From positions 62,001 through 126,000 of the forward strand of contig NZ_JAMTCO010000007.1 of the NCBI RefSeq assembly GCF_024171925.1: a stretch of DNA of 64,000 nucleotides, in the 5' to 3' direction. Position 1 is the stretch's first letter. Every line of letters begins with the position of its first letter. Source of the DNA: Actinokineospora diospyrosa. GTDB lineage: Bacteria; Actinomycetota; Actinomycetes; Mycobacteriales; Pseudonocardiaceae. This document shows, piece by piece, positions 1 to 64,000 of this stretch. The position numbers were made by a program, and so were the translations under genes. The notes below the pieces were generated by a model. That model saw only the letters and a program-made list of their open reading frames with translations. It was not told the DNA's origin and did no database searches.

Positions 1-149
1 TGCCCGGAGTGGATGTCGAGCATCCCGCCCTGATCACGCTCACCGCGCCACGACTCCCGTTCGTACACGACCGCGTGGATGCCGTTCAGGTGCAGTACCC
101 GGGCGAGGGCGAGGCCACCTAAGCCCGCTCCGACGATGGCGATGGTCAT
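1..149 (-). CDS. FAD-dependent monooxygenase, N-terminal part (runs off window)
   Basis: The 49 residues in the window begin MTIAIVGAGLGGLALARVL, a Rossmann beta-alpha-beta FAD-binding motif (GxGxxG, residues 7-12), and continue to an acidic residue (YER, about residue 32) and a QGGMLDIHSG segment. That segment is typical of TetX-like aromatic-ring or antibiotic hydroxylases. The start is the ATG at 149-147. It is divergent from the TetR gene at 215, with a perfect inverted repeat between them, so the TetR protein probably controls it. The substrate cannot be inferred, and the rest of the gene lies outside the window. Confidence 0.75.
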   Translation of the reverse strand, partial: MTIAIVGAGLGGLALARVLHLNGIHAVVYERESWRGERDQGGMLDIHSG

Positions 150-165
150 GACCACCTCAATTCGC

Positions 166-181
166 TGTATCAGTCGATACA
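166..181. promoter_or_regulatory. TetR operator candidate (inverted repeat)
   Basis: TGTATC-agtc-GATACA is a perfect 6-bp inverted repeat with a 4-bp spacer. It lies between the divergent monooxygenase and TetR genes, and a partial further half-site (GTATCAC) follows at 184-190. Position and symmetry fit an autoregulatory TetR operator. Binding is inferred. Confidence 0.6.
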
Positions 182-201
182 CCGTATCACCCGTGGCGCT
201 G

Positions 202-207
202 TATTGT
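202..207 (+). promoter_or_regulatory. -10 element of leaderless TetR gene
   Basis: TATTGT lies 7 nt before the ATG at 215, so the transcript would start at or next to the start codon. No ribosome-binding site is present. Confidence 0.5.
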
Positions 208-214
208 CCCCGGC

Positions 215-895
215 ATGTTGGTGTGGGAGCGGCCGGAGCCGCCGGATCGACCGGTGCCCGCCCCGTTGAGCCGGGAGCGGATCGTCCACGCGGCGATCCG
301 ACTGGCCGACGCGGACGGCCTGGACGCGGTGTCGCTGCGCAAGGTCGCCGCGGCTCTGGACGTCGGACCGATGCGGCTGTACGGCTACATCGCCACCAAG
401 GAGGAACTGCTCGACCTGATGGTCGACGCGGTCTACGCGGAGATCCGCCCCACCGGCGACGGCTGGCGGGAGGTGCTGCGCTCCCTCGCCGAGGCCACCC
501 GCAAAGCCGCCCACCAGCACGAATGGCTGGCCGACCTGCTCGGCGGGCGCCCCCAACTCGGACCGAACACGCTGGCCAGCGGCGAGTCCGTCGCGGCGGG
601 CATGGGCGGCGTCGACCTGGGCACCGCCGTACCCGCGATCGCCGCGGTCAACGCGTACGTGATCGGCGCCGTCCGCCGCGAGATCACCGAGCGGCGCGCC
701 GAGCGGGCGTCCGGGATGAACCGGGAGCAGTGGCAGAACGCCTTCGGGCCCTACCTGCTGCGGATCTTCGCCACCGGCCAGTTCCCCGCACTGTCCACCC
801 TCGTGCACGACGGTCCTCACCTGGACGCCGACGACACCTTCCGAGCGGGCCTGGACTTCCTCCTCGACGGCATCGGCGCCCGCATCTCGCGCTGA
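215..895 (+). CDS. TetR/AcrR family transcriptional regulator
   Basis: The protein has 226 residues. An N-terminal helix-turn-helix (about residues 15-65: SRERIVHAAIRLADADGLD, then AALDVGPMRLYGYIATKEEL) is followed by a larger helical C-terminal domain of the tetracycline-repressor type. It probably represses the divergent FAD monooxygenase and itself through the inverted repeat at 166-181, relieved by a small aromatic or drug ligand. That is the usual logic for a TetX-like/TetR pair, but the ligand is unknown. The ATG at 215 appears to be leaderless. Confidence 0.85.
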   Translation: MLVWERPEPPDRPVPAPLSRERIVHAAIRLADADGLDAVSLRKVAAALDVGPMRLYGYIATKEELLDLMVDAVYAEIRPTGDGWREVLRSLAEATRKAAHQHEWLADLLGGRPQLGPNTLASGESVAAGMGGVDLGTAVPAIAAVNAYVIGAVRREITERRAERASGMNREQWQNAFGPYLLRIFATGQFPALSTLVHDGPHLDADDTFRAGLDFLLDGIGARISR

Positions 896-1040
896 ACCCG
901 CAGCTACTCCCTATCGCCGAGCCGCGTCCCGGTCGGGTGAATGTGGCGGGCGCGACCGCAGCGAACACCTCGGGAATACCCCGGGCCCGTCGAACGTCGT
1001 GGTAGATTGTTCAAGTTTCAACTACTACGGGCGGTGGGCT

Positions 1041-1808
1041 ATGACGCAACCGGTGCTCTACCTCAGCCACGGGGCTCCGCCGCTGGCCGACGACGGGCTG
1101 TGGACCGGGCAGCTCGCCGCGTGGTCGGCCGAGCTGGCCAAGCCGACGGCGATCCTCATCGTGTCGGCGCACTGGGAGGCGGCCCCGCTGACCATCGGGG
1201 CGACCGAGACCGTGCCGCTGACCTACGACTTCTGGGGTTTCCCCGAGCGGTACTACCAGGTCGAGTACGCCGCGCCCGGCGCGCCGGAGCTCGCCGCGAA
1301 GATCCGCAAGCTGATGCCGACCCCGGTGGCGCAGGACCCGGGCCGCGGCCTCGACCACGGCGCCTACGTCCCGCTGGTCGAGATGTTCCCCGACGCCGAT
1401 GTGCCGGTGCTGCAGATCTCCATGCCGACGCTGGACCCCGCGGCGCTGGTCGCGATCGGCAGGCGGCTCGCACCGTTGCGCGACGAGGGCGTGCTGATCA
1501 TCGGCAGCGGGTTCTTCACGCACAACCTGACCGGCCTCAACATGAGCCGCGACCCCGCGCACACGCCGCCCGCCTGGTCGAGCGAGTTCGACGACTGGGG
1601 CGACCGGGCCGTTGCCGGACACGACATCGACGCGCTGGTCGACTTCGAGCGCAAGGCGCCAGCCGCGCGGTTGGCGCACCCGCGGACCGAGCACTTCGCG
1701 CCGCTGTTCGTCGCCCTCGGCGCCACTGTGGACAGTCCGGGCGAGCGGCGGGCCGTGATCGACGGCTTCTGGTACGGCCTGTCGAAGCGGTCTTGGCAGT
1801 TCAGCTGA
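1041..1808 (+). CDS. 4,5-DOPA dioxygenase extradiol-like (class III ring-cleaving) protein
   Basis: The 255-residue protein begins MTQPVLYLSHGAPPLADDG. LSHGAPP near the N-terminus supplies the first metal-ligand His of the LigB/YgiD fold. Later motifs include SAHWEAAPLTIGA, the RGLDHGAYVPL segment (metal and catalytic His) and GSGFFTHNL. These match the DODA/YgiD family, which opens catechol rings with a single non-haem metal. The start at 1041 is chosen over the upstream GTG at 999 because homologues begin at this motif. A TAGATT -10 candidate at 1003-1008 and a direct TTCAA-gt-TTCAA repeat precede it. The gene stands alone. The physiological catechol is unknown. Confidence 0.85.
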   Translation: MTQPVLYLSHGAPPLADDGLWTGQLAAWSAELAKPTAILIVSAHWEAAPLTIGATETVPLTYDFWGFPERYYQVEYAAPGAPELAAKIRKLMPTPVAQDPGRGLDHGAYVPLVEMFPDADVPVLQISMPTLDPAALVAIGRRLAPLRDEGVLIIGSGFFTHNLTGLNMSRDPAHTPPAWSSEFDDWGDRAVAGHDIDALVDFERKAPAARLAHPRTEHFAPLFVALGATVDSPGERRAVIDGFWYGLSKRSWQFS

Positions 1809-1836
1809 GCAAGTAACCAAAGCAGGTCGAACAAAC

Positions 1837-1873
1837 GAACGGGCCCGGGGAGGCGTGCTCCCCGGGCCCGTTC
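1837..1873. terminator. Bidirectional terminator hairpin
   Basis: A perfect 15-bp stem (1837-1851 with 1859-1873) and a 7-nt loop lie exactly between two convergent genes. It therefore probably ends both transcripts. U-tracts are poor, as usual at high GC. Confidence 0.85.
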
Positions 1874-1885
1874 TCCGTGCGGCTA

Positions 1886-4870
1886 TCAGTCGAAGAGGTT
1901 CGCCAGACGCGACTGGGTGTCGGTCAGCGAGGACACACCCGGCAGGGCCGAGGTGGCGTCGATGCCCGACAGCGCCGGGGTCTGCACCGGGAGCTGGTGC
2001 AGCGACGGCGCCTGGAACAGGTTGCCGGAGAAGGCACCGGTCAGGTTGTCGGTCGGCAGCGTGCTCAGGCCGGGGACGTCCGCGCGCGAACGGCCGGTCG
2101 GGATCCCGTGCACCGGCAGGGTGCTGGTCAGGCCACCGGTGCTGGGCAGGCCACCGCCGCCGAGCAGACCGCCGGTGAGGTTGCCGGTCGGCAGGCCGCC
2201 ACCGGTGAGGTTGCTGGTCGGCAGGCCACCGGTCAGGTTGCTGGTGGGCAGGCCACCGCCGCCGAGCAGGCCGTCGAGCGGGGTGCTCGAGTACGAGCGC
2301 TGCATGGGCAGGCCGCCGAACACGCCGTTGAAGGGGAGCTCGGTGACGCCGAGGCCGCCGACGGTGGGCAGGCGGAGCGGGGTCTCGTCGTCGGCACCGT
2401 GCTCGCCGACGGTCGTGGTGTTGACCTGCGAGGCGGAGGTGATCGCGTCCGCGGCCACCTCGACCGGCACGTCGTACACCGGGGCGTTGCCGCGGATCGG
2501 GCCGGTCAGGTGGATGCCGTTGAGGCTGCCGCCGTGGCCGCTGGTCTCCGAGGTGCCACCGATCTGGCCGGAGGTGTTGTTGTCGGAGATGCCGAACGCG
2601 TCGCTGCCGACCGCGGACACGGCGTCGCCGTGCGGCTGCACGAAGGCACCGGCCGGGACGTCGGCCAGGGTGCCGGAGAGGAACCCGTGGTCGCCGTTGG
2701 TGGTCAGGTCGCCACCGGAGTTGGTGGAGCTGACCGAGGACGAGTTGGCCTTGTTGTCGCCGCCGACACCCGCGACCGCGGCACCGAAGGCCTGCACGAG
2801 CGGGCCTGCCTGGGCACCGATGAGGTTGCCGGACAGGTTGCCGTCGCGGCCGTTGGTGGTGGCCGACGACCCCGCGGTGGTGGTGACGTCGTTGGTGGCA
2901 CCGGCCTCGTTGTCACCGGCGATGGCGACCGAGTCGCCGAACGCCTGGGTGGCACCGGCGATCGGGGCGGTGACGATGTTGCCGGACAGGTTGCCGTCCG
3001 AGCCGTCGGTGGTGGCGACGTCACCGGTGGAGGAGTTGGTGACGTTGCTGGCGGTCGCCTTGCCGTTGCCCAGCGCCGAGACGCCCGCGCCGAAGGCCTG
3101 CAGCGGGTTGCTGATCGGGCTCTGCACGATGTTGCCGGAGCCCGTGCCGCCGATGCCGGTCGACTTCGAGGGGCCGCCCGCGCTGATCTGGTTCTCCAGC
3201 GCGGTGTCGGAGGTGGTGTTGGCCACCGCGCCCGCGCTGTTGCCGAACACCTGGATCGGCAGCGACGCCGGGGCGTTGAGCAGGTTGGCCGCGAGCACCG
3301 CGTCGTCGTCGGCGGTGTTGGCGTCGCCGCCCGCGCTGGAGAACTTGGTCTCCGTGGCGTAGATGTCCTGGTCGCCCAGCACGCCGACGCCGTTGCTGAT
3401 GAGCTCGGCGGGGGCGGTCACCGGGATCTGGCCCGAGTTGCCGCCACCGACGGAGTCGTCACCGGCGGTACCGGCGTCGCCGCCCGCGCTGGTGGTGGTG
3501 ATGTTCTCGCAGGCGATGTCCGAGTCGCCGACCACGACGCCGCCGTTGGCGCACGAGTCGATCGGGGCCGAGACCGGGCCGTTGATCAGCGAACCGCCGA
3601 GGACGCTGTCGTTGCCGCGGGTGATCGCGGTGCCGCCCGAGCTGGTGTCGATGACGTTGTTCTGGTCGGTCGACGCGTCGCCGATGACGCCACCGGCGTT
3701 GCCGATCACGCTGGTCGCCGCGGACACCGGGACGACGCCGATGGCGCCACCGAGCACCGAGTCGGTGCCGTCGGATCGGTTGCCGCCGCCCGCGCTGGCG
3801 ACCAGGTCGGAGCTGCAGACCGCGTCGGACTGGCCGACCGCGACCGCGGAGGTGCAGTCGGAGGTCACCGGCGAGGCGATCCCCGGCTGCAGGATGTTGC
3901 CGCCGCCGGTGGAGTCCTGGCCGTTGGTGTGCACGTAGACCGGGTTGCCCGCGAAGTCGGGGCTCTCCTGGCCAGCCTGCGCGGTGGTGGAGTTGATCGA
4001 GTCGGCGTTGGCCTGCCCGATCACGCCGAGCGCGGTGCCGGTGCCGCGGACCGGGGCGGCCAGCGGGACGAGCGCCCCGTTGCCGCCGAGGGTGCTGTCC
4101 TCGCCGTTGGTGTAGACGACGCCGCCGACGAGGCTGTCGGAGCTGGTGGTCGACTCGGCGTCGGCGTTGCCGCCAGCGGCGATCGCGTTGCCGTTGAGCT
4201 GGACCGGGGTGGTGGCCTGGCTGCCGACGACGTTGCCGGAGATGGCACCGTCCTCGCCGCTGGTGGTGATGTCGCCGTCCACGGTGGAGCTCTGGGTGGC
4301 GGTGTTCTGCGTCTCGGCGTCGCCCGCGACGCTGATCGCGTTGCCGGTCACCTGGACCGGGGCGGCGTAGTCGAGGTTGACGACGTTGCCCGCGATCGCG
4401 CGGTCCTCGCCGTCGGTGCTGACCTCGCGGGAGATCGAGGACTCCTGGGTGGAGTCGTTGGTCACCGACGAGTCGCCGCCGAGGGCGATCGCGTTGCCGG
4501 AGACGTCGACCGGGACGGTCACCCCGCTGACGACCTTGTTGCCGCGCAGCGGCGAGTTCGCGTCGGTGGCCAGCCGGTTGGTGGCCGACTCGGCGAGGGG
4601 GGTGACCAGCTGGCCACCGGGCACCGCGGCGAGCAGCTCGCGCGGGCTGGTGGAGATGGAGCGGTTGATCCCCGGCAGGTGCTTGTCACCCAGCACGGTG
4701 CCAACCGAGTTGTTCTGCACCTTGGCGTCGACAACGATCTTCGCGTCCAGCGCCGATGCGGGCTGGTCGGGGTTGACGTTGTCGTCGGCGGAGGCGATGC
4801 CGGTACCCAGCATCAGCAAGCCGCCGGTGACCAGCGCGGTCTGGAAACCGCGCTTAGCCCAGGTCTGCAT
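1886..4870 (-). CDS. Exported chaplin-like multi-repeat surface protein
   Basis: The protein has 994 residues. It has a signal peptide (MQTWAKRGFQTALVTGGLLM, cleavage probably after ASA near residue 27). Residues about 100-800 are about fourteen imperfect repeats of roughly 50 residues. Each follows the pattern L(S/G)GN-x5-P-x4-P-x5-GNAxxxxGD, then a Ser/Thr/Asn stretch, then a TNGEDG-type turn. The GN...P...GN...G spacing resembles the chaplin (DUF320) domain of aerial-hypha coat proteins. Two repeats carry a cysteine pair separated by 12 residues. The C-terminus has short GGLPTSNLT repeats. The start at 4870 is preceded by AAGGAG; an upstream in-frame start at 4903 would spoil the signal peptide. 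There is no sortase motif. Chaplin relationship and surface role are inferred from the pattern. Confidence 0.7.
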   Translation of the reverse strand: MQTWAKRGFQTALVTGGLLMLGTGIASADDNVNPDQPASALDAKIVVDAKVQNNSVGTVLGDKHLPGINRSISTSPRELLAAVPGGQLVTPLAESATNRLATDANSPLRGNKVVSGVTVPVDVSGNAIALGGDSSVTNDSTQESSISREVSTDGEDRAIAGNVVNLDYAAPVQVTGNAISVAGDAETQNTATQSSTVDGDITTSGEDGAISGNVVGSQATTPVQLNGNAIAAGGNADAESTTSSDSLVGGVVYTNGEDSTLGGNGALVPLAAPVRGTGTALGVIGQANADSINSTTAQAGQESPDFAGNPVYVHTNGQDSTGGGNILQPGIASPVTSDCTSAVAVGQSDAVCSSDLVASAGGGNRSDGTDSVLGGAIGVVPVSAATSVIGNAGGVIGDASTDQNNVIDTSSGGTAITRGNDSVLGGSLINGPVSAPIDSCANGGVVVGDSDIACENITTTSAGGDAGTAGDDSVGGGNSGQIPVTAPAELISNGVGVLGDQDIYATETKFSSAGGDANTADDDAVLAANLLNAPASLPIQVFGNSAGAVANTTSDTALENQISAGGPSKSTGIGGTGSGNIVQSPISNPLQAFGAGVSALGNGKATASNVTNSSTGDVATTDGSDGNLSGNIVTAPIAGATQAFGDSVAIAGDNEAGATNDVTTTAGSSATTNGRDGNLSGNLIGAQAGPLVQAFGAAVAGVGGDNKANSSSVSSTNSGGDLTTNGDHGFLSGTLADVPAGAFVQPHGDAVSAVGSDAFGISDNNTSGQIGGTSETSGHGGSLNGIHLTGPIRGNAPVYDVPVEVAADAITSASQVNTTTVGEHGADDETPLRLPTVGGLGVTELPFNGVFGGLPMQRSYSSTPLDGLLGGGGLPTSNLTGGLPTSNLTGGGLPTGNLTGGLLGGGGLPSTGGLTSTLPVHGIPTGRSRADVPGLSTLPTDNLTGAFSGNLFQAPSLHQLPVQTPALSGIDATSALPGVSSLTDTQSRLANLFD

Positions 4871-5029
4871 CAGGTGTTTCTCCTTCATCTGGTGAACAGG
4901 CACGGGTGACCACGACGACGGGCGCGTCGGAGGCGGCGGTCACCCGCGGTTTTCATGGGGGGTGCGGGCATCGGGGGCCCGCGGTGGCTGGCGCGGCCTG
5001 GAGCACGGCGGACGTGGGCGCGTGTCCGT

Positions 5030-5047
5030 GGGGAGCCGTGGCTCCCC
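5030..5047. terminator. Terminator-like hairpin
   Basis: GGGGAGC-cgtg-GCTCCCC (7-bp stem) lies 15 nt past the stop of the minus-strand gene ending at 5062. Confidence 0.5.
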
Positions 5048-5061
5048 GGCCGCGCCGTGGA

Positions 5062-5919
5062 TCAGTCGGGCGTGACGCCAGGCTGCGCGTCGACGGCGGC
5101 GATGGCCGCGACCGGCGTGCTGCGCGGTGCGCGTGCCGAGGTGGGGTCGGAGTCGGCCGGGATGACGACCACAAGGCCGTGCCCGAGCGCGTCCGCCGCG
5201 CCTGCCCCGGAGTGCCCCGGGCTGACCGGAGCGGGCATGCTCAGCGGCGCCAGCGGGCTGGGGCCGGTGGGCAGGGCGGGGGCGTGCTGGTTGACCCGCT
5301 CGTCGGCGGACTCGGGGGAGCCGCGCTGGGACAGGCCGTTGCCGGTGGCGCGCTCCTGGGCGCCCAGCACGGGCCGGGCGTCGAGCGCGGTCGGCAGGAG
5401 TGCCTCGGCGGTCGCGGCCGGGGTGGCCTGTTCGACGACGGGGGAACCGAGGACCGGGAACTGCCCGGTCTGCTCGGGTGCGGGGGTCACCTCGGCTGGG
5501 CGGGTCGCCGTGCCGCGCAGCGGCAGGTCGACCCGGGCGGTGCCGAGGTGGCTGGGCAGCTGCTTGGCGAGGTCGCGGCCGAACTGGTCGACCGCCTGGG
5601 TCGCCCCGTGGCTGACCTCGGTCACCCGGCTGGCGTCGACCGGCTCACCGATGAGCGTGCCGACCTGGTCGGTGAGCCCGAGCAGGCCGGACTTGGCCTC
5701 GGCGGTGGCAGGCGCGTCGAGCGCGGGCACGGCGTCGACCACTGACCGCAGGTCGTGCTGCAGGTCGGTCGCGACGTCGGCCCCGGCGGTGGCGGTGCAG
5801 ATGGCCCACGCCGCCGCGGTCGAGGCGAGGGTGCCGCCCAGGACGAACAGGGTGCGCGAGACGGCGCGTCGCAACGCGGTCGCCTCTCCCACCTGTCGGT
5901 CCTCGCGGTAACCACTCAT
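5062..5919 (-). CDS. Secreted or membrane-anchored protein of unknown function
   Basis: The 285-residue protein starts MSGYREDRQVGEATALRRAV. A hydrophobic segment at about residues 22-45 (TLFVLGGTLASTAAAWAICT) is a signal peptide or single N-terminal anchor. The next 80 residues are predicted helical (DVATDLQHDLRSVVDAVP). The last 150 are Ala/Pro-rich and low in complexity. No known domain was recognised. The ATG at 5919 was chosen because it follows an AGGAA box and places the hydrophobic segment near the N-terminus. It lies upstream of, and on the same strand as, the chaplin-like gene, about 190 nt apart, so a shared role at the cell surface is possible but unproven. Confidence 0.6.
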   Translation of the reverse strand: MSGYREDRQVGEATALRRAVSRTLFVLGGTLASTAAAWAICTATAGADVATDLQHDLRSVVDAVPALDAPATAEAKSGLLGLTDQVGTLIGEPVDASRVTEVSHGATQAVDQFGRDLAKQLPSHLGTARVDLPLRGTATRPAEVTPAPEQTGQFPVLGSPVVEQATPAATAEALLPTALDARPVLGAQERATGNGLSQRGSPESADERVNQHAPALPTGPSPLAPLSMPAPVSPGHSGAGAADALGHGLVVVIPADSDPTSARAPRSTPVAAIAAVDAQPGVTPD

Positions 5920-6124
5920 GCCTGTTCCTGGCTCGCCTTCAGATCCGGGGGGCACGGCGGGGGCGCCGTGCACCGGAACACTGGCATCCGCACGCATCGT
6001 TATGCACGCGTGACTCTGGATGCCCACCGGATCGTGTGACGAACACAGAGTGTTTCCACAGATCACGCTCAGCGACTACGCCTGGTGATCGCGGAAAACC
6101 GCCGCGAGCTGTCCACAGCTGTGG

Positions 6125-8374
6125 TCACCCGCGCTTGAGCACCCGGGTCGCGCCCGCGGCCGCCGTGGTGGCCAGGATCCAGCCCACGGCGATCAACACC
6201 CCGGAGATCCACTGGGACGCCCCGACCATCCGCCACTTGTTGTCCTGGCCCAGGTCGATGATCGGCAGCAGCAGGTCGGTGGCCAGCAGCGGCGGGTTCC
6301 ACACCGGGTTGACGTCGTTGTCGAGCTTGTCCATGACGTGCCCGCTGAACCACAGCGTCCCCAGCAACCAGAACAGCGCGAGCCACACCATGGCGAGCCA
6401 CGGCCGGTAGCCGAAACCGACGGTGTAGTCCTGCAGCCGACCCCAGAGCCTGCCTGCCAGGTGGAGTTCGGCGTAGCGGCGGCGCTGCCGTTCGAGGTGG
6501 ACCTGTTGGGCGAGTTCTTCCTCGCCGCCATCGGAGTAGACGGCGGCCAGTCGTTCGTAGGGACCGGGTGCGAAGTCGGGCTGAACCTTGCGCAGCCACT
6601 GCAAGCGGGTCTTCACCGGAACGTCCGGTACGGCGCTAAGCGCTGTGAAGGAGAAGTCCTCAAGCTCGACGCCGCCCTTGGCCGCCCACAAGCCAGGGCC
6701 ATCGATGACAGACACAGCCGATGCTCGCGTTAGGACTACCGCGCCTTGCGGGGGACGCCGCTCGGGGAAGACGAGCACGAGTTCTTGCGCGGTCAGTCCG
6801 TACGCCGACAGAGCCTTGTCGACCAAGACGTGGTGCGGCCGGGTACGCCCGCCGAGGCGCGCACCGGCGAAGGTGACCATCTTGCCCACCTCGACCAGCC
6901 GCACCCGGACTCCGCCGATGGCACGGAAGCCGTGGCTACAGAGGAGGTCCTTGCCGACGGTGGCGACGCGAGCATCGAGCGAGGGCTTAAGCGAGCCATC
7001 CGGACGCAAGCGCGGCTTGATGAGCTGAGCTCCTGAGCAGTCCAGGCTGGAGCCGATGTGCGCGTTCTGCAGTCGGATAGAGCCGGAGGCGCGGACCTTC
7101 CGCAAGAACAAGGTGCCGCCGACGCGGAGCCGGTCCGCGAAGAGGACGTCGATGGCCGGTCCGCGCAACCGAGCGCGGGACAGGCTTGCGCTGCCGTGCA
7201 CGTGCGCGTCGACCAACCGGACCTGTCCGTACGCCAAGAGCGCTGTCCCCAGGTTGCCGTCGGAGTCGACCTTGCCGCCGATCGCCCCGCGAGCCTCGAC
7301 ATCCCCGCGCACCTCAATACCGTCGGCCACCAGCGCGACGGGCACCTTGGTGACGTCACGCCGCTCCTCGAACGCCCTCGCCAGCTCGGCGATGGCGGCC
7401 CGGTGGCCGATGGTCGCCCCGGAGAGCAGCAGGTGGCCACCGACCTGGGCGCCGCGCAGACCGACCGTGCCGCGCGCGGTGAACCCGGCGTCGAGCTTGA
7501 CGTCCCCGTCGACGCGCAGCCGGTCGGCGTCGAGGACGTAGCGGTCGTCGACCGTGCCCCTCGGCAGCACGAGGACCTGGCCGTCGCCGTCGCGCGCGTC
7601 GTGCAACTGCGCGCCGGAGAACACGGCGTCGCCGCCGATCCGCGCCCCGGACAGGATCACCGTGCCCGCCGCGTCGAACTGCCCGCCGCCCGCGTCGCAC
7701 GAGAAGTTGCCCGCCACGACCAGACCCGTGGCCTCCAGCGCGGTGCCGGAGGGGTGGGACAGCGTTGCCCCGGTCAGGTGAACACTGCCGCCGATGTTCG
7801 CCCCGCGCAGCCGCAGCTCGCCGAACACCTGGACCGCGATGGCCTGGATGGACCCGGCGATGCGCAGCCGGGCGCCCAACAACGCGGCCGCGCCCGGATT
7901 TCGCAACACGGCCCCGGCCAACCGCAACGTTCCTTCGACGGTGGCGTCGGTGAGGTCGAGCACGCCGGTGCAGGTGAAACCGGACTCCAGCAGCAGATCG
8001 CTGCCGACCCGCAGGTTGCGCGCGTACAGGCCGGGCACCCGGCAGCCGCGCAGGCTCAGCGCGATCAGCCGCGCCATCCGCAGCACCGGCGCGTGCTCGA
8101 AGTCGCACCGCTGCAACGTGATGACCGAGCCGACCTCGCGGCCCTCGACGTCGAACCGGCCGGTGACCACGGCGTTGTCCAGCCGCAGCGCGGGCATCGC
8201 GCCCACGCCGAGCGGGTAGGCGCCGACCAGCAGCGCGCTGAGCACCTCGCCGCGCACTTCCCGGTCGGGGTGGCCCGCCAGGTCCAGCCGGGTGCCGGTG
8301 CCGAACGAGTCCCGGACCGCCTGCTCGGTCTTGGTCAGCTCGTCGAGCGGCACGTAGGCGGTCACGGCCACCAT
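6125..8374 (-). CDS. Beta-helix-like membrane protein with two C-terminal TM segments
   Basis: The 749-residue protein has a short helical N-terminal domain (VPLDELTKTEQAVRDSF). It then has about 500 residues of quasi-regular short beta repeats (for example VRLVDAHVHGSASLSRARLR and GGHLLLSGATIG) that look like a right-handed beta-solenoid, as in pentapeptide-repeat or bactofilin-like proteins. A Gln/Arg-rich linker (ELAQQVHLERQRRRYAELH) precedes two hydrophobic segments at about residues 650-740. Streptomyces relatives are, to my recollection, often labelled membrane-associated oxidoreductase, but no oxidoreductase motif is visible. The start is the ATG at 8374; it is divergent from the AI-2E permease. 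A decayed paralogue lies at 26853-27945. Function is unknown. Confidence 0.65.
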   Translation of the reverse strand: MVAVTAYVPLDELTKTEQAVRDSFGTGTRLDLAGHPDREVRGEVLSALLVGAYPLGVGAMPALRLDNAVVTGRFDVEGREVGSVITLQRCDFEHAPVLRMARLIALSLRGCRVPGLYARNLRVGSDLLLESGFTCTGVLDLTDATVEGTLRLAGAVLRNPGAAALLGARLRIAGSIQAIAVQVFGELRLRGANIGGSVHLTGATLSHPSGTALEATGLVVAGNFSCDAGGGQFDAAGTVILSGARIGGDAVFSGAQLHDARDGDGQVLVLPRGTVDDRYVLDADRLRVDGDVKLDAGFTARGTVGLRGAQVGGHLLLSGATIGHRAAIAELARAFEERRDVTKVPVALVADGIEVRGDVEARGAIGGKVDSDGNLGTALLAYGQVRLVDAHVHGSASLSRARLRGPAIDVLFADRLRVGGTLFLRKVRASGSIRLQNAHIGSSLDCSGAQLIKPRLRPDGSLKPSLDARVATVGKDLLCSHGFRAIGGVRVRLVEVGKMVTFAGARLGGRTRPHHVLVDKALSAYGLTAQELVLVFPERRPPQGAVVLTRASAVSVIDGPGLWAAKGGVELEDFSFTALSAVPDVPVKTRLQWLRKVQPDFAPGPYERLAAVYSDGGEEELAQQVHLERQRRRYAELHLAGRLWGRLQDYTVGFGYRPWLAMVWLALFWLLGTLWFSGHVMDKLDNDVNPVWNPPLLATDLLLPIIDLGQDNKWRMVGASQWISGVLIAVGWILATTAAAGATRVLKRG

Positions 8375-8415
8375 CACATCAGACAACTTCTTCCCCGAGG
8401 ACCGGTTCGACCGAT

Positions 8416-8421
8416 TACCGT
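8416..8421 (+). promoter_or_regulatory. -10 element of AI-2E permease gene
   Basis: TACCGT is followed by 8 nt and the ATG at 8430. This suggests a leaderless or near-leaderless transcript. Confidence 0.4.
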
Positions 8422-8429
8422 GATCGGCG

Positions 8430-9632
8430 ATGACCAGAACCCGCGTCGCCGGTCTCAAGCACCGCGCCACGCTCCCCGCCAACGACGTCACCCCGCTGGT
8501 GCCCAAGGGGCTCCGGGTCAGCGCCGCGCTGTCCTGGCGCTTCCTGGTGATCATCGGCGCGCTGTACGTCATCATCTGGCTGCTGGGCTACTTCGCCCAC
8601 GTGGTGATCCCGGTCGCGATCGCTTTACTGCTCGCGGCGCTCATGGCCCCCGGTGTCGGCAAGCTCGTCGAGTGGCGGGTGCCCCGGTCGTTGGCGACGG
8701 TGATCGTGCTGGTCGGCGGGATCGCGGTGGTCGGCGGCGTGCTGACCTTCGTGATCACCGAGTTCACCAACGGCCTGCCGCAGCTGCAGAGCCAGGTCAA
8801 CGACTCGCTCGACGCGATCCAGAAGTGGCTGTCCGACGGCCCGCTGCACGTGAACAAGGAGCAGATCCGCTCGTTCCTGCAGAACACCGTCGACACCATC
8901 AAGGCCAACCAGTCGGCGATCACCTCCGGCGCGATCACCACCGCGGCCACCATCGGCGAGGTGCTGACCGGGCTGCTGCTGACCCTGTTCATCCTCATCT
9001 TCTTCCTGTTCGACGGCGCCGGGATCTGGCGCTTCGTCGTGCGCGGGGTGCCCGCCCCGGTGCGCGACCGGGTGGACGTCGCGGGCAGGCGCGGGTTCTC
9101 GTCGCTGGTCAGCTACGTGCGGGCCACCGCGGCGGTCGCGGTGTTCGACGCGGTCGGCATCGGCATCGGCCTGTGGATCGTCGGTGTGCCGCTGGTGGTG
9201 CCGCTGGCCGCGCTGGTGTTCCTCACCGCGTTCATCCCGATCATCGGCGCCCTGGTGGCAGGCACGGTCGCGGTGTTGATCGCGCTGGTCGCCAACGGGT
9301 TCATCTCGGCGCTGGTGGTGCTCGCGATCGTCATCGGCATCATGCAGATCGAGAGCCACGTCCTGCAGCCGCTGCTGCTGGGCCGCGCGGTGAAGCTGCA
9401 CCCGCTGGCGGTCGTGCTGGCCATCGGTGTCGGCCTCATCGCGGCGGGCATCGCGGGCGCGCTGCTGTCGGTGCCGCTGCTGGCCGTGCTCAACGCGGGC
9501 GTCCGGTCGCTGCTGCACGAGGGCGGGACAGATCCGGACGAGGTGGACGTCCTCGACGACGCCGCGTCGCAGCCGAACGCGGTCGAGGACGACGAGGAAT
9601 CCGAGTCCGAAGAGGAATCTCCGAGACCGTGA
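8430..9632 (+). CDS. AI-2E family transporter (UPF0118 permease)
   Basis: The 400-residue integral membrane protein has about eight hydrophobic segments, beginning LSWRFLVIIGALYVIIWLLG. The family-typical pair near the N-terminus (AIALLLAALMAPGVGKL) and the conserved C-terminal region (PIIGALVAGTVAVLIALV, then QIESHVLQPLLLGRAVKLHP) identify PF01594. Members export autoinducer-2 or act as Na+(Li+)/H+ antiporters; the substrate is not decidable here. The acidic C-terminal tail (residues 370-400) is cytoplasmic. Its stop overlaps the kinase start by 4 nt, so expression is coupled to the two-component system downstream. Confidence 0.9.
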   Translation: MTRTRVAGLKHRATLPANDVTPLVPKGLRVSAALSWRFLVIIGALYVIIWLLGYFAHVVIPVAIALLLAALMAPGVGKLVEWRVPRSLATVIVLVGGIAVVGGVLTFVITEFTNGLPQLQSQVNDSLDAIQKWLSDGPLHVNKEQIRSFLQNTVDTIKANQSAITSGAITTAATIGEVLTGLLLTLFILIFFLFDGAGIWRFVVRGVPAPVRDRVDVAGRRGFSSLVSYVRATAAVAVFDAVGIGIGLWIVGVPLVVPLAALVFLTAFIPIIGALVAGTVAVLIALVANGFISALVVLAIVIGIMQIESHVLQPLLLGRAVKLHPLAVVLAIGVGLIAAGIAGALLSVPLLAVLNAGVRSLLHEGGTDPDEVDVLDDAASQPNAVEDDEESESEEESPRP

Positions 9633-10777
9633 GCTCGCCCCGCACCGTGCGCAAGGACGCGCTGAAGCCCCTTTGGCGCGCCGCCGTACTGCTGCGGGTG
9701 ATTACCTGGTTATTCGCGGCCGGGGTGGTGCTGGCGCACGCCGGTGAGTACGCCAGCACCGCCTTGGCCTGGGTGACGATCGGCGCGATGGCGGTGTGGA
9801 CGGCGGCCACCTCGGTCTACTACCTGCGGCAGAGCAAGGTCACCCGCTGGTTCACCCTGCTCGACCTCGGGGTCTGCTGCGCCGTGATGTGCGTGTCGCG
9901 GCTGGTGCTCACCCACGAGCAGTTGACCGTCCTCAACGTGCCGCTGGTCCCCACGGTCTGGGTGACGGCCGTTGTCGCGGTCGGCGCGGTCCGCTCGGGG
10001 ATGCTCGGCGGGACCCTGTTCGGCGCGGTGGTCTCCGCCTTCAACTACGGCGTGCGCGGCTACCTCGACACGGACCTGACCCGGGACTTCGTGCTGCTGG
10101 TCGGCGTCGGGTTCGTGGTCGGGCTGGCCTCGACGACGTCCAAGCAGTCCGCCGAGCGGCTGGCCATGGCGATGCGCGCGGAGGCGGCGACGGCTGAGCG
10201 GGAGCGGCTGGCGCGCACCATCCACGACAGCGTCCTGCAGGTGCTGGCCCGGGTCCGCAAGCGCGGCCGGGAGCTGGGTGGGGAGGCCGCCGAGCTGGCC
10301 GAACTGGCGGGCACCCAGGAGGTGGCGCTGCGGGCCCTGGTGGCGGCCGCGCCGCTGGAGTCGACCGGTAACGGGCAGGCCGACCTGCGACCGAGGCTGC
10401 AGGTGCTGGCCACCGACCGCTACCAGGTCGCGGTGCCCGCGACCCCGGTGCTGGTGCTGGAGTGCGCCGCCGCCGAACTCGCGTACCTGGTGCGCGAGGC
10501 GTTGGAGAACGTGGACCGGCACGCGGGCGCGCACGCGCGGGCCTGGGTGCTGCTGGAGGACCTGGGCGACGAGGTCGTGGTCAGCGTGCGCGACGACGGG
10601 GTGGGCATCGAGCCGGGGCGGCTGGCCGCGGCCGAGGCGCAGGGGCGGCTCGGGGTGGCCCGCTCGATCCGCGGCCGGGTCGCCGAGCTCGGCGGCACGG
10701 CGACCCTGGAGACCAGTCCGGACCAGGGCACCGAGTGGGAGGTCCGGATCCCGAACCGGGGGAGGAACAGTGGCTGA
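9629..10777 (+). CDS. MacS-type sensor histidine kinase (DUF5931 N-terminus)
   Basis: The 382-residue protein has four to six membrane segments over residues 15-170 (the DUF5931-like sensor). A HisKA_3 dimerisation box follows with phospho-acceptor His199 in RTIHDSVLQVL. A HATPase_c domain comes next (N-box LVREALENVDRHAG; G-box VRDDGVGIEPG; GRLGVARSIRG). The architecture matches the MacS kinases of actinomycetes, which pair with NarL-type MacR regulators. The GTG start at 9629 overlaps the permease stop (GTGA), and the stop overlaps the regulator start by 8 nt, so this is one operon. The signal is unknown; genetic linkage to an AI-2E permease is suggestive only. Confidence 0.9.
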   Translation: MSSPRTVRKDALKPLWRAAVLLRVITWLFAAGVVLAHAGEYASTALAWVTIGAMAVWTAATSVYYLRQSKVTRWFTLLDLGVCCAVMCVSRLVLTHEQLTVLNVPLVPTVWVTAVVAVGAVRSGMLGGTLFGAVVSAFNYGVRGYLDTDLTRDFVLLVGVGFVVGLASTTSKQSAERLAMAMRAEAATAERERLARTIHDSVLQVLARVRKRGRELGGEAAELAELAGTQEVALRALVAAAPLESTGNGQADLRPRLQVLATDRYQVAVPATPVLVLECAAAELAYLVREALENVDRHAGAHARAWVLLEDLGDEVVVSVRDDGVGIEPGRLAAAEAQGRLGVARSIRGRVAELGGTATLETSPDQGTEWEVRIPNRGRNSG

Positions 10778-11432
10778 CCGGATGATCACGGTGATGGTCG
10801 TCGACGACCACCCGATCTGGCGCGACGGGGTGGCGCGCGACCTGTCCGAGCGCGGCTTCGAGGTGCGGGCGACCGCGGGGGACGCGCCGTCCGCGGTCCG
10901 GATCGCGCGCGCGGTCCGACCGGACGTCGTGCTGATGGACCTGAACCTCGGCGAGGGCTCCGGCGTGGACGCGACCAGGGAGATCACCGCCGAGCTGGGC
11001 GAGACGAGGGTGTTGGTGCTGTCCGCCAGCGGTGAGCACAGCGACGTCCTGGAAGCGGTGAAGGCGGGAGCCTCCGGCTACCTCGTGAAGTCCGCTTCGG
11101 CGGAGGAGTTAGTCGACGCGGTCGGCCGTACCGCCGCGGGGGACGCCGTCTTCACGTCAGGGCTGGCCGGGCTGGTACTCGGCGAGTACCGCCGGATGGC
11201 TGCGGCACCGCAAGAGGCCGCCGCGCCCAGGCTGAGCGACAGGGAGACCGAGGTGCTGCGATTGGTCGCGAAAGGACTCACAGCGCGCCAGATCGCCGAC
11301 CGACTCTTCTTATCCCACCGCACCGTCGAGAACCACGTGCAGTCCACGCTGCGGAAGCTCCAACTGCACAACCGCGTCGAGCTGGCCAGATACGCGATCG
11401 AACACGGGCTCGACGCCGATCCGCAGCAGTAG
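10770..11432 (+). CDS. NarL/FixJ-family response regulator (LuxR-type HTH)
   Basis: The 220-residue protein has a receiver domain at residues 5-125 with acidic pocket Asp12/Asp13, phospho-acceptor Asp57 (VVLMDLNLGEG), Ser/Thr in VLVLSAS and Lys in YLVKSAS. A LuxR C-terminal HTH lies at about residues 152-215 (LSDRETEVLRLVAKGLTARQ). The GTG at 10770 is preceded by GGAGG at 10761-10765; the in-frame ATG at 10782 would be too far from it. It is the cognate partner of the kinase immediately upstream. Targets are unknown, but the AI-2E permease and the following DUF1707 gene are candidates. Confidence 0.93.
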   Translation: MADRMITVMVVDDHPIWRDGVARDLSERGFEVRATAGDAPSAVRIARAVRPDVVLMDLNLGEGSGVDATREITAELGETRVLVLSASGEHSDVLEAVKAGASGYLVKSASAEELVDAVGRTAAGDAVFTSGLAGLVLGEYRRMAAAPQEAAAPRLSDRETEVLRLVAKGLTARQIADRLFLSHRTVENHVQSTLRKLQLHNRVELARYAIEHGLDADPQQ

Positions 11433-11435
11433 TCT
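11430..11435 (+). promoter_or_regulatory. -10 element of leaderless DUF1707 gene
   Basis: TAGTCT with a 6-nt gap to the GTG at 11442. It overlaps the 3' end of the response regulator gene. Confidence 0.5.
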
Positions 11436-11441
11436 GGTGGG

Positions 11442-12071
11442 GTGAGCACCGAATCCCTCCCCGCCCCGATCAACCCTCGGGACCTGCGGGTCTCCGACGC
11501 CGAACGGGAGCACGTCGTCGGCATCCTGCAGAAGGCCATCGGCCACGGGATGCTCACCCTCGACGAGTTCACCGTCCGCACCGACATCGCCCTGGCCGCT
11601 AAGACCCGCGCGGAGCTCAACGCCGTTCTGGTCGATCTGGCGGGCGTCATCAACCGTGAGCCCGGTAGCCCTACCGCGATCCCGCCGCAGGAGTTCCGGT
11701 CGCGGATGTCCAGCATCAAGCGCGAAGGTGCCTGGCAGGTTCCCCGCGAGATGGTGGTGAACAACTGGATGGGCTCCAGCGAGTTCGACTTCACCGAGGC
11801 GGTCATCAACCACGCCGACGTCCGGATCACCCTCGAAGTCACCGGCGGCTCGGTCGAGCTGCTGCTGCCGGAGAACGCCTCGTGCGTCGCCGACGACATC
11901 GACGTCGTCGCGGGCAAGGTGGAGAACAAGGTCGGCGCCGGGTCCGGCGGACCGCGGTTCGTGCTGACCGGCCGGGTGAAGGCGGGGTCGGTGAAGATCC
12001 GGCGCCCGCACTACACCCGCATCGGGTCGCTGACCATCCGCAAGCCGTGGAGGATCAGCTGGGACACATGA
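11442..12071 (+). CDS. DUF1707 domain-containing protein
   Basis: The 209-residue protein has the DUF1707 (SHOCT-like) module at residues 11-65 (LRVSDAEREHVVGILQKAIG, then LTLDEFTVRTDIALAAKTRAEL). A DUF2154/LiaF-like beta domain follows (VNNWMGSSEFDFTEAV; VEVTGGSVELLLPEN-type strands). There is no signal peptide or membrane segment, so it is probably cytoplasmic or peripheral. Proteins of this type often lie next to cell-envelope stress two-component systems, and its place directly behind the kinase/regulator pair agrees with that. It may have its own leaderless promoter. Confidence 0.75.
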   Translation: MSTESLPAPINPRDLRVSDAEREHVVGILQKAIGHGMLTLDEFTVRTDIALAAKTRAELNAVLVDLAGVINREPGSPTAIPPQEFRSRMSSIKREGAWQVPREMVVNNWMGSSEFDFTEAVINHADVRITLEVTGGSVELLLPENASCVADDIDVVAGKVENKVGAGSGGPRFVLTGRVKAGSVKIRRPHYTRIGSLTIRKPWRISWDT

Positions 12072-12206
12072 GGCACTACCTCCACTGTCGCGGCTGACTG
12101 TGCGGACTCCCTGACAAGGCAGTGCGGAAAGTCCAGATGGACCCGCGACGTAGTCAGCGCGAGACTCCCGCGCGGGGGGTGTGCCACCCGCCGCAGGGAG
12201 GACGCT

Positions 12207-13235
12207 GTGAAGGCTCTGGTCAAACCAGCCCCGGGTCCCGGGTTGGAACTGCTCGACGTGCCCGACCCGACCCCGGGTCCCGGCGACGTCGTGCTGCGGG
12301 TGCTGCGCACCGGCATCTGCGGGACGGACCTGCACATCGACGCCTGGGACGACTGGGCGGCGAACACGATCAAGGCGCCGCTGGTGCTCGGGCACGAGTT
12401 CGTCGGCGAGGTCGTCGAGGTGGGCGCCGCGGTCACCAAGGTCTCCGTCGGCGACCTGGTCAGCGGCGAGGGGCACCTGGTGTGCGGCCGCTGCCGCAAC
12501 TGCCGGGCCGGTCGACGGCACCTGTGCGCGAACACCGTCGGCCTCGGGGTGCACACGAACGGGGCGTTCGCCGAGTACGCGGTGCTGCCCGAGGGCAACG
12601 CCTGGGTGCACCGCCACCAGGTCGACCTGGACGTCGCGGCGATCTTCGACCCGTTCGGCAACGCGGTGCACACGGCGCTGCAGTTCCCGGTCCTCGGCGA
12701 GGACGTGCTGATCACCGGGGCTGGCCCGATCGGGCTGATGGCCGTGGCGGTCGCCAAGCACGCGGGCGCGCGGCACGTGGTCGTCACCGACGTGAGCGAG
12801 CCCCGGCTGGAGCTGGCCCGCAAGATCGGCGCCACGGTCGCCCTGGACGTCAGCACCACCCGGATCGCGGCGGTCTACGACGAGCTGACCATGACCGAGG
12901 GCTTCGACGTGGGCATGGAGATGTCCGGCCAGCCCTCCGCGCTGCGCGAGATGATCGCCAACATGACCCACGGCGGTCGGATCGCGATGCTGGGCCTGCC
13001 CGCGCGCGAGATCGCCGTCGACTTCAGCGCCGTGGTGCTGAAGATGATCACCCTCAAGGGGATCTACGGCCGGGAGATGTTCGAGACCTGGTACGCGATG
13101 TCGGTGCTGCTGCAGGCCGGGCTCGACCTCTCGCCGGTGATCACCCACCGGTTCCACCACACCGACCACGCCGAGGCGTTCGCGACCGCACGGGGCGGCG
13201 ACTGCGGCAAGGTCATCCTCGACTGGGAGAGCTGA
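12207..13235 (+). CDS. tdh: L-threonine 3-dehydrogenase
   Basis: The 342-residue zinc-dependent medium-chain dehydrogenase oxidises L-threonine with NAD+ to 2-amino-3-ketobutyrate. Catalytic-zinc residues are Cys38 (GICGTDLHI), His63 and Glu64 (LGHEFVGEV). Structural-zinc cysteines are 93, 96, 99 and 107. The NAD-binding [10 protein letters not shown] motif is at about residue 171. These positions agree with E. coli Tdh. The GTG start has a GGGAGG box 7 nt upstream. Its stop overlaps the kbl start by 1 nt, so the two steps of threonine-to-glycine breakdown are co-expressed. Confidence 0.96.
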
Positions 13236-14416
13236 TGTACGGCGCGATGCGCGAAGACCTGCGCGGGACCATCGACGAGATCCGCGCGGCCGGGCTCTAC
13301 AAGGCCGAGCGGGTCATCACCTCACCGCAGCAGGCCGCGGTCCGGGTCGGCGGCCCCGACGAGGTGCTGAACTTCTGCGCGAACAACTACCTCGGGCTGG
13401 CCGACCACCCGGCGCTGGTCGCGGCCGCTAAGCAGGCCCTCGACGAGTGGGGCTTCGGGATGGCCTCGGTGCGGTTCATCTGCGGCACCCAAGCGCCGCA
13501 CAAGGAGTTGGAGGAGCGGATCTCCCGGTTCCTCGGCACCGAGGACACCATCCTCTACAGCTCCTGCTTCGACGCCAACGGCGGCCTGTTCGAGACGCTG
13601 CTGACCGACCAGGACGTGGTGATCTCCGACGAGCTCAACCACGCGTCGATCATCGACGGCATCCGGCTGTGCAAGGCGGGCCGCAAGCGCTACCGCAACC
13701 GGGACATGGCCGACCTGGAGAAGCAGCTGGTCGAGTCCGCGGGTGCCCGCTACCGCCTGATCGCGACCGACGGCGTGTTCTCCATGGACGGCTACCTGGC
13801 GCCGCTCGACGAGATCTGCGCGCTGGCCGAGCGGTACAACGCCCTGGTCATGGTCGACGACTCGCACGCGGTCGGCTTCATGGGCGCCACCGGCCGCGGC
13901 ACCCCCGAGCACTTCGGCGTCGGCGACCGCGTCGACATCTACACGGGCACCCTCGGCAAGGCCCTCGGCGGCGCCAGCGGCGGCTACACCTCCGGGCGCG
14001 CCGAGATCGTCGAACTGCTGCGCCAGCGGTCGCGGCCGTACCTGTTCTCCAACTCGCTGGCCCCGTCGATCACCGGTGCCGCCATCGCCGCCCTCGACCT
14101 GCTGGACTCCTCGGCGGACCTGCTGACCAGGCTGCGGGACAACAGCGCGCTGTTCCGGTCGCGGATGACCGAGGCGGGTTTCGACCTGCTGCCGGGGGAG
14201 CACGCGATCATCCCGGTGATGATCGGCGACGCCGCCGAGGCCGCGCGGCTGGCCGACCTGCTGCTCGACCAAGGCGTCTACGTGATCGGCTTCTCCTACC
14301 CGGTCGTCCCGCACGGCAAGGCCCGGATCCGGACCCAGATGTCGGCCGCGCACTCGACCGAGGACGTGAACCGGGCCGTGGACGCCTTCATCACCGCGCG
14401 CGACAAGATGGCCTGA
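13235..14416 (+). CDS. kbl: Glycine C-acetyltransferase (2-amino-3-ketobutyrate CoA ligase)
   Basis: The 393-residue PLP enzyme of the alpha-oxoamine synthase family cleaves 2-amino-3-ketobutyrate with CoA to glycine and acetyl-CoA. Visible motifs are [10 protein letters not shown] near residue 47, [19 protein letters not shown], the [10 protein letters not shown] cofactor-binding segment and the PLP lysine in [14 protein letters not shown]. Length and motifs are full. It follows tdh by overlap, completing the TDH-KBL pathway in the cytosol. It lies upstream of the PadR gene, which has its own promoter. Confidence 0.96.
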
Positions 14417-14433
14417 TCGGACGCTGACCAGCC

Positions 14434-14453
14434 AACTCTATATAGATAGAGTT
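14434..14453. promoter_or_regulatory. PadR operator overlapping the -10 element
   Basis: AACTCTAT-atag-ATAGAGTT is a perfect 8-bp inverted repeat with a 4-bp spacer. Its right arm contains TAGAGT (14447-14452), a -10 hexamer 6 nt before the PadR ATG. Binding here would block RNA polymerase, the usual PadR autorepression. This AT-rich palindrome stands out in a GC-rich background. Confidence 0.7.
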
Positions 14454-14458
14454 TCCCC

Positions 14459-14815
14459 ATGGACATCCCGCCGTTCCGCGTGACCGCGGCGACGCTGGAT
14501 GTCCTGGAAGCCCTGCTCGGCCCGGACGACCAGCTCTACGGGCTCAGGATCGCGGAGAACGCGGGTCGCAAGACCGGCAGCGTCTACCCGATCCTGGCCC
14601 GGCTGGAAGAGGCAGGCTGGGTGGTCAGCGCCTGGGAACAGGACGAGCCGAGCGCCCGCGGTCCCCGCAGGCGCTTCTACCGGCTCAGCCCCGACGGCCT
14701 CGGTGCCGCCCGAGCCCTGCTGCTGCACCACCGGGGCGCGATCCGCCAGCGCACGGCCCCCGCCGTGCGCGGCTTCGCGCCCCAACCGGCACCAGAGTGG
14801 AGGGGGTGGTCATGA
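14459..14815 (+). CDS. PadR family transcriptional regulator
   Basis: The 118-residue winged-helix protein (residues 8-90: VTAATLDVLEALLGPDDQLY, then RKTGSVYPILARLEEAGWV and GPRRRFYRLSPDGL) has the short C-terminal helix of the small PadR subfamily. There is no ribosome-binding site. A -10 hexamer inside a palindrome ends 6 nt before the ATG, implying a leaderless, autorepressed gene. Its TGA overlaps the ATG of the following membrane protein, so the pair is translationally coupled. The signal is unknown. Confidence 0.88.
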   Translation: MDIPPFRVTAATLDVLEALLGPDDQLYGLRIAENAGRKTGSVYPILARLEEAGWVVSAWEQDEPSARGPRRRFYRLSPDGLGAARALLLHHRGAIRQRTAPAVRGFAPQPAPEWRGWS

Positions 14816-15426
14816 GTTCGGTCGTGCTGTTCGTTGTGGTCGCGCTGGCCGTGCCGATGGTGGTGGCCGAGTGCGGCGAGGTGTCGCCGTGGTTGGCCCG
14901 CAAGGTCCTCGGCTGGGCGGCGCGGCGGCTGCGGCCGCCCGACAAGGCCGAGCGCTACACCGAGGAGTGGCTCGCCGACCTGGAAGAGGTGCCCGGCAAG
15001 CTCACCAAGCTCGGCTGGGCCCTCGGCGTCGCCTTCCTCGGCGTGCTGCGGCTGCGCGAGCCCAAGCACTCGCTGGACTGGACCCCGCGCCCGGTCGCCA
15101 GCCCGTTCGCGACCGACTCGGTCTTCGGCCCGGCGTCAGCCCAGCCCGCGCGGGTGATCCCGCAGCAGACCGCGCCGCACCCGCCCGCGATCCCGTCGGT
15201 CACCCGTTCCCTCGAGCCGGTGTTCCCCGAGCCGGACTACCTGCCGCGCAGGCGGGCGCCGGAACCGCAGCCCTGGGAGCCACCGCACCCGGGTTCGCGC
15301 TTCTTCCAGCGGTACTACGACAACTGGGGGAACACGGTCCACGTCCGGCGGTACGCCTACGACGAGGACCCGGAGGTCGTGTATGGGGCCACGCCCAAGG
15401 CCGCACCACCGGTGATCGGCGACTGA
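14812..15426 (+). CDS. PadR-coupled membrane-associated protein of unknown function
   Basis: The 204-residue protein has an N-terminal hydrophobic helix (SSVVLFVVVALAVPMVVAE, residues 2-20). A conserved-looking cytoplasmic helical region follows (KAERYTEEWLADLEEVPGKL, residues 44-63), then a second hydrophobic stretch (GWALGVAFLGVLRL). A Pro-rich tail ends in an aromatic segment (RFFQRYYDNWGNTVHVRRYA). The ATG overlaps the PadR stop by 4 nt with a GGAGG box, so start and co-expression are clear. No family was recognised. Such PadR/membrane pairs in actinomycetes may form a membrane-sensing switch, but that is inference. Confidence 0.65.
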   Translation: MSSVVLFVVVALAVPMVVAECGEVSPWLARKVLGWAARRLRPPDKAERYTEEWLADLEEVPGKLTKLGWALGVAFLGVLRLREPKHSLDWTPRPVASPFATDSVFGPASAQPARVIPQQTAPHPPAIPSVTRSLEPVFPEPDYLPRRRAPEPQPWEPPHPGSRFFQRYYDNWGNTVHVRRYAYDEDPEVVYGATPKAAPPVIGD

Positions 15427-15443
15427 TCAGGCACTATGTGCGG

Positions 15444-16325
15444 GTGATCGACCCTCGACGGCTGCGGGTACTGCGTGCTCTGGCTGACCACGGCACCGTG
15501 ACGGCGGCCGCCCAGGCGTTGCACCTGAGCCCGTCGGCGGTGTCGCAGCAGTTGGCGTCGCTGGAGTCGGAGGTCCGCCAGGAGTTGCTGCGGCGCAAGG
15601 GGCGCCGGGTGTGGCTGACCTCGGCGGGGGAGCTGCTGGTCGAGCACGCCGACGCGGTGCTGGCGGAGTTGGACCGGGCCGAGGCCAGGCTGGCGGCGTT
15701 CGGCACGGGTGAGCTGGGCCAGGTGAAGGTCGCCGCGTTCGCGTCGGCGATCACGAACGTGGTGGCCCCGGCCATCGCGGCACTGCGGGTGTCCGCGCCC
15801 GGGGTGACTGTCCTGGTGCGCGACGCGGAGGGCCAGGCCAGCCTGCCGATGCTGCTCGACGGCGAGATCGACATCGCCATCACGATGCACACGGGCCAGG
15901 CGCCGAGCGAGCACCGGATCGTGTGGGACCACCTCTATACGGAACCGTTCGACGCGGTGCTGCCTCCTGGGCACCCGCTGCTGGGCCGAGCTGAGGTAGC
16001 GCTATCGGACCTGGCCGCCGAGGACTGGGTCGTTCCCTTGCCGGGTAACCCCTGCCGCGACGTCCTCCTCTTGGCGTGTGAAACGGCGGGCTTCACTCCG
16101 CGCGTGACTCACACGTCCGACGACTTCACTGCCGCAGCGGCTCTAGTGACTGCCGGGGTCGGGGTGGCTCTTATCCCGCGGACCGCTCTAGGCGGGATCT
16201 CCACCGAACAGGTTGTGCCGGTGACGCCGAACCCACCCCACCGCCGCGTGGTCGCAGCGACGCGGAGGGGGCGCGAGACGCATCCGCTGCTGCAGATCGT
16301 CCGCAAGGCGCTGGCCGAGGTCTAA
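15444..16325 (+). CDS. LysR family transcriptional regulator
   Basis: The 293-residue protein has the LysR HTH at residues 3-62 (RRLRVLRALADHGTVTAAAQ, then LSPSAVSQQLASLE) and a substrate-binding domain at about 90-290 of the periplasmic-binding-protein type. No neighbour is an obvious divergent target: upstream genes are co-oriented and the next gene has its own promoter. The GTG at 15444 gives the usual xIDPRRL start; a GTG two codons earlier at 15438 is possible. It overlaps nothing and ends at a strong terminator. Confidence 0.85.
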   Translation: MIDPRRLRVLRALADHGTVTAAAQALHLSPSAVSQQLASLESEVRQELLRRKGRRVWLTSAGELLVEHADAVLAELDRAEARLAAFGTGELGQVKVAAFASAITNVVAPAIAALRVSAPGVTVLVRDAEGQASLPMLLDGEIDIAITMHTGQAPSEHRIVWDHLYTEPFDAVLPPGHPLLGRAEVALSDLAAEDWVVPLPGNPCRDVLLLACETAGFTPRVTHTSDDFTAAAALVTAGVGVALIPRTALGGISTEQVVPVTPNPPHRRVVAATRRGRETHPLLQIVRKALAEV

Positions 16326-16337
16326 CGCCCTATAGGA

Positions 16338-16381
16338 CACCGGCGTCGGTCGCTCGGGGGGCTACGCGACCGACGCCGGTG
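16338..16381. terminator. Rho-independent-type terminator hairpin
   Basis: A perfect 16-bp GC-rich stem (16338-16353 with 16366-16381) with a 12-nt loop starts 12 nt after the LysR stop. Confidence 0.85.
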
Positions 16382-16420
16382 ACACGCCCGGCTCGCGCCG
16401 GGGACTTGAGCACCCATGGG

Positions 16421-16440
16421 GTGCGTCACAACTGACGCAC
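16421..16440. promoter_or_regulatory. Palindromic operator candidate upstream of sugar kinase
   Basis: GTGCGTCA-caac-TGACGCAC is a perfect 8-bp inverted repeat about 80 nt upstream of the predicted start point of the PfkB kinase. The regulator is unknown. Confidence 0.45.
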
Positions 16441-16517
16441 AGTGTGGCACTCCGGATCCGCTTGGCTACCTGATCGTTCACACTTGCGCACGTTCGCTAA
16501 TGGCAACGGCCGCTGAC

Positions 16518-16523
16518 TAGGGT
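16518..16523 (+). promoter_or_regulatory. -10 element of PfkB kinase gene
   Basis: TAGGGT lies 7 nt before the GTG at 16531. There is no ribosome-binding site, so a leaderless mRNA is likely. Confidence 0.45.
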
Positions 16524-16530
16524 GTATGCC

Positions 16531-17391
16531 GTGGGTGGTCTGGTTGTGGTAGTGGGCTCGGCGAACGCGGATCTGGTGGTTCCGGTGGACCGGCGGCCGG
16601 GTCCTGGCGAGACGGTGCTCGGGGGTGACACCCGGGTCCTGCCGGGTGGGAAGGGCGCGAACACGGCCGTCGCGGCGGCCCGGCTGGGTGCCCCGGTGCG
16701 GTTCGTCGGGGCGGTCGGCAGCGACCAGTTCGGCGATCTCGTGCTGGCGTCGCTGACCGGGGCGGGCGTGGACGTGACCGGGGTGCGCCGGGCCGAGCGG
16801 CCGACCGGGGTCGCCTACATCGCGGTGACGCCGGACGGCGAGAACTCGATCATCGTGTCGCCGGGCGCGAACGCGGACGTGCGGCCCGAGGACGTGCGGC
16901 TCGACGGGGCGGCGGCGTTGGTGGCCTCGCTCGAGGTGCCGGTGCCGGTGGTCGAGCACGCGGTCCTAGCCGCAGAGCGGGCTGGGGTTCGGGCGGTGGT
17001 GAACCTGTCGCCGGTCGCGATCCTGTCCGAGCGGGTGTTGGCGGTGTTGGACCCGTTGGTGGTGAACGAGCATGAGGCGGCCGGGCTGGGGAACCTGTTG
17101 GCGCTAGGTGTGCGGTCGGCTGTAGTCACCCGGGGTGCGTTGGGCGCTGATGTCGTTACGGCCGAAGGTACGACTACCGTGCCCGCGCCCAAGGTCGAGG
17201 TGGTCGACACGACGGGCGCAGGCGATGCGTTCACCGGCGCGTTGGCGGTAGCGCTAGCGAACGGGGACCAACTTGTCGACGCAGTGCGGTCTGCGGTGAA
17301 GGTGGCGGCGTTGTCGGTAACCCTGCCTGGAGCGCAGCCGTCTTATCCGACGCAGGAGCGGATGAACAGGTCGGCCAACTCGCGGCCGTAG
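16531..17391 (+). CDS. PfkB-family carbohydrate kinase (ribokinase-like)
   Basis: The 286-residue protein has both PfkB signatures: GGKGANTAVAAARLG near residue 45 and DTTGAGDAFTGALAV near residue 225, including the catalytic Asp of GAGD and the anion hole. VVGSANADLVVPVDR at the N-terminus resembles ribokinase. It would phosphorylate a pentose or similar sugar at the expense of ATP. The GTG at 16531 was chosen because the -10 element sits 7 nt upstream; another GTG at 16522 is in frame. Its last 49 nt overlap the convergent TetR gene. No transporter or sugar gene is nearby, so the substrate is open. Confidence 0.88.
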   Translation: MGGLVVVVGSANADLVVPVDRRPGPGETVLGGDTRVLPGGKGANTAVAAARLGAPVRFVGAVGSDQFGDLVLASLTGAGVDVTGVRRAERPTGVAYIAVTPDGENSIIVSPGANADVRPEDVRLDGAAALVASLEVPVPVVEHAVLAAERAGVRAVVNLSPVAILSERVLAVLDPLVVNEHEAAGLGNLLALGVRSAVVTRGALGADVVTAEGTTTVPAPKVEVVDTTGAGDAFTGALAVALANGDQLVDAVRSAVKVAALSVTLPGAQPSYPTQERMNRSANSRP

Positions 17392-17888
17392 GTCTCACTG
17401 TCGGCTCCATCAATGCCGTTGGCAATGGTCCTGGCCATCACTCTTACGTCGAACTGGCGGAAGACACCTTCGCGCTGCCCCTGCGTGAGCTGACGGGCAA
17501 GCCTGCCGACGCGGAAGTCCTCTTGCACAGGCGCGAGGTCGGGCAGGTTCGCCGCGATCTCCCTGATCGCCTTGACCTGGTCCGGATGGGTGCGCAGGAG
17601 ATCTACCTGCGACTCGATGTAGGCACGCAGCATGTCGACCCGGCCCGTAGTGCCTTGGAGTCGCTCGGTCATCTGCACGTCGGCAGCGCCAACAGCGGTG
17701 ATCAGGACGGCCAGCATCAGGTCGTTCTTGTCCTTGAAGTGGTAGGAGATCAGCCGGGTGCTGCTGAGGCCCGCGTGCTCGACGATCCGGGCGAACGAGG
17801 TCTTGGCGTACCCGAGCCGGGCGATCACCTCGGTCGCCGCCTCGGTGATCTGCTTGCGGCGCGCCGCCTCGGTTACTGTTACCTGCAC
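17343..17888 (-). CDS. TetR/AcrR family transcriptional regulator
   Basis: The 181-residue protein starts at a GTG (MQVTVTEAARRKQITEAATE). The HTH covers residues 8-55 (ARIVEHAGLSSTRLISYHFK, then DKNDLMLAV). It is divergent from the PLP decarboxylase-like gene at 17940 and convergent with the PfkB gene, overlapping its 3' end by 49 nt. A long imperfect inverted repeat spans its start codon, so autorepression and control of the divergent enzyme are likely. Ligand is unknown. Confidence 0.85.
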   Translation of the reverse strand: MQVTVTEAARRKQITEAATEVIARLGYAKTSFARIVEHAGLSSTRLISYHFKDKNDLMLAVLITAVGAADVQMTERLQGTTGRVDMLRAYIESQVDLLRTHPDQVKAIREIAANLPDLAPVQEDFRVGRLARQLTQGQREGVFRQFDVRVMARTIANGIDGADSETYGRELADLFIRSCVG

Positions 17889-17902
17889 GAGTAAAGAGTA
17901 AC
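17872..17902. promoter_or_regulatory. TetR operator candidate across the start codon
   Basis: GTTACTGTTAC (17872-17882) and GTAAAGAGTAAC (17891-17902) form a near-symmetric pair (shared GTTACT...TTAC core) centred on the TetR GTG start. Both arms are AT-rich against the local background. Confidence 0.5.
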
Positions 17903-17939
17903 ACGGTCAGGTAAATCGGGGTTCGGCGAAGATGAGCGC

Positions 17940-19160
17940 ATGGACCTGCCCGACGTCTCCCTGCCCGACCGCGGCGTACCCCGCGAGGACCTCTTCGCCG
18001 ACCTGCGCGCCCGCAAGACCGCCGACGCCGACTGGCGCGGGGGCCGCACGTGGAGCCTGATCTACCCGGCTGGCGCGGACGTCGACGCGGTCATCCAGGA
18101 GGCGAACGGCCTGTACCTGCACGAGAACGCGCTCAACCCGTTCCGCTTCCCGTCGCTGGCCGACATGGAGCGCGAGGTCGTGGCCATGACGGCCGGGCTG
18201 CTCAACGCCCCGGCAAGCGCGTCCGGCTCGATGACCTCCGGCGGCACCGAGTCGATCATGCAGGCGATCCGCGTGGCCCGCGACCGCGCCCGCGCCGAAC
18301 GCGGGATCACCTCACCGACCCTGGTGGTCCCCCGCTCCGCCCACCCGGCCTTCGCCAAGGGCGCCAAGTACTTCGGCCTGGAACTCGTCCAGATCCCCCT
18401 GGCCGCCGACCTGCGCGCCGACGTCACCGCCGCCGAGAACCTCATCGACGACCGCACCGCCCTCGTCGCGGGCTCAGCCCCCAACTACCCCCACGGCGTC
18501 GTCGACCCGATCCCCGAACTGGCCGCTCTAGCCGCCGCCCGCGACATCCCCTTCCACACCGACGCCTGCGTAGGCGGCTTCCTACTCCCCTTCATGGCCG
18601 AAGCCCCCGCCTTCGACTTCCGCATCCCCGGCGTCACCACCATGTCCGCCGACGTACACAAGTACGGCTACGCCACCAAAGGCGCATCAGTACTACTGCA
18701 CCGCAACGGCGACCACGTCCTCCAATACCAAGCCTTCTTGTACCAAGACTGGCCCGGCGGCCTCTACGGCTCCCTAGCCCTAGCCGGCGCCCGCCCCGCC
18801 GCCCCCATAGCTACCGCCTGGTCCGTAATGCGCTACCTAGGCACCGCCGGCTACACCCGCCTAGTAGACCGAATCCTCACCACAGCAACAAAGATCCGCA
18901 CCACCGCCACCGCCCTAGGCCTAACCGTCCTAGGCAACCCCATCGCCTCGGTAATCGCCTTCACCGCCCCCAACATCATGGCCATCGGCGACCAACTAGA
19001 CGACCAGGGCTGGCACCTGGACCGCCAAAACGACCCAGACGCCCTACACCTGATGGTCTCCCCAGAACACGACCGCGTGGTCGACCAGTTCCTAGCCGAC
19101 CTCCGCACCGCCATCGACAACGCGGGCGAGTCCAGGGGAGTCGAAGCCCGCTACAGCTAG
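17940..19160 (+). CDS. PLP-dependent decarboxylase / sphingosine-1-phosphate lyase-like enzyme
   Basis: The 406-residue fold-type I PLP enzyme has the GTESIMQAIRVARDRA segment (phosphate binding), HTDACVGGFLLPF (Asp pairing with the PLP nitrogen) and the Schiff-base lysine in SADVHKYGYATKG. All of these resemble group II decarboxylases and sphingosine-phosphate or tyrosine decarboxylase-like enzymes. The final third is written with unusually many CTA, TAC and CCC codons, a local shift in codon choice. It is divergent from the TetR gene 51 nt away. The substrate is not decidable; an amine-forming decarboxylase or C-C lyase is likely. Confidence 0.85.
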   Translation: MDLPDVSLPDRGVPREDLFADLRARKTADADWRGGRTWSLIYPAGADVDAVIQEANGLYLHENALNPFRFPSLADMEREVVAMTAGLLNAPASASGSMTSGGTESIMQAIRVARDRARAERGITSPTLVVPRSAHPAFAKGAKYFGLELVQIPLAADLRADVTAAENLIDDRTALVAGSAPNYPHGVVDPIPELAALAAARDIPFHTDACVGGFLLPFMAEAPAFDFRIPGVTTMSADVHKYGYATKGASVLLHRNGDHVLQYQAFLYQDWPGGLYGSLALAGARPAAPIATAWSVMRYLGTAGYTRLVDRILTTATKIRTTATALGLTVLGNPIASVIAFTAPNIMAIGDQLDDQGWHLDRQNDPDALHLMVSPEHDRVVDQFLADLRTAIDNAGESRGVEARYS

Positions 19161-19235
19161 CCCAAGCGTCGAGGAGTTGGCCGATTTGTTGTGGTGGACT
19201 GCCAAGCGCGCTGCGAGTGGCTTCCGTGCAGTTAG

Positions 19236-19264
19236 ACCCACCGGCGGCGCGACCGCCGGTGGGT
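19236..19264. terminator. Bidirectional terminator
   Basis: ACCCACCGGCGG-cgcga-CCGCCGGTGGGT, a perfect 12-bp stem, sits between two convergent genes. Confidence 0.8.
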
Positions 19265-19273
19265 TCGCCGCAG

Positions 19274-21409
19274 CTAGTTGACGCGCTCGAGTTCTCGGTT
19301 TTCTTCGGGGGTTTCGATCTCGGAGAGGCCTGCGCGTTCTTGGAGGCGGCGCAGTGGGGCGGGGGCCCACCAGGCGGCGTCGCCGAGGAGGCGGAGGGTG
19401 GCGGGGACTAGGAGCATGCGGACGATGGTGGCGTCGAGGATCAGGGCGACGATCATGCCCAGGCCGATGAAGCGCATGCTCTGCAGGGAGGACATGCCGA
19501 AGGCGCCGGTCACCACGCCCAGCAGCAGGGCGGCGGCGGTGATCATGCGGCCGGTGCGGAGCAGGCCCGACTTGATCGCCTCCTGGGTGGACAGGCCGGA
19601 GTGGCGGGCCTCGACCATGCGCGACAGCAGGAACGTCTCGTAGTCGGTGGAGAGGCCGAAGACGACGGCGCCGATGAGGACCATCATCCCGGCCTGGGCG
19701 GGTTGCGGCGTCACGTCCAGCAGCCCCGCGCCGTGGCCTTCCTGGAACACGAAGACCAGCACGCCGAAGGTCGCCGACAGGCTCAGGGCGCTCATGACCA
19801 CGGCCTTCACCGGCAGCAGCACCGACCCGAACGCCAGGAACATCAGCACCAGCGTCGCCAGCACCAGGATCCCGACCATCCACGGCACCCGGTCGACGAT
19901 CCCCGTCACCGAGTCCGCGACCAGCGCCGGGAACCCGCCGACCATCACCCGCGCCGACGACGGCAACGCGCGCAAGCCGTCGATCGCGGCTCGGGCCTCC
20001 GGGGACGACGATTCGTCCTTCAGCGGCGCGGTCAGCAGCACCACGTTCCCGCCCGCACCGCTCGGCGCCACGTCCGCGACCCCCGGCACCTGCTTGGCCG
20101 CCGCCACGAACGAACCGACCGCGGCCTGGTCCGGCGTGCTCGGGAAGCGCAGCACGATCTTGACGGTGTCGTTGCCCGCCGCCGGGAAGTTGTTGGCGAT
20201 CGCCTCGGCGGTGGCCCGGTGCGGATCTCCCGGCGGCAGTTGGCGTTCGTCCGCGCCACCGAAGCGCGCACCGCCGAACGGAAGCGCCAGCAAGACCAGC
20301 ACGGCGACGATCGGGGCGACGAACAGCACGGGGCGGCGCATGACGGCGTCGGCGACCTTGCCCAAGAGGCGGGGTTCGCTGCTGGTCTTACGGCGCCAAG
20401 GTAGGGACAGCTTGTCTACGCGGTGACCGAGGATGCCCAGCAGCGCGGGCAAGAGGGTGAGCGACACGATCGCGGCGATGGCGACGGCAGACATACCGCC
20501 GTATGCCATGGACTTGAGGAAGTCCATGGGGAAGACCAAGAGTCCGGCGAGTGCGATCACCAGCAGGGTCGCCGAGAACGCCACCGTGCGACCGGCAGTG
20601 GCAACCGTGCGGCGGACAGCCGCAGCTGGCGATAGTCCTGCCGCGAGCTCTTCGCGGAAGCGGCCAACGGTGAACAAGCCGTAGTCGATAGCCATACCGA
20701 GGCCGAGCAGGGTGGCCACGTTCACCGCGAAGGTGTTGACCTCAAGACCCAGGCTCAACAACCGCAGCACACCTAAAGACCCGAAGATCGCCAGACCGCC
20801 CACCAGCACCGGCAGGGCCGCCGCGACCAGGCTGCCGAAGATGAGCACCAGCAGGATCAGCGTCACCGGCAGCGAGATCGCCTCGGCAACCGCCAGGTCG
20901 GCGTTGGACCGCTCGGTCATCGCCTGCTCGGTCGGCACCTTCCCGCCGACCTGGGTGTCGATCCCCGGCACCGGCAGCGCGTCCTTGATCACCGCGAACG
21001 CGTCCTGGCGGGCGTCGAACGTGTCACCGGCGAGGGTGATCGTCGCCATCGCGAGCTTCTTGTCCGGGCTGGCCAGCGCGGGCTGCTGTGCCGACCAGTA
21101 GTCGACCCGCGCCGCGACGGCCGAGCTGGGCAGGGCGTCCAGGGCCGAGGTGACCCGAGCGGCGACCGCCGGGTCGTCCACGTCCGGGGCGCCGTAGAGG
21201 ACCACGACGTCGGCGGGCTTCTGCCCGAGTTCGTCCTGGATGATCCGGTTGACCTGCGACGACTCGCTGGCCGGGTCCTCGTAGCCGCCCTGGGTCAGCT
21301 CGTCGAACACGCCGAGCCCCCACAGGCCGCCACCGAGTGTGACGACCAGGGTGGCCACCAGCACCAGCCACCGCCTACGGTGGATCACCGATCCCCATGA
21401 TGCGAACAT
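19274..21409 (-). CDS. MMPL family RND-type membrane transporter
   Basis: The 711-residue protein has a first TM (RWLVLVATLVVTLGGGLWGL), an extracellular loop, five TMs (residues 150-330), a second large loop, and a final group of five TMs (residues 510-690). This is the two-fold MMPL arrangement. The functional Asp-Tyr pairs used in proton relay appear as GMAIDYGLF (TM4) and GLSTDYETFLLSRM (TM10). Family members export lipids or drugs at the cell membrane. The ATG at 21409 has GGAGGA 8 nt upstream. It is divergent from a WHG-domain TetR gene, which probably represses it. Cargo is unknown. Confidence 0.92.
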   Translation of the reverse strand: MFASWGSVIHRRRWLVLVATLVVTLGGGLWGLGVFDELTQGGYEDPASESSQVNRIIQDELGQKPADVVVLYGAPDVDDPAVAARVTSALDALPSSAVAARVDYWSAQQPALASPDKKLAMATITLAGDTFDARQDAFAVIKDALPVPGIDTQVGGKVPTEQAMTERSNADLAVAEAISLPVTLILLVLIFGSLVAAALPVLVGGLAIFGSLGVLRLLSLGLEVNTFAVNVATLLGLGMAIDYGLFTVGRFREELAAGLSPAAAVRRTVATAGRTVAFSATLLVIALAGLLVFPMDFLKSMAYGGMSAVAIAAIVSLTLLPALLGILGHRVDKLSLPWRRKTSSEPRLLGKVADAVMRRPVLFVAPIVAVLVLLALPFGGARFGGADERQLPPGDPHRATAEAIANNFPAAGNDTVKIVLRFPSTPDQAAVGSFVAAAKQVPGVADVAPSGAGGNVVLLTAPLKDESSSPEARAAIDGLRALPSSARVMVGGFPALVADSVTGIVDRVPWMVGILVLATLVLMFLAFGSVLLPVKAVVMSALSLSATFGVLVFVFQEGHGAGLLDVTPQPAQAGMMVLIGAVVFGLSTDYETFLLSRMVEARHSGLSTQEAIKSGLLRTGRMITAAALLLGVVTGAFGMSSLQSMRFIGLGMIVALILDATIVRMLLVPATLRLLGDAAWWAPAPLRRLQERAGLSEIETPEENRELERVN

Positions 21410-21534
21410 TGAGCGATTCCTCCCGGGACGCCGCAGTGCACACGCGGCCACCGGCGGGCCGGTAAACACCGTTCACTCGTTGGGGTCACACTACGGTGGA
21501 GTTAACGGCGTTCACAAGAGCACGGGGTGACCAC

Positions 21535-22266
21535 ATGACGCAGGCCACACGCCGCGAACGGGACCGGGCGGGCACCGACCGGGAGATCCGCCAGCAGGCA
21601 CGGGCCCTGCTGGTCAACGACGGTCCGGCCGCGGTCACCCTGCGCGCCATCGCCAGGGAGCTGGGCATCACCGCGCCCGCGCTCTACCGCTACTACGACT
21701 CCCGCGAGGACCTGATCGAGCACCTGCGCGCCGACGTGTGCGACGACCTGACCGTCGAACTGGGCAACGACCTGGTGGAGATCGCCGAGACCGACCACGT
21801 CGGGCAGGTGCTGGCCATCTGCCGGGGCTTCCGCGGCTGGGCGTTGGCGCACCCGCAGGAGTTCGCCCTGGTGTTCGCCTCCCCGGCGGCGGCGGGCGTG
21901 CACTGCCCGGTCACCACACCGGGGACCGCGAAGGACTCGTTCGGGCGGATCTTCCTCACCGTCGCGGGTCGGGTGCTGGCCAACGGACTGCCCATCACCC
22001 GACCCGGCGTCGAGGTCCCCGACGCCCTCGTGCCCGACCTGACCACCTTCCGCGACGAACTGCTGCGCACCATCGCCGAGTCCGGCGTCGACCTGCACCC
22101 GGACCAGCTCGGGGTGGACACCGCCTACGTGATGCTGCAGTTCTGGGTGCGCCTCTATGGCCAGGTAGCGCTAGAGGTGTTCGGCCAGTTCCCGTTCCCG
22201 GTCACGGACCCGACACCGCTGTTCGAGTCCATGCTGGCCGACCTCATCTCCGACGTCGGGCTCTAG
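21535..22266 (+). CDS. TetR family regulator with WHG-type C-terminal domain
   Basis: The 243-residue protein has its HTH at residues 14-60 (REIRQQARALLVNDG, then AIARELGITAPALYRYYDSR). The C-terminal domain contains WALAHPQEFALVFASP and the aromatic segment near LQFWVRLYGQVALEVFGQFP that defines the TetR_C WHG family. It is divergent from the MMPL transporter across 125 nt. GTTCAC motifs in that gap (ACCGTTCAC at 21466-21480 region and GCGTTCAC near 21510) may be operator half-sites. The start at 21535 gives the usual charged lead; an in-frame alternative at 21496 lies within the promoter. Confidence 0.87.
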   Translation: MTQATRRERDRAGTDREIRQQARALLVNDGPAAVTLRAIARELGITAPALYRYYDSREDLIEHLRADVCDDLTVELGNDLVEIAETDHVGQVLAICRGFRGWALAHPQEFALVFASPAAAGVHCPVTTPGTAKDSFGRIFLTVAGRVLANGLPITRPGVEVPDALVPDLTTFRDELLRTIAESGVDLHPDQLGVDTAYVMLQFWVRLYGQVALEVFGQFPFPVTDPTPLFESMLADLISDVGL

Positions 22267-22275
22267 ACGACCGCT

Positions 22276-25077
22276 CTAGACGACGATGTTCACCAGCCGC
22301 CCCGGCACCACGATGAACTTCTTGGGCGTGGCACCGCCAACAGCGGCGGCCACCTTCTCGTCCGCCAGCGCTGCCGCCTTCACCTCGTCCTGCGACGCGT
22401 CCGCCGCAACCGTCACCCGACCGCGGACCTTGCCGTTGACCTGGACCGGGTACTCGACCGTGTCCTCGACCAGGTAGCGCTCGACCGCGACCGGGAACGG
22501 CCCGTGCGCCAGCGACTCGACGCCGCCCAGCTTCTCCCACAGCTCCTCGGCGATGTGCGGGCACAGCGGCGCCAGCATCTGCACCAGCGGAACCGCCACC
22601 GACCGCGGCGCGCCGTCGGGGAAGGTCTTGGTGATGTGGTTGTTCAGCTCGATCAGCTTCGCGCCCGCGGTGTTGTAGCGCAGGTTCGCGTAGTCCTCGT
22701 GCACCCCGGCGATCGCCTTGTGCAGCGCGCGCAGCGTGGTCTCGTCCGGCTCGACCTCGGTGACCCGCAGCGCGCCGGTCTCCTCGTCGACCAGGTTGCG
22801 CCACACCCGCTGCAGGAACCGCTGCGCGCCGACGACGTCCTTGGTCGCCCACGGCCGCGAGACGTCCATCGGCCCCATCGACATCTCGTACATCCGGAAG
22901 GTGTCGGCGCCGTAGGTCTCGCACATCTGGTCCGGGGTGACCACGTTGCGCAGGCTCTTACCCATCTTCCCGTACTCCTGGCGCACCTCCTTGCCGTCGT
23001 AGAAGAACTTGCCGTCCTTCTCGACGACCTCGGACGCGTCGACGTACACGCCGCGCTCGTCGGTGTAGGCGAAGGCCTGGATGAAGCCCTGGTTGAACAG
23101 CCGCCGGTACGGCTCCTCGCCGGTGACCTCGCCCAAGTCGAACAGCACCTTCTGCCAGAACCGGGCGTACAGCAGGTGCAGCACCGCGTGCTCGACGCCA
23201 CCGATGTACAGGTCGACGCCGCCGGGGTCGCCGGGGGAGCGCGGGCCCAGCCAGTAGCGCTCGTTCTCCGGCTCGACGAACCGGGCGCCGTCGGTCGGGT
23301 CGACGTAGCGCAGCTGGTACCAGCACGACCCCGCCCAGTTGGGCATGGTGTTGGTGTCGCGGCGGTAGGTCTTGGGGCCGTCACCCAGGTCCAGCTCGAC
23401 CTCGACCCACTCGGTCGCCCGCGACAGCGGCGGGGACGGCACGGTGTCGGCGTCCTCGGGGTCGAAGGTCTTCGGCGAGTAGTCGTCGACCTCGGGCAGC
23501 TCCACCGGCAGCATGCTCTCCGGCAGCGCGATCGCGGTGCCGTCGGCGTCGTAGACCACCGGGAACGGCTCGCCCCAGTAGCGCTGGCGGGAGAACAGCC
23601 AGTCGCGCAGCTTGTACTGGATGGTGCCGTGGCCGTGGCCCTGCTCCTGCAGCCAGTCGATGATCCGGGCCTTGGCCTCGGTGATGCCCAGCCCGTCCAG
23701 GAACCCGGAGTTGATCGCGGGCCCCTCACCGGTGAACGCCTCGCCGTCGAACCCGGCGGTCGGCTGCACGGTGCGCACGACCGGCAGGCCGAACGCGGTG
23801 GCGAAGTCCCAGTCGCGCTGGTCCTGACCGGGCACGGCCATGATCGCGCCGGTCCCGTAGCCCATCAGCACGTAGTCGGCGATGAACACCGGGATCTGGG
23901 CGCCGGTGGCCGGGTTGGTCGCGTACGCGCCGGTGAAGACGCCGGTCTTCTCCTTGTTCTCCTGGCGGTCCAGGTCGGACTTCAACGACGCCGCGCGCCG
24001 GTACGCCGCGATCGCCGCGCCCGGGTCGGCCGCGCCGCCGGTCCACCGGCTGTCCACATCGGACGGCCACGCCGCGGCGGCGATCACGTCGACCAGCGGG
24101 TGCTCGGGCGCCAGCACGACGTAGGTGGCGCCGAACAGGGTGTCCGGCCGGGTGGTGAAGACCTCGACCTGCTGCGCGCCGACGCCGAAGCGCACCCGGG
24201 CGCCGTTCGAGCGGCCGATCCAGTTGCGCTGCATGGCCTTGACCTTGTCCGGCCAGTCCAGCCGGTCCAGGTCGTCGATCAGCCGGTCGGCGTAGGCGGT
24301 GATCCGCATCATCCACTGGCGCAGGTTGCGCCGGAACACCGGGAAGTTGCCGCGCTCGCTGCGCCCGTCCGCGGTGACCTCCTCGTTGGAGATCACCGTG
24401 CCCAGGCCGGGCACCCAGTTCACCGGCGCGTCGGACAGGTACACCAGCCGGTGCTCGTTCAGCACGCCCTGCCGCTCGGCGTGCGACAGCTCGGCCCACG
24501 CGCGGCCGTCCGGGGTCGCCCGCTCACCCGAGTCGAACTGGGCGACCAGCTCGTCGATGGGCCGCGCCTTGCCCGCGTCGGCGTCGTACCAGGAGTTGAA
24601 GATGCGCAGGAAGATCCACTGCGTCCACCGGTAGTACTCCGGGTCGATGGTGGAGATCCGGCGCCGCTCGTCGTGCCCCAGGCCCAGGCGGCGGATCTGC
24701 CGGATGTAGTTGCCGATGTTCTCCTCGGTCGTCTTGCGCGGGTGCTGACCGGTGGAGACCGCGTACTGCTCGGCGGGCAGGCCGAAGGCGTCGAAGCCCA
24801 TCGTGTGCAGGACGTTGCGGCCGTTCATCCGGTGGTAGCGCGCGAAGACGTCGGTGCCGATGAAGCCCAGCGGGTGCCCGACGTGCAGGCCCGCGCCGGA
24901 GGGGTACGGGAACATGTCCTGCACGAACAGCTTGTCCTCGGGCACCGGGCCCGCCAGCGGCCCGACCGGGTTGGGCGCGTGGTAGGTGCCGTGCTGCTCC
25001 CAGTGGTCCTGCCAGCGCCGCTCGATCCGGCCTGCCAGCGCCGCGCTGTACCGGTGGCTCGGCTGCTCGTCAGTCAT
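22276..25077 (-). CDS. leuS: Leucyl-tRNA synthetase
   Basis: The 933-residue class Ia synthetase charges tRNA-Leu with leucine. The HIGH motif appears as HVGH at residues 65-68 ([12 protein letters not shown]) and the KMSKS loop as KMGKS near residue 704, a variant known from actinobacterial LeuRS. The editing CP1 domain ([20 protein letters not shown]) is present at about residues 310-470, and the C-terminal anticodon-binding and tRNA-binding domains are complete. It is transcribed with a leader encoding a Leu-rich peptide and an intrinsic terminator, so expression probably rises when leucyl-tRNA is low. Its 3' end is 9 nt from the convergent TetR gene. Confidence 0.98.
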
Positions 25078-25125
25078 GGTGGAAACGTCCCTCTCGCGCT
25101 CTAGTCCCGGTCCTGCCCCACGAAA

Positions 25126-25161
25126 GCGAAAACCCCCCAGGCCCGATGGGCATGGAGGGTT
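25126..25161 (-). terminator. Attenuator terminator in the leuS leader
   Basis: AACCCTCC (25161-25154) pairs with GGGGGGTT (25138-25131). An inner GCCC-atc-GGGC hairpin (25151-25141) lies between the arms. TTTT follows directly, with further U-rich sequence. It lies between the leader peptide and leuS, so it must be bypassed for leuS expression. Confidence 0.8.
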
Positions 25162-25222
25162 GCCGCGCTCACCAACCGTGTGGTCAGCGCGGCTGACTAA
25201 GGAGCAGGCGGGCCGTGCTCAT
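25162..25222 (-). promoter_or_regulatory. leuS attenuation leader (hairpin and competing pairing)
   Basis: The leader RNA contains GCCGCGCT (25193-25186) pairing perfectly with AGCGCGGC (25169-25162). It also contains GGTTG (25177-25173), which can pair with CAACC (25162-25158) and so occupy the 5' arm of the terminator. The first hairpin starts just behind the Leu codons. Stalling on them would disturb it and free GGTTG for antitermination. Normal translation to the stop would allow termination. The pairings are read from sequence; the mechanism is inferred by analogy with classical amino-acid attenuators. Confidence 0.65.
25184..25222 (-). CDS. leuS leader peptide with three consecutive Leu codons
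   Basis: The 12-residue [15 protein letters not shown] has Leu codons CTG, CTC and CTT in a row at positions 6-8. A -10 element TAAACT ends 6 nt before its ATG, so the leuS transcript probably begins at this start codon (leaderless). The stop lies within the leader hairpin. Three adjacent codons for the amino acid handled by the downstream synthetase are the hallmark of a ribosome-stalling sensor. Confidence 0.75.
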
Positions 25223-25228
25223 AGCACG

Positions 25229-25234
25229 AGTTTA
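25229..25234 (-). promoter_or_regulatory. leuS promoter -10 element
   Basis: TAAACT on the minus strand with a 6-nt gap to the leader-peptide ATG at 25222. No convincing -35 hexamer was identified. Confidence 0.55.
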
Positions 25235-25266
25235 CCCCACCCGGTCCACGTCATTTCGCCGACGGG

Positions 25267-26382
25267 CTAGAGCCGGACCCCGAGTGCAACCACCTGGGTG
25301 ACCTGGGTTGCGCTGAAGTTGTCATCGCTGACCAGCAGCAACGACCGCTCGCCGGTGCGCAGCCGCGGCCCCCAGGCGATCCCCTCGATGTTGTCCACAG
25401 TAGACAGCCCGAGGTCGGCGAGGTCGACCAGCAGCCGCTTGCGCACCGGCCGCACCCCGGTCGGGTCGGCCAGGTCCCGGTTCGCCACGTTGGTCGCGCC
25501 CGTCGTGTCGACCTCGTAGACGCGCACCTTGTTGCCGACGCCGGTCACGAACGCGCGCTCCACGACCAGGAACCGGGTCGGGTCCAGCGGGTCGACGGCC
25601 AGGATCGAGCTGACGCCGTTGGCGGCGAAACCGGTGGCCGGGGTCGGCTTGGCGAACACCGGCTCCTCCGGGTACGCGTACTGCGCGAGCTGGTGACCGG
25701 TCCGGGTCTGCACCGCGATCCGGGTCAGCGCGCCGTGCTCGGGCGTGGCGTCCGGGCCGTCCTGCAGCAACGGCCCCTCGACCGCGGCGACGACCAGGCT
25801 GCCCGCGGCGGCGTAGGTCAGGCCCTCCAGGACCAGGTTCTGCCGCGGCCCCCGGTCAGCGGTGATCTTCAGGTTCGCGGGCAGCGGCAGCTCGCGGGCG
25901 AACCTGCCGTCGCGCTCGGCGGTGCGGATCGACGGGTCGATGAGCAGGTTCGGGCGGCGGTCGCCCTCCTGGCTCCAGGTGTAGTCCCCGGTCCACGGGT
26001 CGACCCGGATGTCCTCGGGGTCGACGGTGGTGCCGTCCCCGGTCGACAGCGGCGGGTAGGTCTTGCCGTCGGGCCGCAGCAACGGGCTGGTGCCGGTGAA
26101 CTCGACGGGCCCGACGCCGGTGGCGGTGACGTCGATGCGTGCGGTGTAGAACCGGGCGGGCTGGCGGTCCGAGCGGTCGTCGCTGATCAGGACGTACCCG
26201 CCGGTGCGCGGATCGCGGTCGATGCCGGAGAGGCCACCGACCGTGGTGCCCTGGAAGACCAGCGCGTTGGGCACGATCCGCTCACCGATCAGGCGGACCT
26301 TCTGCGGGTGGGCTTGCGCGGGCACGGCGAGCACGGCTGCCGCGACGGCGGCGGCGCAGAGAGCAGCTGAGGCGCGAGACAT
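25267..26382 (-). CDS. Secreted esterase-like phytase-family protein
   Basis: The 371-residue protein has a signal peptide (MSRASAALCAAAVAAAVLAV, cleavage near AQA-HP, residue 26). The body is a predicted beta-propeller with repeated blades such as GGLSGIDRDPRTGGYVLISD, FAANGVSSILAVDPLDPTRF and TVDNIEGIAWGPRL. This is the pattern of the esterase-like activity of phytase domain (PF13449). Such proteins are exported; real substrates are rarely known. The start at 26382 places the signal peptide first. It is divergent from the SdpI gene and lies 45 nt upstream of the leuS promoter on the same strand. It also contains one perfect DnaA-box sequence (25391-25399), probably by chance. Confidence 0.85.
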   Translation of the reverse strand: MSRASAALCAAAVAAAVLAVPAQAHPQKVRLIGERIVPNALVFQGTTVGGLSGIDRDPRTGGYVLISDDRSDRQPARFYTARIDVTATGVGPVEFTGTSPLLRPDGKTYPPLSTGDGTTVDPEDIRVDPWTGDYTWSQEGDRRPNLLIDPSIRTAERDGRFARELPLPANLKITADRGPRQNLVLEGLTYAAAGSLVVAAVEGPLLQDGPDATPEHGALTRIAVQTRTGHQLAQYAYPEEPVFAKPTPATGFAANGVSSILAVDPLDPTRFLVVERAFVTGVGNKVRVYEVDTTGATNVANRDLADPTGVRPVRKRLLVDLADLGLSTVDNIEGIAWGPRLRTGERSLLLVSDDNFSATQVTQVVALGVRL

Positions 26383-26436
26383 GACGAGTAGCACACCGCA
26401 CCAGGGTGTCCGCCGTGTGGCGTTTCGACGACCTCT

Positions 26437-26442
26437 TACCAT
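26437..26442 (+). promoter_or_regulatory. -10 element of leaderless SdpI gene
   Basis: TACCAT with a 6-nt gap to the GTG at 26449. Confidence 0.5.
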
Positions 26443-26448
26443 CTGGAC

Positions 26449-26856
26449 GTGAACCTCGTGCCGCTCGCGCCCCTGGTGGCCGGCCTCCCGCTCCTCGTCC
26501 TGGGCTTCCTCGGCCTCACCGAGCGCCTCCCTCGCAACCGCTTCGGCGGCGTCCGCACCCCCGCGACCCTGCGCAGCCCCGAGGCGTTCCGCACCGCGAA
26601 CAAGGTCGCGGGCCTGCCCACCCTGGTCGCGGGCCTGGTCGGGGTGGTCGGCGCGGCAGCGGGTTTCGCCCTGGAGAGCACGGCCGCGGTCCTCACGGTG
26701 TCGGTCATCGCGGTGGTCGGCCTCGCCGTGATCACCCTGGCCGCGGGCGTCCTGGGCAACCGGGCCGCCGAGGCCGTGCCGGAGCCCAAGCCCGCACTGC
26801 CCGCTGGCTGCGCCGGCTGCCAGTGCGGCACCTGCGACGTGCTGACCCGCTCCTAG
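26449..26856 (+). CDS. SdpI-family membrane protein
   Basis: The 135-residue protein has three hydrophobic segments: residues 5-24 (LAPLVAGLPLLVLGFLGL), 55-75 and 80-102. The SdpI-family signature between the first and second is a short basic loop followed by GVRTPATLRSPEAFRTANKV. SdpI confers immunity to a secreted toxin in Bacillus; many actinobacterial members are of unknown role. An unusual soluble tail holds four cysteines (CAGCQCGTC, residues 122-130), a possible metal or redox site. The GTG start is leaderless. Its stop overlaps the end of the convergent pseudogene by 4 nt. Confidence 0.78.
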   Translation: MNLVPLAPLVAGLPLLVLGFLGLTERLPRNRFGGVRTPATLRSPEAFRTANKVAGLPTLVAGLVGVVGAAAGFALESTAAVLTVSVIAVVGLAVITLAAGVLGNRAAEAVPEPKPALPAGCAGCQCGTCDVLTRS

Positions 26857-27945
26857 GTCGGCTTGCGCACGAGACCCGTGTAGGCGGCGACGGCGAGCGT
26901 GGCCAAGCCCCAAACCAGCGCCTGGAGCACCCACAGCACGTAGGTGAACAGCTGTCCCCAGCGGGTGTCGGTGGCCAGGTCGCAGCGCGCCCGCAGCCCG
27001 GTGGCGCCGAGCGGTAGCCCGCGGTCGATGCCGAGACCGATCAACTCGGCGGTCGAGCACGGCACACCCACTTGCTGGACGCGCTCGGCCGCGAGGTGCC
27101 CCGGCCGAGTGGTCACCTGGCCAGCGACGTACCCCAGCGTCCCAGCCAAGGCGAGCACGACCACAAGGGCGACGACTAGCCGGTGTGCGCGGTAGCCGTA
27201 GTTGCCCAGCCAGCCCCACAGCCGGTGCCGCCACCTCGCCAGCCGCCCCCCGAGCGCCTCGGGCGCACGCCGCCGCAAGTCCTCCTGCTGAGCGATACGA
27301 GCGGCCCACGCTGGTTATCCACGCGTAGAGCCCCTGCAAGTCCACCTGACCGCCGACGGTCGCACCGAGCAACCACATCGCCGCAGAGTCCCCGTTGCCA
27401 TGGACGGTCGCGTCACTGAGGAAGAAGTGGCTGCCTACCCGTAGCCGATCACCGTTCAGGGCGCGGCCGTCGCTATTGGTGACGTCGGCGCGCTTGCAGT
27501 AGCAATCGCCGCCGATGTCGGCGTTGAACAGGCGCAGCGCCCCCCTTGGGACTGCGCGCAGTCACGACGCCTTCGCGCAGGAACAGATTCGCGCCGACTC
27601 GGACTCCGGCTAAGGCCCTTTCAGGTGGCTGTGCGAGAAGTCGACTTCGCCCAGGTGGGCATTACTGCATGAGACCCCTTCCGGGATCACGCAATGACGC
27701 ATGACCAGCCGCGTCAGTGTTCGGATGTCGTCTAGGTCCACCAGTCCGACGACCGTAGCGAGCTCGAGCCGCACACCCCGTGGGTCGAGCTCGCCGTGCA
27801 CCCCCAGCAGCAACTGCCTGATCAACTCCGCCCGCAGCTCCCCGGGCGGCGAGTCGACCGCCGCCCCGCTCCGGGCGGCGTCGACCACCGCCTGTTCGAA
27901 CGGGGTCAGCTCACCGAGGTCGGCCACACCGGCAGTGTCGATCAC
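26853..27945 (-). pseudogene. Decayed paralogue of the beta-helix membrane protein at 6125-8374
   Basis: The N-terminal part (27945-27610) reads LTPFEQAVVDAARSG, VMRHCVIPEGVSCSNAHLGE and so on, and stops at a TAG after HLKGP. A +1 shift restores ALAGVRVGANLFLREGVVTA. A second shift near 27540 restores ALRLFNADIGGDCYCKRADV and GATVGGQVDLQGLY. A third near 27310 leads into IAQQEDLRRRAPEALGGRLA and a two-TM C-terminus ending at 26853 (TYVLWVLQALVWGLATLAV). The order of domains matches the 749-residue gene, but about half of the beta-repeat region is missing. Frameshifts and deletion indicate a dead gene. Sequencing error could explain one shift but not the deletion. Confidence 0.7.
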
Positions 27946-27963
27946 TGCGGGTCCGGCGTGACA

Positions 27964-28536
27964 TCAGTTCTCCCGGACGTCGCCCGGGTGCGTGGCCAGT
28001 AGCGCCAGCGGCATGCCCTGGCGGCGCAGGACCCGGCCCCAGAGGTCTTCGTCCGCGGGCGCCACCACGTCACCTGGCAGGGCGGGGACCACGATCCAGT
28101 CGCCGCGGTCGATCTCGCCTGCCAGCTGGCCGACGTCCCAGCCCGAGTAACCGGCGAACACGCGCAGGCCGCGGAACTTGGGGGCCAGGGCGTCCGGATC
28201 GGCGTCCAGGTCGACCAGGGCCACCGGACCCCGCACGCCGATCAGGCCGCGGACGCCGTCGACGGCGACGCCGGTGCGCATGGCGGCGAGGCAGAGGGCG
28301 GTCTTCTGCTCGACCGGTCCACCCACGTAAACCGCACCCGGTTGGGTGACATGCGGGCCCCAGTTCGGGAGCACGTCGTCCACCGGGACGTCACTCGGTC
28401 GGTTCAAGACCACGCCTAGCGTGCCTTCGCCGCGGTGATCGATCACGTAGACCACGGTGCGGCGGAAGTTGCTGTCGAGCAGGCTGGGCGCCGCTACCAG
28501 CAGCGTCCCCGGTTCGACGTCGACATCGGACGGCAC
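27964..28536 (-). CDS. YqgE/AlgH family protein
   Basis: The 190-residue protein has the DUF179 pattern: PGTLLVAAPSLLDSNFRRTV at the start, VVYVIDHRGEGTLGVVLNRP, a YVGGPVEQ segment, and VFAGYSGWDVGQLAGEIDRG. The family is conserved and cytoplasmic; its molecular role is unsettled. The GTG at 28536 gives the family length; a longer in-frame opening to 28596 adds a non-conserved Arg-rich stretch. It is upstream of and co-oriented with the pseudogene, 18 nt apart. Confidence 0.88.
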   Translation of the reverse strand: MPSDVDVEPGTLLVAAPSLLDSNFRRTVVYVIDHRGEGTLGVVLNRPSDVPVDDVLPNWGPHVTQPGAVYVGGPVEQKTALCLAAMRTGVAVDGVRGLIGVRGPVALVDLDADPDALAPKFRGLRVFAGYSGWDVGQLAGEIDRGDWIVVPALPGDVVAPADEDLWGRVLRRQGMPLALLATHPGDVREN

Positions 28537-28734
28537 GACGACATGATCCCATCCGGAAGGGGACCGCCGGGACCGGAGTTGCCAACCCGGGAACATCCCG
28601 GCGGGTCCGCGCGTTGGATACAGCGGTCGGCGCCTTCGTGTCCCCCGGGCTCAACTAGAACCGCCTTCGTGGAATACCGCTCGGCTGGAGCCACGTCGCG
28701 CAACTCGCCGTGAGGCGACCGGGTGTCGGCCAGC

Positions 28735-28764
28735 GATGGGCGGCCCTTTCGGGGGCCGCCCATC
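28735..28764. terminator. Strong hairpin upstream of MFS gene
   Basis: GATGGGCGGCCC (28735-28746) and GGGCCGCCCATC (28753-28764) form a perfect 12-bp stem with a 6-nt loop. It lies immediately before the -10 element of the MFS gene. It may stop read-through from outside or act as a binding site. There is no U-tract. Confidence 0.5.
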
Positions 28765-28768
28765 CCTA

Positions 28769-28774
28769 TAGGCT
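28769..28774 (+). promoter_or_regulatory. -10 element of MFS gene
   Basis: TAGGCT (within TATAGGCT) lies 8 nt before the GTG at 28783. Confidence 0.45.
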
Positions 28775-28782
28775 CAGCCGTC

Positions 28783-30063
28783 GTGAGCACGGCCCGAACT
28801 GACCCCGAGCACGAGGCCCACCACGCCCGGATCGGGCCGCGGGCGCTCCTGGCTCGCGACGGGTTCCGCAGGCTCCTGTTCACCAGGTTCTCCGCGCAGT
28901 GGGGCGACGGCCTGTTCCAGGCGGGGCTCGCGGGCGCCGTGCTGTTCAACCCGGAGCGCGAGGCCGACCCGTTGGCGATCGCGGCCGGGTTCACCGCGCT
29001 GCTGCTGCCGTACTCCCTGATCGGCCCCTTCGCGGGCGCGCTCTTGGACCGGTGGGACCGCCGCCGCGTCCTTGTAGTCGCGAACATCCTGCGTGGGGCG
29101 CTCATCTTCACGGCAGCGCTATCAGTGGCCGCAGGGGCTGGCGGGACAACCCTGTTCACGCTGGCTCTAGTCACCATCGGAGTCAGCAGGTTCATCAATT
29201 CGGGTCTATCTGCGGCGCTCCCGCACGTTGTCCCGATCCGCAATCTGGTCGAAGCGAACGCGCTGGCGACGACTCTTGGCGCTGTCATCGCCGTCTTGGG
29301 CGCGGGTTGCGCGGTAGGGCTAAGGGCGATCTTCGGCGATCACAACATCGGCTCCGGTATCACTACCGCCGTCGCGTGCCTCGGTTCCGCCGGGTCGGCC
29401 TGGTTCGCGATCCGGTTCGCTAAAGGCGCGCTCGGACCCGACGAGGTCGACGAGCCCCCGCAGACCATGGTCGCTGTGGCGCGCGGCCTGTTCGACGGCG
29501 GTAGGGCCGCCGTCAAGACGCCCACCGTGTTCGCCGGGTTCGTCGCGCTGCTGGCCCACCGGACGGCGTTCGGCATCGCGCTGCTGCTGACCGTGCTGCT
29601 CGCCCGGTTCCGCTTCGAGGCGGGTCTGGGCGGGCTGAGCCAGGTCATCGCCCTGGTCGGGGTCGGCATCCTGCTCGCGGGCCTGGTCACCGCCCGGATC
29701 GTGGCCGCCATCGGCAGGCGCCGCGCCCTCGCCGCGGGCCTGCTGCTCGGTGGCGTCTCCATCGTCGGGTTCGGCCTGCCGCTGACCATGCCGACCACGC
29801 TCATCGCGGCCCTGCTGATCTCCTTCGCGGGCCAGCTCGTGAAGCTGTGCGTCGACGCGGCCGTGCAGCGCGACATCGGCGACGAGCTGCGCGGCCGGGT
29901 GTTCGCCCTCTACGACACCCTGGTCAACGTGGCCCAGGTCGTCTCGGTCGCCCTGGCCGCGCTGGTCGTGGCGCCGGACGGGGCATCACCCGGGCTGGTC
30001 CTCGCCGCCGGTGCCTGCTACCTCGTCGGGCTCGCCGGTTTCGCCCTGGCCAGCCGCGCCTAG
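28783..30063 (+). CDS. MFS transporter
   Basis: The 426-residue protein has about twelve hydrophobic segments. The loop between TM2 and TM3 carries the major-facilitator motif A (GALLDRWDRRRVLVVANILR). It resembles the MFS_3/enterobactin-exporter-like group. The family exports small molecules with proton exchange; its cargo is unknown. The GTG at 28783 is next to a -10 element, so the transcript appears leaderless; a GTG at 28723 would add 20 residues with no conservation. Its last 78 nt overlap the convergent CCA-enzyme gene. Confidence 0.88.
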   Translation: MSTARTDPEHEAHHARIGPRALLARDGFRRLLFTRFSAQWGDGLFQAGLAGAVLFNPEREADPLAIAAGFTALLLPYSLIGPFAGALLDRWDRRRVLVVANILRGALIFTAALSVAAGAGGTTLFTLALVTIGVSRFINSGLSAALPHVVPIRNLVEANALATTLGAVIAVLGAGCAVGLRAIFGDHNIGSGITTAVACLGSAGSAWFAIRFAKGALGPDEVDEPPQTMVAVARGLFDGGRAAVKTPTVFAGFVALLAHRTAFGIALLLTVLLARFRFEAGLGGLSQVIALVGVGILLAGLVTARIVAAIGRRRALAAGLLLGGVSIVGFGLPLTMPTTLIAALLISFAGQLVKLCVDAAVQRDIGDELRGRVFALYDTLVNVAQVVSVALAALVVAPDGASPGLVLAAGACYLVGLAGFALASRA

Positions 30064-31488
30064 CCCCTGGGCGCGCGCCCAGGACAGCAGCGCGGCCACC
30101 GCGTCGTCGTACTCCAGCGGCCCCTGGTCCAGGCGCAGTTCCTTCAGGAACGACCAGGCCTTGCCCACCAGCGGGCCCGGCGGGATGTCGAGCAGCCGCA
30201 TGATCTCGTTGCCGTCGAGGTCCGGCCGCACCCGGGCCAGGTCCTCGTCGGCGGCGATCCGGGCGATGCGCTCCTCGAGCCCGTCGTAGGTGCGCTGCAG
30301 CGCGCTGGCCTTGCGCCGGTTGCGGGTGGTGCAGTCGGCCCGGACCAGCTTGTGCAGCCGGGGGAGCAGCTCGGCGCCGTCGGTGACGTAGCGGCGCACC
30401 GCCGAGTCGGTCCACTCGCCCTTGCCGTAGCCGTGGAAGCGCAGGTGCAGGAACACCAGCCGGGACACGTCCTCGGTGATCTCCTTGGAGTACCGCAGCG
30501 CCCGCAAGCGCTTGCGGACCAGCTTGGCGCCGACGACCTCGTGGTGGTGGAAGCTCACGCCGCCGCCGGGCACGTGCCTGCGGGTGTCGGGCTTGCCGAT
30601 GTCGTGCAGCAGCGCGGCCAGCCGCAGCACCAGGTCCGGGCCGTCCTGCTCCAGGGCGATCGCCTGGTCGAGCACCACGAGCGAGTGCTCGTAGACGTCC
30701 TTGTGCTGGTGGTGCTCGTCGATCTCCAGCCGCATCGCGGGCACCTCGGGCAGCACGTGCGCGGCCAGCCCGCTGTCCACGAGCAGCTCGACGCCGAGCC
30801 GGGCGTGCGCGCCGCAGATCAGCTTCGACAGCTCCGCCTGCACCCGCTCGGCGGTGATCCGCTCGATCTCCCCGGCCATGTCGTGCAGCGCGGCGATGAC
30901 CCGGGGCGCGCAGGTGAAGCCGAGCTGGCTGACGAACCGCGCGGCGCGCAGCATCCGCAGCGGGTCGTCGGCGAAGGACTCCTGCGGGGTGGCTGGCGTG
31001 TCGAGCAGGCGGTTGGCGAGCGCGTCGAGGCCGTTGTGCGGGTCGATGAACTGCTTGGTCGACAGGTCGATCGCCATCGCGTTGACGGTGAAGTCGCGGC
31101 GCACCAGGTCGGCCTCGATGGAGTCGCCGAAGCGGACCTCGGGGTTGCGGCTGACCCGGTCGTAGGCGTCGGAGCGGAACGTGGTGATCTCGCACTGCGC
31201 GCCGTGCTTGGCCGCGCCGACCGTGCCGAACGCGATGCCGGTGTCCCAGATCGCGTCCGCCCAGCCTGTGATGATCTTCATGATCTCCGGCGGCCTGGCG
31301 TCGGTGGTGAAGTCGAGGTCGTTGCCCAGCCTGCCCAGCATGGCGTCGCGGACGCTGCCGCCGACCAGGTAGAGCCGGTGCCCCGCGGCGGCGAAGCGGG
31401 TGGCGAGGTCATCGGCGACCGGCGAGACCCGCAGCAGTTCGACGACGGCGTTGCGCGCGGCATTGGTGGTGGCGGACGTTCGAGACAC
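29986..31488 (-). CDS. CCA tRNA nucleotidyltransferase / PcnA-type enzyme
   Basis: The 500-residue class II nucleotidyltransferase has the core GGSVRDAMLGRLGNDLDF (GGSxRD and the catalytic DxD, residues 43-60), an RRDFTVNAMAID segment and an RNA-binding helical region. An HD-domain (LLHDIGKPDTRRH, near residue 293) follows, then a C-terminal low-complexity tail. It matches mycobacterial PcnA (Rv3907c class) and adds CCA to tRNA 3' ends. The GTG start at 31488 is divergent from the NUDIX gene, the same pairing as in mycobacteria. Its 3' end overlaps the MFS gene by 78 nt. Confidence 0.93.
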   Translation of the reverse strand: MSRTSATTNAARNAVVELLRVSPVADDLATRFAAAGHRLYLVGGSVRDAMLGRLGNDLDFTTDARPPEIMKIITGWADAIWDTGIAFGTVGAAKHGAQCEITTFRSDAYDRVSRNPEVRFGDSIEADLVRRDFTVNAMAIDLSTKQFIDPHNGLDALANRLLDTPATPQESFADDPLRMLRAARFVSQLGFTCAPRVIAALHDMAGEIERITAERVQAELSKLICGAHARLGVELLVDSGLAAHVLPEVPAMRLEIDEHHQHKDVYEHSLVVLDQAIALEQDGPDLVLRLAALLHDIGKPDTRRHVPGGGVSFHHHEVVGAKLVRKRLRALRYSKEITEDVSRLVFLHLRFHGYGKGEWTDSAVRRYVTDGAELLPRLHKLVRADCTTRNRRKASALQRTYDGLEERIARIAADEDLARVRPDLDGNEIMRLLDIPPGPLVGKAWSFLKELRLDQGPLEYDDAVAALLSWARAQGLGAAGQGETGEPDEVAGTGGEDQPG

Positions 31489-31555
31489 GGTGGACGAGCG
31501 TAACCGCTGCGCCGCGCCCCGGGTCTCACGCCCGTCCCCGCTGAGCCGTTCGCAC

Positions 31556-31561
31556 TACCAT
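31556..31561 (+). promoter_or_regulatory. -10 element of NUDIX gene
   Basis: TACCAT is followed by 7 nt and the ATG at 31569; leaderless transcript likely. Confidence 0.5.
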
Positions 31562-31568
31562 CGCGAGC

Positions 31569-32117
31569 ATGCCCCCGTCGTCCGGCAGGTCCCGAGGTGC
31601 CCGCTCCGGGCGCCGGTTCCGCCGACGCGGCCGCCGGTTGACCACGGTGGACGAGACCTCGGCAGGCGGGCTGGTCGTCGACCCGGCCACGCACACCGTC
31701 GCGCTGATCGGGCGGCTCGACCGGCGCGGGCGGTTGCTGTGGTCGCTGCCCAAGGGGCACATCGAACCGGGGGAGACCCCGGAGCAGACCGCGGTGCGCG
31801 AGGTCGCCGAGGAGACCGGCATCGACGGGGAGGTGATCCGCCCGCTCGGCACCATCGACTACTGGTTCATCGCCGACGGCACCAAGCGGATCCACAAAAC
31901 CGTCCACCACTTCCTGCTGCGGGCCTACTCTTTCGAGCTGTCCGACGAAGACCTGGAGGTGACCGAGGTCGCGTGGGTGGCGCTCGAGGAGTTGGACGAC
32001 CGGCTCGCCTATGCCGACGAGCGCCGTCTGGTCCGCAAGGCCAGGCAACTACTCTCCGAGCATCCGCTCTCACCCGATCCGGTTGAGCGAGACCTACCAG
32101 AAGTTGGACGGGCCTGA
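31569..32117 (+). CDS. NUDIX hydrolase (MutT4-like)
   Basis: The 182-residue protein has a complete Nudix box at residues 63-85: [11 protein letters not shown], then [10 protein letters not shown], fitting GX5EX7REUXEEXGU. It hydrolyses a nucleoside diphosphate-X compound; the family includes nucleotide-pool sanitising enzymes. The first 24 residues are a basic extension ([17 protein letters not shown]) seen in the actinobacterial orthologues. In mycobacteria the equivalent gene is mutT4 (Rv3908), divergent from pcnA and followed by the same DUF6049-type gene, exactly as here. Confidence 0.92.
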
Positions 32118-32138
32118 CCCGATGCCTGGAGAGAAGCC

Positions 32139-34313
32139 GTGACCACTCGACTGCGCCGCGCCGGTTTCGCGGCGCTGGCCGCCGTCTGCGCTGTGCTCGG
32201 CGCGCCGCTGACCGGCCAACCCGCCGCGGCGGAGGCAGCGACGCGGTTGCGCGTCGACCTGGACCAACTGGCGCCGCGGGTGGTGGAGTCGACCACCCAG
32301 TCGGTGACCATCAGCGGACGCATCACCAACTCGGGTGACCGCCGAGTGGACAAGATCGAGGTCCGCTTACAGCGCGGCGAGGTGCTCGACACCGAGGCCG
32401 GGCTGCGCGCGGCGCTCACCGAACCGCAGCGCACCGACGCGGTGAGCCGCCCGCTGGTCAGCTCGGCGTTCCAGCCGATCACCGCCGCGCTCGACCGCGG
32501 GCAGAGCGCGGCGTTCACCATCACCGTGCCGGTCAGCGCCGAGAAGGGCGCGCTCAAGCTGGACAAGCGCGGCGTCTACCCGCTGGTCCTCAACTTCAAC
32601 GGCGTACCCGACTACGGCCGTGCGGAACGAGTCGGCGCGCTAAGCACGCTGCTGCCGGTGCTGGCCGTTCCCGGCGGCGGGCCTGCCGTGCCGCCCGCGG
32701 AACCCACCCAGCTCGGCGTGCTGTGGCCTCTTATCGACGAGCGCCCACGCCGGGTCGAGACCCCGACCGACGGCAGCCGCACCGTGTTCGCCGACGACGG
32801 CCTCGCAGCGTCGCTGTCGAGCGGGCGGCTGTTCACCCTGGTCGACACCGTGCGCAACGCGGCAGCCGAGAACGCCTCGGCGCTGCGGTCGCTGTGCTTC
32901 GTGATCGACCCGGACCTGCTCGCCACCGTCGTGGAGATGTCGTCCGGGTACCTCGTGCGCGCCGCCGACGGCTCGGTGTTCCAGGGCAGCGGCGCTCGGA
33001 CCGCCCAGCTCTGGCTCGACCGGGTGAAGGAGCTGACCCGCGGCCAGTGCGTGATCGCGCTGCCCTACGCCGATGTCGACCTCGCCGCCCTGTCGCGCGC
33101 CAACACCGGCAGCCTGGTCGACATCGCCCTCGGTGAGACGGCCTCGGTCGAGGCCATCCTCGGCACCAAGCCGCTGACCAGCACGATCTGGCCGGACGGC
33201 GGCACCCTCGACAGCCGCACCCTGGCGACCCTCGCGGCCAGGGGGCGCACCACGGTCATCGCCGACGCGACCCGGGTGCGCGACGCAGCGGGCGAGTTCC
33301 CCTACGCGCTGGGCACGAACCTGCGCGCGATCCCGTACGACCAGCTCGTCGCGTCCTCGCTGGCGCCCAAGACCCCGGTCGACGACTCCGGCGTGAAGAC
33401 CTCGTCCATCCAGAACGGCCTGGCGACCCTGGTCTTCCGCGGCGGCTTCCAGACCACCCCGGGTCAGCCGGTGCTGGTCGCCCCGCCGCGCCGGTGGAGC
33501 GCGACCGCGGCCGAGCTGACCGTGTTCCTGCAGACCATGTGGTCGCTGGAGAGCCAGGGGTTCATCGACCCGCTCGGCCTCGACGGCCTGGTCAGCGGTC
33601 CCGACCACGGCACGGCTGGCGCGCTGGAGTACTCGGCGACCGACAGCGCCGCCGAGGTGCCCGCCCCGGCGACCGCCGAGATCGCCAAGGTCGACGCGGT
33701 GCAGCGGGACCTGGTGGAGAACGTGCTCTTCGAGGACGACACCCGCCAGGTCGACCCGGCCGACCTGGTCAAGCCGATGCGCTACGCGCTGGTCCGGGCC
33801 GGGTCGAGCGCCTGGCGCGGCGACCCAGAGCGGGCCAAGCGGGCCACCAGCGCGGTGACCGACCAGCTCAACGCCCTGCTCGCGCAGGTGTCGGTGACCG
33901 ACCCGGGGCGCCCGCTGTCGCTGGCCTCCAAGGACAGCCCGCTGCCGGTGTTCATCACCAACGGCCTCCCGGTCACCGTCCGCGCGAAGATCAACGTCGG
34001 CGCCACCCCCGGGCTCAAGCCGGAGGAGGCCGTGGTCGTGCGCATCCCGGCCAAGGCGGGCATCCCGCGCTACCTGCCCGCCGAGGTCACCCGCTCCGGC
34101 CGCTTCACCGTCACCATCTGGCTCACCACCGACAGTGGGACCCTGCTCGGTAAGTCGTCCCGGTTGGAGTTGAACTCGACCTCGTACGGCAGCATCACCA
34201 TCGCGGTCACCGGAACGGCGGCCGGTGTGTTGGTGCTGCTCGTGGGTCTGCGGTTGGTCCGCCGGATCCGCGCGGCCGGGCGGGCCAGGGCGGCAGCCGA
34301 GAGCGACCTCTGA
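32139..34313 (+). CDS. DUF6049 family exported membrane-anchored protein
   Basis: The 724-residue protein has a signal peptide (FAALAAVCAVLGAPLTGQPA, residues 10-29), a long extracellular body and a single C-terminal TM (SITIAVTGTAAGVLVLLVGL, near residue 690) followed by a basic cytoplasmic tail. It is the positional equivalent of mycobacterial Rv3909, placed between mutT4 and murJ. The family has no proven biochemical role; co-location with MurJ suggests cell-wall assembly. The GTG start is 21 nt after the NUDIX stop, and murJ follows 26 nt later, so this is one operon. Confidence 0.88.
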   Translation: MTTRLRRAGFAALAAVCAVLGAPLTGQPAAAEAATRLRVDLDQLAPRVVESTTQSVTISGRITNSGDRRVDKIEVRLQRGEVLDTEAGLRAALTEPQRTDAVSRPLVSSAFQPITAALDRGQSAAFTITVPVSAEKGALKLDKRGVYPLVLNFNGVPDYGRAERVGALSTLLPVLAVPGGGPAVPPAEPTQLGVLWPLIDERPRRVETPTDGSRTVFADDGLAASLSSGRLFTLVDTVRNAAAENASALRSLCFVIDPDLLATVVEMSSGYLVRAADGSVFQGSGARTAQLWLDRVKELTRGQCVIALPYADVDLAALSRANTGSLVDIALGETASVEAILGTKPLTSTIWPDGGTLDSRTLATLAARGRTTVIADATRVRDAAGEFPYALGTNLRAIPYDQLVASSLAPKTPVDDSGVKTSSIQNGLATLVFRGGFQTTPGQPVLVAPPRRWSATAAELTVFLQTMWSLESQGFIDPLGLDGLVSGPDHGTAGALEYSATDSAAEVPAPATAEIAKVDAVQRDLVENVLFEDDTRQVDPADLVKPMRYALVRAGSSAWRGDPERAKRATSAVTDQLNALLAQVSVTDPGRPLSLASKDSPLPVFITNGLPVTVRAKINVGATPGLKPEEAVVVRIPAKAGIPRYLPAEVTRSGRFTVTIWLTTDSGTLLGKSSRLELNSTSYGSITIAVTGTAAGVLVLLVGLRLVRRIRAAGRARAAAESDL

Positions 34314-34339
34314 GCCGGGCTCAGGGCAGGGACGGGTTG

Positions 34340-35974
34340 ATGGACGGGACGGCGACTGTGACCAAGGGCGAGCCCGCGGGCGGGTCGACGCCGTCGCTGG
34401 CCAAGGCGAGCGGGTCCATGGCGATCGCCACGCTGGTCAGCCGGATCACCGGCTTCGGCTGGAAGATGGTGATGGCCTGGCTGATCGGCATCAACGTCGC
34501 CACCGACTCGTTCACCATCGCCAACACGCTGCCCAACATCATCTTCGAGCTGCTGCTCGGCGGCGTGCTCGCCAGCATCGTGGTCCCGCTGCTGGTCCGC
34601 TCGCAGAAGGACGACGACGGCGGCGCCGAGTACACCAACCGGCTGCTCACCGTCGGCATGACCGGTCTGGCCGTCGGCACCGTGCTCGCGGTCGCCGCCG
34701 CCCCGCTGTTCACCGCGGTCTACGTCGACGACTCCACCGGCAAGGCCAACCCCGAGCTGGTCACCGCGTTCGCCTACCTGCTGCTGCCGGAGATCCTGTT
34801 CTACGGCCTGTTCGCGCTGCTCTCGGCGATCCTGCAGGCCAAGCAGGTTTTCGGCCCGACCGCGTGGGCGCCGGTGGTCAACAACCTGGTGATCCTGGCG
34901 ACGCTGGTCACCTACTGGGCGCTGCCCGGCGACATCTCGCTGGACCCGGTGCGGATGGGCGACCCGAAGCTGCTCGTGCTGGGCATCGGCACCACGCTCG
35001 GCATCGTCGTGCAGGCGGTGGTGCTGCTGCCCGCGCTGCGCCGGACCGGCTTCAAGTTCCGCTGGACCTGGGGGATCGACGCCCGGCTGCGCGAGTTCGG
35101 CGGGCTGGCGCTGTGGATCCTGGGCTACGTGGCGATCAGCCAGGTCGGCATGGTCATCACCCAGCGGGTGCTCACCGTCGCCGCCGCCGGTGGCGTGTCG
35201 ATCTACTCCAACGCCTGGCTGCTGTTCCAGCTGCCCTACGGCGTCATCGGGGTCTCGCTGCTCACCGCGATCCTGCCCCGGATGAGCAAGGCGGCCGCCG
35301 ACGGCGACACCCAGCGGCTGGTCGACGACCTGTCCACCGGCAGCAGGCTCTCCGCGGTGATGCTGGTCCCGATCAGCGCGGTCCTCACGATCATCGGCGC
35401 CGCGCTCGGCGTCGCGCTTTTCGGCGCGGGCGAGGCGGACATCGAGCAGGCGCAGCGGCTCGGGCACGCGCTGGCGTTCTCGGCCTTCGGCCTGCTGCCC
35501 TACGCGCTGGTGATGCTGCAGCTGCGGGTGTTCTACGCGATGAAGGACGCGCGGACGCCGACCCTGATCATGATCGTGATGACCGTGGTGAAGATCCCGC
35601 TGCTGTACATGTGCGGCGCACTGGTCCGCCCGGACCAGGTGGTCGTCGGGGTGCTGCTGGTCAACTCGCTGACCTTCGTGGTCGGCGCGGTGCTCGGCCA
35701 GATGTGGTTGTGGGTGCGGTTGGGGAACCTGCACAGCAAGAAGATCGTCAAGGTGATCGCGGTGTGCGTGCTCGCCGGTGGGGTCGGCGGGGGCGCGGCG
35801 TGGGGGCTGGGGCTCCTGCTGCCCGAGGTGGACTCGCTGGTCACCGCGTGGGTGAACGTGGTCGTGCTCGGCCCGGTGGCGTGCCTGGTCGCGTTCGGTG
35901 TGCTCGTCGCGCTGAAGGTGCCCGAGTTGAAGCCCGCGACCAGCCGAATCACCCGACTGGTGCGCAGGGGCTGA
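34340..35974 (+). CDS. murJ: Lipid II flippase MurJ (MviN)
   Basis: The 544-residue polytopic protein of the MOP superfamily begins after a 35-residue cytoplasmic lead with SMAIATLVSRITGFGWKMVM, the MurJ-typical first TM. About fourteen TMs follow. Conserved segments include ANTLPNIIFELLLGGVLASI, MSKAAADGDTQRL and LRVFYAMKDARTPTLIM (the loop used by family members). It moves lipid II across the membrane for peptidoglycan synthesis. In mycobacteria the orthologue is fused to a pseudokinase; here that part is the next gene. The start at 34340 (ATG) is preferred to the TTG one codon earlier. Confidence 0.95.
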   Translation: MDGTATVTKGEPAGGSTPSLAKASGSMAIATLVSRITGFGWKMVMAWLIGINVATDSFTIANTLPNIIFELLLGGVLASIVVPLLVRSQKDDDGGAEYTNRLLTVGMTGLAVGTVLAVAAAPLFTAVYVDDSTGKANPELVTAFAYLLLPEILFYGLFALLSAILQAKQVFGPTAWAPVVNNLVILATLVTYWALPGDISLDPVRMGDPKLLVLGIGTTLGIVVQAVVLLPALRRTGFKFRWTWGIDARLREFGGLALWILGYVAISQVGMVITQRVLTVAAAGGVSIYSNAWLLFQLPYGVIGVSLLTAILPRMSKAAADGDTQRLVDDLSTGSRLSAVMLVPISAVLTIIGAALGVALFGAGEADIEQAQRLGHALAFSAFGLLPYALVMLQLRVFYAMKDARTPTLIMIVMTVVKIPLLYMCGALVRPDQVVVGVLLVNSLTFVVGAVLGQMWLWVRLGNLHSKKIVKVIAVCVLAGGVGGGAAWGLGLLLPEVDSLVTAWVNVVVLGPVACLVAFGVLVALKVPELKPATSRITRLVRRG

Positions 35975-36008
35975 CCCGCTCCGTCACCGGTGGCCCGCCG
36001 AGTTCACG

Positions 36009-36014
36009 TAGGCT
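36009..36014 (+). promoter_or_regulatory. -10 candidate of pseudokinase gene
   Basis: TAGGCT lies 30 nt before the start at 36044, leaving room for the GGAGAG ribosome-binding site at 36034-36039. It lies in the murJ-pseudokinase gap. Confidence 0.35.
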
Positions 36015-36043
36015 CGGAGCTGGAACGGCAGGTGGAGAGAGTG

Positions 36044-37609
36044 GTGACGACGAGGCGGACCGAGTACCCGGCGGGCGCGCCGGGCGAGGGAGCGGCTGGC
36101 GCACAGGCCAGGCCCGGCTTCCTCGTCCCCGGCAGCGCGGTCGGCGACGGCAGGTACCGGCTGCTCGCCGAGTTCGGGTTCGACGAGCGGGTCAACGCCC
36201 ACCTGTGGCGGGCCCAGGACAACCAACTCCGCCGCGACGTCGGGCTGACGCTGCTGGTCGGCGACCCCGCCGACGCCAAGGCGGCCGGTGCCGCCCGCAA
36301 GATGCTCGAGCGGACCATGCACGCCGCCCGCATCACCCACCCGGGTACTTCTCGGGTCTTGGACGTGCTCGGGCCGGGCAACGGCATCGGCCCGACCGAG
36401 GGCCTGCTCGGCATCGTGGTCGCCGACTGGTCGCAGGGCACCGACCTGGTCGACGTGATCGCCGAACACCCGCTGCCGCCCTCGACCGCGGCCCGGCTGC
36501 TCGAGCCGCTGGCCGCCGCCGTGGAGCTGGCCCACCACTCGGGCATGGTGCTCGGCGTGGACCACCCGCAGCGGGTCCGGGTCACCCCCGACGGTGTGCT
36601 GCGGCTGTCCTTCCCCGGCCCGCTGCCCGAGGCGACACTGCAAGACGACGTGCGCGGCCTCGGCGCGATCCTGTACCTCTTGCTCACCGGTAAGTGGCCG
36701 CTGCGCAGTGCCCCCGGCCTGCCGCACGCGCCCTTGGCGGCAGATGGCCAGGTAATCCCGCCGCGCGCCCTCTTCCCGTACATCCCCTATGAGCTGTCTT
36801 CGGCTGCCGTGCGAAGCCTGACCGACGACGCGACCGGGGGCATCCGCACCAGCTCGGGCCTGCTGAAGGTCCTGGAGCGGGCGAGGCTCAACGAGGACGC
36901 CACCCAGAGCATCGCCGCGATCGCCGACGACACCGAGGACGAGGTAGACGAAGACGGCGCGGTGTGGACGACCCGCCGCCCGCACAACGACCGCACTAAG
37001 CGCCGCAAGCTGGCGATCGGGGTCACCGCTCTTGCCGTGGCCACCGTCGGCGTGCTCGCCTGGGTCGGCATGCAGCTGATCAGCTTCTTCGGCGACGACG
37101 CCCCCAGCGCCGGTGGCCCTACCGTGGTCGCCACCGCACCGGGCAACGCGGAGAACAACCCCAAGCCGCCCAACCCCGGCCAGCCGATCCAGGCCGCAGG
37201 CGTGCAGGTCTTCAACGTCAAGGGCACCCCGGACAGCCCGCGCCGGGCGAACCGGGCGGTCGACGGCGACCCGAAGACCTCGTGGAAGACCGACAAGTAC
37301 CAGCAGCCGTTCCCCGCGCTCAAGCCCGGCGTCGGCATCATGGCCGCCTTCGCCGAGCCGGTGCCCTTCGCCGAGGTCGTGATCGACTCGCCGAGCGCGG
37401 GCACCGTGGTCGAGATCCGCACCGCGCCGTCGGAGAAGCCCGGCCTGGATGAGACGAAGGTCATCGGGAAGGCCACCCTGCAAGCGGGCCAGAACCGGCT
37501 GCAACTCGACCGCGCGGAGCCGACCCAGCACCTGCTGATCTGGATCACCACCCTCGGCGATGGCAACGTCTCGGAGATCACCGAGATCGGCTTCGTCCGC
37601 GCCCAGTGA
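36044..37609 (+). CDS. Membrane pseudokinase with extracellular domain (MurJ partner)
   Basis: The 521-residue protein has a kinase-like fold at residues 30-270. The catalytic residues are gone: the HRD loop reads LGVDHPQRV, the DFG position reads LSFPG, and the VAIK lysine is replaced in RRDVGLTLLV. A TM at about residues 327-350 (KLAIGVTALAVATVGVLAWV) leads to an exported domain of discoidin/jelly-roll type (ANRAVDGDPKTSWKTDKYQQ, ITTLGDGNVSEITEIGFV). In mycobacterial MviN these two domains are fused to the flippase and the phosphorylated pseudokinase recruits FhaA. Here they are a separate gene. GTG at 36041 is an equally placed alternative start. Confidence 0.85.
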   Translation: MTTRRTEYPAGAPGEGAAGAQARPGFLVPGSAVGDGRYRLLAEFGFDERVNAHLWRAQDNQLRRDVGLTLLVGDPADAKAAGAARKMLERTMHAARITHPGTSRVLDVLGPGNGIGPTEGLLGIVVADWSQGTDLVDVIAEHPLPPSTAARLLEPLAAAVELAHHSGMVLGVDHPQRVRVTPDGVLRLSFPGPLPEATLQDDVRGLGAILYLLLTGKWPLRSAPGLPHAPLAADGQVIPPRALFPYIPYELSSAAVRSLTDDATGGIRTSSGLLKVLERARLNEDATQSIAAIADDTEDEVDEDGAVWTTRRPHNDRTKRRKLAIGVTALAVATVGVLAWVGMQLISFFGDDAPSAGGPTVVATAPGNAENNPKPPNPGQPIQAAGVQVFNVKGTPDSPRRANRAVDGDPKTSWKTDKYQQPFPALKPGVGIMAAFAEPVPFAEVVIDSPSAGTVVEIRTAPSEKPGLDETKVIGKATLQAGQNRLQLDRAEPTQHLLIWITTLGDGNVSEITEIGFVRAQ

Positions 37610-37658
37610 GCGGTCTTGCCTGGTCGACGCAGGCTTCAGCGGTAAGGCGACCGCCCTA

Positions 37659-37664
37659 TACGCT
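37659..37664 (+). promoter_or_regulatory. -10 element of leaderless sigM
   Basis: TACGCT with a 6-nt gap to the GTG at 37671. Confidence 0.5.
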
Positions 37665-37670
37665 GTCCGG

Positions 37671-38300
37671 GTGACTGCCGCAGCCAGCTCGGACGCCGAC
37701 CTCATCGCGGCGCACGCCGCGGGAGACCAGCACGCATTCGCCGAACTCGTGCGCAGACACCGTGACCGGATGTGGGCCGTCGCACTGCGCACGCTGCGCG
37801 ACCCGGAGGAGGCCGCGGACGCGCTGCAGGAGGCGTTCATCTCCGCCTTCCGCGCCGCCGGGTCCTTCCGCGCCGAGTCCCAGGTCACCACTTGGCTGCA
37901 CCGGATCGTGGTCAACGCGTGCCTCGACCGGGTGCGCCGCAGGCAGGCCCGACCGACCGTCGCGCTGCCCGAGGCCGGACCGGGTGAACCGGTCACCCCG
38001 CGCGACGCGATGGCCGAGCGGGAGACGCGCCTGGTCGTGCAGACCGCGCTCGCCGAGCTCTCCGAGGATCAACGGGTGCCGATCGTCTTAGTGGACGTCG
38101 AGGGCTACTCGGTGGCCGAGACCGCCAAGCTGCTCGGCATCGCGGAGGGCACCGTCAAATCCCGGTGCGCGCGCGGCCGGGCCAAGTTGGCGAAAGTTCT
38201 CGGACATCTGCGGAACCCCGATGCAGATGCGAACGTCCCAGGTGGCGCTGTCGCAGACGGTCAAGACTTGCCGCACAGGCGCCACTGGGAGGGACGATGA
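37671..38300 (+). CDS. sigM: ECF RNA polymerase sigma factor SigM
   Basis: The 209-residue ECF sigma factor has region 2 at residues 15-85 (ADLIAAHAAGDQHAFAELVR, then DALQEAFISAFRAAGSFR and TWLHRIVVNACLDRVRRRQA). Region 4 lies at residues 130-185 (LSEDQRVPIVLVDVEGYSVA, then LGIAEGTVKSRCARGRAKL). It is the positional equivalent of mycobacterial SigM. Its TGA overlaps the ATG of the anti-sigma gene by 4 nt, so the two are made together. The GTG at 37671 gives a leaderless mRNA; homologues start near here. The last 25 residues (after NPDADANV) are non-conserved. Confidence 0.92.
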   Translation: MTAAASSDADLIAAHAAGDQHAFAELVRRHRDRMWAVALRTLRDPEEAADALQEAFISAFRAAGSFRAESQVTTWLHRIVVNACLDRVRRRQARPTVALPEAGPGEPVTPRDAMAERETRLVVQTALAELSEDQRVPIVLVDVEGYSVAETAKLLGIAEGTVKSRCARGRAKLAKVLGHLRNPDADANVPGGAVADGQDLPHRRHWEGR

Positions 38301-39064
38301 CGGACGAGCCTCGGGGCGGTGCCCCCGACGGGCCGCCATGGTCGGTCGACCTGTTGGCGGACCTGCACGCGGGTGTCTTGGACCCCGCGCAGAGCTCCCG
38401 GCTGTGGGCCAGGGTCAACACCGACCCCGAAGCCAGGGCGGTCGTCGAGGCGCTGGAGTCGGTCCGGGTCGGCCTCGGTGAGCTCGGCGCGGGCCCGGTC
38501 CAGCCGATGCCTGCCCACTACGCAGCGCGACTGGACGCGGCTCTCGGCGCCGAGGCCCAGCGCGCGTTCGGCGGCGTCGCCGTCCAGGACCCGCCCCGGC
38601 CCGGCGTCGCACCCGTGGTCGACCTGGCCGAGGCCAGGCGCAAGCGGGGCAGGCGCACCGCCTGGGGTGTCGGTTTGTTGACCGCGGCGGCCGCCGCGGT
38701 GGCGATCGGCTACGGGGTGCTGCCCAAGACCCAGGAGACCAGCGGCATCGCCGAACCGGCTCCGACCGCGGGCGACGCCAACACCCCGCTCGCGGTGAGC
38801 AGCGGCAACGTCGGCGAGGCTGCGCCCAGGATCCTCGGCAAGAAGGACTACGGGCCGCTCAAGGACGAGGCGGGCCTCAAGCGCTGCTTGAGCGAGAACC
38901 AGTTCACCGACAACACCGCGCCGATCGGGGTCGCGCCGGTCACCTTCGACGGCAAGTCGGCGGTGTTCACCCTGCTCCTGGTGCCGGGCGACGCCAAGCG
39001 CTGGCAGGTCCTGGTGGTCGAACCCGACTGCACCGCCCTGTTCAAGGGCACGATCGGCCGCTGA
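38297..39064 (+). CDS. Membrane anti-sigma factor for SigM
   Basis: The 255-residue protein has an N-terminal cytoplasmic domain (residues 1-115) that begins WSVDLLADLHAGVLDPAQSS, like other anti-sigma domains but without the HxxxCxxC zinc motif. One TM follows (TAWGVGLLTAAAAAVAIGYG, about residues 120-140), then an extracellular domain with two cysteines (LKRCLSENQF, VEPDCTALF). It should hold SigM at the membrane until a signal triggers release, as its counterpart Rv3912 does in mycobacteria. It is coupled to sigM by ATGA overlap. Confidence 0.85.
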   Translation: MTDEPRGGAPDGPPWSVDLLADLHAGVLDPAQSSRLWARVNTDPEARAVVEALESVRVGLGELGAGPVQPMPAHYAARLDAALGAEAQRAFGGVAVQDPPRPGVAPVVDLAEARRKRGRRTAWGVGLLTAAAAAVAIGYGVLPKTQETSGIAEPAPTAGDANTPLAVSSGNVGEAAPRILGKKDYGPLKDEAGLKRCLSENQFTDNTAPIGVAPVTFDGKSAVFTLLLVPGDAKRWQVLVVEPDCTALFKGTIGR

Positions 39065-39078
39065 TCAGCTGACCCCGA

Positions 39079-39107
39079 GATGGCCCCGCCCAGCAGGCGG
39101 GGCCATC
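39079..39107. terminator. Terminator after the sigM operon
   Basis: GATGGCCCCGCC-cagca-GGCGGGGCCATC, a 12-bp perfect stem with TTC after it, starts 14 nt past the anti-sigma stop. Confidence 0.9.
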
Positions 39108-39155
39108 TTCGCGTGGTGGGTGCGGCATCCGTGCGGGCCATCACCACGAACCCCA

Positions 39156-39182
39156 GGAACAAGCGGCGCATACGATCGCGTT
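39156..39182 (+). promoter_or_regulatory. SigR/SigH-type promoter of trxB
   Basis: GGAACA at 39156-39161, 17 nt, then CGTT at 39179-39182 match the oxidative-stress sigma factor consensus GGAAYA-N17/18-CGTT. It lies 52 nt before the trxB start. trxBA is a known SigR (Streptomyces) and SigH (mycobacteria) target. Confidence 0.75.
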
Positions 39183-39234
39183 GACAAGCAGTGTGCCCGG
39201 GCGGCCCCGTCCGGCGAAGGTCGATGGAGGGCAG

Positions 39235-40233
39235 ATGCCTGCGGAAGCGGACCAGATCCGAAACTTGATCATCGTCGGTTCCGGCCCAGCGGGCTACACG
39301 GCGGCCGTCTACGCGGCCCGCGCCCAGCTGGAGCCGCTGGTGTTCGAGGGCTCGCAGTTCGGCGGCGCGCTGATGACGACCACCGAGGTGGAGAACTTCC
39401 CCGGGTTCCGCGACGGGATCATGGGTCCCGACCTGATGGAGCAGATGCGCGCCCAGGCGGGCCGCTTCGGCGCCGAGCTGCGCGCGGAGGACGTCGACAC
39501 CATCGAGCTCGACGGCCCGGTCAAGTACGTCGTCGCGCACGGCACCCGCTACGCCGCCAAGGCCGTGGTGCTGGCCATGGGTGCCGCGCCGCGCTACCTG
39601 AACGTGCCCGGTGAGCAGGAGCTGCTCGGCCGGGGTGTGTCCGCCTGCGCGACCTGCGACGGCTTCTTCTTCCGCGACCAGGACATCGCCGTCGTCGGCG
39701 GCGGTGACTCGGCCATGGAGGAGGCGCTGTTCCTCACCCGCTTCGGCAAGACGGTGACGATCATCCACCGGAGCGAGGAGTTCCGCGCCTCGCGGATCAT
39801 GCTGGAGCGGGCCAAGGCCAACGAGAAGATCCGCTGGCAGCTCAACTCCGCGGTCACCGAGGTGCTCGGCGACGGCAAGGTCAGCGGCCTGCGGCTGCGC
39901 GACACCGTAACCGGCGCCGAGTCGACGCTCGAGGTCTCCGGCTTCTTCGTCGCCATCGGCCACGACCCGCGCAGCCAGCTGGTCGCCGGCCAGGTCGACG
40001 TGGATGACGCGGGCTACGTGCAGACCAAGGGGCGCACGACCTACACCAACGTCGACGGCGTGTTCGCCGCCGGTGACCTGGTCGACCACACCTACCGGCA
40101 GGCCATCACCGCCGCCGGGTCCGGCTGCTCGGCCGCGATCGACGCCGAGCGCTGGCTGGCCGAGCACGGCACCGCCGAGGCCGAGGTCGCCGCGGAGCTC
40201 GTCGGCGGCGGCTACGGCCCCGGCGCCAACTGA
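39235..40233 (+). CDS. trxB: Thioredoxin reductase (NADPH)
   Basis: The 332-residue flavoenzyme passes electrons from NADPH through FAD to thioredoxin in the cytosol. The FAD-binding GSGPAG motif is at residues 15-20, the redox cysteines are Cys138 and Cys141 ([10 protein letters not shown]), the NADPH motif is [13 protein letters not shown], and the C-terminal FAD segment is [12 protein letters not shown]. The ATG at 39235 follows GGAGGG; an earlier frame opening at 39181 overlaps the promoter. trxA follows 40 nt later. The SigR/SigH-type promoter indicates induction by disulfide stress. Confidence 0.97.
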
Positions 40234-40273
40234 CCCCCCATCCCACACCCACCGATCCAGGGGAGCCCTCAAC

Positions 40274-40603
40274 ATGGCTGGTAACACCGTCACCGTCTCC
40301 GACAAGTCGTTCGTCGAGGACGTGCTGCAGAGCGAGAAGCCCGTCATCGTCGACTTCTGGGCCACCTGGTGCGGCCCGTGCCGGATGGTCGCCCCGGTGC
40401 TGGAGGAGATCGCGGGCGAGTACTCCGACAAGATCACCGTCGCCAAGCTGGACATCGACGCCAACCCGGGCACCGCCCGCGACTACCAGGTGCTCTCGGT
40501 GCCCACCCTGATGGTGTTCCAGGGCGGCCGCGCCGTGAAGACGATCGTCGGCGCCAAGCCCAAGGCGCTGCTGCTCAAGGACCTCGAGGATTACCTGGGC
40601 TAG
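40274..40603 (+). CDS. trxA: Thioredoxin
   Basis: The 109-residue protein has the active-site motif WCGPC (Cys33 and Cys36) in IVDFWATWCGPCRMVAPVLE, and the cis-proline in VLSVPTLMVF. Length is normal. It reduces protein disulfides and is recycled by TrxB encoded just upstream. The ATG is 12 nt after an AGGGGAG box. A terminator follows at 40617. Confidence 0.97.
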   Translation: MAGNTVTVSDKSFVEDVLQSEKPVIVDFWATWCGPCRMVAPVLEEIAGEYSDKITVAKLDIDANPGTARDYQVLSVPTLMVFQGGRAVKTIVGAKPKALLLKDLEDYLG

Positions 40604-40616
40604 TCAGGCAACCCGG

Positions 40617-40662
40617 AACCGGGGCTCGTGCGTCTCGTTAGGCGACGCGAAGCCCCGGTTTT
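40617..40662. terminator. Terminator after trxBA
   Basis: AACCGGGGCT (40617-40626) pairs with AGCCCCGGTT (40651-40660). The intervening sequence has its own dyad (GCGTC...GACGC). TTTTC follows the right arm. Confidence 0.85.
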
Positions 40663-40785
40663 CGCGTATTCGGACGACCCACCCGCCATCCCTGCGGGGG
40701 ACGGCAAGACCGGCAAGGCACAATGGGTGACCTGTCGGGCCGCGCACCGGAACCATCCGGTGCCCGAGACGAGAGCGAGGGGTGC

Positions 40786-41925
40786 ATGCGGGTATTGCGC
40801 CGCGGCGATGAGGGACCGGCCGTTGCCGAAGTTCGGTCCACGCTGGCGGCGTTGGGCCTGTTGCCCCCGGTCAGCGGGATCACCGACCAGTTCGACCACG
40901 CGGTGGAGCACGCCATCCGCGCGTTCCAGCAGCAGCGCGGCCTGATCACCGACGGGCTCATCGGCCCGGCCACCTACCGCGCCCTGCGCGACGCCACCTA
41001 CCAGCTGGGTGGCCGTCCCCTGGCGTACCTGGTCTCCGCCCCGATCACCGGCGACGACGTGGCCACCCTGCAGGAGCGCCTGCTCGAACTCGGCTACGAC
41101 GCGGGTCGCCCGAACGGGGTGTTCGGCGCCCAGACCGAGGCCGCGCTGCGCAACTTCCAGCGCGACTACGGCATGACCGTCGACGGCATCTGCGGCCCCG
41201 AGACCATCCGCGCCCTGCGCCAGCTCTCCCCCCGCGCCCGGGGTGGCCGCCCGGTCCTGCTCCGCGAGCAGGAGCACGCCCGCCGCTCCGGCCCCCGCCT
41301 CACCGGCAAGCGCATCGTCATCGACCCCGGCCACGGCGCCCACGACACCGGCGTCTCGGTCGACGGGGTCAACGAGTCGGACCTGATGTGGGACCTGGCC
41401 CGCAGGCTGGAAGGCCGCATGGTCGCCACCGGCATGGAGGCCCTGCTGTCCCGGGGCCCCGACCAGTGCCCGGACGAGGCGACCCGCGCCCAGTTCGCCA
41501 ACGAAGCGGGCGCCGACCTGGTGCTCTCGCTGCACTCGGACAGCAACGCTTCTCCGCTGGCCCAGGGCCTGGCCTGCTTCCACTTCGGCTCCGGCCACGG
41601 CGCCACCTCGACCCTGGGCGAGGCCATGGCGGGCCTCATCCAGCGCGAGCTCACCAAGCGCACCGGCATGCGCGACTGCGGGACCCACCCCAAGACCTGG
41701 GAACTCCTCCGCCTCACCCGCTGCCCCGCCGTCCGCGTCGAGATCGGCTACCTCACCAACACCGAGGACCGGACCCGCCTCTCCGACCCCGCCTTCCGCG
41801 ACGTCGTGGCCGAGGGCATCGTCGTGGCCGTCAAACGCCTCTACCTCCTGGGCGAGAACGACCAACCCACCGGCAGCTTCTCCTTCGCCGACGTCCTGGC
41901 CCACGAGCTGGCCAAAGCCGAATAA
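40786..41925 (+). CDS. cwlM: CwlM-type amidase-fold peptidoglycan regulator
   Basis: The 379-residue protein has two peptidoglycan-binding modules (residues 7-68 and 88-148: LITDGLIGPATYRALRD, MTVDGICGPETIRALRQ). An Amidase_3 domain (residues 175-360) retains the zinc ligands His183, Glu197 and His250 and the catalytic Glu319 (VRVEIGYLTNTED). It has no signal peptide. This fits the mycobacterial CwlM (Rv3915), a cytoplasmic protein that stimulates MurA when phosphorylated by PknB. The tail QPTGSFSFADVLAHEL contains a Thr/Ser-rich site. Regulator or true amidase cannot be settled from sequence. The ATG at 40786 follows GCGAGGGG. Confidence 0.85.
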   Translation: MRVLRRGDEGPAVAEVRSTLAALGLLPPVSGITDQFDHAVEHAIRAFQQQRGLITDGLIGPATYRALRDATYQLGGRPLAYLVSAPITGDDVATLQERLLELGYDAGRPNGVFGAQTEAALRNFQRDYGMTVDGICGPETIRALRQLSPRARGGRPVLLREQEHARRSGPRLTGKRIVIDPGHGAHDTGVSVDGVNESDLMWDLARRLEGRMVATGMEALLSRGPDQCPDEATRAQFANEAGADLVLSLHSDSNASPLAQGLACFHFGSGHGATSTLGEAMAGLIQRELTKRTGMRDCGTHPKTWELLRLTRCPAVRVEIGYLTNTEDRTRLSDPAFRDVVAEGIVVAVKRLYLLGENDQPTGSFSFADVLAHELAKAE

Positions 41926-41997
41926 CCCACCCCGTCGCAAACGCTTTCCCCACCCCGCCGCCCCCGGCGCCGTCCCGGCCCCAGCCCCCACCCTCTC

Positions 41998-42106
41998 CGG
42001 GGGGCGTCCCCGATGCCAGTCTATCGGTGAGTGGGGGTCGGCGGGGGCTCGGCGAAAAGCTGTGGATGGCCGCTGGGGTTGTGGATAACTCCGACCTGGG
42101 CAAACA
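41998..42106. repeat. Direct repeat copy 1 with DnaA boxes
   Basis: This is a copy of an element of about 108 bp repeated at 42553-42661. It begins with six G and CGTCCCC and ends with GACCTGGGCAAAC. It contains TGTGGATGG at 42061-42069 and a perfect DnaA box (TGTGGATAA, reverse of TTATCCACA) at 42080-42088. Confidence 0.8.
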
Positions 42107-42552
42107 GGCGCCCACCGGGCCACCAAGGCCGGAGTTCACCCAGTAGAGACGCTGGATTCCGGCGTTCCAAGGCTTGACGCAAGCCGATTTCGCGCGGGAG
42201 CCAAACTCACCGCCACAGTCGCGACGCCCACAGACGACCAACTCGCCCGTCGAGCCCACCGCAGGCAAGGGAAGCGACAAGGTGCCGCCTTGGACGCCAC
42301 CTCCGAGGCGAGCCCACCTTCGGCCACACATACCCCGAGCACGCCCGCGACGACCAACGCCGGTAGCCCCAAACACCGCCGCTTAGCGCGCCAGTGCGTG
42401 CGACCCCTCACGAGGTGCCCTTGCTGGCGACGGACAATGCCGCCGGGCCAGCACCAACAACGCCCGCCACATCCCCAGCTCAAGCCACACAACCGGCGGC
42501 CAACCCACCAAACGGAGGCCCTCCCCGCGAACCCCCGCCCCCCACCACACCA
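42107..42552. other. Non-coding, C- and A-rich spacer between repeat copies
   Basis: No supported gene was found. The plus strand is strongly enriched in C over G and A over T (many CCA, CAC and ACC steps). All open frames are short and lack a ribosome-binding site or recognisable domain. Confidence 0.5.
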
Positions 42553-42661
42553 CGGGGGGCGTCCCCGGTGCCAGTCTACCCGGTCTCAGGCCCGCGAAGG
42601 GGGTCGGCGAAAAGCTGTGGATGACCGAATGGGTTGTGGATAACTCGCGACCTGGGCAAAC
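42553..42661. repeat. Direct repeat copy 2 with DnaA boxes
   Basis: The second copy has TGTGGATGA at 42616-42624 (8 of 9 to the DnaA box) and a perfect TGTGGATAA at 42635-42643. The spacing of the two boxes is 19 nt, the same as in copy 1. The middle 30 bp differ between copies. Confidence 0.8.
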
Positions 42662-42713
42662 GGCAGCCGCGCAGCCCGAAGCGGCGGAAGTTCACCTGGT
42701 CGAGGAGCGGGGA

Positions 42714-43340
42714 TCAGCGCTGGAGGATCGGCGAGGCGGTGCTGATGGAGACGGTGCCGAGGAGGCGTTCGAGGGCGGCCTCGACGTCTTCCTTCCAGGT
42801 GATGCCGGTGCGCAGTTCGAGGCGGAGCCGGGGCCAGCGGTGGTGCGGGCGGACCGTCTTGAAGCCGACGCTGGTGAGGAAGTCGGCGGGGACGACGCAG
42901 GAGCGGTCCTCGTCGGGCTGGGCGTCGCCGAAGGCCTCGATGGCTTTGACGCCGCGGCGGGTGAGGTCCTTGGCCACGGCTTGGACGAGCATCCGGCCCA
43001 GGCCGCCGCCGCGGAACTCGGGGAGGACGTGGAAGCCGGTGAGGACGACCGCGTCGGCGCTGACCGGGGCGGTCGGGAAGGCGGAGGCGCGGGGAACCGC
43101 GTTCGGCGGTGCGTAGAGCACGAAACCGACCGGGAGCTTGTCGCTGTAGACGACCCGACCGCAGGAGCCCCAGTCGAGCAGAACGCTGGAGACCCAGGCT
43201 TCCTTCTCGAGTTCGGTGGTACCGAACTCCTCCGCCTGCTCCTTGAGGTGTGGCGCCAATTCCCAGTAGACACAACCCCGGCAGTGCTTGGGGAGGTGCT
43301 CAAGGTTGTCCAGCGTGACGCCGACGACGCGTCGGGACAC
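42714..43340 (-). CDS. GNAT-family N-acetyltransferase-like protein (Rv3916c type)
   Basis: The 208-residue protein opens VSRRVVGVTLDNLEHLPKHC, with an RGCVYWEL motif and a GNAT core near residues 110-135 (VLTGFHVLPEFRGGGLGRML, the acetyl-CoA Q/RxxGxG/A loop as RGGGLG). It is the positional equivalent of Rv3916c, between cwlM and parB in mycobacteria. Substrate is unknown. The GTG at 43340 follows GGGAGGTGG. The C-terminal 40 residues are helical and variable. Confidence 0.85.
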   Translation of the reverse strand: MSRRVVGVTLDNLEHLPKHCRGCVYWELAPHLKEQAEEFGTTELEKEAWVSSVLLDWGSCGRVVYSDKLPVGFVLYAPPNAVPRASAFPTAPVSADAVVLTGFHVLPEFRGGGLGRMLVQAVAKDLTRRGVKAIEAFGDAQPDEDRSCVVPADFLTSVGFKTVRPHHRWPRLRLELRTGITWKEDVEAALERLLGTVSISTASPILQR

Positions 43341-43512
43341 CCCACCTCCCGTGCTTGCGGAATTGTCGCGCGCCCGCAGGGGGTAGGACGCCGAGTTACG
43401 CTGACCAGGATAGGGCGATGTGACCTGCGCCGGAACCGCAGACCGCAATCTCAGGGGTAAGTCACTCCTCTGGTTACACTGTTTTGGCTGGCCCACCCCC
43501 TGGGAGTCACCC

Positions 43513-44832
43513 ATGAGCACCTCCGGACACCTGCCCGACAGACCGGGCTCCCGCAGTCTCGACCCGCACCTCGGCCGGTACGCGGCCCGGGCAGAGGGCA
43601 TGACGGCATCCGAGGTGCGAGCACTCTTCGCGGTGGCGAGCAGGCCCGAGGTGGTGTCGCTGGCAGGCGGCATGCCGAACCTGGCAGCCCTACCGCTGGA
43701 CTTCCTCTCCGACCAGATCGCCTCGATCGTGGCCGACGAGGGGCTCGTCGCGCTGCAGTACGGCTCCGCCCACGGCGTGCCGCTGCTGCGGGAGCAGATC
43801 TGCGAGGTCATGGCCCTGGAGGGGGTCACCGGCCACCCGGACGACCTGGTCGTCACCGTCGGTTCGCAGATGGCGCTCGATCTGGTGACCCGGATCTTCA
43901 TCGACCCGGGTGACATCGTGCTCGCCGAGGGCCCGTCCTACGTCGGCGCGCTGGGCACCTTCGCCTCCTACCAGGCTGACGTGCGGCACGTGGTGATGGA
44001 CGAGCACGGTCTGGTCCCCGAGGCGCTGCGGGCCGCACTGGCCGCCGCCGACCAGGCCGGGCGGCGGGTCAAGTTCCTCTACACGATCCCGAACTTCAAC
44101 AACCCCGCTGGCGTGACGCTGGCCGTGGCGCGCCGGGCCGAGGTGCTCGACATCTGCGCCCGCCACGACGTGCTGGTCATCGAGGACAACCCGTACGGCC
44201 TGCTGGGCTTCGACGGGCAGGTCTACCCGGCGCTGCGGTCGATGGACGCCGACAACGTGATCTACCTGGGGTCGTTCTCGAAGACCTTCGCCTCGGGCCT
44301 GCGGGTCGGCTGGGCACTGGCACCGCACGCGGTGCGGGAGAAGCTGGTGCTGGCCGCCGAGTCGGCCGCGCTGTGCCCGCCCACGTTGAACCAGCTCGTC
44401 GTGTCCCGCTACCTGGCCACGCACGACTGGAAGGGCCAGATCAAGTCCTTCCAGACCATGTACCGGGACCGCCGCGACGCGCTGTTGGCCGGGCTGGCGC
44501 AGTACATGCCCGCGGGCTGCACCTGGACCAAGCCCGACGGCGGGTTCTTCGTGTGGCTGACCGTCCCCGAGGGCGTCGACACCAAGGCCATGCAGCCACG
44601 CGCGGTGACCGCCCGGGTCGCGTACGTCCCCGGAACGGGTTTCTACGCCGACGGGTTCGGCAGCAGGCAGATGCGCCTGTCGTTCTGCTACCCGCCGCCG
44701 GAGCGGATCACCGAGGGGGTGCGCAGGCTCGCCGGGGTGCTCGCCGAGGAGCTGGACCTGCTGCGCACGTTCGGCCCGACCGCCAGCCGCTCGCTGTCCG
44801 GCCCGCAAACCCCCACCCCAGACACCGCCTGA
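43513..44832 (+). CDS. PLP-dependent aminotransferase (class I/II, LysN-like)
   Basis: The 439-residue fold-type I aminotransferase has the VSLAGGMPN start of the 2-aminoadipate/MocR-type group, IPNFNNPAGVTLAVARRAEV, the aspartate in VIEDNPYGLLGF and the Schiff-base lysine in LGSFSKTFASGLRVGW. There is no N-terminal HTH, so it is an enzyme rather than a MocR regulator. The ATG at 43513 lacks a strong ribosome-binding site. It is divergent from the GNAT gene. The amino-acid substrate is not clear. Confidence 0.88.
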   Translation: MSTSGHLPDRPGSRSLDPHLGRYAARAEGMTASEVRALFAVASRPEVVSLAGGMPNLAALPLDFLSDQIASIVADEGLVALQYGSAHGVPLLREQICEVMALEGVTGHPDDLVVTVGSQMALDLVTRIFIDPGDIVLAEGPSYVGALGTFASYQADVRHVVMDEHGLVPEALRAALAAADQAGRRVKFLYTIPNFNNPAGVTLAVARRAEVLDICARHDVLVIEDNPYGLLGFDGQVYPALRSMDADNVIYLGSFSKTFASGLRVGWALAPHAVREKLVLAAESAALCPPTLNQLVVSRYLATHDWKGQIKSFQTMYRDRRDALLAGLAQYMPAGCTWTKPDGGFFVWLTVPEGVDTKAMQPRAVTARVAYVPGTGFYADGFGSRQMRLSFCYPPPERITEGVRRLAGVLAEELDLLRTFGPTASRSLSGPQTPTPDTA

Positions 44833-44838
44833 CGCTCA

Positions 44839-44946
44839 GGCTCGATGGGGTGAACCTCCTGTGCGGGGCCGGAAAAGACGGCCCTCCCTCGCGCGCGTGC
44901 TTGCTGATGGCGCCACCCACGCAAAGGAAGTCCACCCCATCGAGCC
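44839..44946. repeat. Inverted-repeat-bounded intergenic element (108 bp)
   Basis: GGCTCGATGGGGTG (44839-44852) and CACCCCATCGAGCC (44933-44946) are perfect 14-bp inverted repeats. Pairing continues with mismatches for about 10 bp more. Inside lies a GGGCCG-gaaaaga-CGGCCC hairpin. It fills the gap between the aminotransferase and the Ddl-like gene. It could be a MITE-like element or a structured terminator. Confidence 0.55.
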
Positions 44947-45020
44947 GATAGGCCCCTGACCACCGCGGTGTACCTTCGGGTCCGCCGCGATCGAGCTGTG
45001 CCTTCACAAGGGAGAACACC

Positions 45021-45965
45021 GTGTCCGACCGCTGGGTTGCCGTCCTCGCCGGGGGCTTGTCGCACGAGCGCGACGTGTCGCTGCGGTCCGGGCGACGGGT
45101 GTCGGCGGCGCTGCGGCAGGTGGGGCTGACGGTGGAGGAGTGGGACGCCGACTCGAGCCTGCTGCCGCGACTGCGCGAGCACCGGCCGGACGCGGTGGTG
45201 ATCGCGCTGCACGGTGGCGAGGGGGAGAACGGCTCCATCCAGACGATCTTGGAGCTGCTGGACATCCCGTACGTGGGCACCGACGCCGGGACCTGCAGGC
45301 GGGCCTGGGACAAGCCGACCGCCAAGGCCGAGCTGCGCCGCGCCGGGATCCTGACGCCGGACTGGGTGGTGCTGCCGCAGAGCGCGTTCCGCGAGCTGGG
45401 GGCGCAGCCGGTGCTGGACGCGATGGTCGAGCGGTTGGGGCTGCCGCTGATGTTGAAGCCGGACCAGGGCGGGTCGGCGTTGGGCGCGCAGGTCGTCCGC
45501 TCGTCCGCCGAGTTGCCGACGGCGATGGTCGGCTCGCTCGCCTACAGCGACGCGGTGCTCGCCGAGCAGTTCATCGACGGCGTCGAGGTCGCGGTGACCG
45601 TGGTCGACGGACCGGGGGGACCGGAGGCACTGCCCGCCGTCGAGATCGCCCCGGCGTCCGGGGTCTACGACTACACCGCGCGCTACACCGCCGGGCTGAC
45701 CACCTTCCACACGCCCGCCCGGCTGGACGACGCGGTCGCGGCCAAGGTCGCCGAGCTCGCCGTGTCCGCCCACGAGCTGCTCGGCCTGCGCGATGTGTCG
45801 CGGACCGACGCGGTGGTGAGCGCGACCGGCGAGGTCTACTTCCTCGAGGTGAACCTGTCGCCCGGACTGACCGAGACCTCGCTGTTGCCGATGGCCGCGG
45901 AGGCGGCGGGTCGTTCGCTCGGCGCCATCTACGCCGGACTGGTCGACCGCGCCATCACCCGCTGA
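45021..45965 (+). CDS. D-alanine--D-alanine ligase family protein
   Basis: The 314-residue ATP-grasp protein has the Ddl N-terminal motif LAGGLSHERDVSLRSG, HGGEGENGSIQTILELLDIP, the lid VLKPDQGG-type segment (LMLKPDQGGSALGAQVV) and the metal-binding YFLEVNLSPGLTETSLLPMA. These match Ddl, but the protein is shorter than typical actinobacterial Ddl (about 360-380). Residues RSDAVVSATGE-type near the active site agree with the family. It may be a second ligase or act on another D-amino acid or dipeptide. The GTG start follows AAGGGAG. Confidence 0.85.
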   Translation: MSDRWVAVLAGGLSHERDVSLRSGRRVSAALRQVGLTVEEWDADSSLLPRLREHRPDAVVIALHGGEGENGSIQTILELLDIPYVGTDAGTCRRAWDKPTAKAELRRAGILTPDWVVLPQSAFRELGAQPVLDAMVERLGLPLMLKPDQGGSALGAQVVRSSAELPTAMVGSLAYSDAVLAEQFIDGVEVAVTVVDGPGGPEALPAVEIAPASGVYDYTARYTAGLTTFHTPARLDDAVAAKVAELAVSAHELLGLRDVSRTDAVVSATGEVYFLEVNLSPGLTETSLLPMAAEAAGRSLGAIYAGLVDRAITR

Positions 45966-46028
45966 GAACCCGGTTTTCGGCGTCCGTCACCGTGACGTAT
46001 CGACCTGGTGTGGTTGCCTGCACCGGAT

Positions 46029-47003
46029 TCATGCCTGATTTATCCCATTTTCCGCCATCATGTCGACGATCCGCTCGAGGTCGTCGACCGAGCCGAATTC
46101 GACCACGATCCGGCCCTTCCGCTTGCCGAGCTCGACCTTGACCCGGGTGTCGAACCGGTCCGACAGCTTGTCGGCCAGGTCCTGCAACCCCGGCGCGTGG
46201 ATCGGCTTGCGCGGCGCCTGCTTCGGCTTGGCCGGGGGAGCGCCCTTGGCGAGGGTGACCGCTTCCTCGGTCGCCCGCACCGACAACCCCTCCGCCACGA
46301 TCCGGGTCGCCAGCTCCTCCTGCGACCCCGGCTCGTCCAGACCGAGCAGCGCGCGGGCGTGCCCGGCGGAGAGCACCCCGGCGGCGACCCGGCGCTGCAC
46401 CGGCAGCGGGAGCCGGAGCAGCCGGATGGTGTTGGTGATGACCGGCCTGCTGCGCCCGATCCGGCTCGCCAGCTCCTCGTGCGTCACGGCGAACTCGTCC
46501 AGCAGCTGCTGGTACGCGGCCGCCTCCTCCAGCGGGTTGAGCTGCACCCGGTGGATGTTCTCCAGCAGCGCGTCGCGCAGCATGGCGTCGTCGGCGGTCT
46601 GCCGCACGATCGCCGGGATCCGGTCCAGCCCGGCCCGCTGCGACGCGCGCAGCCGCCGCTCGCCCATGACGAGCTCGTAGCTGTCCCCGCCGAGCTCGCG
46701 GACCACGATCGGCTGCATGAGCCCGAACTCGCGGATCGAGTGCTCCAGCTCGGTCAACGCCTCTTCGTCGAAGACCTGGCGGGGCTGCTTCGGGTTCGCC
46801 TTGATCGCGGCGGTCGGGATCTCCCGGTACACCGCGCCTGCCACCACCTCGGGGGCGGGCGCGGGGTCGACGGCGTCGCCGTTGCGCGCCGCCGGACTGG
46901 GCAACGACAGCCCACCGGTCGGCACGCCGGTTGGCGGCCCCTGCGGGATGAGCGCGGCCAGTCCGCGCCCCAACCCGCCCTTGCGTCCGGCTGGTCCACT
47001 CAT
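46029..47003 (-). CDS. parB: Chromosome partitioning protein ParB
   Basis: The 324-residue protein starts [16 protein letters not shown]. The ParB/Srx CTP-binding domain is at residues 60-150, with the GERRLRAS motif at about residue 117. A helix-turn-helix recognises parS (residues 175-200, [20 protein letters not shown]), and the C-terminal dimerisation region is present ([20 protein letters not shown]). It binds the parS sites nearby, spreads as a CTP clamp and recruits ParA and SMC. Its ATG overlaps the parA stop (ATGA), so the pair is an operon. It ends 64 nt from the convergent Ddl-like gene. Confidence 0.97.
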
Positions 47004-47896
47004 CGGGGCGCCTCCGCTCCTCGTTCGGCAACTTCACGCGCGGCGTCGAGGTAGCTCATCGCGCCGCGGGAACCGGGATCGTAAGCGAGGACGGACTGCC
47101 CGTACCCAGGCGCCTCCGAGACCTTGACGCTGCGCGGGATCACCGTGGCCAGCACCGTGTCCCCGAAGTGGTGCCGCACCTCGTTGGTCACCTGGTCGGC
47201 GAGCTTGGTCCGGCCGTCGTACATGGTGAGCAGGATCGTCGAGACGGTCAGCGACCGGTTCAGGTGGGCCTGCACGAGTTCGATGTTGCGCAGCAGCTGG
47301 CTCAACCCCTCCAGCGCGTAGTACTCGCACTGGATCGGGATCAGCACCTCCTGCGCGGCGACCATCGCGTTGACCGTGAGCAGGCCGAGCGAGGGCGGGC
47401 AGTCGATGAAGACGTAGTCCGGGTCGAGCACGTCCAGCGCCTCGTCGGACAGCGCCTCCTTGAGCCGGGACTCCCGGGCCGCCATCGACACCAGCTCGAT
47501 CTCGGCACCGGCGAGGTCGATGGTGGCGGGCACGCAGTAGAGCCGGTCCGACTGGTCGCTCATCTGCGCGGCCTCGGCCAGGCTCACCTCTCCGAGCAGC
47601 ACCTCGTACACCGAGGGGGTGCCGGAGCGGTGCTCGACGCCGAGCGCGGTGCTGGCGTTGCCCTGCGGGTCGAGGTCGATGACCAGGACGCGCAGCCCGT
47701 GCAGGGCGAGCCCGGCGGCCAGGTTCACCGCGGAGGTCGTCTTGCCGACGCCGCCCTTCTGGTTGGCGACCGTGATGACCCGGCGGTGCGTGGGGCGGGG
47801 GAACATCTTGTCCGGGTGCTTCACCCGGGTAGCCCGGGCGGCCTCTTCCGCTATCGGCGTCCACCCGGCGACGGACGCGGGGGAGGGCTGCGTCAT
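47000..47896 (-). CDS. parA: Chromosome partitioning ATPase ParA
   Basis: The 298-residue deviant Walker-A ATPase has KGGVGKTT at residues 47-54 ([20 protein letters not shown]), Walker [10 protein letters not shown] near residue 166, and [11 protein letters not shown] (A' motif). It forms the DNA-bound ATP dimer that pulls ParB-parS complexes. The N-terminal 35 residues are variable and basic. The ATG at 47896 follows GGGGAGGTGC. A parS site at 47936 lies between parA and rsmG. Confidence 0.97.
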
Positions 47897-47935
47897 CGTC
47901 AGCGCACCTCCCCGGCGGCCCGGGCGATCGCCGTC

Positions 47936-47951
47936 GGTTCCACGTGAAACA
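47936..47951. promoter_or_regulatory. parS site 1
   Basis: GGTTCCACGTGAAACA matches the bacterial parS consensus TGTTTCACGTGAAACA except for the first base and one C within the left arm. It lies in the gap between parA and rsmG. Confidence 0.85.
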
Positions 47952-47965
47952 TCCCTGCTCCGATC

Positions 47966-48664
47966 TCAGCCTCGATGTGCACCCTGATCCTTCCTCGTCC
48001 GGCGGGACCGGTCCGACCCGGTCGCGGACTGCACGCGTTCGATGAGCACCACGGTGGTCGGCACCTCGAGCACACCGGCACCACAACGCTCGACCCTCGG
48101 CTCGCCACCCCCCAACGCGGCGACCTCAGCCCGATCCCGGTCGATCTCCTCGGCGGCACTCGCGCCCTTGAGGGCGACCACCAGGCCGCCCCGCCGGAGC
48201 AGCGGGAGGCACCACCCGGAGAGCTTGGCCAACGGGGCGACCGCCCGGGCGGTGACCACATCCGCGCCGGAGACCCGTGACCTGACCGCTGGCTCCTCAG
48301 CACGCCCGCGCAGGACGGTCACCGAGGACAGAGCAAGAGTCTCCACGACCTCGTCCAGCCACGCCACCCGCCGCGCCATCGGTTCGACCAGCGTCACCCG
48401 GAGGTCGGGCCGGGCGATGGCGAGTGGGATCCCGGGCAGCCCGGCCCCCGACCCGATGTCCACCACAGCGGCCGCGCGCGGGACGCACTCCTCGATCACG
48501 GCCGAGTTGAGCACATGCCGATCCCAGAGCCGGTCCAGCTCCCGGGGCCCGATCAACCCGCGCTCCACACCGTGCTCAGCGAGGAGTTGGACGAACCGCT
48601 CGGCCAGCCCAACCCGGTCCCCGAACACGTCTTCCGCGACCGCCGGTCGCACCAGCCCAGTCAT
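47966..48664 (-). CDS. rsmG: 16S rRNA (guanine-N7) methyltransferase RsmG (GidB)
   Basis: The 232-residue SAM-dependent methyltransferase modifies G527 of 16S rRNA. The signature [20 protein letters not shown] (motif I, about residue 70) and [20 protein letters not shown] (GidB N-terminal motif) are clear, followed by [21 protein letters not shown] basic tail ([14 protein letters not shown]) ends the protein. The ATG at 48664 is 12 nt from parS site 2. Loss of this gene gives low-level streptomycin resistance in other bacteria. It forms a minus-strand run with parA and parB. Confidence 0.95.
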
Positions 48665-48675
48665 ACCCCACCCGA

Positions 48676-48691
48676 TGTTCCACGTGAAACC
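48676..48691. promoter_or_regulatory. parS site 2
   Basis: TGTTCCACGTGAAACC, two mismatches to the 16-bp parS consensus, just upstream of rsmG. Confidence 0.8.
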
Positions 48692-48744
48692 ATGCCGCGC
48701 CGATTCTCCCTGACGACCCGCGCCCCAGGGGTAGCGGGCCGCCG

Positions 48745-48760
48745 CGTTTCACGTGAAACA
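48745..48760. promoter_or_regulatory. parS site 3 (perfect core)
   Basis: GTTTCACGTGAAAC (48746-48759) is a perfect 14-bp parS core. It is flanked by GCCGCCGCG and CGCGGCGGC, which extend the dyad. Confidence 0.92.
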
Positions 48761-49159
48761 CGCGGCGGCTCCGTCGCCGGACGGCGGCCTCGACGGGAAT
48801 CGTGGGCGGCGAGGTGCGCGCGATGGTTCGGCGGTCGGCACACCGCGTAGGAGTCCGGGGGTCGATCGCAGCCTCCGGTCAAGCCCACACGGTCGAGACG
48901 GGCGGCTCCGCGCACAGCGCCTGCCCCGATTGTCGGAACCCGTGGCTCCAGTCTGTTTGTGCCACTCAGCGACCCTCGAGGACTACCGGTGGAATCCCGA
49001 TCGCTGTGGCAGCGGAGGCAGTTGGTGCCGAGGGCGGACACCGGCCGGAGTGGGCATGCGGCGCCAAGCCTCGGGCCACCACGGGGCCTCGACCGCAGGA
49101 GCGATCCACTCCAAGGGGAGCTGGGTCTGCGGCCCGGCCGGTAGATCATGGGCGAAAGA
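48761..49159. other. Non-coding gap between parS sites and the jag terminator
   Basis: About 400 nt with no recognisable gene. Open frames here lack ribosome-binding sites and conserved motifs. It may be a loading region for ParB or carry the rsmG-parAB promoter. Confidence 0.5.
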
Positions 49160-49194
49160 AACGCGGCCCACCCCGGGAAGGGGTGGGCCGCGTT
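49160..49194. terminator. Terminator of the rpmH-rnpA-yidD-yidC-jag operon
   Basis: A perfect 15-bp stem (49160-49174 with 49180-49194) with a 5-nt loop. On the minus strand it is followed by TTTCTTTC. It starts 18 nt past the jag stop. Confidence 0.92.
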
Positions 49195-49212
49195 AGGCAA
49201 GCAGGGGAGGAG

Positions 49213-49761
49213 CTACTGCGGGAAGACGACCACGCGGCGGCGGGGGTCTTCGCCCTCGCTTTCGCTGTGGACGCCCTTGATGGTGGCGACGGCGTCGTGG
49301 ACGACCTTGCGCTCGAACGGGGTCATCGGCTGCAGTCGGATCCGCTCGCCGCTGGAGAGGACCTTCTGGGCCGTTTCGCGGCCGAGCTCGCGCAGCTCTT
49401 CCCGGCGGTCCGCCCGCCAGCCCGCGATGTCGAGCATCAGCCTGCTGCGGGTCCCGGTCTCCTGCTGGACAGCGAGCCGGGTCAGCTCCTGCAGCGCCTC
49501 GAGCACGTTGCCGCGGGGGCCGACGAGCTTCTCCAGGTCCTCGCCGCCGTCGATGCTGATGATCGCGCGGCTCGCCTCGACGTCGAGGTCGATGTCGCCG
49601 TCGTAGTCGAGGATGTCGAGCAGCCGCTCCAAGTAGTCGCCCGCGATGTCGCCTTCCTGAACCAGCAGTTCCTCGGTGGAGGCAGCGGGGCCCTCGTCCA
49701 CCCGCACGTCCGCGCTACCCCCGTCGGTGACCTTCTCGGTCGCCTGCACCGTCTCCGGCAC
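49213..49761 (-). CDS. jag: RNA-binding protein Jag (SpoIIIJ-associated, KH + R3H)
   Basis: The 182-residue protein has an acidic N-terminus, a KH-like domain (residues 62-115: GGEDLEKLVGPRGNVLEALQ) and an R3H domain (residues 120-180, with ERKVVHDAVATIKGVHSESE carrying the Arg-x3-His). It binds RNA and usually works beside YidC. The GTG start follows GGAGAG. It is the last gene of the rpmH operon. Confidence 0.94.
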   Translation of the reverse strand: MPETVQATEKVTDGGSADVRVDEGPAASTEELLVQEGDIAGDYLERLLDILDYDGDIDLDVEASRAIISIDGGEDLEKLVGPRGNVLEALQELTRLAVQQETGTRSRLMLDIAGWRADRREELRELGRETAQKVLSSGERIRLQPMTPFERKVVHDAVATIKGVHSESEGEDPRRRVVVFPQ

Positions 49762-49791
49762 GGTTCACTCCTCTCCAGGTCGAAGTACGCC

Positions 49792-50859
49792 TCAGCGGTT
49801 CTTGCGACCTGACTTCTTGCTACGGGATCGGTCTGAGATCAGACCGGGGATCTGGGTGCCGCCCTTGCCGTTGCCGCCGCCGGGCTGGGTGGGTTTGCTG
49901 CCCGGCGCGGTCGAGTCGGGCTTCGTCGAGTCGGGCTTCGAGTCGGCGGCCGGGGTGGTGTCCGGCGCGGTGTCGGTGCCGCTCTCCTCAACCTTGGCGG
50001 TGGGGCGCTTCTTCTGCTGGGTGGGCTTCTGGCCCGGCTTGGGGGCGGCCGCGGCGCGCTTCTCCTGCGCGACGACCTTCTTCGCGGCTTCCTCGGCGTC
50101 GATCTTCTTGTAGACGAAGCGCTGCTGCCACAGCGTCCACGAGTTGTTCGACAGCCAGTACATGATCAGGCCGATGGGGAAGAAGAACCCGCCGAGCAGC
50201 ACACCGAGCGGGAAGATGTAGAGCGTCAGCTTGTTCATGATCGCGGTCTGCGAGGTGGCCGCTTCCGGGTTCTGCCGGGAGACCGAGTGCCGCGCGGTGA
50301 GGTGGGTCAGCGCGCTGGCGAGCAGCATCAGCGGGATGGCGACCAGGACCACGGTGGTGCGGGTGACCCCGAAGTGCGCGAGCTCGGTGGCGGGCTGGGT
50401 GATCCAGTTGCTCAGCCGGGCACCGAACAGGTTCGCGTCGATGTAGGAGGCGACGCCGCGCTCGTCGAAGAAGTAGTTCTCGGTCTTGCCCGGCTTGAAC
50501 TCGCGCAGCACGTGGAACAGACCGATGAACACCGGGATCTGCAGCAGCATCGGCAGGCAGCCGCCGAGCGGGCTGACCCCGTGCTCGGACTGCAGCTTCT
50601 GCATCTCCTGGGCTTGCTTCTGCCGGTCGTTGGCGTACTTCTTCTGCAGCTTCTTGATCTCGGGCGCGAACTCCTGCATCTTGCGCATGGAGCGGACCTG
50701 CTTGACCGTGGGCTTGAACATGATCGCCCGCAGCGTGAAGACCAGGAAGACGATGCTCAGCGCCCAGGCGATCGCGCTCGATTCACCGAACACGTGTCCG
50801 AAGACCCAGTGCCAACACCACATGATGAAGGACACCGGGTAGTAGATGAAATCGAGCAC
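49792..50859 (-). CDS. yidC: Membrane protein insertase YidC
   Basis: The 355-residue protein begins VLDFIYYPVSFIMWCWHWVF (TM1). The conserved 60KD_IMP core has ALSIVFLVFTLRAIMFKPTV with the groove Arg, HGVSPLGGCLPMLLQIPVFI, and three further TMs to about residue 275 (FFFPIGLIMYWLSNNSWTLW). A long Lys/Pro/Thr-rich cytoplasmic tail (residues 285-355) is basic at its end. It inserts proteins into the membrane alone or with SecYEG. The GTG at 50859 follows GAGGAG. It lies 5 nt after yidD in the operon. Confidence 0.96.
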   Translation of the reverse strand: MLDFIYYPVSFIMWCWHWVFGHVFGESSAIAWALSIVFLVFTLRAIMFKPTVKQVRSMRKMQEFAPEIKKLQKKYANDRQKQAQEMQKLQSEHGVSPLGGCLPMLLQIPVFIGLFHVLREFKPGKTENYFFDERGVASYIDANLFGARLSNWITQPATELAHFGVTRTTVVLVAIPLMLLASALTHLTARHSVSRQNPEAATSQTAIMNKLTLYIFPLGVLLGGFFFPIGLIMYWLSNNSWTLWQQRFVYKKIDAEEAAKKVVAQEKRAAAAPKPGQKPTQQKKRPTAKVEESGTDTAPDTTPAADSKPDSTKPDSTAPGSKPTQPGGGNGKGGTQIPGLISDRSRSKKSGRKNR

Positions 50860-50863
50860 TGAA

Positions 50864-51187
50864 CTACTCCTCGGTGGCTGTCTGCTCGACCGGGCTTGGC
50901 CCGGACTTGGTCTCGGTTCTCCTCGGCGGCACGGGGTCGAGGCCACCGGGGTGCCAGGGGCCGCAGCGGAGCAGTCGGCGCGCGGCGAGCCAGGACCCGC
51001 GCAGCGCGCCGTGCACGGTCAGCGCCTCGACGGCGTAGGCGCTGCAGCTGGGGTGGAAGCGGCAGGCGGGCGGTAGCACCGGCGAGAGCCACCGCCGGTA
51101 GAGGTGCACCGGGACGAGCAGCACCCTGGCCACCGGCCCCGGGCGCGCGGCGTCGGCGCGGCCCGGCACCGCGGTCGCTCCCGTCAC
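50864..51187 (-). CDS. yidD: Membrane protein insertion efficiency factor YidD
   Basis: The 107-residue protein has the YidD pattern [40 protein letters not shown] and [18 protein letters not shown], with the three conserved cysteines. It is a peripheral inner-membrane protein that helps YidC. The GTG at 51187 overlaps the rnpA stop by 4 nt. The C-terminal tail is variable. Confidence 0.96.
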
Positions 51188-51597
51188 GCCCCACCGCCAT
51201 CATCAGCCCCGCCACCGGGGACCAGGCGCAGCCTGCGGATCGCGGCGTCGAAGTCCTGGCCCAACTCAGCGCTCGTCGCCTCCGCCGACACCGGCAGGGC
51301 ACGCACGACCAACGTGCTGCCCGGCGGGAGAGTTCCGATCCGCGCGCGCACCACGTGCCGCAGCTTGCGGGCCACCCGGTGCCGGACGACCGCGTTGCCC
51401 ACGGCCTTACTCACGACGAAACCGACCCTCGGCGCCGCGGGGGTCCGCGCCGCCGACGGGTCGGCTTCGTGGGGTTCGGTTCCTGCCCCGGCCGTGATGG
51501 CGTGCACCACGAGCCTCGGCCGACCGGCGCGCCGCCCGCGCCTGGTCACCAGCCGGAAGTCCGCGCTGTTGGTCAGCCTGCAGGCCGCGGGAAGCAC
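51184..51597 (-). CDS. rnpA: Ribonuclease P protein component
   Basis: The 137-residue basic protein has [40 protein letters not shown] and KLRHVVR. The usual RNR motif reads RHR here. It joins the RNA subunit to mature tRNA 5' ends. A Pro/Ala/Gly-rich insertion (residues 38-55) is typical of actinobacteria. The GTG start follows rpmH by 15 nt. Confidence 0.94.
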
Positions 51598-51612
51598 GGC
51601 GACCGGTTGGGG

Positions 51613-51750
51613 TCAGGCCGACAGCTTGTCGCGGCCCCGGCGGCGGCGGGCAGCGATGATCGCGCGGCCCGCGCGGGTCCGCATGCGCAGGCGGAAGCCG
51701 TGCGTCTTGGCGCGGCGACGGTTGTTCGGCTGGAAGGTGCGCTTGCTCAC
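51613..51750 (-). CDS. rpmH: 50S ribosomal protein L34
   Basis: The 45-residue protein begins [19 protein letters not shown] and ends GRDKLSA. It is the typical small basic L34 with the [12 protein letters not shown] signature. The GTG at 51750 is divergent from dnaA, and rnpA follows. The gene is short but unmistakable. Confidence 0.98.
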
Positions 51751-52104
51751 GGCTCGTTCTCCCGGTACTCATCAGCTCTAGCAGGTCTGCCCGCCCCCAG
51801 CCGGTCCGCGGCTGGGGACTGGAGTGTCGACGCGCGCGGGGCACGCGGAACTCACCCGCCGCAAGCGGGAGACCTTATGAGAGTACGCACCGGTGCCCGC
51901 GCCTTCAAACCGGGGTCCGCAGACCGGTCGGACCAGGCGTCCGAGCACGGCTTGTGGCCGCCTGCCGCCGTTGTTACCGTGCGCCTCCTGGTTGACCGCA
52001 CCCGCCGATGGGAGCCCTGCCGCGCCGCCGTCACCGGAGCACTGAGTACCTTTGAACCCCCCGACACGGGTGTCCCCTCGGTTCGCCGTACCTTCGTGCA
52101 CAGT

Positions 52105-52125
52105 TGTGGACAACCCTGTGGATGC
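52105..52125. promoter_or_regulatory. DnaA boxes upstream of dnaA
   Basis: A perfect DnaA box (TGTGGACAA, the reverse of TTGTCCACA) lies at 52105-52113 and a weaker one (TGTGGATGC) at 52117-52125, about 75 nt before the dnaA ATG. This suggests autoregulation. Confidence 0.75.
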
Positions 52126-52197
52126 CCGTTTGACGGCGAACGCGCACCGGGACCAGCCTTACCGCCAATGCCGACGAGGGGAGGGGAGCAGGCGCCG

Positions 52198-53805
52198 ATG
52201 TCCGAGCACCAGATGAATCTCGGGGTGGTCTGGGAGCAGGTCGTGCGCGAGCTGTCCGCGGGCACCCTCTCCCCGTCCCAGCGGGCGTGGATGCGGATGA
52301 CCAGGCCGATCGGCCTGCTGGACGGGACCGCCCTGCTCTCCGCGCCGAGCGACTTCGCCAAGGAGGCGATCGAGCGCGCGCTGCGCGAGCCGATCACCAA
52401 CGCGCTCTCCCGCAGGCTCGGCCGGGTCGTGTCGCTGGCGGTCAAGGTCGACGCCGCGCCAGCCGTCCCGGCCGCGGCACCGGTGACGGTGTCCAGCCAG
52501 GGCGTGTCCAACCAGGTCGTCGCCGCGCCGGTCGCGGCGTCCTCCCCGGTGGTGACCGCCGAGGTCGACGGCGACACGCTGACCATCCCGGCCGCCGACG
52601 TGGCCGCGCTCGACGGTCAGGCCGACCACCCGGAGAACGAGGACGACGGCGAGGAGGTGGACGAGGAGGGCGACGCGCTCGCCACCGTCCACGAGATCTG
52701 GCCGACCTTCACCGGTCAGCAGCACGCCAGCGGGCAGCCGTTCACCGCGCCCGCGCAGCCGCAGACCTCCAAGACCAGGCTCAACGAGAAGTACACGTTC
52801 GACACCTTCGTGATCGGCGCGTCGAACCGGTTCGCCCACGCCGCGTCGGTCGCGGTGGCCGAGGCACCGGCCCGGGCGTACAACCCGCTGTTCATCTGGG
52901 GCGAGTCCGGTCTGGGCAAGACCCACCTGCTGCACGCGGTCGGCCACTACGCGCAACGGCTGTTCCCCGGCATGCGGGTGCGGTACGTGTCGACCGAGGA
53001 GTTCACCAACGACTTCATCAACTCGCTGCGCGACGACCGGAAGGTGGCGTTCCAGCGCCGCTACCGCGACATCGACGTGCTGCTGGTCGACGACATCCAG
53101 TTCCTGGAGGGCAAGGAAGGTACTCAGGAGGAGTTCTTCCACACCTTCAACACCCTGCACAACGCGAACAAGCAGATCGTGGTCTCCTCCGACCGGCCGC
53201 CCAAGCGGCTGGAGACGCTGGAGGACCGGCTGCGCACCCGGTTCGAGTGGGGCCTGATCACCGACATCCAGCCGCCCGAGCTGGAGACCCGGATCGCGAT
53301 CCTGCGCAAGAAGGCGGCCCAGGACCGGTTGGCCGCCCCGGCCGAGGTGCTGGAGTTCATCGCGGCCCGGGTCGAGGCGAACATCCGCGAGCTCGAGGGC
53401 GCGCTGATCCGGGTGACCGCGTTCGCCTCGCTCAACCGCCAGCCGGTCGACGTCGGCCTGGCCGAGATCGTGCTGCGCGACCTGATCCCCGACTCGCAGG
53501 CCCCGGAGATCAGCGCCCCGACGATCATGGCCGTGACCGCGGAGTACTTCGGCGTCTCGATCGACGACCTGTGCGGCCCCGGCAAGACGAAAGCGCTTGC
53601 GCAAGCCCGCCAGATCTCGATGTACCTGTGCCGCGAGCTCACCGACCTGTCGCTGCCCAAGATCGGGCAGACCTTCGGCGGCCGCGACCACACCACGGTC
53701 ATGCACGCGGACAAGAAGATCCGCAAGGAGATGGCCGAGCGCAGGCGCATCTACGACCAGGTGCAGGAGCTGACCTCCCGCATCAAGCAGCGCGCCCGCG
53801 CCTGA
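52198..53805 (+). CDS. dnaA: Chromosomal replication initiator DnaA
   Basis: The 535-residue protein has domain I ([20 protein letters not shown]), then a long acidic and Ala/Pro/Val-rich domain II (residues 85-195). The AAA+ domain has Walker [10 protein letters not shown] (about residues 235-243) and Walker [12 protein letters not shown] (about 296-306). The C-terminal DNA-binding domain IV has the recognition signature [13 protein letters not shown] near residue 500. It melts oriC in the ATP form. The ATG at 52198 follows AGGGGAGGGGAG. Long domain II is usual for high-GC actinobacteria. Confidence 0.98.
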
Positions 53806-53869
53806 CGGCGCCCCACCCCCGGAAGTCACCCCCGGGGTACACCCATGCCCGAACCCGGTCGCCGCACCT

Positions 53870-53911
53870 CTTTATTGCGGCTGTGCGGGACTGCCCACCG
53901 GCGCAATAAAG
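53870..53911. repeat. Inverted CTTTATTGC nonamers in dnaA-dnaN gap
   Basis: CTTTATTGC (53870-53878) and GCAATAAAG (53903-53911) form a perfect inverted pair with 24 nt between. A third copy, CTTTATTGC, lies at 54147-54155. The downstream copies share CTCTTTATTGC and a GC-rich tail. Confidence 0.65.
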
Positions 53912-54351
53912 ATCGCCCCGGTCGCGCGCCGGGAGGGGTGGGACACCGCTCCCGCGGCCGCGCCGGTCGCCGCGCGCTGACCGCGTGCGACCGCCTCGAC
54001 TCGTGCGGTGAGCACCGAGCCCAGTAGGTTCGTCACGGCCGTGGGTCTCCGGCCGCCCGAACTCCGCCGAACCGCCGCGCCGGGGCGGTGTCCCCACCCA
54101 GTCCCCAGGCGCAGAAAAGTTCTGGCCGCGCCGCCCGGGTCGCACTCTTTATTGCCGCCGTGGAGCGGCCGCCGCACCGCCGCCGAAGTCGGTCGATCGC
54201 GCCGATCGCCGGGGGGCCGGGTGGGTCGCGAAGCCGGTGCTCCCCCTCGGATCCGGCCGGTTCGCGGGTTTTCTGGGGCTGGGGAGGCCCGCTCCACACC
54301 CCCAGAAAGGTCACGAACGGGCGAACCCGGGTGGTCTGCGTCACCGGAAAC

Positions 54352-54583
54352 GGTGGACAACCCTGTGTACAACCCTGTGGGCAGCCGCGCGGCCGCCTGG
54401 GGGCTACTCGACCCACATCTGGGGATGGTTCTGTGGACAACTCGGCCGATCTGTGGACCAAACGGGTGAGCCGGAAAACCATCCACCGGTGCCCCGATCT
54501 GTCCACCGATCCATCCCCCTGGTTCTCCACAGGGCGCCACACCGTGTGACCTGCGCGGACCACGGTCATCCACACAATCCACA
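54352..54583. other. oriC DnaA-box array
   Basis: Boxes against TTGTCCACA/TTATCCACA: 54352-54360 (8/9), 54364-54372 (8/9), 54432-54440 (9/9), 54452-54460 (8/9), 54499-54507 (7/9), 54523-54531 (8/9), 54566-54574 (8/9) and 54575-54583 (7/9). The last two touch. It lies in the dnaA-dnaN gap, the site of oriC in Streptomyces and mycobacteria. Confidence 0.9.
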
Positions 54584-54587
54584 ACGC

Positions 54588-54642
54588 TTACTACTACTGC
54601 TGTTTTTCTTCTCTTCCAGATGAACAAAAAAGAAGAAACAGG
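54588..54642. other. Origin unwinding region: DnaA-trio-like tract plus AT-rich stretch
   Basis: Four bases after the last adjacent box come TTACTACTACTGCTG (54588-54602); the other strand reads AAT, GAT, GAT, GAC in the 3' to 5' direction, the DnaA-trio pattern. An A/T-rich run follows (54603-54642, including TTTTTCTT and AAAAAAGAAGAAA), the only such stretch in this region. Confidence 0.75.
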
Positions 54643-54824
54643 GGATGGCCGAAGTTGGGGACACCTCGCCCCGGTCGTCGTGCCGGAGCGGCCCGGAGCG
54701 GGCTGCCCCGGATGACGGGGCGTCGGAACACGCTCTACGGTTGGGCCCTACAGCGTGGACAGCTCGACGGCACGGCCTGGCACGACACGAGTGCGGCACG
54801 GCGTCGGGCCTGGAAAGGACTCCC

Positions 54825-55955
54825 ATGAAGATCCGCGTCGAGCGCGACGGCCTGGCCGACGCCGTCGCCTGGGTCGCGCGCAGCCTCCCGTCCCGGCCCC
54901 CTGTTCCCGTCCTCGGCGGGGTGTTGCTGGACGCGGGCGCCGCGGAAGACTCCGACGGACTCACCGTGTCCGGGTTCGACTACGAGGTGTCGGCCACGGT
55001 CAAGGTCCCGGCCACGGTCGCCGACGGCGGCCGGACCCTGGTGTCGGGCAAGCTCCTCGCCGACATCACCAAGTCGTTGCCCGCCCAGCCGGTCGAGATC
55101 TCGGTCGACGGCTCCCGGGTCGCGATCACCTGCGGTAGCGCGAAGTTCAGCCTCCCGACCATGCCGGTCGACGACTACCCCGCCCTCCCGGCCATGCCCC
55201 AGCACGCGGGCGAACTCCAGGGCGAGGTCTTCGGCCAGGCGGTCAGCCAGGTCGCGGTCGCGGCGGGCAAGGACGACACGCTCCCGATGCTCACCGGTGT
55301 CCGGGTGGAGATCACGGGGGAGAAGCTGACCCTCGTCGCCACCGACCGGTTCCGCCTGGCGATGCGCGAGTTCGAGTGGAAGCCCTCCGGCGACGTGGAG
55401 GACGCGGCGGTGCTGGTGCCCGCGCGGACCCTCGCCGAGGCGGCCAAGGCGCTGGGCAGCTCCGGGCGCACGGTCGAGTTGGCGCTGTCGCCCGGCGACG
55501 GGCTGCTGGGCCTGTCGGGTTCCGGTCGGCGCACGACCAGTCGGTTGCTCGACGCGGAGTTCCCGCGCTACCGCCAGCTGCTGCCGAGCGAGCAGACGTC
55601 GAACGCCGTGATCAACGTGCCGCCGCTCGTCGAGGCGATCAAGCGCGTGTCGCTGGTCGCCGAGCGCGGCACCCAGGTCCGGCTGGAGTTCGCCGACGGC
55701 GTGCTGCGGTTGTCCGCGGGCGGCGACGACGAGGGGAGCGCCGAGGAGGAGCTGGCCGTCGAGTTCACCGGCGACCCGGTCACCATCGCGTTCAACCCGG
55801 GCTACCTGCAGGACGGGCTCGCCGCGCTGCACAACGACCGCGCCGAGCTTTCGTTCACCACACCGAACCGCCCGGCGCTGATCAAGCCGGTCGGCGATGA
55901 TGGCGTCATCCCCGGGTACCTCTACCTGCTCATGCCGGTCCGGCTCCCGGGCTGA
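54825..55955 (+). CDS. dnaN: DNA polymerase III beta subunit (sliding clamp)
   Basis: The 376-residue clamp is made of three similar domains. It begins [20 protein letters not shown], and the conserved C-terminus ends [26 protein letters not shown] and YPALPAMP are family marks. It encircles DNA and tethers polymerases and repair proteins. The ATG at 54825 follows GGAAAGGA. gnd follows 30 nt later. Confidence 0.97.
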
Positions 55956-55985
55956 TCGCGAGAAGCCACAGCGAGAGGAAGAACC

Positions 55986-56897
55986 GTGCAGCTCGGACTC
56001 GTCGGCCTGGGCAAGATGGGCTTCAACATGCGCGAGCGGTTGCGCGCGGCCGATCACGACGTGGTGGGTTACGACCGCAACGCGCAGGTCAGCGACAGCT
56101 CGTCGCTGGCGGACCTGGTCGGCAAGCTCGCCGCGCCCAGGGTCGTGTGGGTGATGGTGCCCGCGGGGGAACCGACCAGGCAGACGGTGGCCGAGCTCGG
56201 CGAGGTGCTCGACGAGGGCGATCTGGTCATCGACGGCGGCAACTCCCGCTACACCGATGACAAGGTCAACGCGGACCTGTTGGCGCAGAAGGGGATCGGC
56301 TACCTCGACGTCGGCGTGTCCGGCGGGGTCTGGGGCCGGGAGAACGGCTACGGCCTGATGGTCGGCGGCGACCAGGAGCACGTGCAGCGGGCGCTGCCGA
56401 TCTTCGACGCGCTGCGGCCGGAGGGCCCGCGCGAGGAGGGCTTCGCGCACGCGGGCAAGGTCGGCGCCGGTCACTACGCGAAGATGGTGCACAACGGCAT
56501 CGAGTACGGCCTGATGCAGGCGTACGCCGAGGGCTTCGAGCTGCTCGACGCGGCCGACGAGGTCACCGATGTTCCGGGGGTGCTCAAGGCGTGGACCCGC
56601 GGCACGGTCGTCCGGTCCTGGCTGCTCGACCTGCTGGTCAAGGCGCTGGAAGAGGACCCGGGCCTGTCGGGGATCAGCGGGTACGTCGAGGACTCCGGCG
56701 AGGGCAGGTGGACGGTCGAGGAAGCGATCAACCACTCGGTGCCCGCCCCGGTCATCTCGGCGGCGCTGTTCGCGCGGTTCGCCTCCCGGCAGGCCGACTC
56801 GCCCGCGATGAAGGCGGTGGCGGCGCTGCGCAACCAGTTCGGTGGGCACGCGGTGCACAAGGCAGGACCCACGTCCGGGTCGGGCGACGTGAGCTAG
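55986..56897 (+). CDS. gnd: 6-phosphogluconate dehydrogenase (decarboxylating, short form)
   Basis: The 303-residue protein has the NAD(P)-binding [10 protein letters not shown] motif at residues 7-16, the substrate signature VIDGGNSRY near residue 81, and catalytic Lys/Asn in [20 protein letters not shown]. The short, YqeC/Gnd-II type usually prefers NAD+. It produces ribulose-5-phosphate and CO2. It sits between dnaN and recF as in Streptomyces, and its stop overlaps the recF start by 1 nt. The GTG start follows GAGAGGAAG. Confidence 0.95.
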
Positions 56898-58054
56898 TGC
56901 GGGTCCGGCACTTACAGGTCAGCGACTTCCGGTCCTGGCAGCAGGCCGACCTGGAGTTCGACGCGGGCCCGTCGGTGCTGGTCGGCGCCAACGGGCAGGG
57001 CAAGACCAACCTGGTCGAGGCCATCGGGTACGTCGCCACCCTTGGCTCGCACCGGGTGGCGGCCGACCAGCCGCTGGTCCGGCACGGGTGCTCGCGGGCG
57101 ATCGTGCGCACCGCGGTGATCAACGACGGCCGGGAGCTGACGGTCGAGCTGGAGATCACCCCGGGCAAGGCGAACCGGGCGCGGATCAACCGCGGCCCGG
57201 TGCCCCGCACGCGCGACGTGCTCGGGATCCTGCGCACTGTGTTGTTCGCGCCGGAGGACCTGGCCCTCGTGCGCGGCGACCCGGGTGAGCGGCGCGGGTT
57301 CCTCGACGACCTATTAGTACTGCGCGCACCGAGGTACGCCGGTGTCCGCGCCGACTACGACAAGGTGCTGCGGCAGCGCAACGCCCTGTTGAAGAGTGCG
57401 GCGACCAACCGGCGCGCGCGGCGGTCCGACCCGGACGCGGTGTCGACCCTCGACGTGTGGGACAACCACCTCGCCGCGCACGGCGCGCAGTTGCTGGCCG
57501 CCCGGCTCGACCTGGTCGCGGACCTCGCGCCCCGGGTGGCCGCGGCCTACGCGGGGGTCGCACCCGAGTCCCGGCCGGCGCAGGTCGCGTACCGCTCGCA
57601 GATCGAGGACACGCTGCCCACGGGCTACGGCAAGCCGGGCGGAGAGCGTGCCGACATCGAGGTGGTGACCGACGCGCTGCTCGCGCGGATGGCACTGCGC
57701 AGGGACGCGGAGCTTGAGCGGGGGGTTAGCCTCGTCGGTCCGCAGCGCGATGAGCTGGACCTGGTGCTCGGCGAGGCCCCCGCGAAGGGGTACGCCAGCC
57801 ACGGTGAGTCTTGGTCGTTCGCGCTCGCGTTGCGGCTAGCGTCCTACGAGTTGCTCAAGGACGAGGGCAGCGAGCCGGTGCTCGTGCTCGACGACGTGTT
57901 CGCCGAGCTGGACCGGCGCAGGCGGCAGCGACTCGCCGATGTGGCGGTCGGGGCCGAGCAGGTCTTGGTGACGGCCGCGGTGGAGGAAGATGTGCCCGGC
58001 GAGTTGGTCGGTGCCCGGTACGCGGTGGCCGACGGGGAGGTGCGGCGTGTCTGA
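56897..58054 (+). CDS. recF: DNA replication and repair protein RecF
   Basis: The 385-residue SMC-like ATPase has Walker A GANGQGKT at residues 30-37, the signature [16 protein letters not shown] (about 295) and Walker [17 protein letters not shown]. It loads RecA with RecO and RecR at gaps. The GTG start overlaps gnd by 1 nt, and its end overlaps the DUF721 gene by 8 nt. It is complete. Confidence 0.97.
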
Positions 58055-58811
58055 CGACCTGTTCGGTGGTGCGTTCGAGCCGCCCACGCCGCCGCGCGCA
58101 CAACGGCGACAGCCGGTTACCAAGCGTGGCGTTGCTGCCCCCACATCTGGGGATAAACCTGTGGATAGTGTGGATAACACCGTCACTGTGCGGCCATCTG
58201 GGGTATCCGGAGCAGGGAAACGCCAAAGTTCATCCACACCAGGGGGTGGACAACCCCAAGATCCATCCACAGGGGTGACGCAGGGTGAGGTCGCAGGCGG
58301 TCAGCCGCCGCCGCGGGGCTCAGATCTTGCCAGAGCCGCCCTGGCCGCCGCCCGGCAGGCCGCGCAGAGCAAGCCGAAGCGCCGCTTTGTTCCACGTGGA
58401 ACAGCGGGGGCCGGATCGCGCAAGCGCCGCAGGTGGTCCGGTTCGGGCGCGGACGAGCGGGACCCGCAACCGCTGGGCAGGCTCGCCTCGCGGATCGCGA
58501 TGGAACGCGGGTGGCAGGGCAACCTGGCGAACGGGCAGGTTTTCGACCGGTGGGCCACACTGGTCGGGGCGGAGGTCGCCGAGCACGCCAAGCCCGTCGC
58601 GCTCAAAGACGGTGAGCTGACCGTGCAGGCCGACTCCACCGCGTGGGCCACCCAGCTGCGGTTGCTGCAGCGCCAACTGCTCGCGGGCATCGCCGCCTCG
58701 GTCGGTCGCGACGTGGTCACCCGGCTGAAAGTGCAGGGCCCCTCCGCACCCAGTTGGCGGTACGGACCCCGGCACGTCCCCGGCCGTGGACCACGAGACA
58801 CCTACGGCTGA
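58047..58811 (+). CDS. DUF721 (DciA-like) family protein
   Basis: The 254-residue protein has a C-terminal DUF721 domain (residues about 160-240): [60 protein letters not shown]. The first 140 residues are low-complexity Pro/Gly/Ser/Arg. DciA is a helicase-loading factor in most bacteria and this family is its actinobacterial form (Rv0004). The coding sequence also carries a parS site and a DnaA-box group, which may explain the biased N-terminal composition. The GTG overlaps recF by 8 nt. Confidence 0.85.
58148..58271. other. DnaA-box group inside the DUF721 coding region
   Basis: Boxes: 58148-58156 TGGGGATAA (8/9), 58160-58168 TGTGGATAG (8/9), 58169-58177 TGTGGATAA (9/9, directly adjacent), 58230-58238 TCATCCACA (8/9), 58245-58253 GGTGGACAA (8/9) and 58263-58271 CCATCCACA (7/9). 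Six in 124 bp, in both orientations. Confidence 0.7.
58388..58403. promoter_or_regulatory. parS site 4, within DUF721 gene
   Basis: TGTTCCACGTGGAACA is a perfect 16-bp palindrome and a parS variant. It codes for part of FVPRGT in the DUF721 protein. Confidence 0.85.
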
Positions 58812-61016
<2,205 letters not shown>

Positions 61017-61069
61017 CCGGGGCCCAGCCCCCGCGTCGCACACCCCCCGCTTGAAAGGAACGTCCGGTC

Positions 61070-63709
61070 GTGACCGAAACCCTGCCGCCGCCTGGCGACC
61101 GCATCGAGCCGGTCGACATCCAGCAGGAGATGCAGAACTCCTACATCGCCTACGCGATGAGCGTCATCGTCAGCCGCGCCCTCCCGGACGTGCGCGATGG
61201 CCTCAAGCCGGTCCACCGGCGCGTGCTCTACTCGATGTTCGACACCGGTCTGCGCCCCGACCGCAGCTACGTCAAGTGCTCCCGAGTCGTCGGCGACGTC
61301 ATGGGCAACTACCACCCCCACGGCGACTCCTCGATCTACGACACCCTGGTGCGCCTGGCCCAGCCGTGGTCCATGCGGTACCCCCTCGTTGACGGACAAG
61401 GAAACTTCGGCAGCCCGGGCAACGATCCGGCTGCCGCGATGCGCTACACCGAGTCGCGCCTTACGCCGCTGGCGATGGAGATGCTGCGCGACATCGGTGA
61501 GGACACCGTTGATTTCGCGCCGAACTACGACGGTAAGACCGAAGAGCCGACGATCCTGCCGTCGCGGATTCCGAACCTGCTTGTCAACGGCGGCAGCGGT
61601 ATCGCCGTCGGTATGGCTACCAATATCCCCCCGCACAACCTGCGCGAGGTGGCCGACGGTGTCGTGTGGGCGCTGGAGAACCCCGACGCGAACGACGACG
61701 AGCTGCTTGCCGCGCTGTTGCTGCGGATCAAGGGGCCGGACTTCCCGACCAAGGCGCTGATCCTTGGTACGCAAGGGATCGAGGACGCCTACCGCACCGG
61801 CCGCGGGTCGATCCGGATGCGCTCGGTGGTGGAGGTCGAGGAGGACGCCAAGGGGCGCACCATCCTCGTGGTCACCGAACTGCCGTACCAGGTCAACCCG
61901 GACAACCTGATCGAGAACATGGCGCAGCTGGTGCGCGACGGGAAGCTCACCGGGATCTCCGAGATCGCCGACGAGTCGAACTCGCGCTCGGGCATGCGGA
62001 TCGTCGTCGGGCTCAAGCGCGACGCCGTGGCGAAGGTCGTGCTGAACAACCTCTACAAGCACACCCAGCTGCAGCACAACTTCGGCGTCAACATGCTCGC
62101 CCTGGTCGACCAGGTGCCCAGGACGCTGCGCCTGGACCAGATCATCCGGCACTACGTGAAGCACCAGGTCGAGGTCATCGTCCGGCGCACCCGTTACCGG
62201 CTGCGCAAGGCCCAGGAGCGCGCGCACATCCTGCGCGGTTACGCCAAGGCCCTGGACATGCTCGACGAGGTCATCGCCCTGATCCGCCGCTCGCCCTCGG
62301 CCGACGAGGCCAAGACCGGGCTGATCACGCTGCTCGACGTCGACGAGATCCAGGCGACCGCGATCCTCGAGCTGCAGCTGCGCAGGCTCGCCGCCCTGGA
62401 GCGCCAGCGGATCATCGACGAGCTCGGTGAGATCGAGCGCTACATCGCCGAGCTCGAGGCGATCCTGGCCAGCGACGAGCAGCAGCGGCACATCATCCGC
62501 GACGAGCTGATGGAGATCGTCGACAAGCACGGCGACGACCGGCGCACCCGGATCATCCCGTTCGACGGCGAGGTGTCGGTCGAGGACCTGATCGCGGTCG
62601 AGGACGTGGTCGTCACGATCACCCGCACCGGCTACGCCAAGCGCACCAAGACCGACCTGTACCGGGCGCAGAAGCGCGGCGGCAAGGGTGTGCAGGGCGC
62701 GGCGCTCAAGCAGGACGACATCGTGGCGCACTTCTTCGTGTGCTCGACGCACGACTGGATCCTGTTCTTCACCAACAAGGGCCGGGTCTACCGCGCCAAG
62801 GCCTACGAACTGCCGGAGGCCAACCGCGCCGCCCGCGGCCAGCACGTGGCGAACCTGCTCGCGTTCCAGCCGGACGAGGAGATCGCGCAGGTCATCCAGA
62901 TCAAGGACTACACCGCCGCGCCGTACCTGGTGCTCGCCACCCGCGACGGCCTGGTGAAGAAGTCCAAGCTGGCCGACTTCGACAGCAACCGCGCGGGCGG
63001 TCTGATCGGTATCAACCTGCGTGAGGACGACGAACTGGTCGGCGCGGTGCTCTGCTCCGCCGACGACGACCTGCTGCTGGTGTCCGCGGGCGGGCAGTCC
63101 ATCCGCTTCCACGCCAGCGACGACGCGCTGCGGCCGATGGGCCGGGCCACCTCCGGTGTGCAGGGCATGCGGTTCAACTCCGGCGACGAACTGCTGACCA
63201 TCGGGGTGGTGAAGGAGGGCACATTCGTCTTGGTCGCGACCGACGGTGGGTACGCCAAGCGCACCCCGATCGAGGACTACTCGGTTCAGGGGCGCGGCGG
63301 GAAGGGCGTGCTCACCATCCAGCACGACTCCCGGCGTGGCAGGCTGGTGGGAGCGGTCATCGTGGAGCTGGAGGACCAGCTCTACGCGATCACCTCCTCC
63401 GGCGGCGTCATCCGCACCACCGCGAAGGAGGTGCGCAAGGCGGGTCGGCAGACCAAGGGCGTCCGGTTGATGAACCTGGGCGAAGGGACCACCCTGGTCG
63501 CCATCGCCCGTAGCGCCGAGGTGGCCGCCGAGGACGTCGACGCGATCACCGAGGACGGTGTGGTCGTCGAGGGTGCGGTTGACGACGGTGCTGTCGACGA
63601 TGGTGTTGTCGAGGACGGTGGCGCCACCGAGGGGGATGTCGTCGGTACCGCGGAGGAGACCGTGGCGCCGGAGGCGGACTCGACCGACACCGCTGAGCAA
63701 GCCGAGTAG
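61070..63709 (+). CDS. gyrA: DNA gyrase subunit A
   Basis: The 879-residue protein has catalytic Tyr126 in [15 protein letters not shown]. The quinolone-determining region [10 protein letters not shown] (82-91) has Ser87 and Asp91, equivalent to E. coli Ser83 and Asp87; this is the sensitive state, while mycobacteria have Ala at the first position. The C-terminal beta-pinwheel carries the GyrA box QKRGGKG near residue 540. The last 60 residues are a very acidic tail with repeats ([16 protein letters not shown]), longer than in mycobacteria. The GTG start follows GAAAGGAA. Confidence 0.97.
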
Positions 63710-63745
63710 AAGACAAGAACGCGCGAGACCTAGGGGAAGCCGCTC

Positions 63746-64000
63746 GTGACACAGCCCGAGAAGCCGGACACCACCGGACACGAAGAACCGGAACGGACTT
63801 CGGTCATCGCCACGACGAGCAAGGACTCGCCAACGGAGACACCGGAAACCCAGGACGGTGGCGCGGTCGAGGAGAACGAGACCACGCCGCCGCCCTGGGC
63901 CCGGCTCGCCCAGGAAGAGGAGCCCGAGGCACCGGCGTTCCCCGCCCCGGAGGCCGACCCCGACGTCACCCAGGCGGTGCCGCACCCCGGCAACGGCCAC
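63746..64000 (+). CDS. N-terminal part of DUF3566-type membrane protein (runs off window)
   Basis: Eighty-five residues are present (MTQPEKPDTTGHEEPERTSV onward), acidic, Pro/Glu/Thr-rich and disordered. The gene behind gyrA in mycobacteria (Rv0007) and relatives encodes a protein with such a disordered N-terminus followed by a DUF3566 membrane domain, so position and composition support this call. The domain itself lies outside the window. The GTG follows AGGGGAAG. Confidence 0.65.
   Translation, partial: MTQPEKPDTTGHEEPERTSVIATTSKDSPTETPETQDGGAVEENETTPPPWARLAQEEEPEAPAFPAPEADPDVTQAVPHPGNGH

Follow-up and report, generated by a model that had tools for sequence, protein, structure and literature searches.

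The window, that is, the whole stretch of 64,000 nucleotides that was analysed, carries a leuS coding sequence of 933 amino acids on its minus strand (25077–22276), identified by the Pfam LeuRS editing domain (PF13603) and used below for codon counts. Upstream on the same strand, a 12-codon leader ORF, recognised from the sequence and from relatives, extends from 25222 to 25184 and reads ATG AGC ACG GCC CGC CTG CTC CTT AGT CAG CCG CGC TGA. Its three adjacent Leu codons, CTG CTC CTT, occupy 25207–25199, and the CTT (25201–25199) lies 8 nt 5′ of a predicted hairpin (hairpin A, 25193–25162), the 5′ arm of which coincides in part with the end of the leader ORF, namely its final codons and stop. 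Hairpin A is abutted directly by a second predicted hairpin, the putative terminator (25161–25131), the stem of which is followed by a short U-run, UUCGCUUU, or TTTTCGCTTT if two paired U residues are counted. The leuS ATG at 25077 follows 53 nt further on. On the other side of the ORF, the last T of a –10-like box, TAAACT (25234–25229), lies 6 nt before the leader ATG. The fold of the leader region scored better than 200 of 200 shuffled sequences (z = –3.1).

The positions that the first-pass annotation had assigned to the ORF, to the hairpin at 25193–25162, and to the terminator stem at 25161–25131 all hold on the sequence. A generic scan of 24900–25500 returned neither a sigma-70 promoter nor an intrinsic terminator, thus omitting the 25161–25131 stem, because no –35 element was recognised and the U-run is short. 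The terminator call therefore rests on the strength of the stem and its conservation. No Rfam family, including the T-box, matched above its gathering score in the 64,000 bases, and a T-box was rejected on this basis. Elsewhere in the window, the assignment of 1917–3362 and 3363–3938 as leuCD was dropped, as Pfam matched nothing there.

The leader matches the leuS attenuator of Streptomyces, and its kind is therefore already known, the present locus being a new occurrence. Classical leuS attenuators were predicted in S. avermitilis and S. coelicolor, according to the available text of Seliverstov 2005 (PMC1262725), and the leader peptide LeuL2 of S. lividans TK24 is given as MRAVRLLLSEPR in the available portion of PMC8079986. 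As far as these sources extend, the window leader shares with leuL2-leuS its 12 codons, three Leu residues, the PR tail, the hairpin, and the terminator with a U stretch before leuS; the features of the leuL2 type, namely a short ORF with LLL and a PR or PC tail, followed by a hairpin and an intrinsic terminator before leuS, are all present. The two differ in that the window leader starts with MSTA and leuL2 with MRAV, and in that the Leu codons are CTG-CTC-CTT in the window and CTT-CTG-CTT in loci that encode the MRAVRLLLSEPR peptide, such as L107. This peptide was found in six loci (L107, L110, L112, L113, L117, and L119), and L114 has SGPR. Within the literature covered, from which most subscription journals are absent, a leuS leader of this kind was found for Streptomyces only, and the leuS passages of PMC3896937, PMC9413887, PMC11995493, and PMC6238534 describe none.

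Among the genomes of the same genus, 14 of 16 carry the leader, hairpin A, and the terminator before leuS with small changes. In the other two (G005 and G014; loci L018 and L019), LeuS is of a different kind, here termed type B, and no leader was found. A covariance model, R1, was built on the 14 same-genus leaders and given 100 loci, 75 of which matched on the leuS strand within 340 nt upstream of the gene. The resulting alignment, A2, has 76 rows, since a spurious plus-strand match (L004) was kept in the covariation count; it is absent from the 75-leader sets used below.

In A2, pairing in the base helix of hairpin A reaches 99.6%, and four of its seven pairs changed on both sides; one pair of the helix is C-G in 45 sequences and U-A in 30. 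The terminator hairpin is 95% paired, with both-side changes in 10 of 13 pairs. Over 32 pairs, 26 showed both-side changes, amounting to 227 such cells compared with 58.7 ± 5.9 in shuffles, a score that is favoured by the fitting of A2 to the tested structure; slid partners fall to 40–48% paired. The helices of the R1 model that involve the start codon and the Leu codons are less well kept (76–80%) and were not relied on. The spacing between hairpin A and the terminator is also tight: of 42 representatives, 28 have no nucleotide between the two, and the other 14 have 1–3 nt. Thus, the alignment of the upstream region of relatives, the check that the first-pass annotation had proposed, retained the Leu codons and revealed compensatory changes in both hairpin A and the terminator. 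The leucine leader of leuS is real, and its reading as a Leu-codon leader and attenuator is well supported by conservation and covariation, with a Streptomyces ortholog in print. In the A2 columns after the terminator, many other families have a U-run followed by YRTG (TTTTTTCRTG), which the window itself does not have.

The leader is widespread in the order. With strict filters and E ≤ 0.01, R1 matched in 64 of 121 order genomes and in 13 of 246 genomes of a phylum sample; 35 of these 246 matched the type-A LeuS query at 1e-40, and the remainder were covered by R1 alone. When R1 was combined with a separate descriptor, which misses L065 and L067 (leaders read by eye) and several R1 matches, a leader was found at leuS in at least 83 of the 119 genomes placed out of the 121 examined. 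This figure is a minimum, since L150, the leader of which was recognised by eye, escapes the tally; two unplaced genomes (G054 and G047), both with a model match beside leuS, are also excluded. By family, the leader is present in 15 of 15 genomes of the window's own family (f1), 14 of 14 in f15, 13 of 14 in f16, 12 of 14 in f4, 8 of 14 in f10, 8 of 13 in f2, and 1 of 5 in f3. Neither R1 nor the descriptor found a leader in any of the 14 genomes of f8, the Nocardia/Mycolicibacterium group as judged from the named loci beside it in the tree.

In a peptide scan judged by eye, 26 of 80 named loci were labelled as leader-bearing, including Kibdelosporangium, Lentzea, Saccharothrix, Actinophytocola, Saccharopolyspora, and Prauserella, as well as Jiangella, Glycomyces, Micropruina, Knoellia, and Georgenia. 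The same scan showed no leader in 18 Nocardia, 4 Mycolicibacterium, 4 Actinomycetospora, and 1 Corynebacterium loci. These 26/54 labels may contain errors, as a Pseudonocardia locus (L223) was counted as having no leader yet has a clear one on inspection; the counts below use the labels unchanged. Overall, the range of the leuS leader is wider, and its design rules are firmer, than found in print, so that a prediction confined to Streptomyces becomes a conserved regulatory family with more than 80 sampled members.

The –10-like box is conserved in position. In every one of the 75 aligned leaders, TAnnnT was found 6–8 nt before an in-frame ATG or GTG start codon, compared with 0.74 expected from shuffled upstream sequence, although the match is aided somewhat by choosing the in-frame start that best fits the box, a choice that gives peptides of 24–25 residues in L135 and L146. 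The spacing is 6 nt in 49 leaders, 7 nt in 23, and 8 nt in 3. This spacing, with the transcription start placed accordingly, implies a leaderless mRNA, and leaderless initiation is likely to be a fixed design feature of the family. The first-pass annotation had regarded a leaderless leader peptide as unusual for an attenuator; it is not odd here, because the spacing holds in 75 of 75 leaders and S. lividans leuL2 is reported, in the available portion of PMC8079986, to be leaderless with a hairpin and U stretch. The corresponding feature in the window is the –10 box 6 nt before the ATG. Leaderless short ORFs with runs of one codon before cognate genes are also known from the mycobacterial Cys-responsive leaders (Canestrari 2020, as cited in PMC13236596), which differ in the amino acid and genes concerned and for which the available text of PMC13236596 speaks of translation attenuation.

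The register of the leader with respect to hairpin A is nearly invariant. The in-frame triplet at –8 of hairpin A is CTT in 72 of the 75 leaders and CTC in 3; it is never CTG, the commonest Leu codon among the genes counted. CUC and CUU are both decoded by tRNA-Leu(GAG). In 69 leaders the ORF ends with TGA at +7 of hairpin A and in the other 6 with TAG at –2; no other stop position occurs. The regulatory codons are cognate to the downstream gene (Leu before leuS), as is characteristic of a ribosome-mediated attenuator. For the Salmonella leu leader, replacement of the rare CUA codons by CUG is reported to have lowered sensitivity (PMC1183508, available text).

The leuS coding sequence itself is also depleted in the codons read by this tRNA. 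In the window, its 65 Leu codons comprise 63 CTG and 2 TTG, with no CTC or CTT (CTY). In the same genome, CTY amounts to 19% of Leu codons in IleS, 33% in MetS, and 46% in ValS, which were named from their sequences and presumably are these synthetases, and to 36% in rpoB (partial ORF), 42 and 47% in groEL, 14% in leuA, and 36% in the cimA-like gene. The difference between leuS and the three synthetases is significant (Fisher p = 2e-9); the synthetase values are single rows, and pooled totals were left unused, antisense frames having been taken in L005, L007, and L032.

Among the named loci, leuS genes labelled as leader-bearing have a median CTY of 2.7% and a mean of 10.7% (26 loci; flank mean 43%, 25 loci), and those labelled as without a leader have a median of 27% (54 loci; flank mean 41%, 47 loci). 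CTY was lower with a leader in each of the five families that contain both states (f2, f3, f4, f10, and f16), within which the samples are small and related. Across 83 loci with and 34 without a leader, the Mann-Whitney test gave p = 2e-11, uncorrected for kinship, on a set that omits f5, f6, f7, f9, f12, and f14 and adds seven Streptomyces-like loci. The 83 loci with a leader in this comparison are a different set from the 83 leader-bearing order genomes described above. The avoidance is weak in f10 (22.8%), although 8 of 14 genomes there have the leader. CTC is used freely in leader-bearing leuS of Knoellia (41 of 72 codons CTY) and of two Georgenia loci, and several Nocardia leuS genes without a leader avoid CTC. 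The type-B leuS genes of the window's genus, before which no leader was found (L018 and L019), show ordinary CTC usage, with CTY at 26 and 29%. A CTY-poor leuS coding sequence fits the selective-charging theory as set out in the available part of PMC1183508.

What can be read from the sequences is the elements themselves, the way they are conserved and covary, the constant register, and the biased codon usage. Taking these together, we consider it likely that transcription of leuS is attenuated here in response to leucine by a ribosome on a leaderless mRNA, and that the region is a homologue of the leuL2-leuS system of Streptomyces; the transcription start, termination, stalling, and read-through are the predicted steps of this mechanism. 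The ribosome would initiate at the 5′ terminus of the emerging transcript and read the three Leu codons, of which the decisive one would be the CUU located 8 nt before hairpin A and read by tRNA-Leu(GAG). When leucine is plentiful, the ribosome would pass the CUU and be released at the stop codon, which lies within the 5′ arm of hairpin A. Both hairpin A and the terminator next to it would then fold, and many transcripts would end near 25125. If tRNA-Leu(GAG) is not charged, the ribosome would halt on the CUU, and its leading edge would open the lower 4–5 pairs of hairpin A. The leading edge of a ribosome lies about 15 nt from the P site, and with the CUU in the A site, the ribosome would be expected to cover about 4–5 nt of the 5′ arm. 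With hairpin A opened, more polymerases would read into leuS, and the leuS coding sequence, which avoids CUC and CUU, would still be translatable when tRNA-Leu(GAG) is empty.

In this mechanism, hairpin A may serve as a polymerase pause hairpin, as support for the terminator, or as both. The RNA polymerase pause consensus includes a pyrimidine-G dinucleotide. Such a YG occurs at nt 10–11 after hairpin A in 64% of the 42 representatives, compared with at most 31% at the 18 other offsets tested; in the window it is the UG at 25152–25151, a candidate pause dinucleotide. This position would suit a pause stabilised by hairpin A.

A classical attenuator of the trp type would reach the same outcome by a different route, with a 2:3 antiterminator formed between GGUUG in the loop of hairpin A and CAACC at the junction of hairpin A and the terminator, as the first-pass annotation had proposed. 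The GGTTG/CAACC pairing does exist in the window sequence, and the Streptomyces leuS leaders are called classical, with antiterminator hairpins, in the available text of Seliverstov 2005 (PMC1262725). The pairing is, however, not kept in relatives: the 5 bp are possible in only 3 of the 14 same-genus leaders, and the proportion of paired cells equals the shuffle level (73.7% compared with 72.8%; 218 of 500 shuffles were as high, on 13 distinct sequences). Any other competing pairing was sought with a mask test, in which the 5′ part is concealed as if by a ribosome and which asks whether upstream RNA captures arm 3 of the terminator before arm 4 has been transcribed; its folding ignores pseudoknots and proteins. 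The test detected four of four known systems, with maxima of 1.0, 0.85, 0.74, and 0.81 for the E. coli thr, leu, trp, and his leaders, respectively. These likewise have a leader ORF with runs of cognate codons, a hairpin, and an intrinsic terminator before the gene, but they have a pre-emptive 2:3 pairing, which was not generally found in the leuS leaders.

For the 75 leuS leaders, none of the 13 masks gave a median arm-3 engagement above 0.25. With masks resembling a stall (+2 to +10 into hairpin A), 9 of the 75 reached 0.5 and 2 reached 0.7; at any mask, 24 reached 0.5 and 7 reached 0.7, with a top value of 0.81, and the window genome reached 0.40 with hairpin A masked. The pairings of the leaders with their own partners were weaker than with swapped ones (–8.65 compared with –9.02 ± 0.17 kcal/mol). 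A generally conserved 2:3 pairing was therefore rejected. The low medians and the weaker own pairings indicate that a textbook antiterminator, possible in some members, is not the conserved part of the family, and we regard a trp-type switch based on GGUUG/CAACC as unlikely. Of the observation in the first-pass annotation, the ORF, hairpin, and terminator thus stand, and the competing pairing as a functional feature, and with it the "classical" arrangement of three elements, does not, an antiterminator like that of E. coli being found in a minority of relatives. The leuS leader would accordingly work like a classical attenuator without strictly being one, as a conserved 2:3 antiterminator is missing, and the family raises the question of whether such leaders use the textbook antiterminator. 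The actinobacterial ilvB1 attenuator of M. tuberculosis also combines branched-chain codons in a uORF with an intrinsic terminator, and its regulatory codons were tested by reporter; it differs, according to the available text of PMC13236596, in its 166-nt leader, its predicted anti-terminator, and its place before a biosynthetic operon rather than a synthetase.

The remaining explanations fare less well than the trp-type switch. The leader could be non-regulatory, the short ORF being dispensable and the terminator behind it constant and partial. This agrees with the 22 leaders folded under a stalled-ribosome mask, all of which kept the terminator in the prediction, and with the high probability of terminator pairing in the majority of the 75. 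Against this speak the scarcity of CTY in the leuS coding sequence and the register, in which start, sensor codon, stop, and hairpin keep fixed places; we regard it as highly improbable. A nascent-peptide arrest, in which RLLLSxPR stalls the ribosome for a cause other than tRNA charging, would account for the likeness of the peptide from the window's family to the Streptomyces-type leaders, but the PR/PC tail is encoded by the covarying 5′ arm of hairpin A, and the residues ahead of the Leu run vary freely. This explanation was rejected on the fixed synonymous choice at –8, the early stops (several leaders, for example that of Lentzea, end directly after the Leu run), and the reappearance of the design, with Ile codons, upstream of a citramalate-synthase-like gene; we give it hardly any weight. 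Scarcely more probable is a long-range control of translation, in which the Leu run would pair with the ribosome-binding region of leuS, a model put forward for the LEU element of leuA. The LEU element is likewise a Leu-codon run in a short upstream ORF of Actinobacteria, for which the available text of PMC1262725 proposes a pseudoknot and a pairing with the Shine-Dalgarno sequence, unlike the two tandem hairpins with terminator of the leuS leader. The minimum free energy structure of the whole leader does pair CCUGCUCC with GGGGCAGG after the terminator. However, pairing between the leader and the post-terminator region was no better with own than with swapped partners (–23.30 compared with –23.43 ± 0.37), and a pairing of the LEU-element type between the Leu run and the region before leuS showed no excess over swapped partners; this pairing was thus rejected.

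The leader is also found before the other kind of LeuS. Type-B LeuS is about 33–40% identical to type A in its N-terminal part (about 35% for L018 and L019 of the same genus). Leaders were found before type-B LeuS in f9, f10, and f14, most with CTT followed after 5 nt by GCCGCGC, and similar leaders lie before type-B-like LeuS in three phylum genomes of other families, two of them read by eye only; the loci concerned are L197, L199, L201, L203–L209, and L065–L067. In a 42-row LeuS tree, the leader-bearing genes fall on both sides of a deep split, and the control region therefore either outlived gene exchange or predates both types.

The design also recurs with a different amino acid. In f10, R1 matched Ile-codon leaders before a citramalate-synthase-like gene, so named from sequence resemblance and a Pfam LeuA_dimer match. 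The window's genome carries such a leader, MASVVIIIDRRAG, at L322:111–330 (contig C20 of G000), upstream of the gene at 331–1983 and with the same hairpin-plus-terminator design. The cimA query matched in 99 of the 121 order genomes, and 30 loci were examined with a scan for Ile/Val-rich peptides; an Ile leader was found in 16 of the 30, L322 included, with ATC at –8 in 9 and ATT in 7. The boxes before these leaders, where found, read CAnnnT, not TAnnnT. A literature search for an Ile-codon leader before citramalate synthase returned nothing related in the text it covered.

These features can be combined into a more specific and only tentative proposal, which we hold to be possible rather than probable. 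The leader would be an isoacceptor-specific circuit of sensor and escape, in which the CUU in fixed register monitors tRNA-Leu(GAG), leuS has been purged of CUC and CUU in most lineages, switching proceeds without an antiterminator through a hairpin that abuts the terminator, and the same chassis has been re-coded for isoleucine and placed before two kinds of LeuS. The leader family also allows the selective-charging theory to be tested in GC-rich bacteria at the level of single codons, as replacement of CTT by CTG should blunt the switch.

Some model matches fell before other genes or carried no visible leader (L071). In a distant actinobacterium, the match at L064 lies before an ilvB-like gene (leader MTNTIYTHNSVLLVVLLT) and has a similar hairpin-terminator layout, and a similar layout was observed for the matches before leuA-like genes of distant actinobacteria at L070 and L072.
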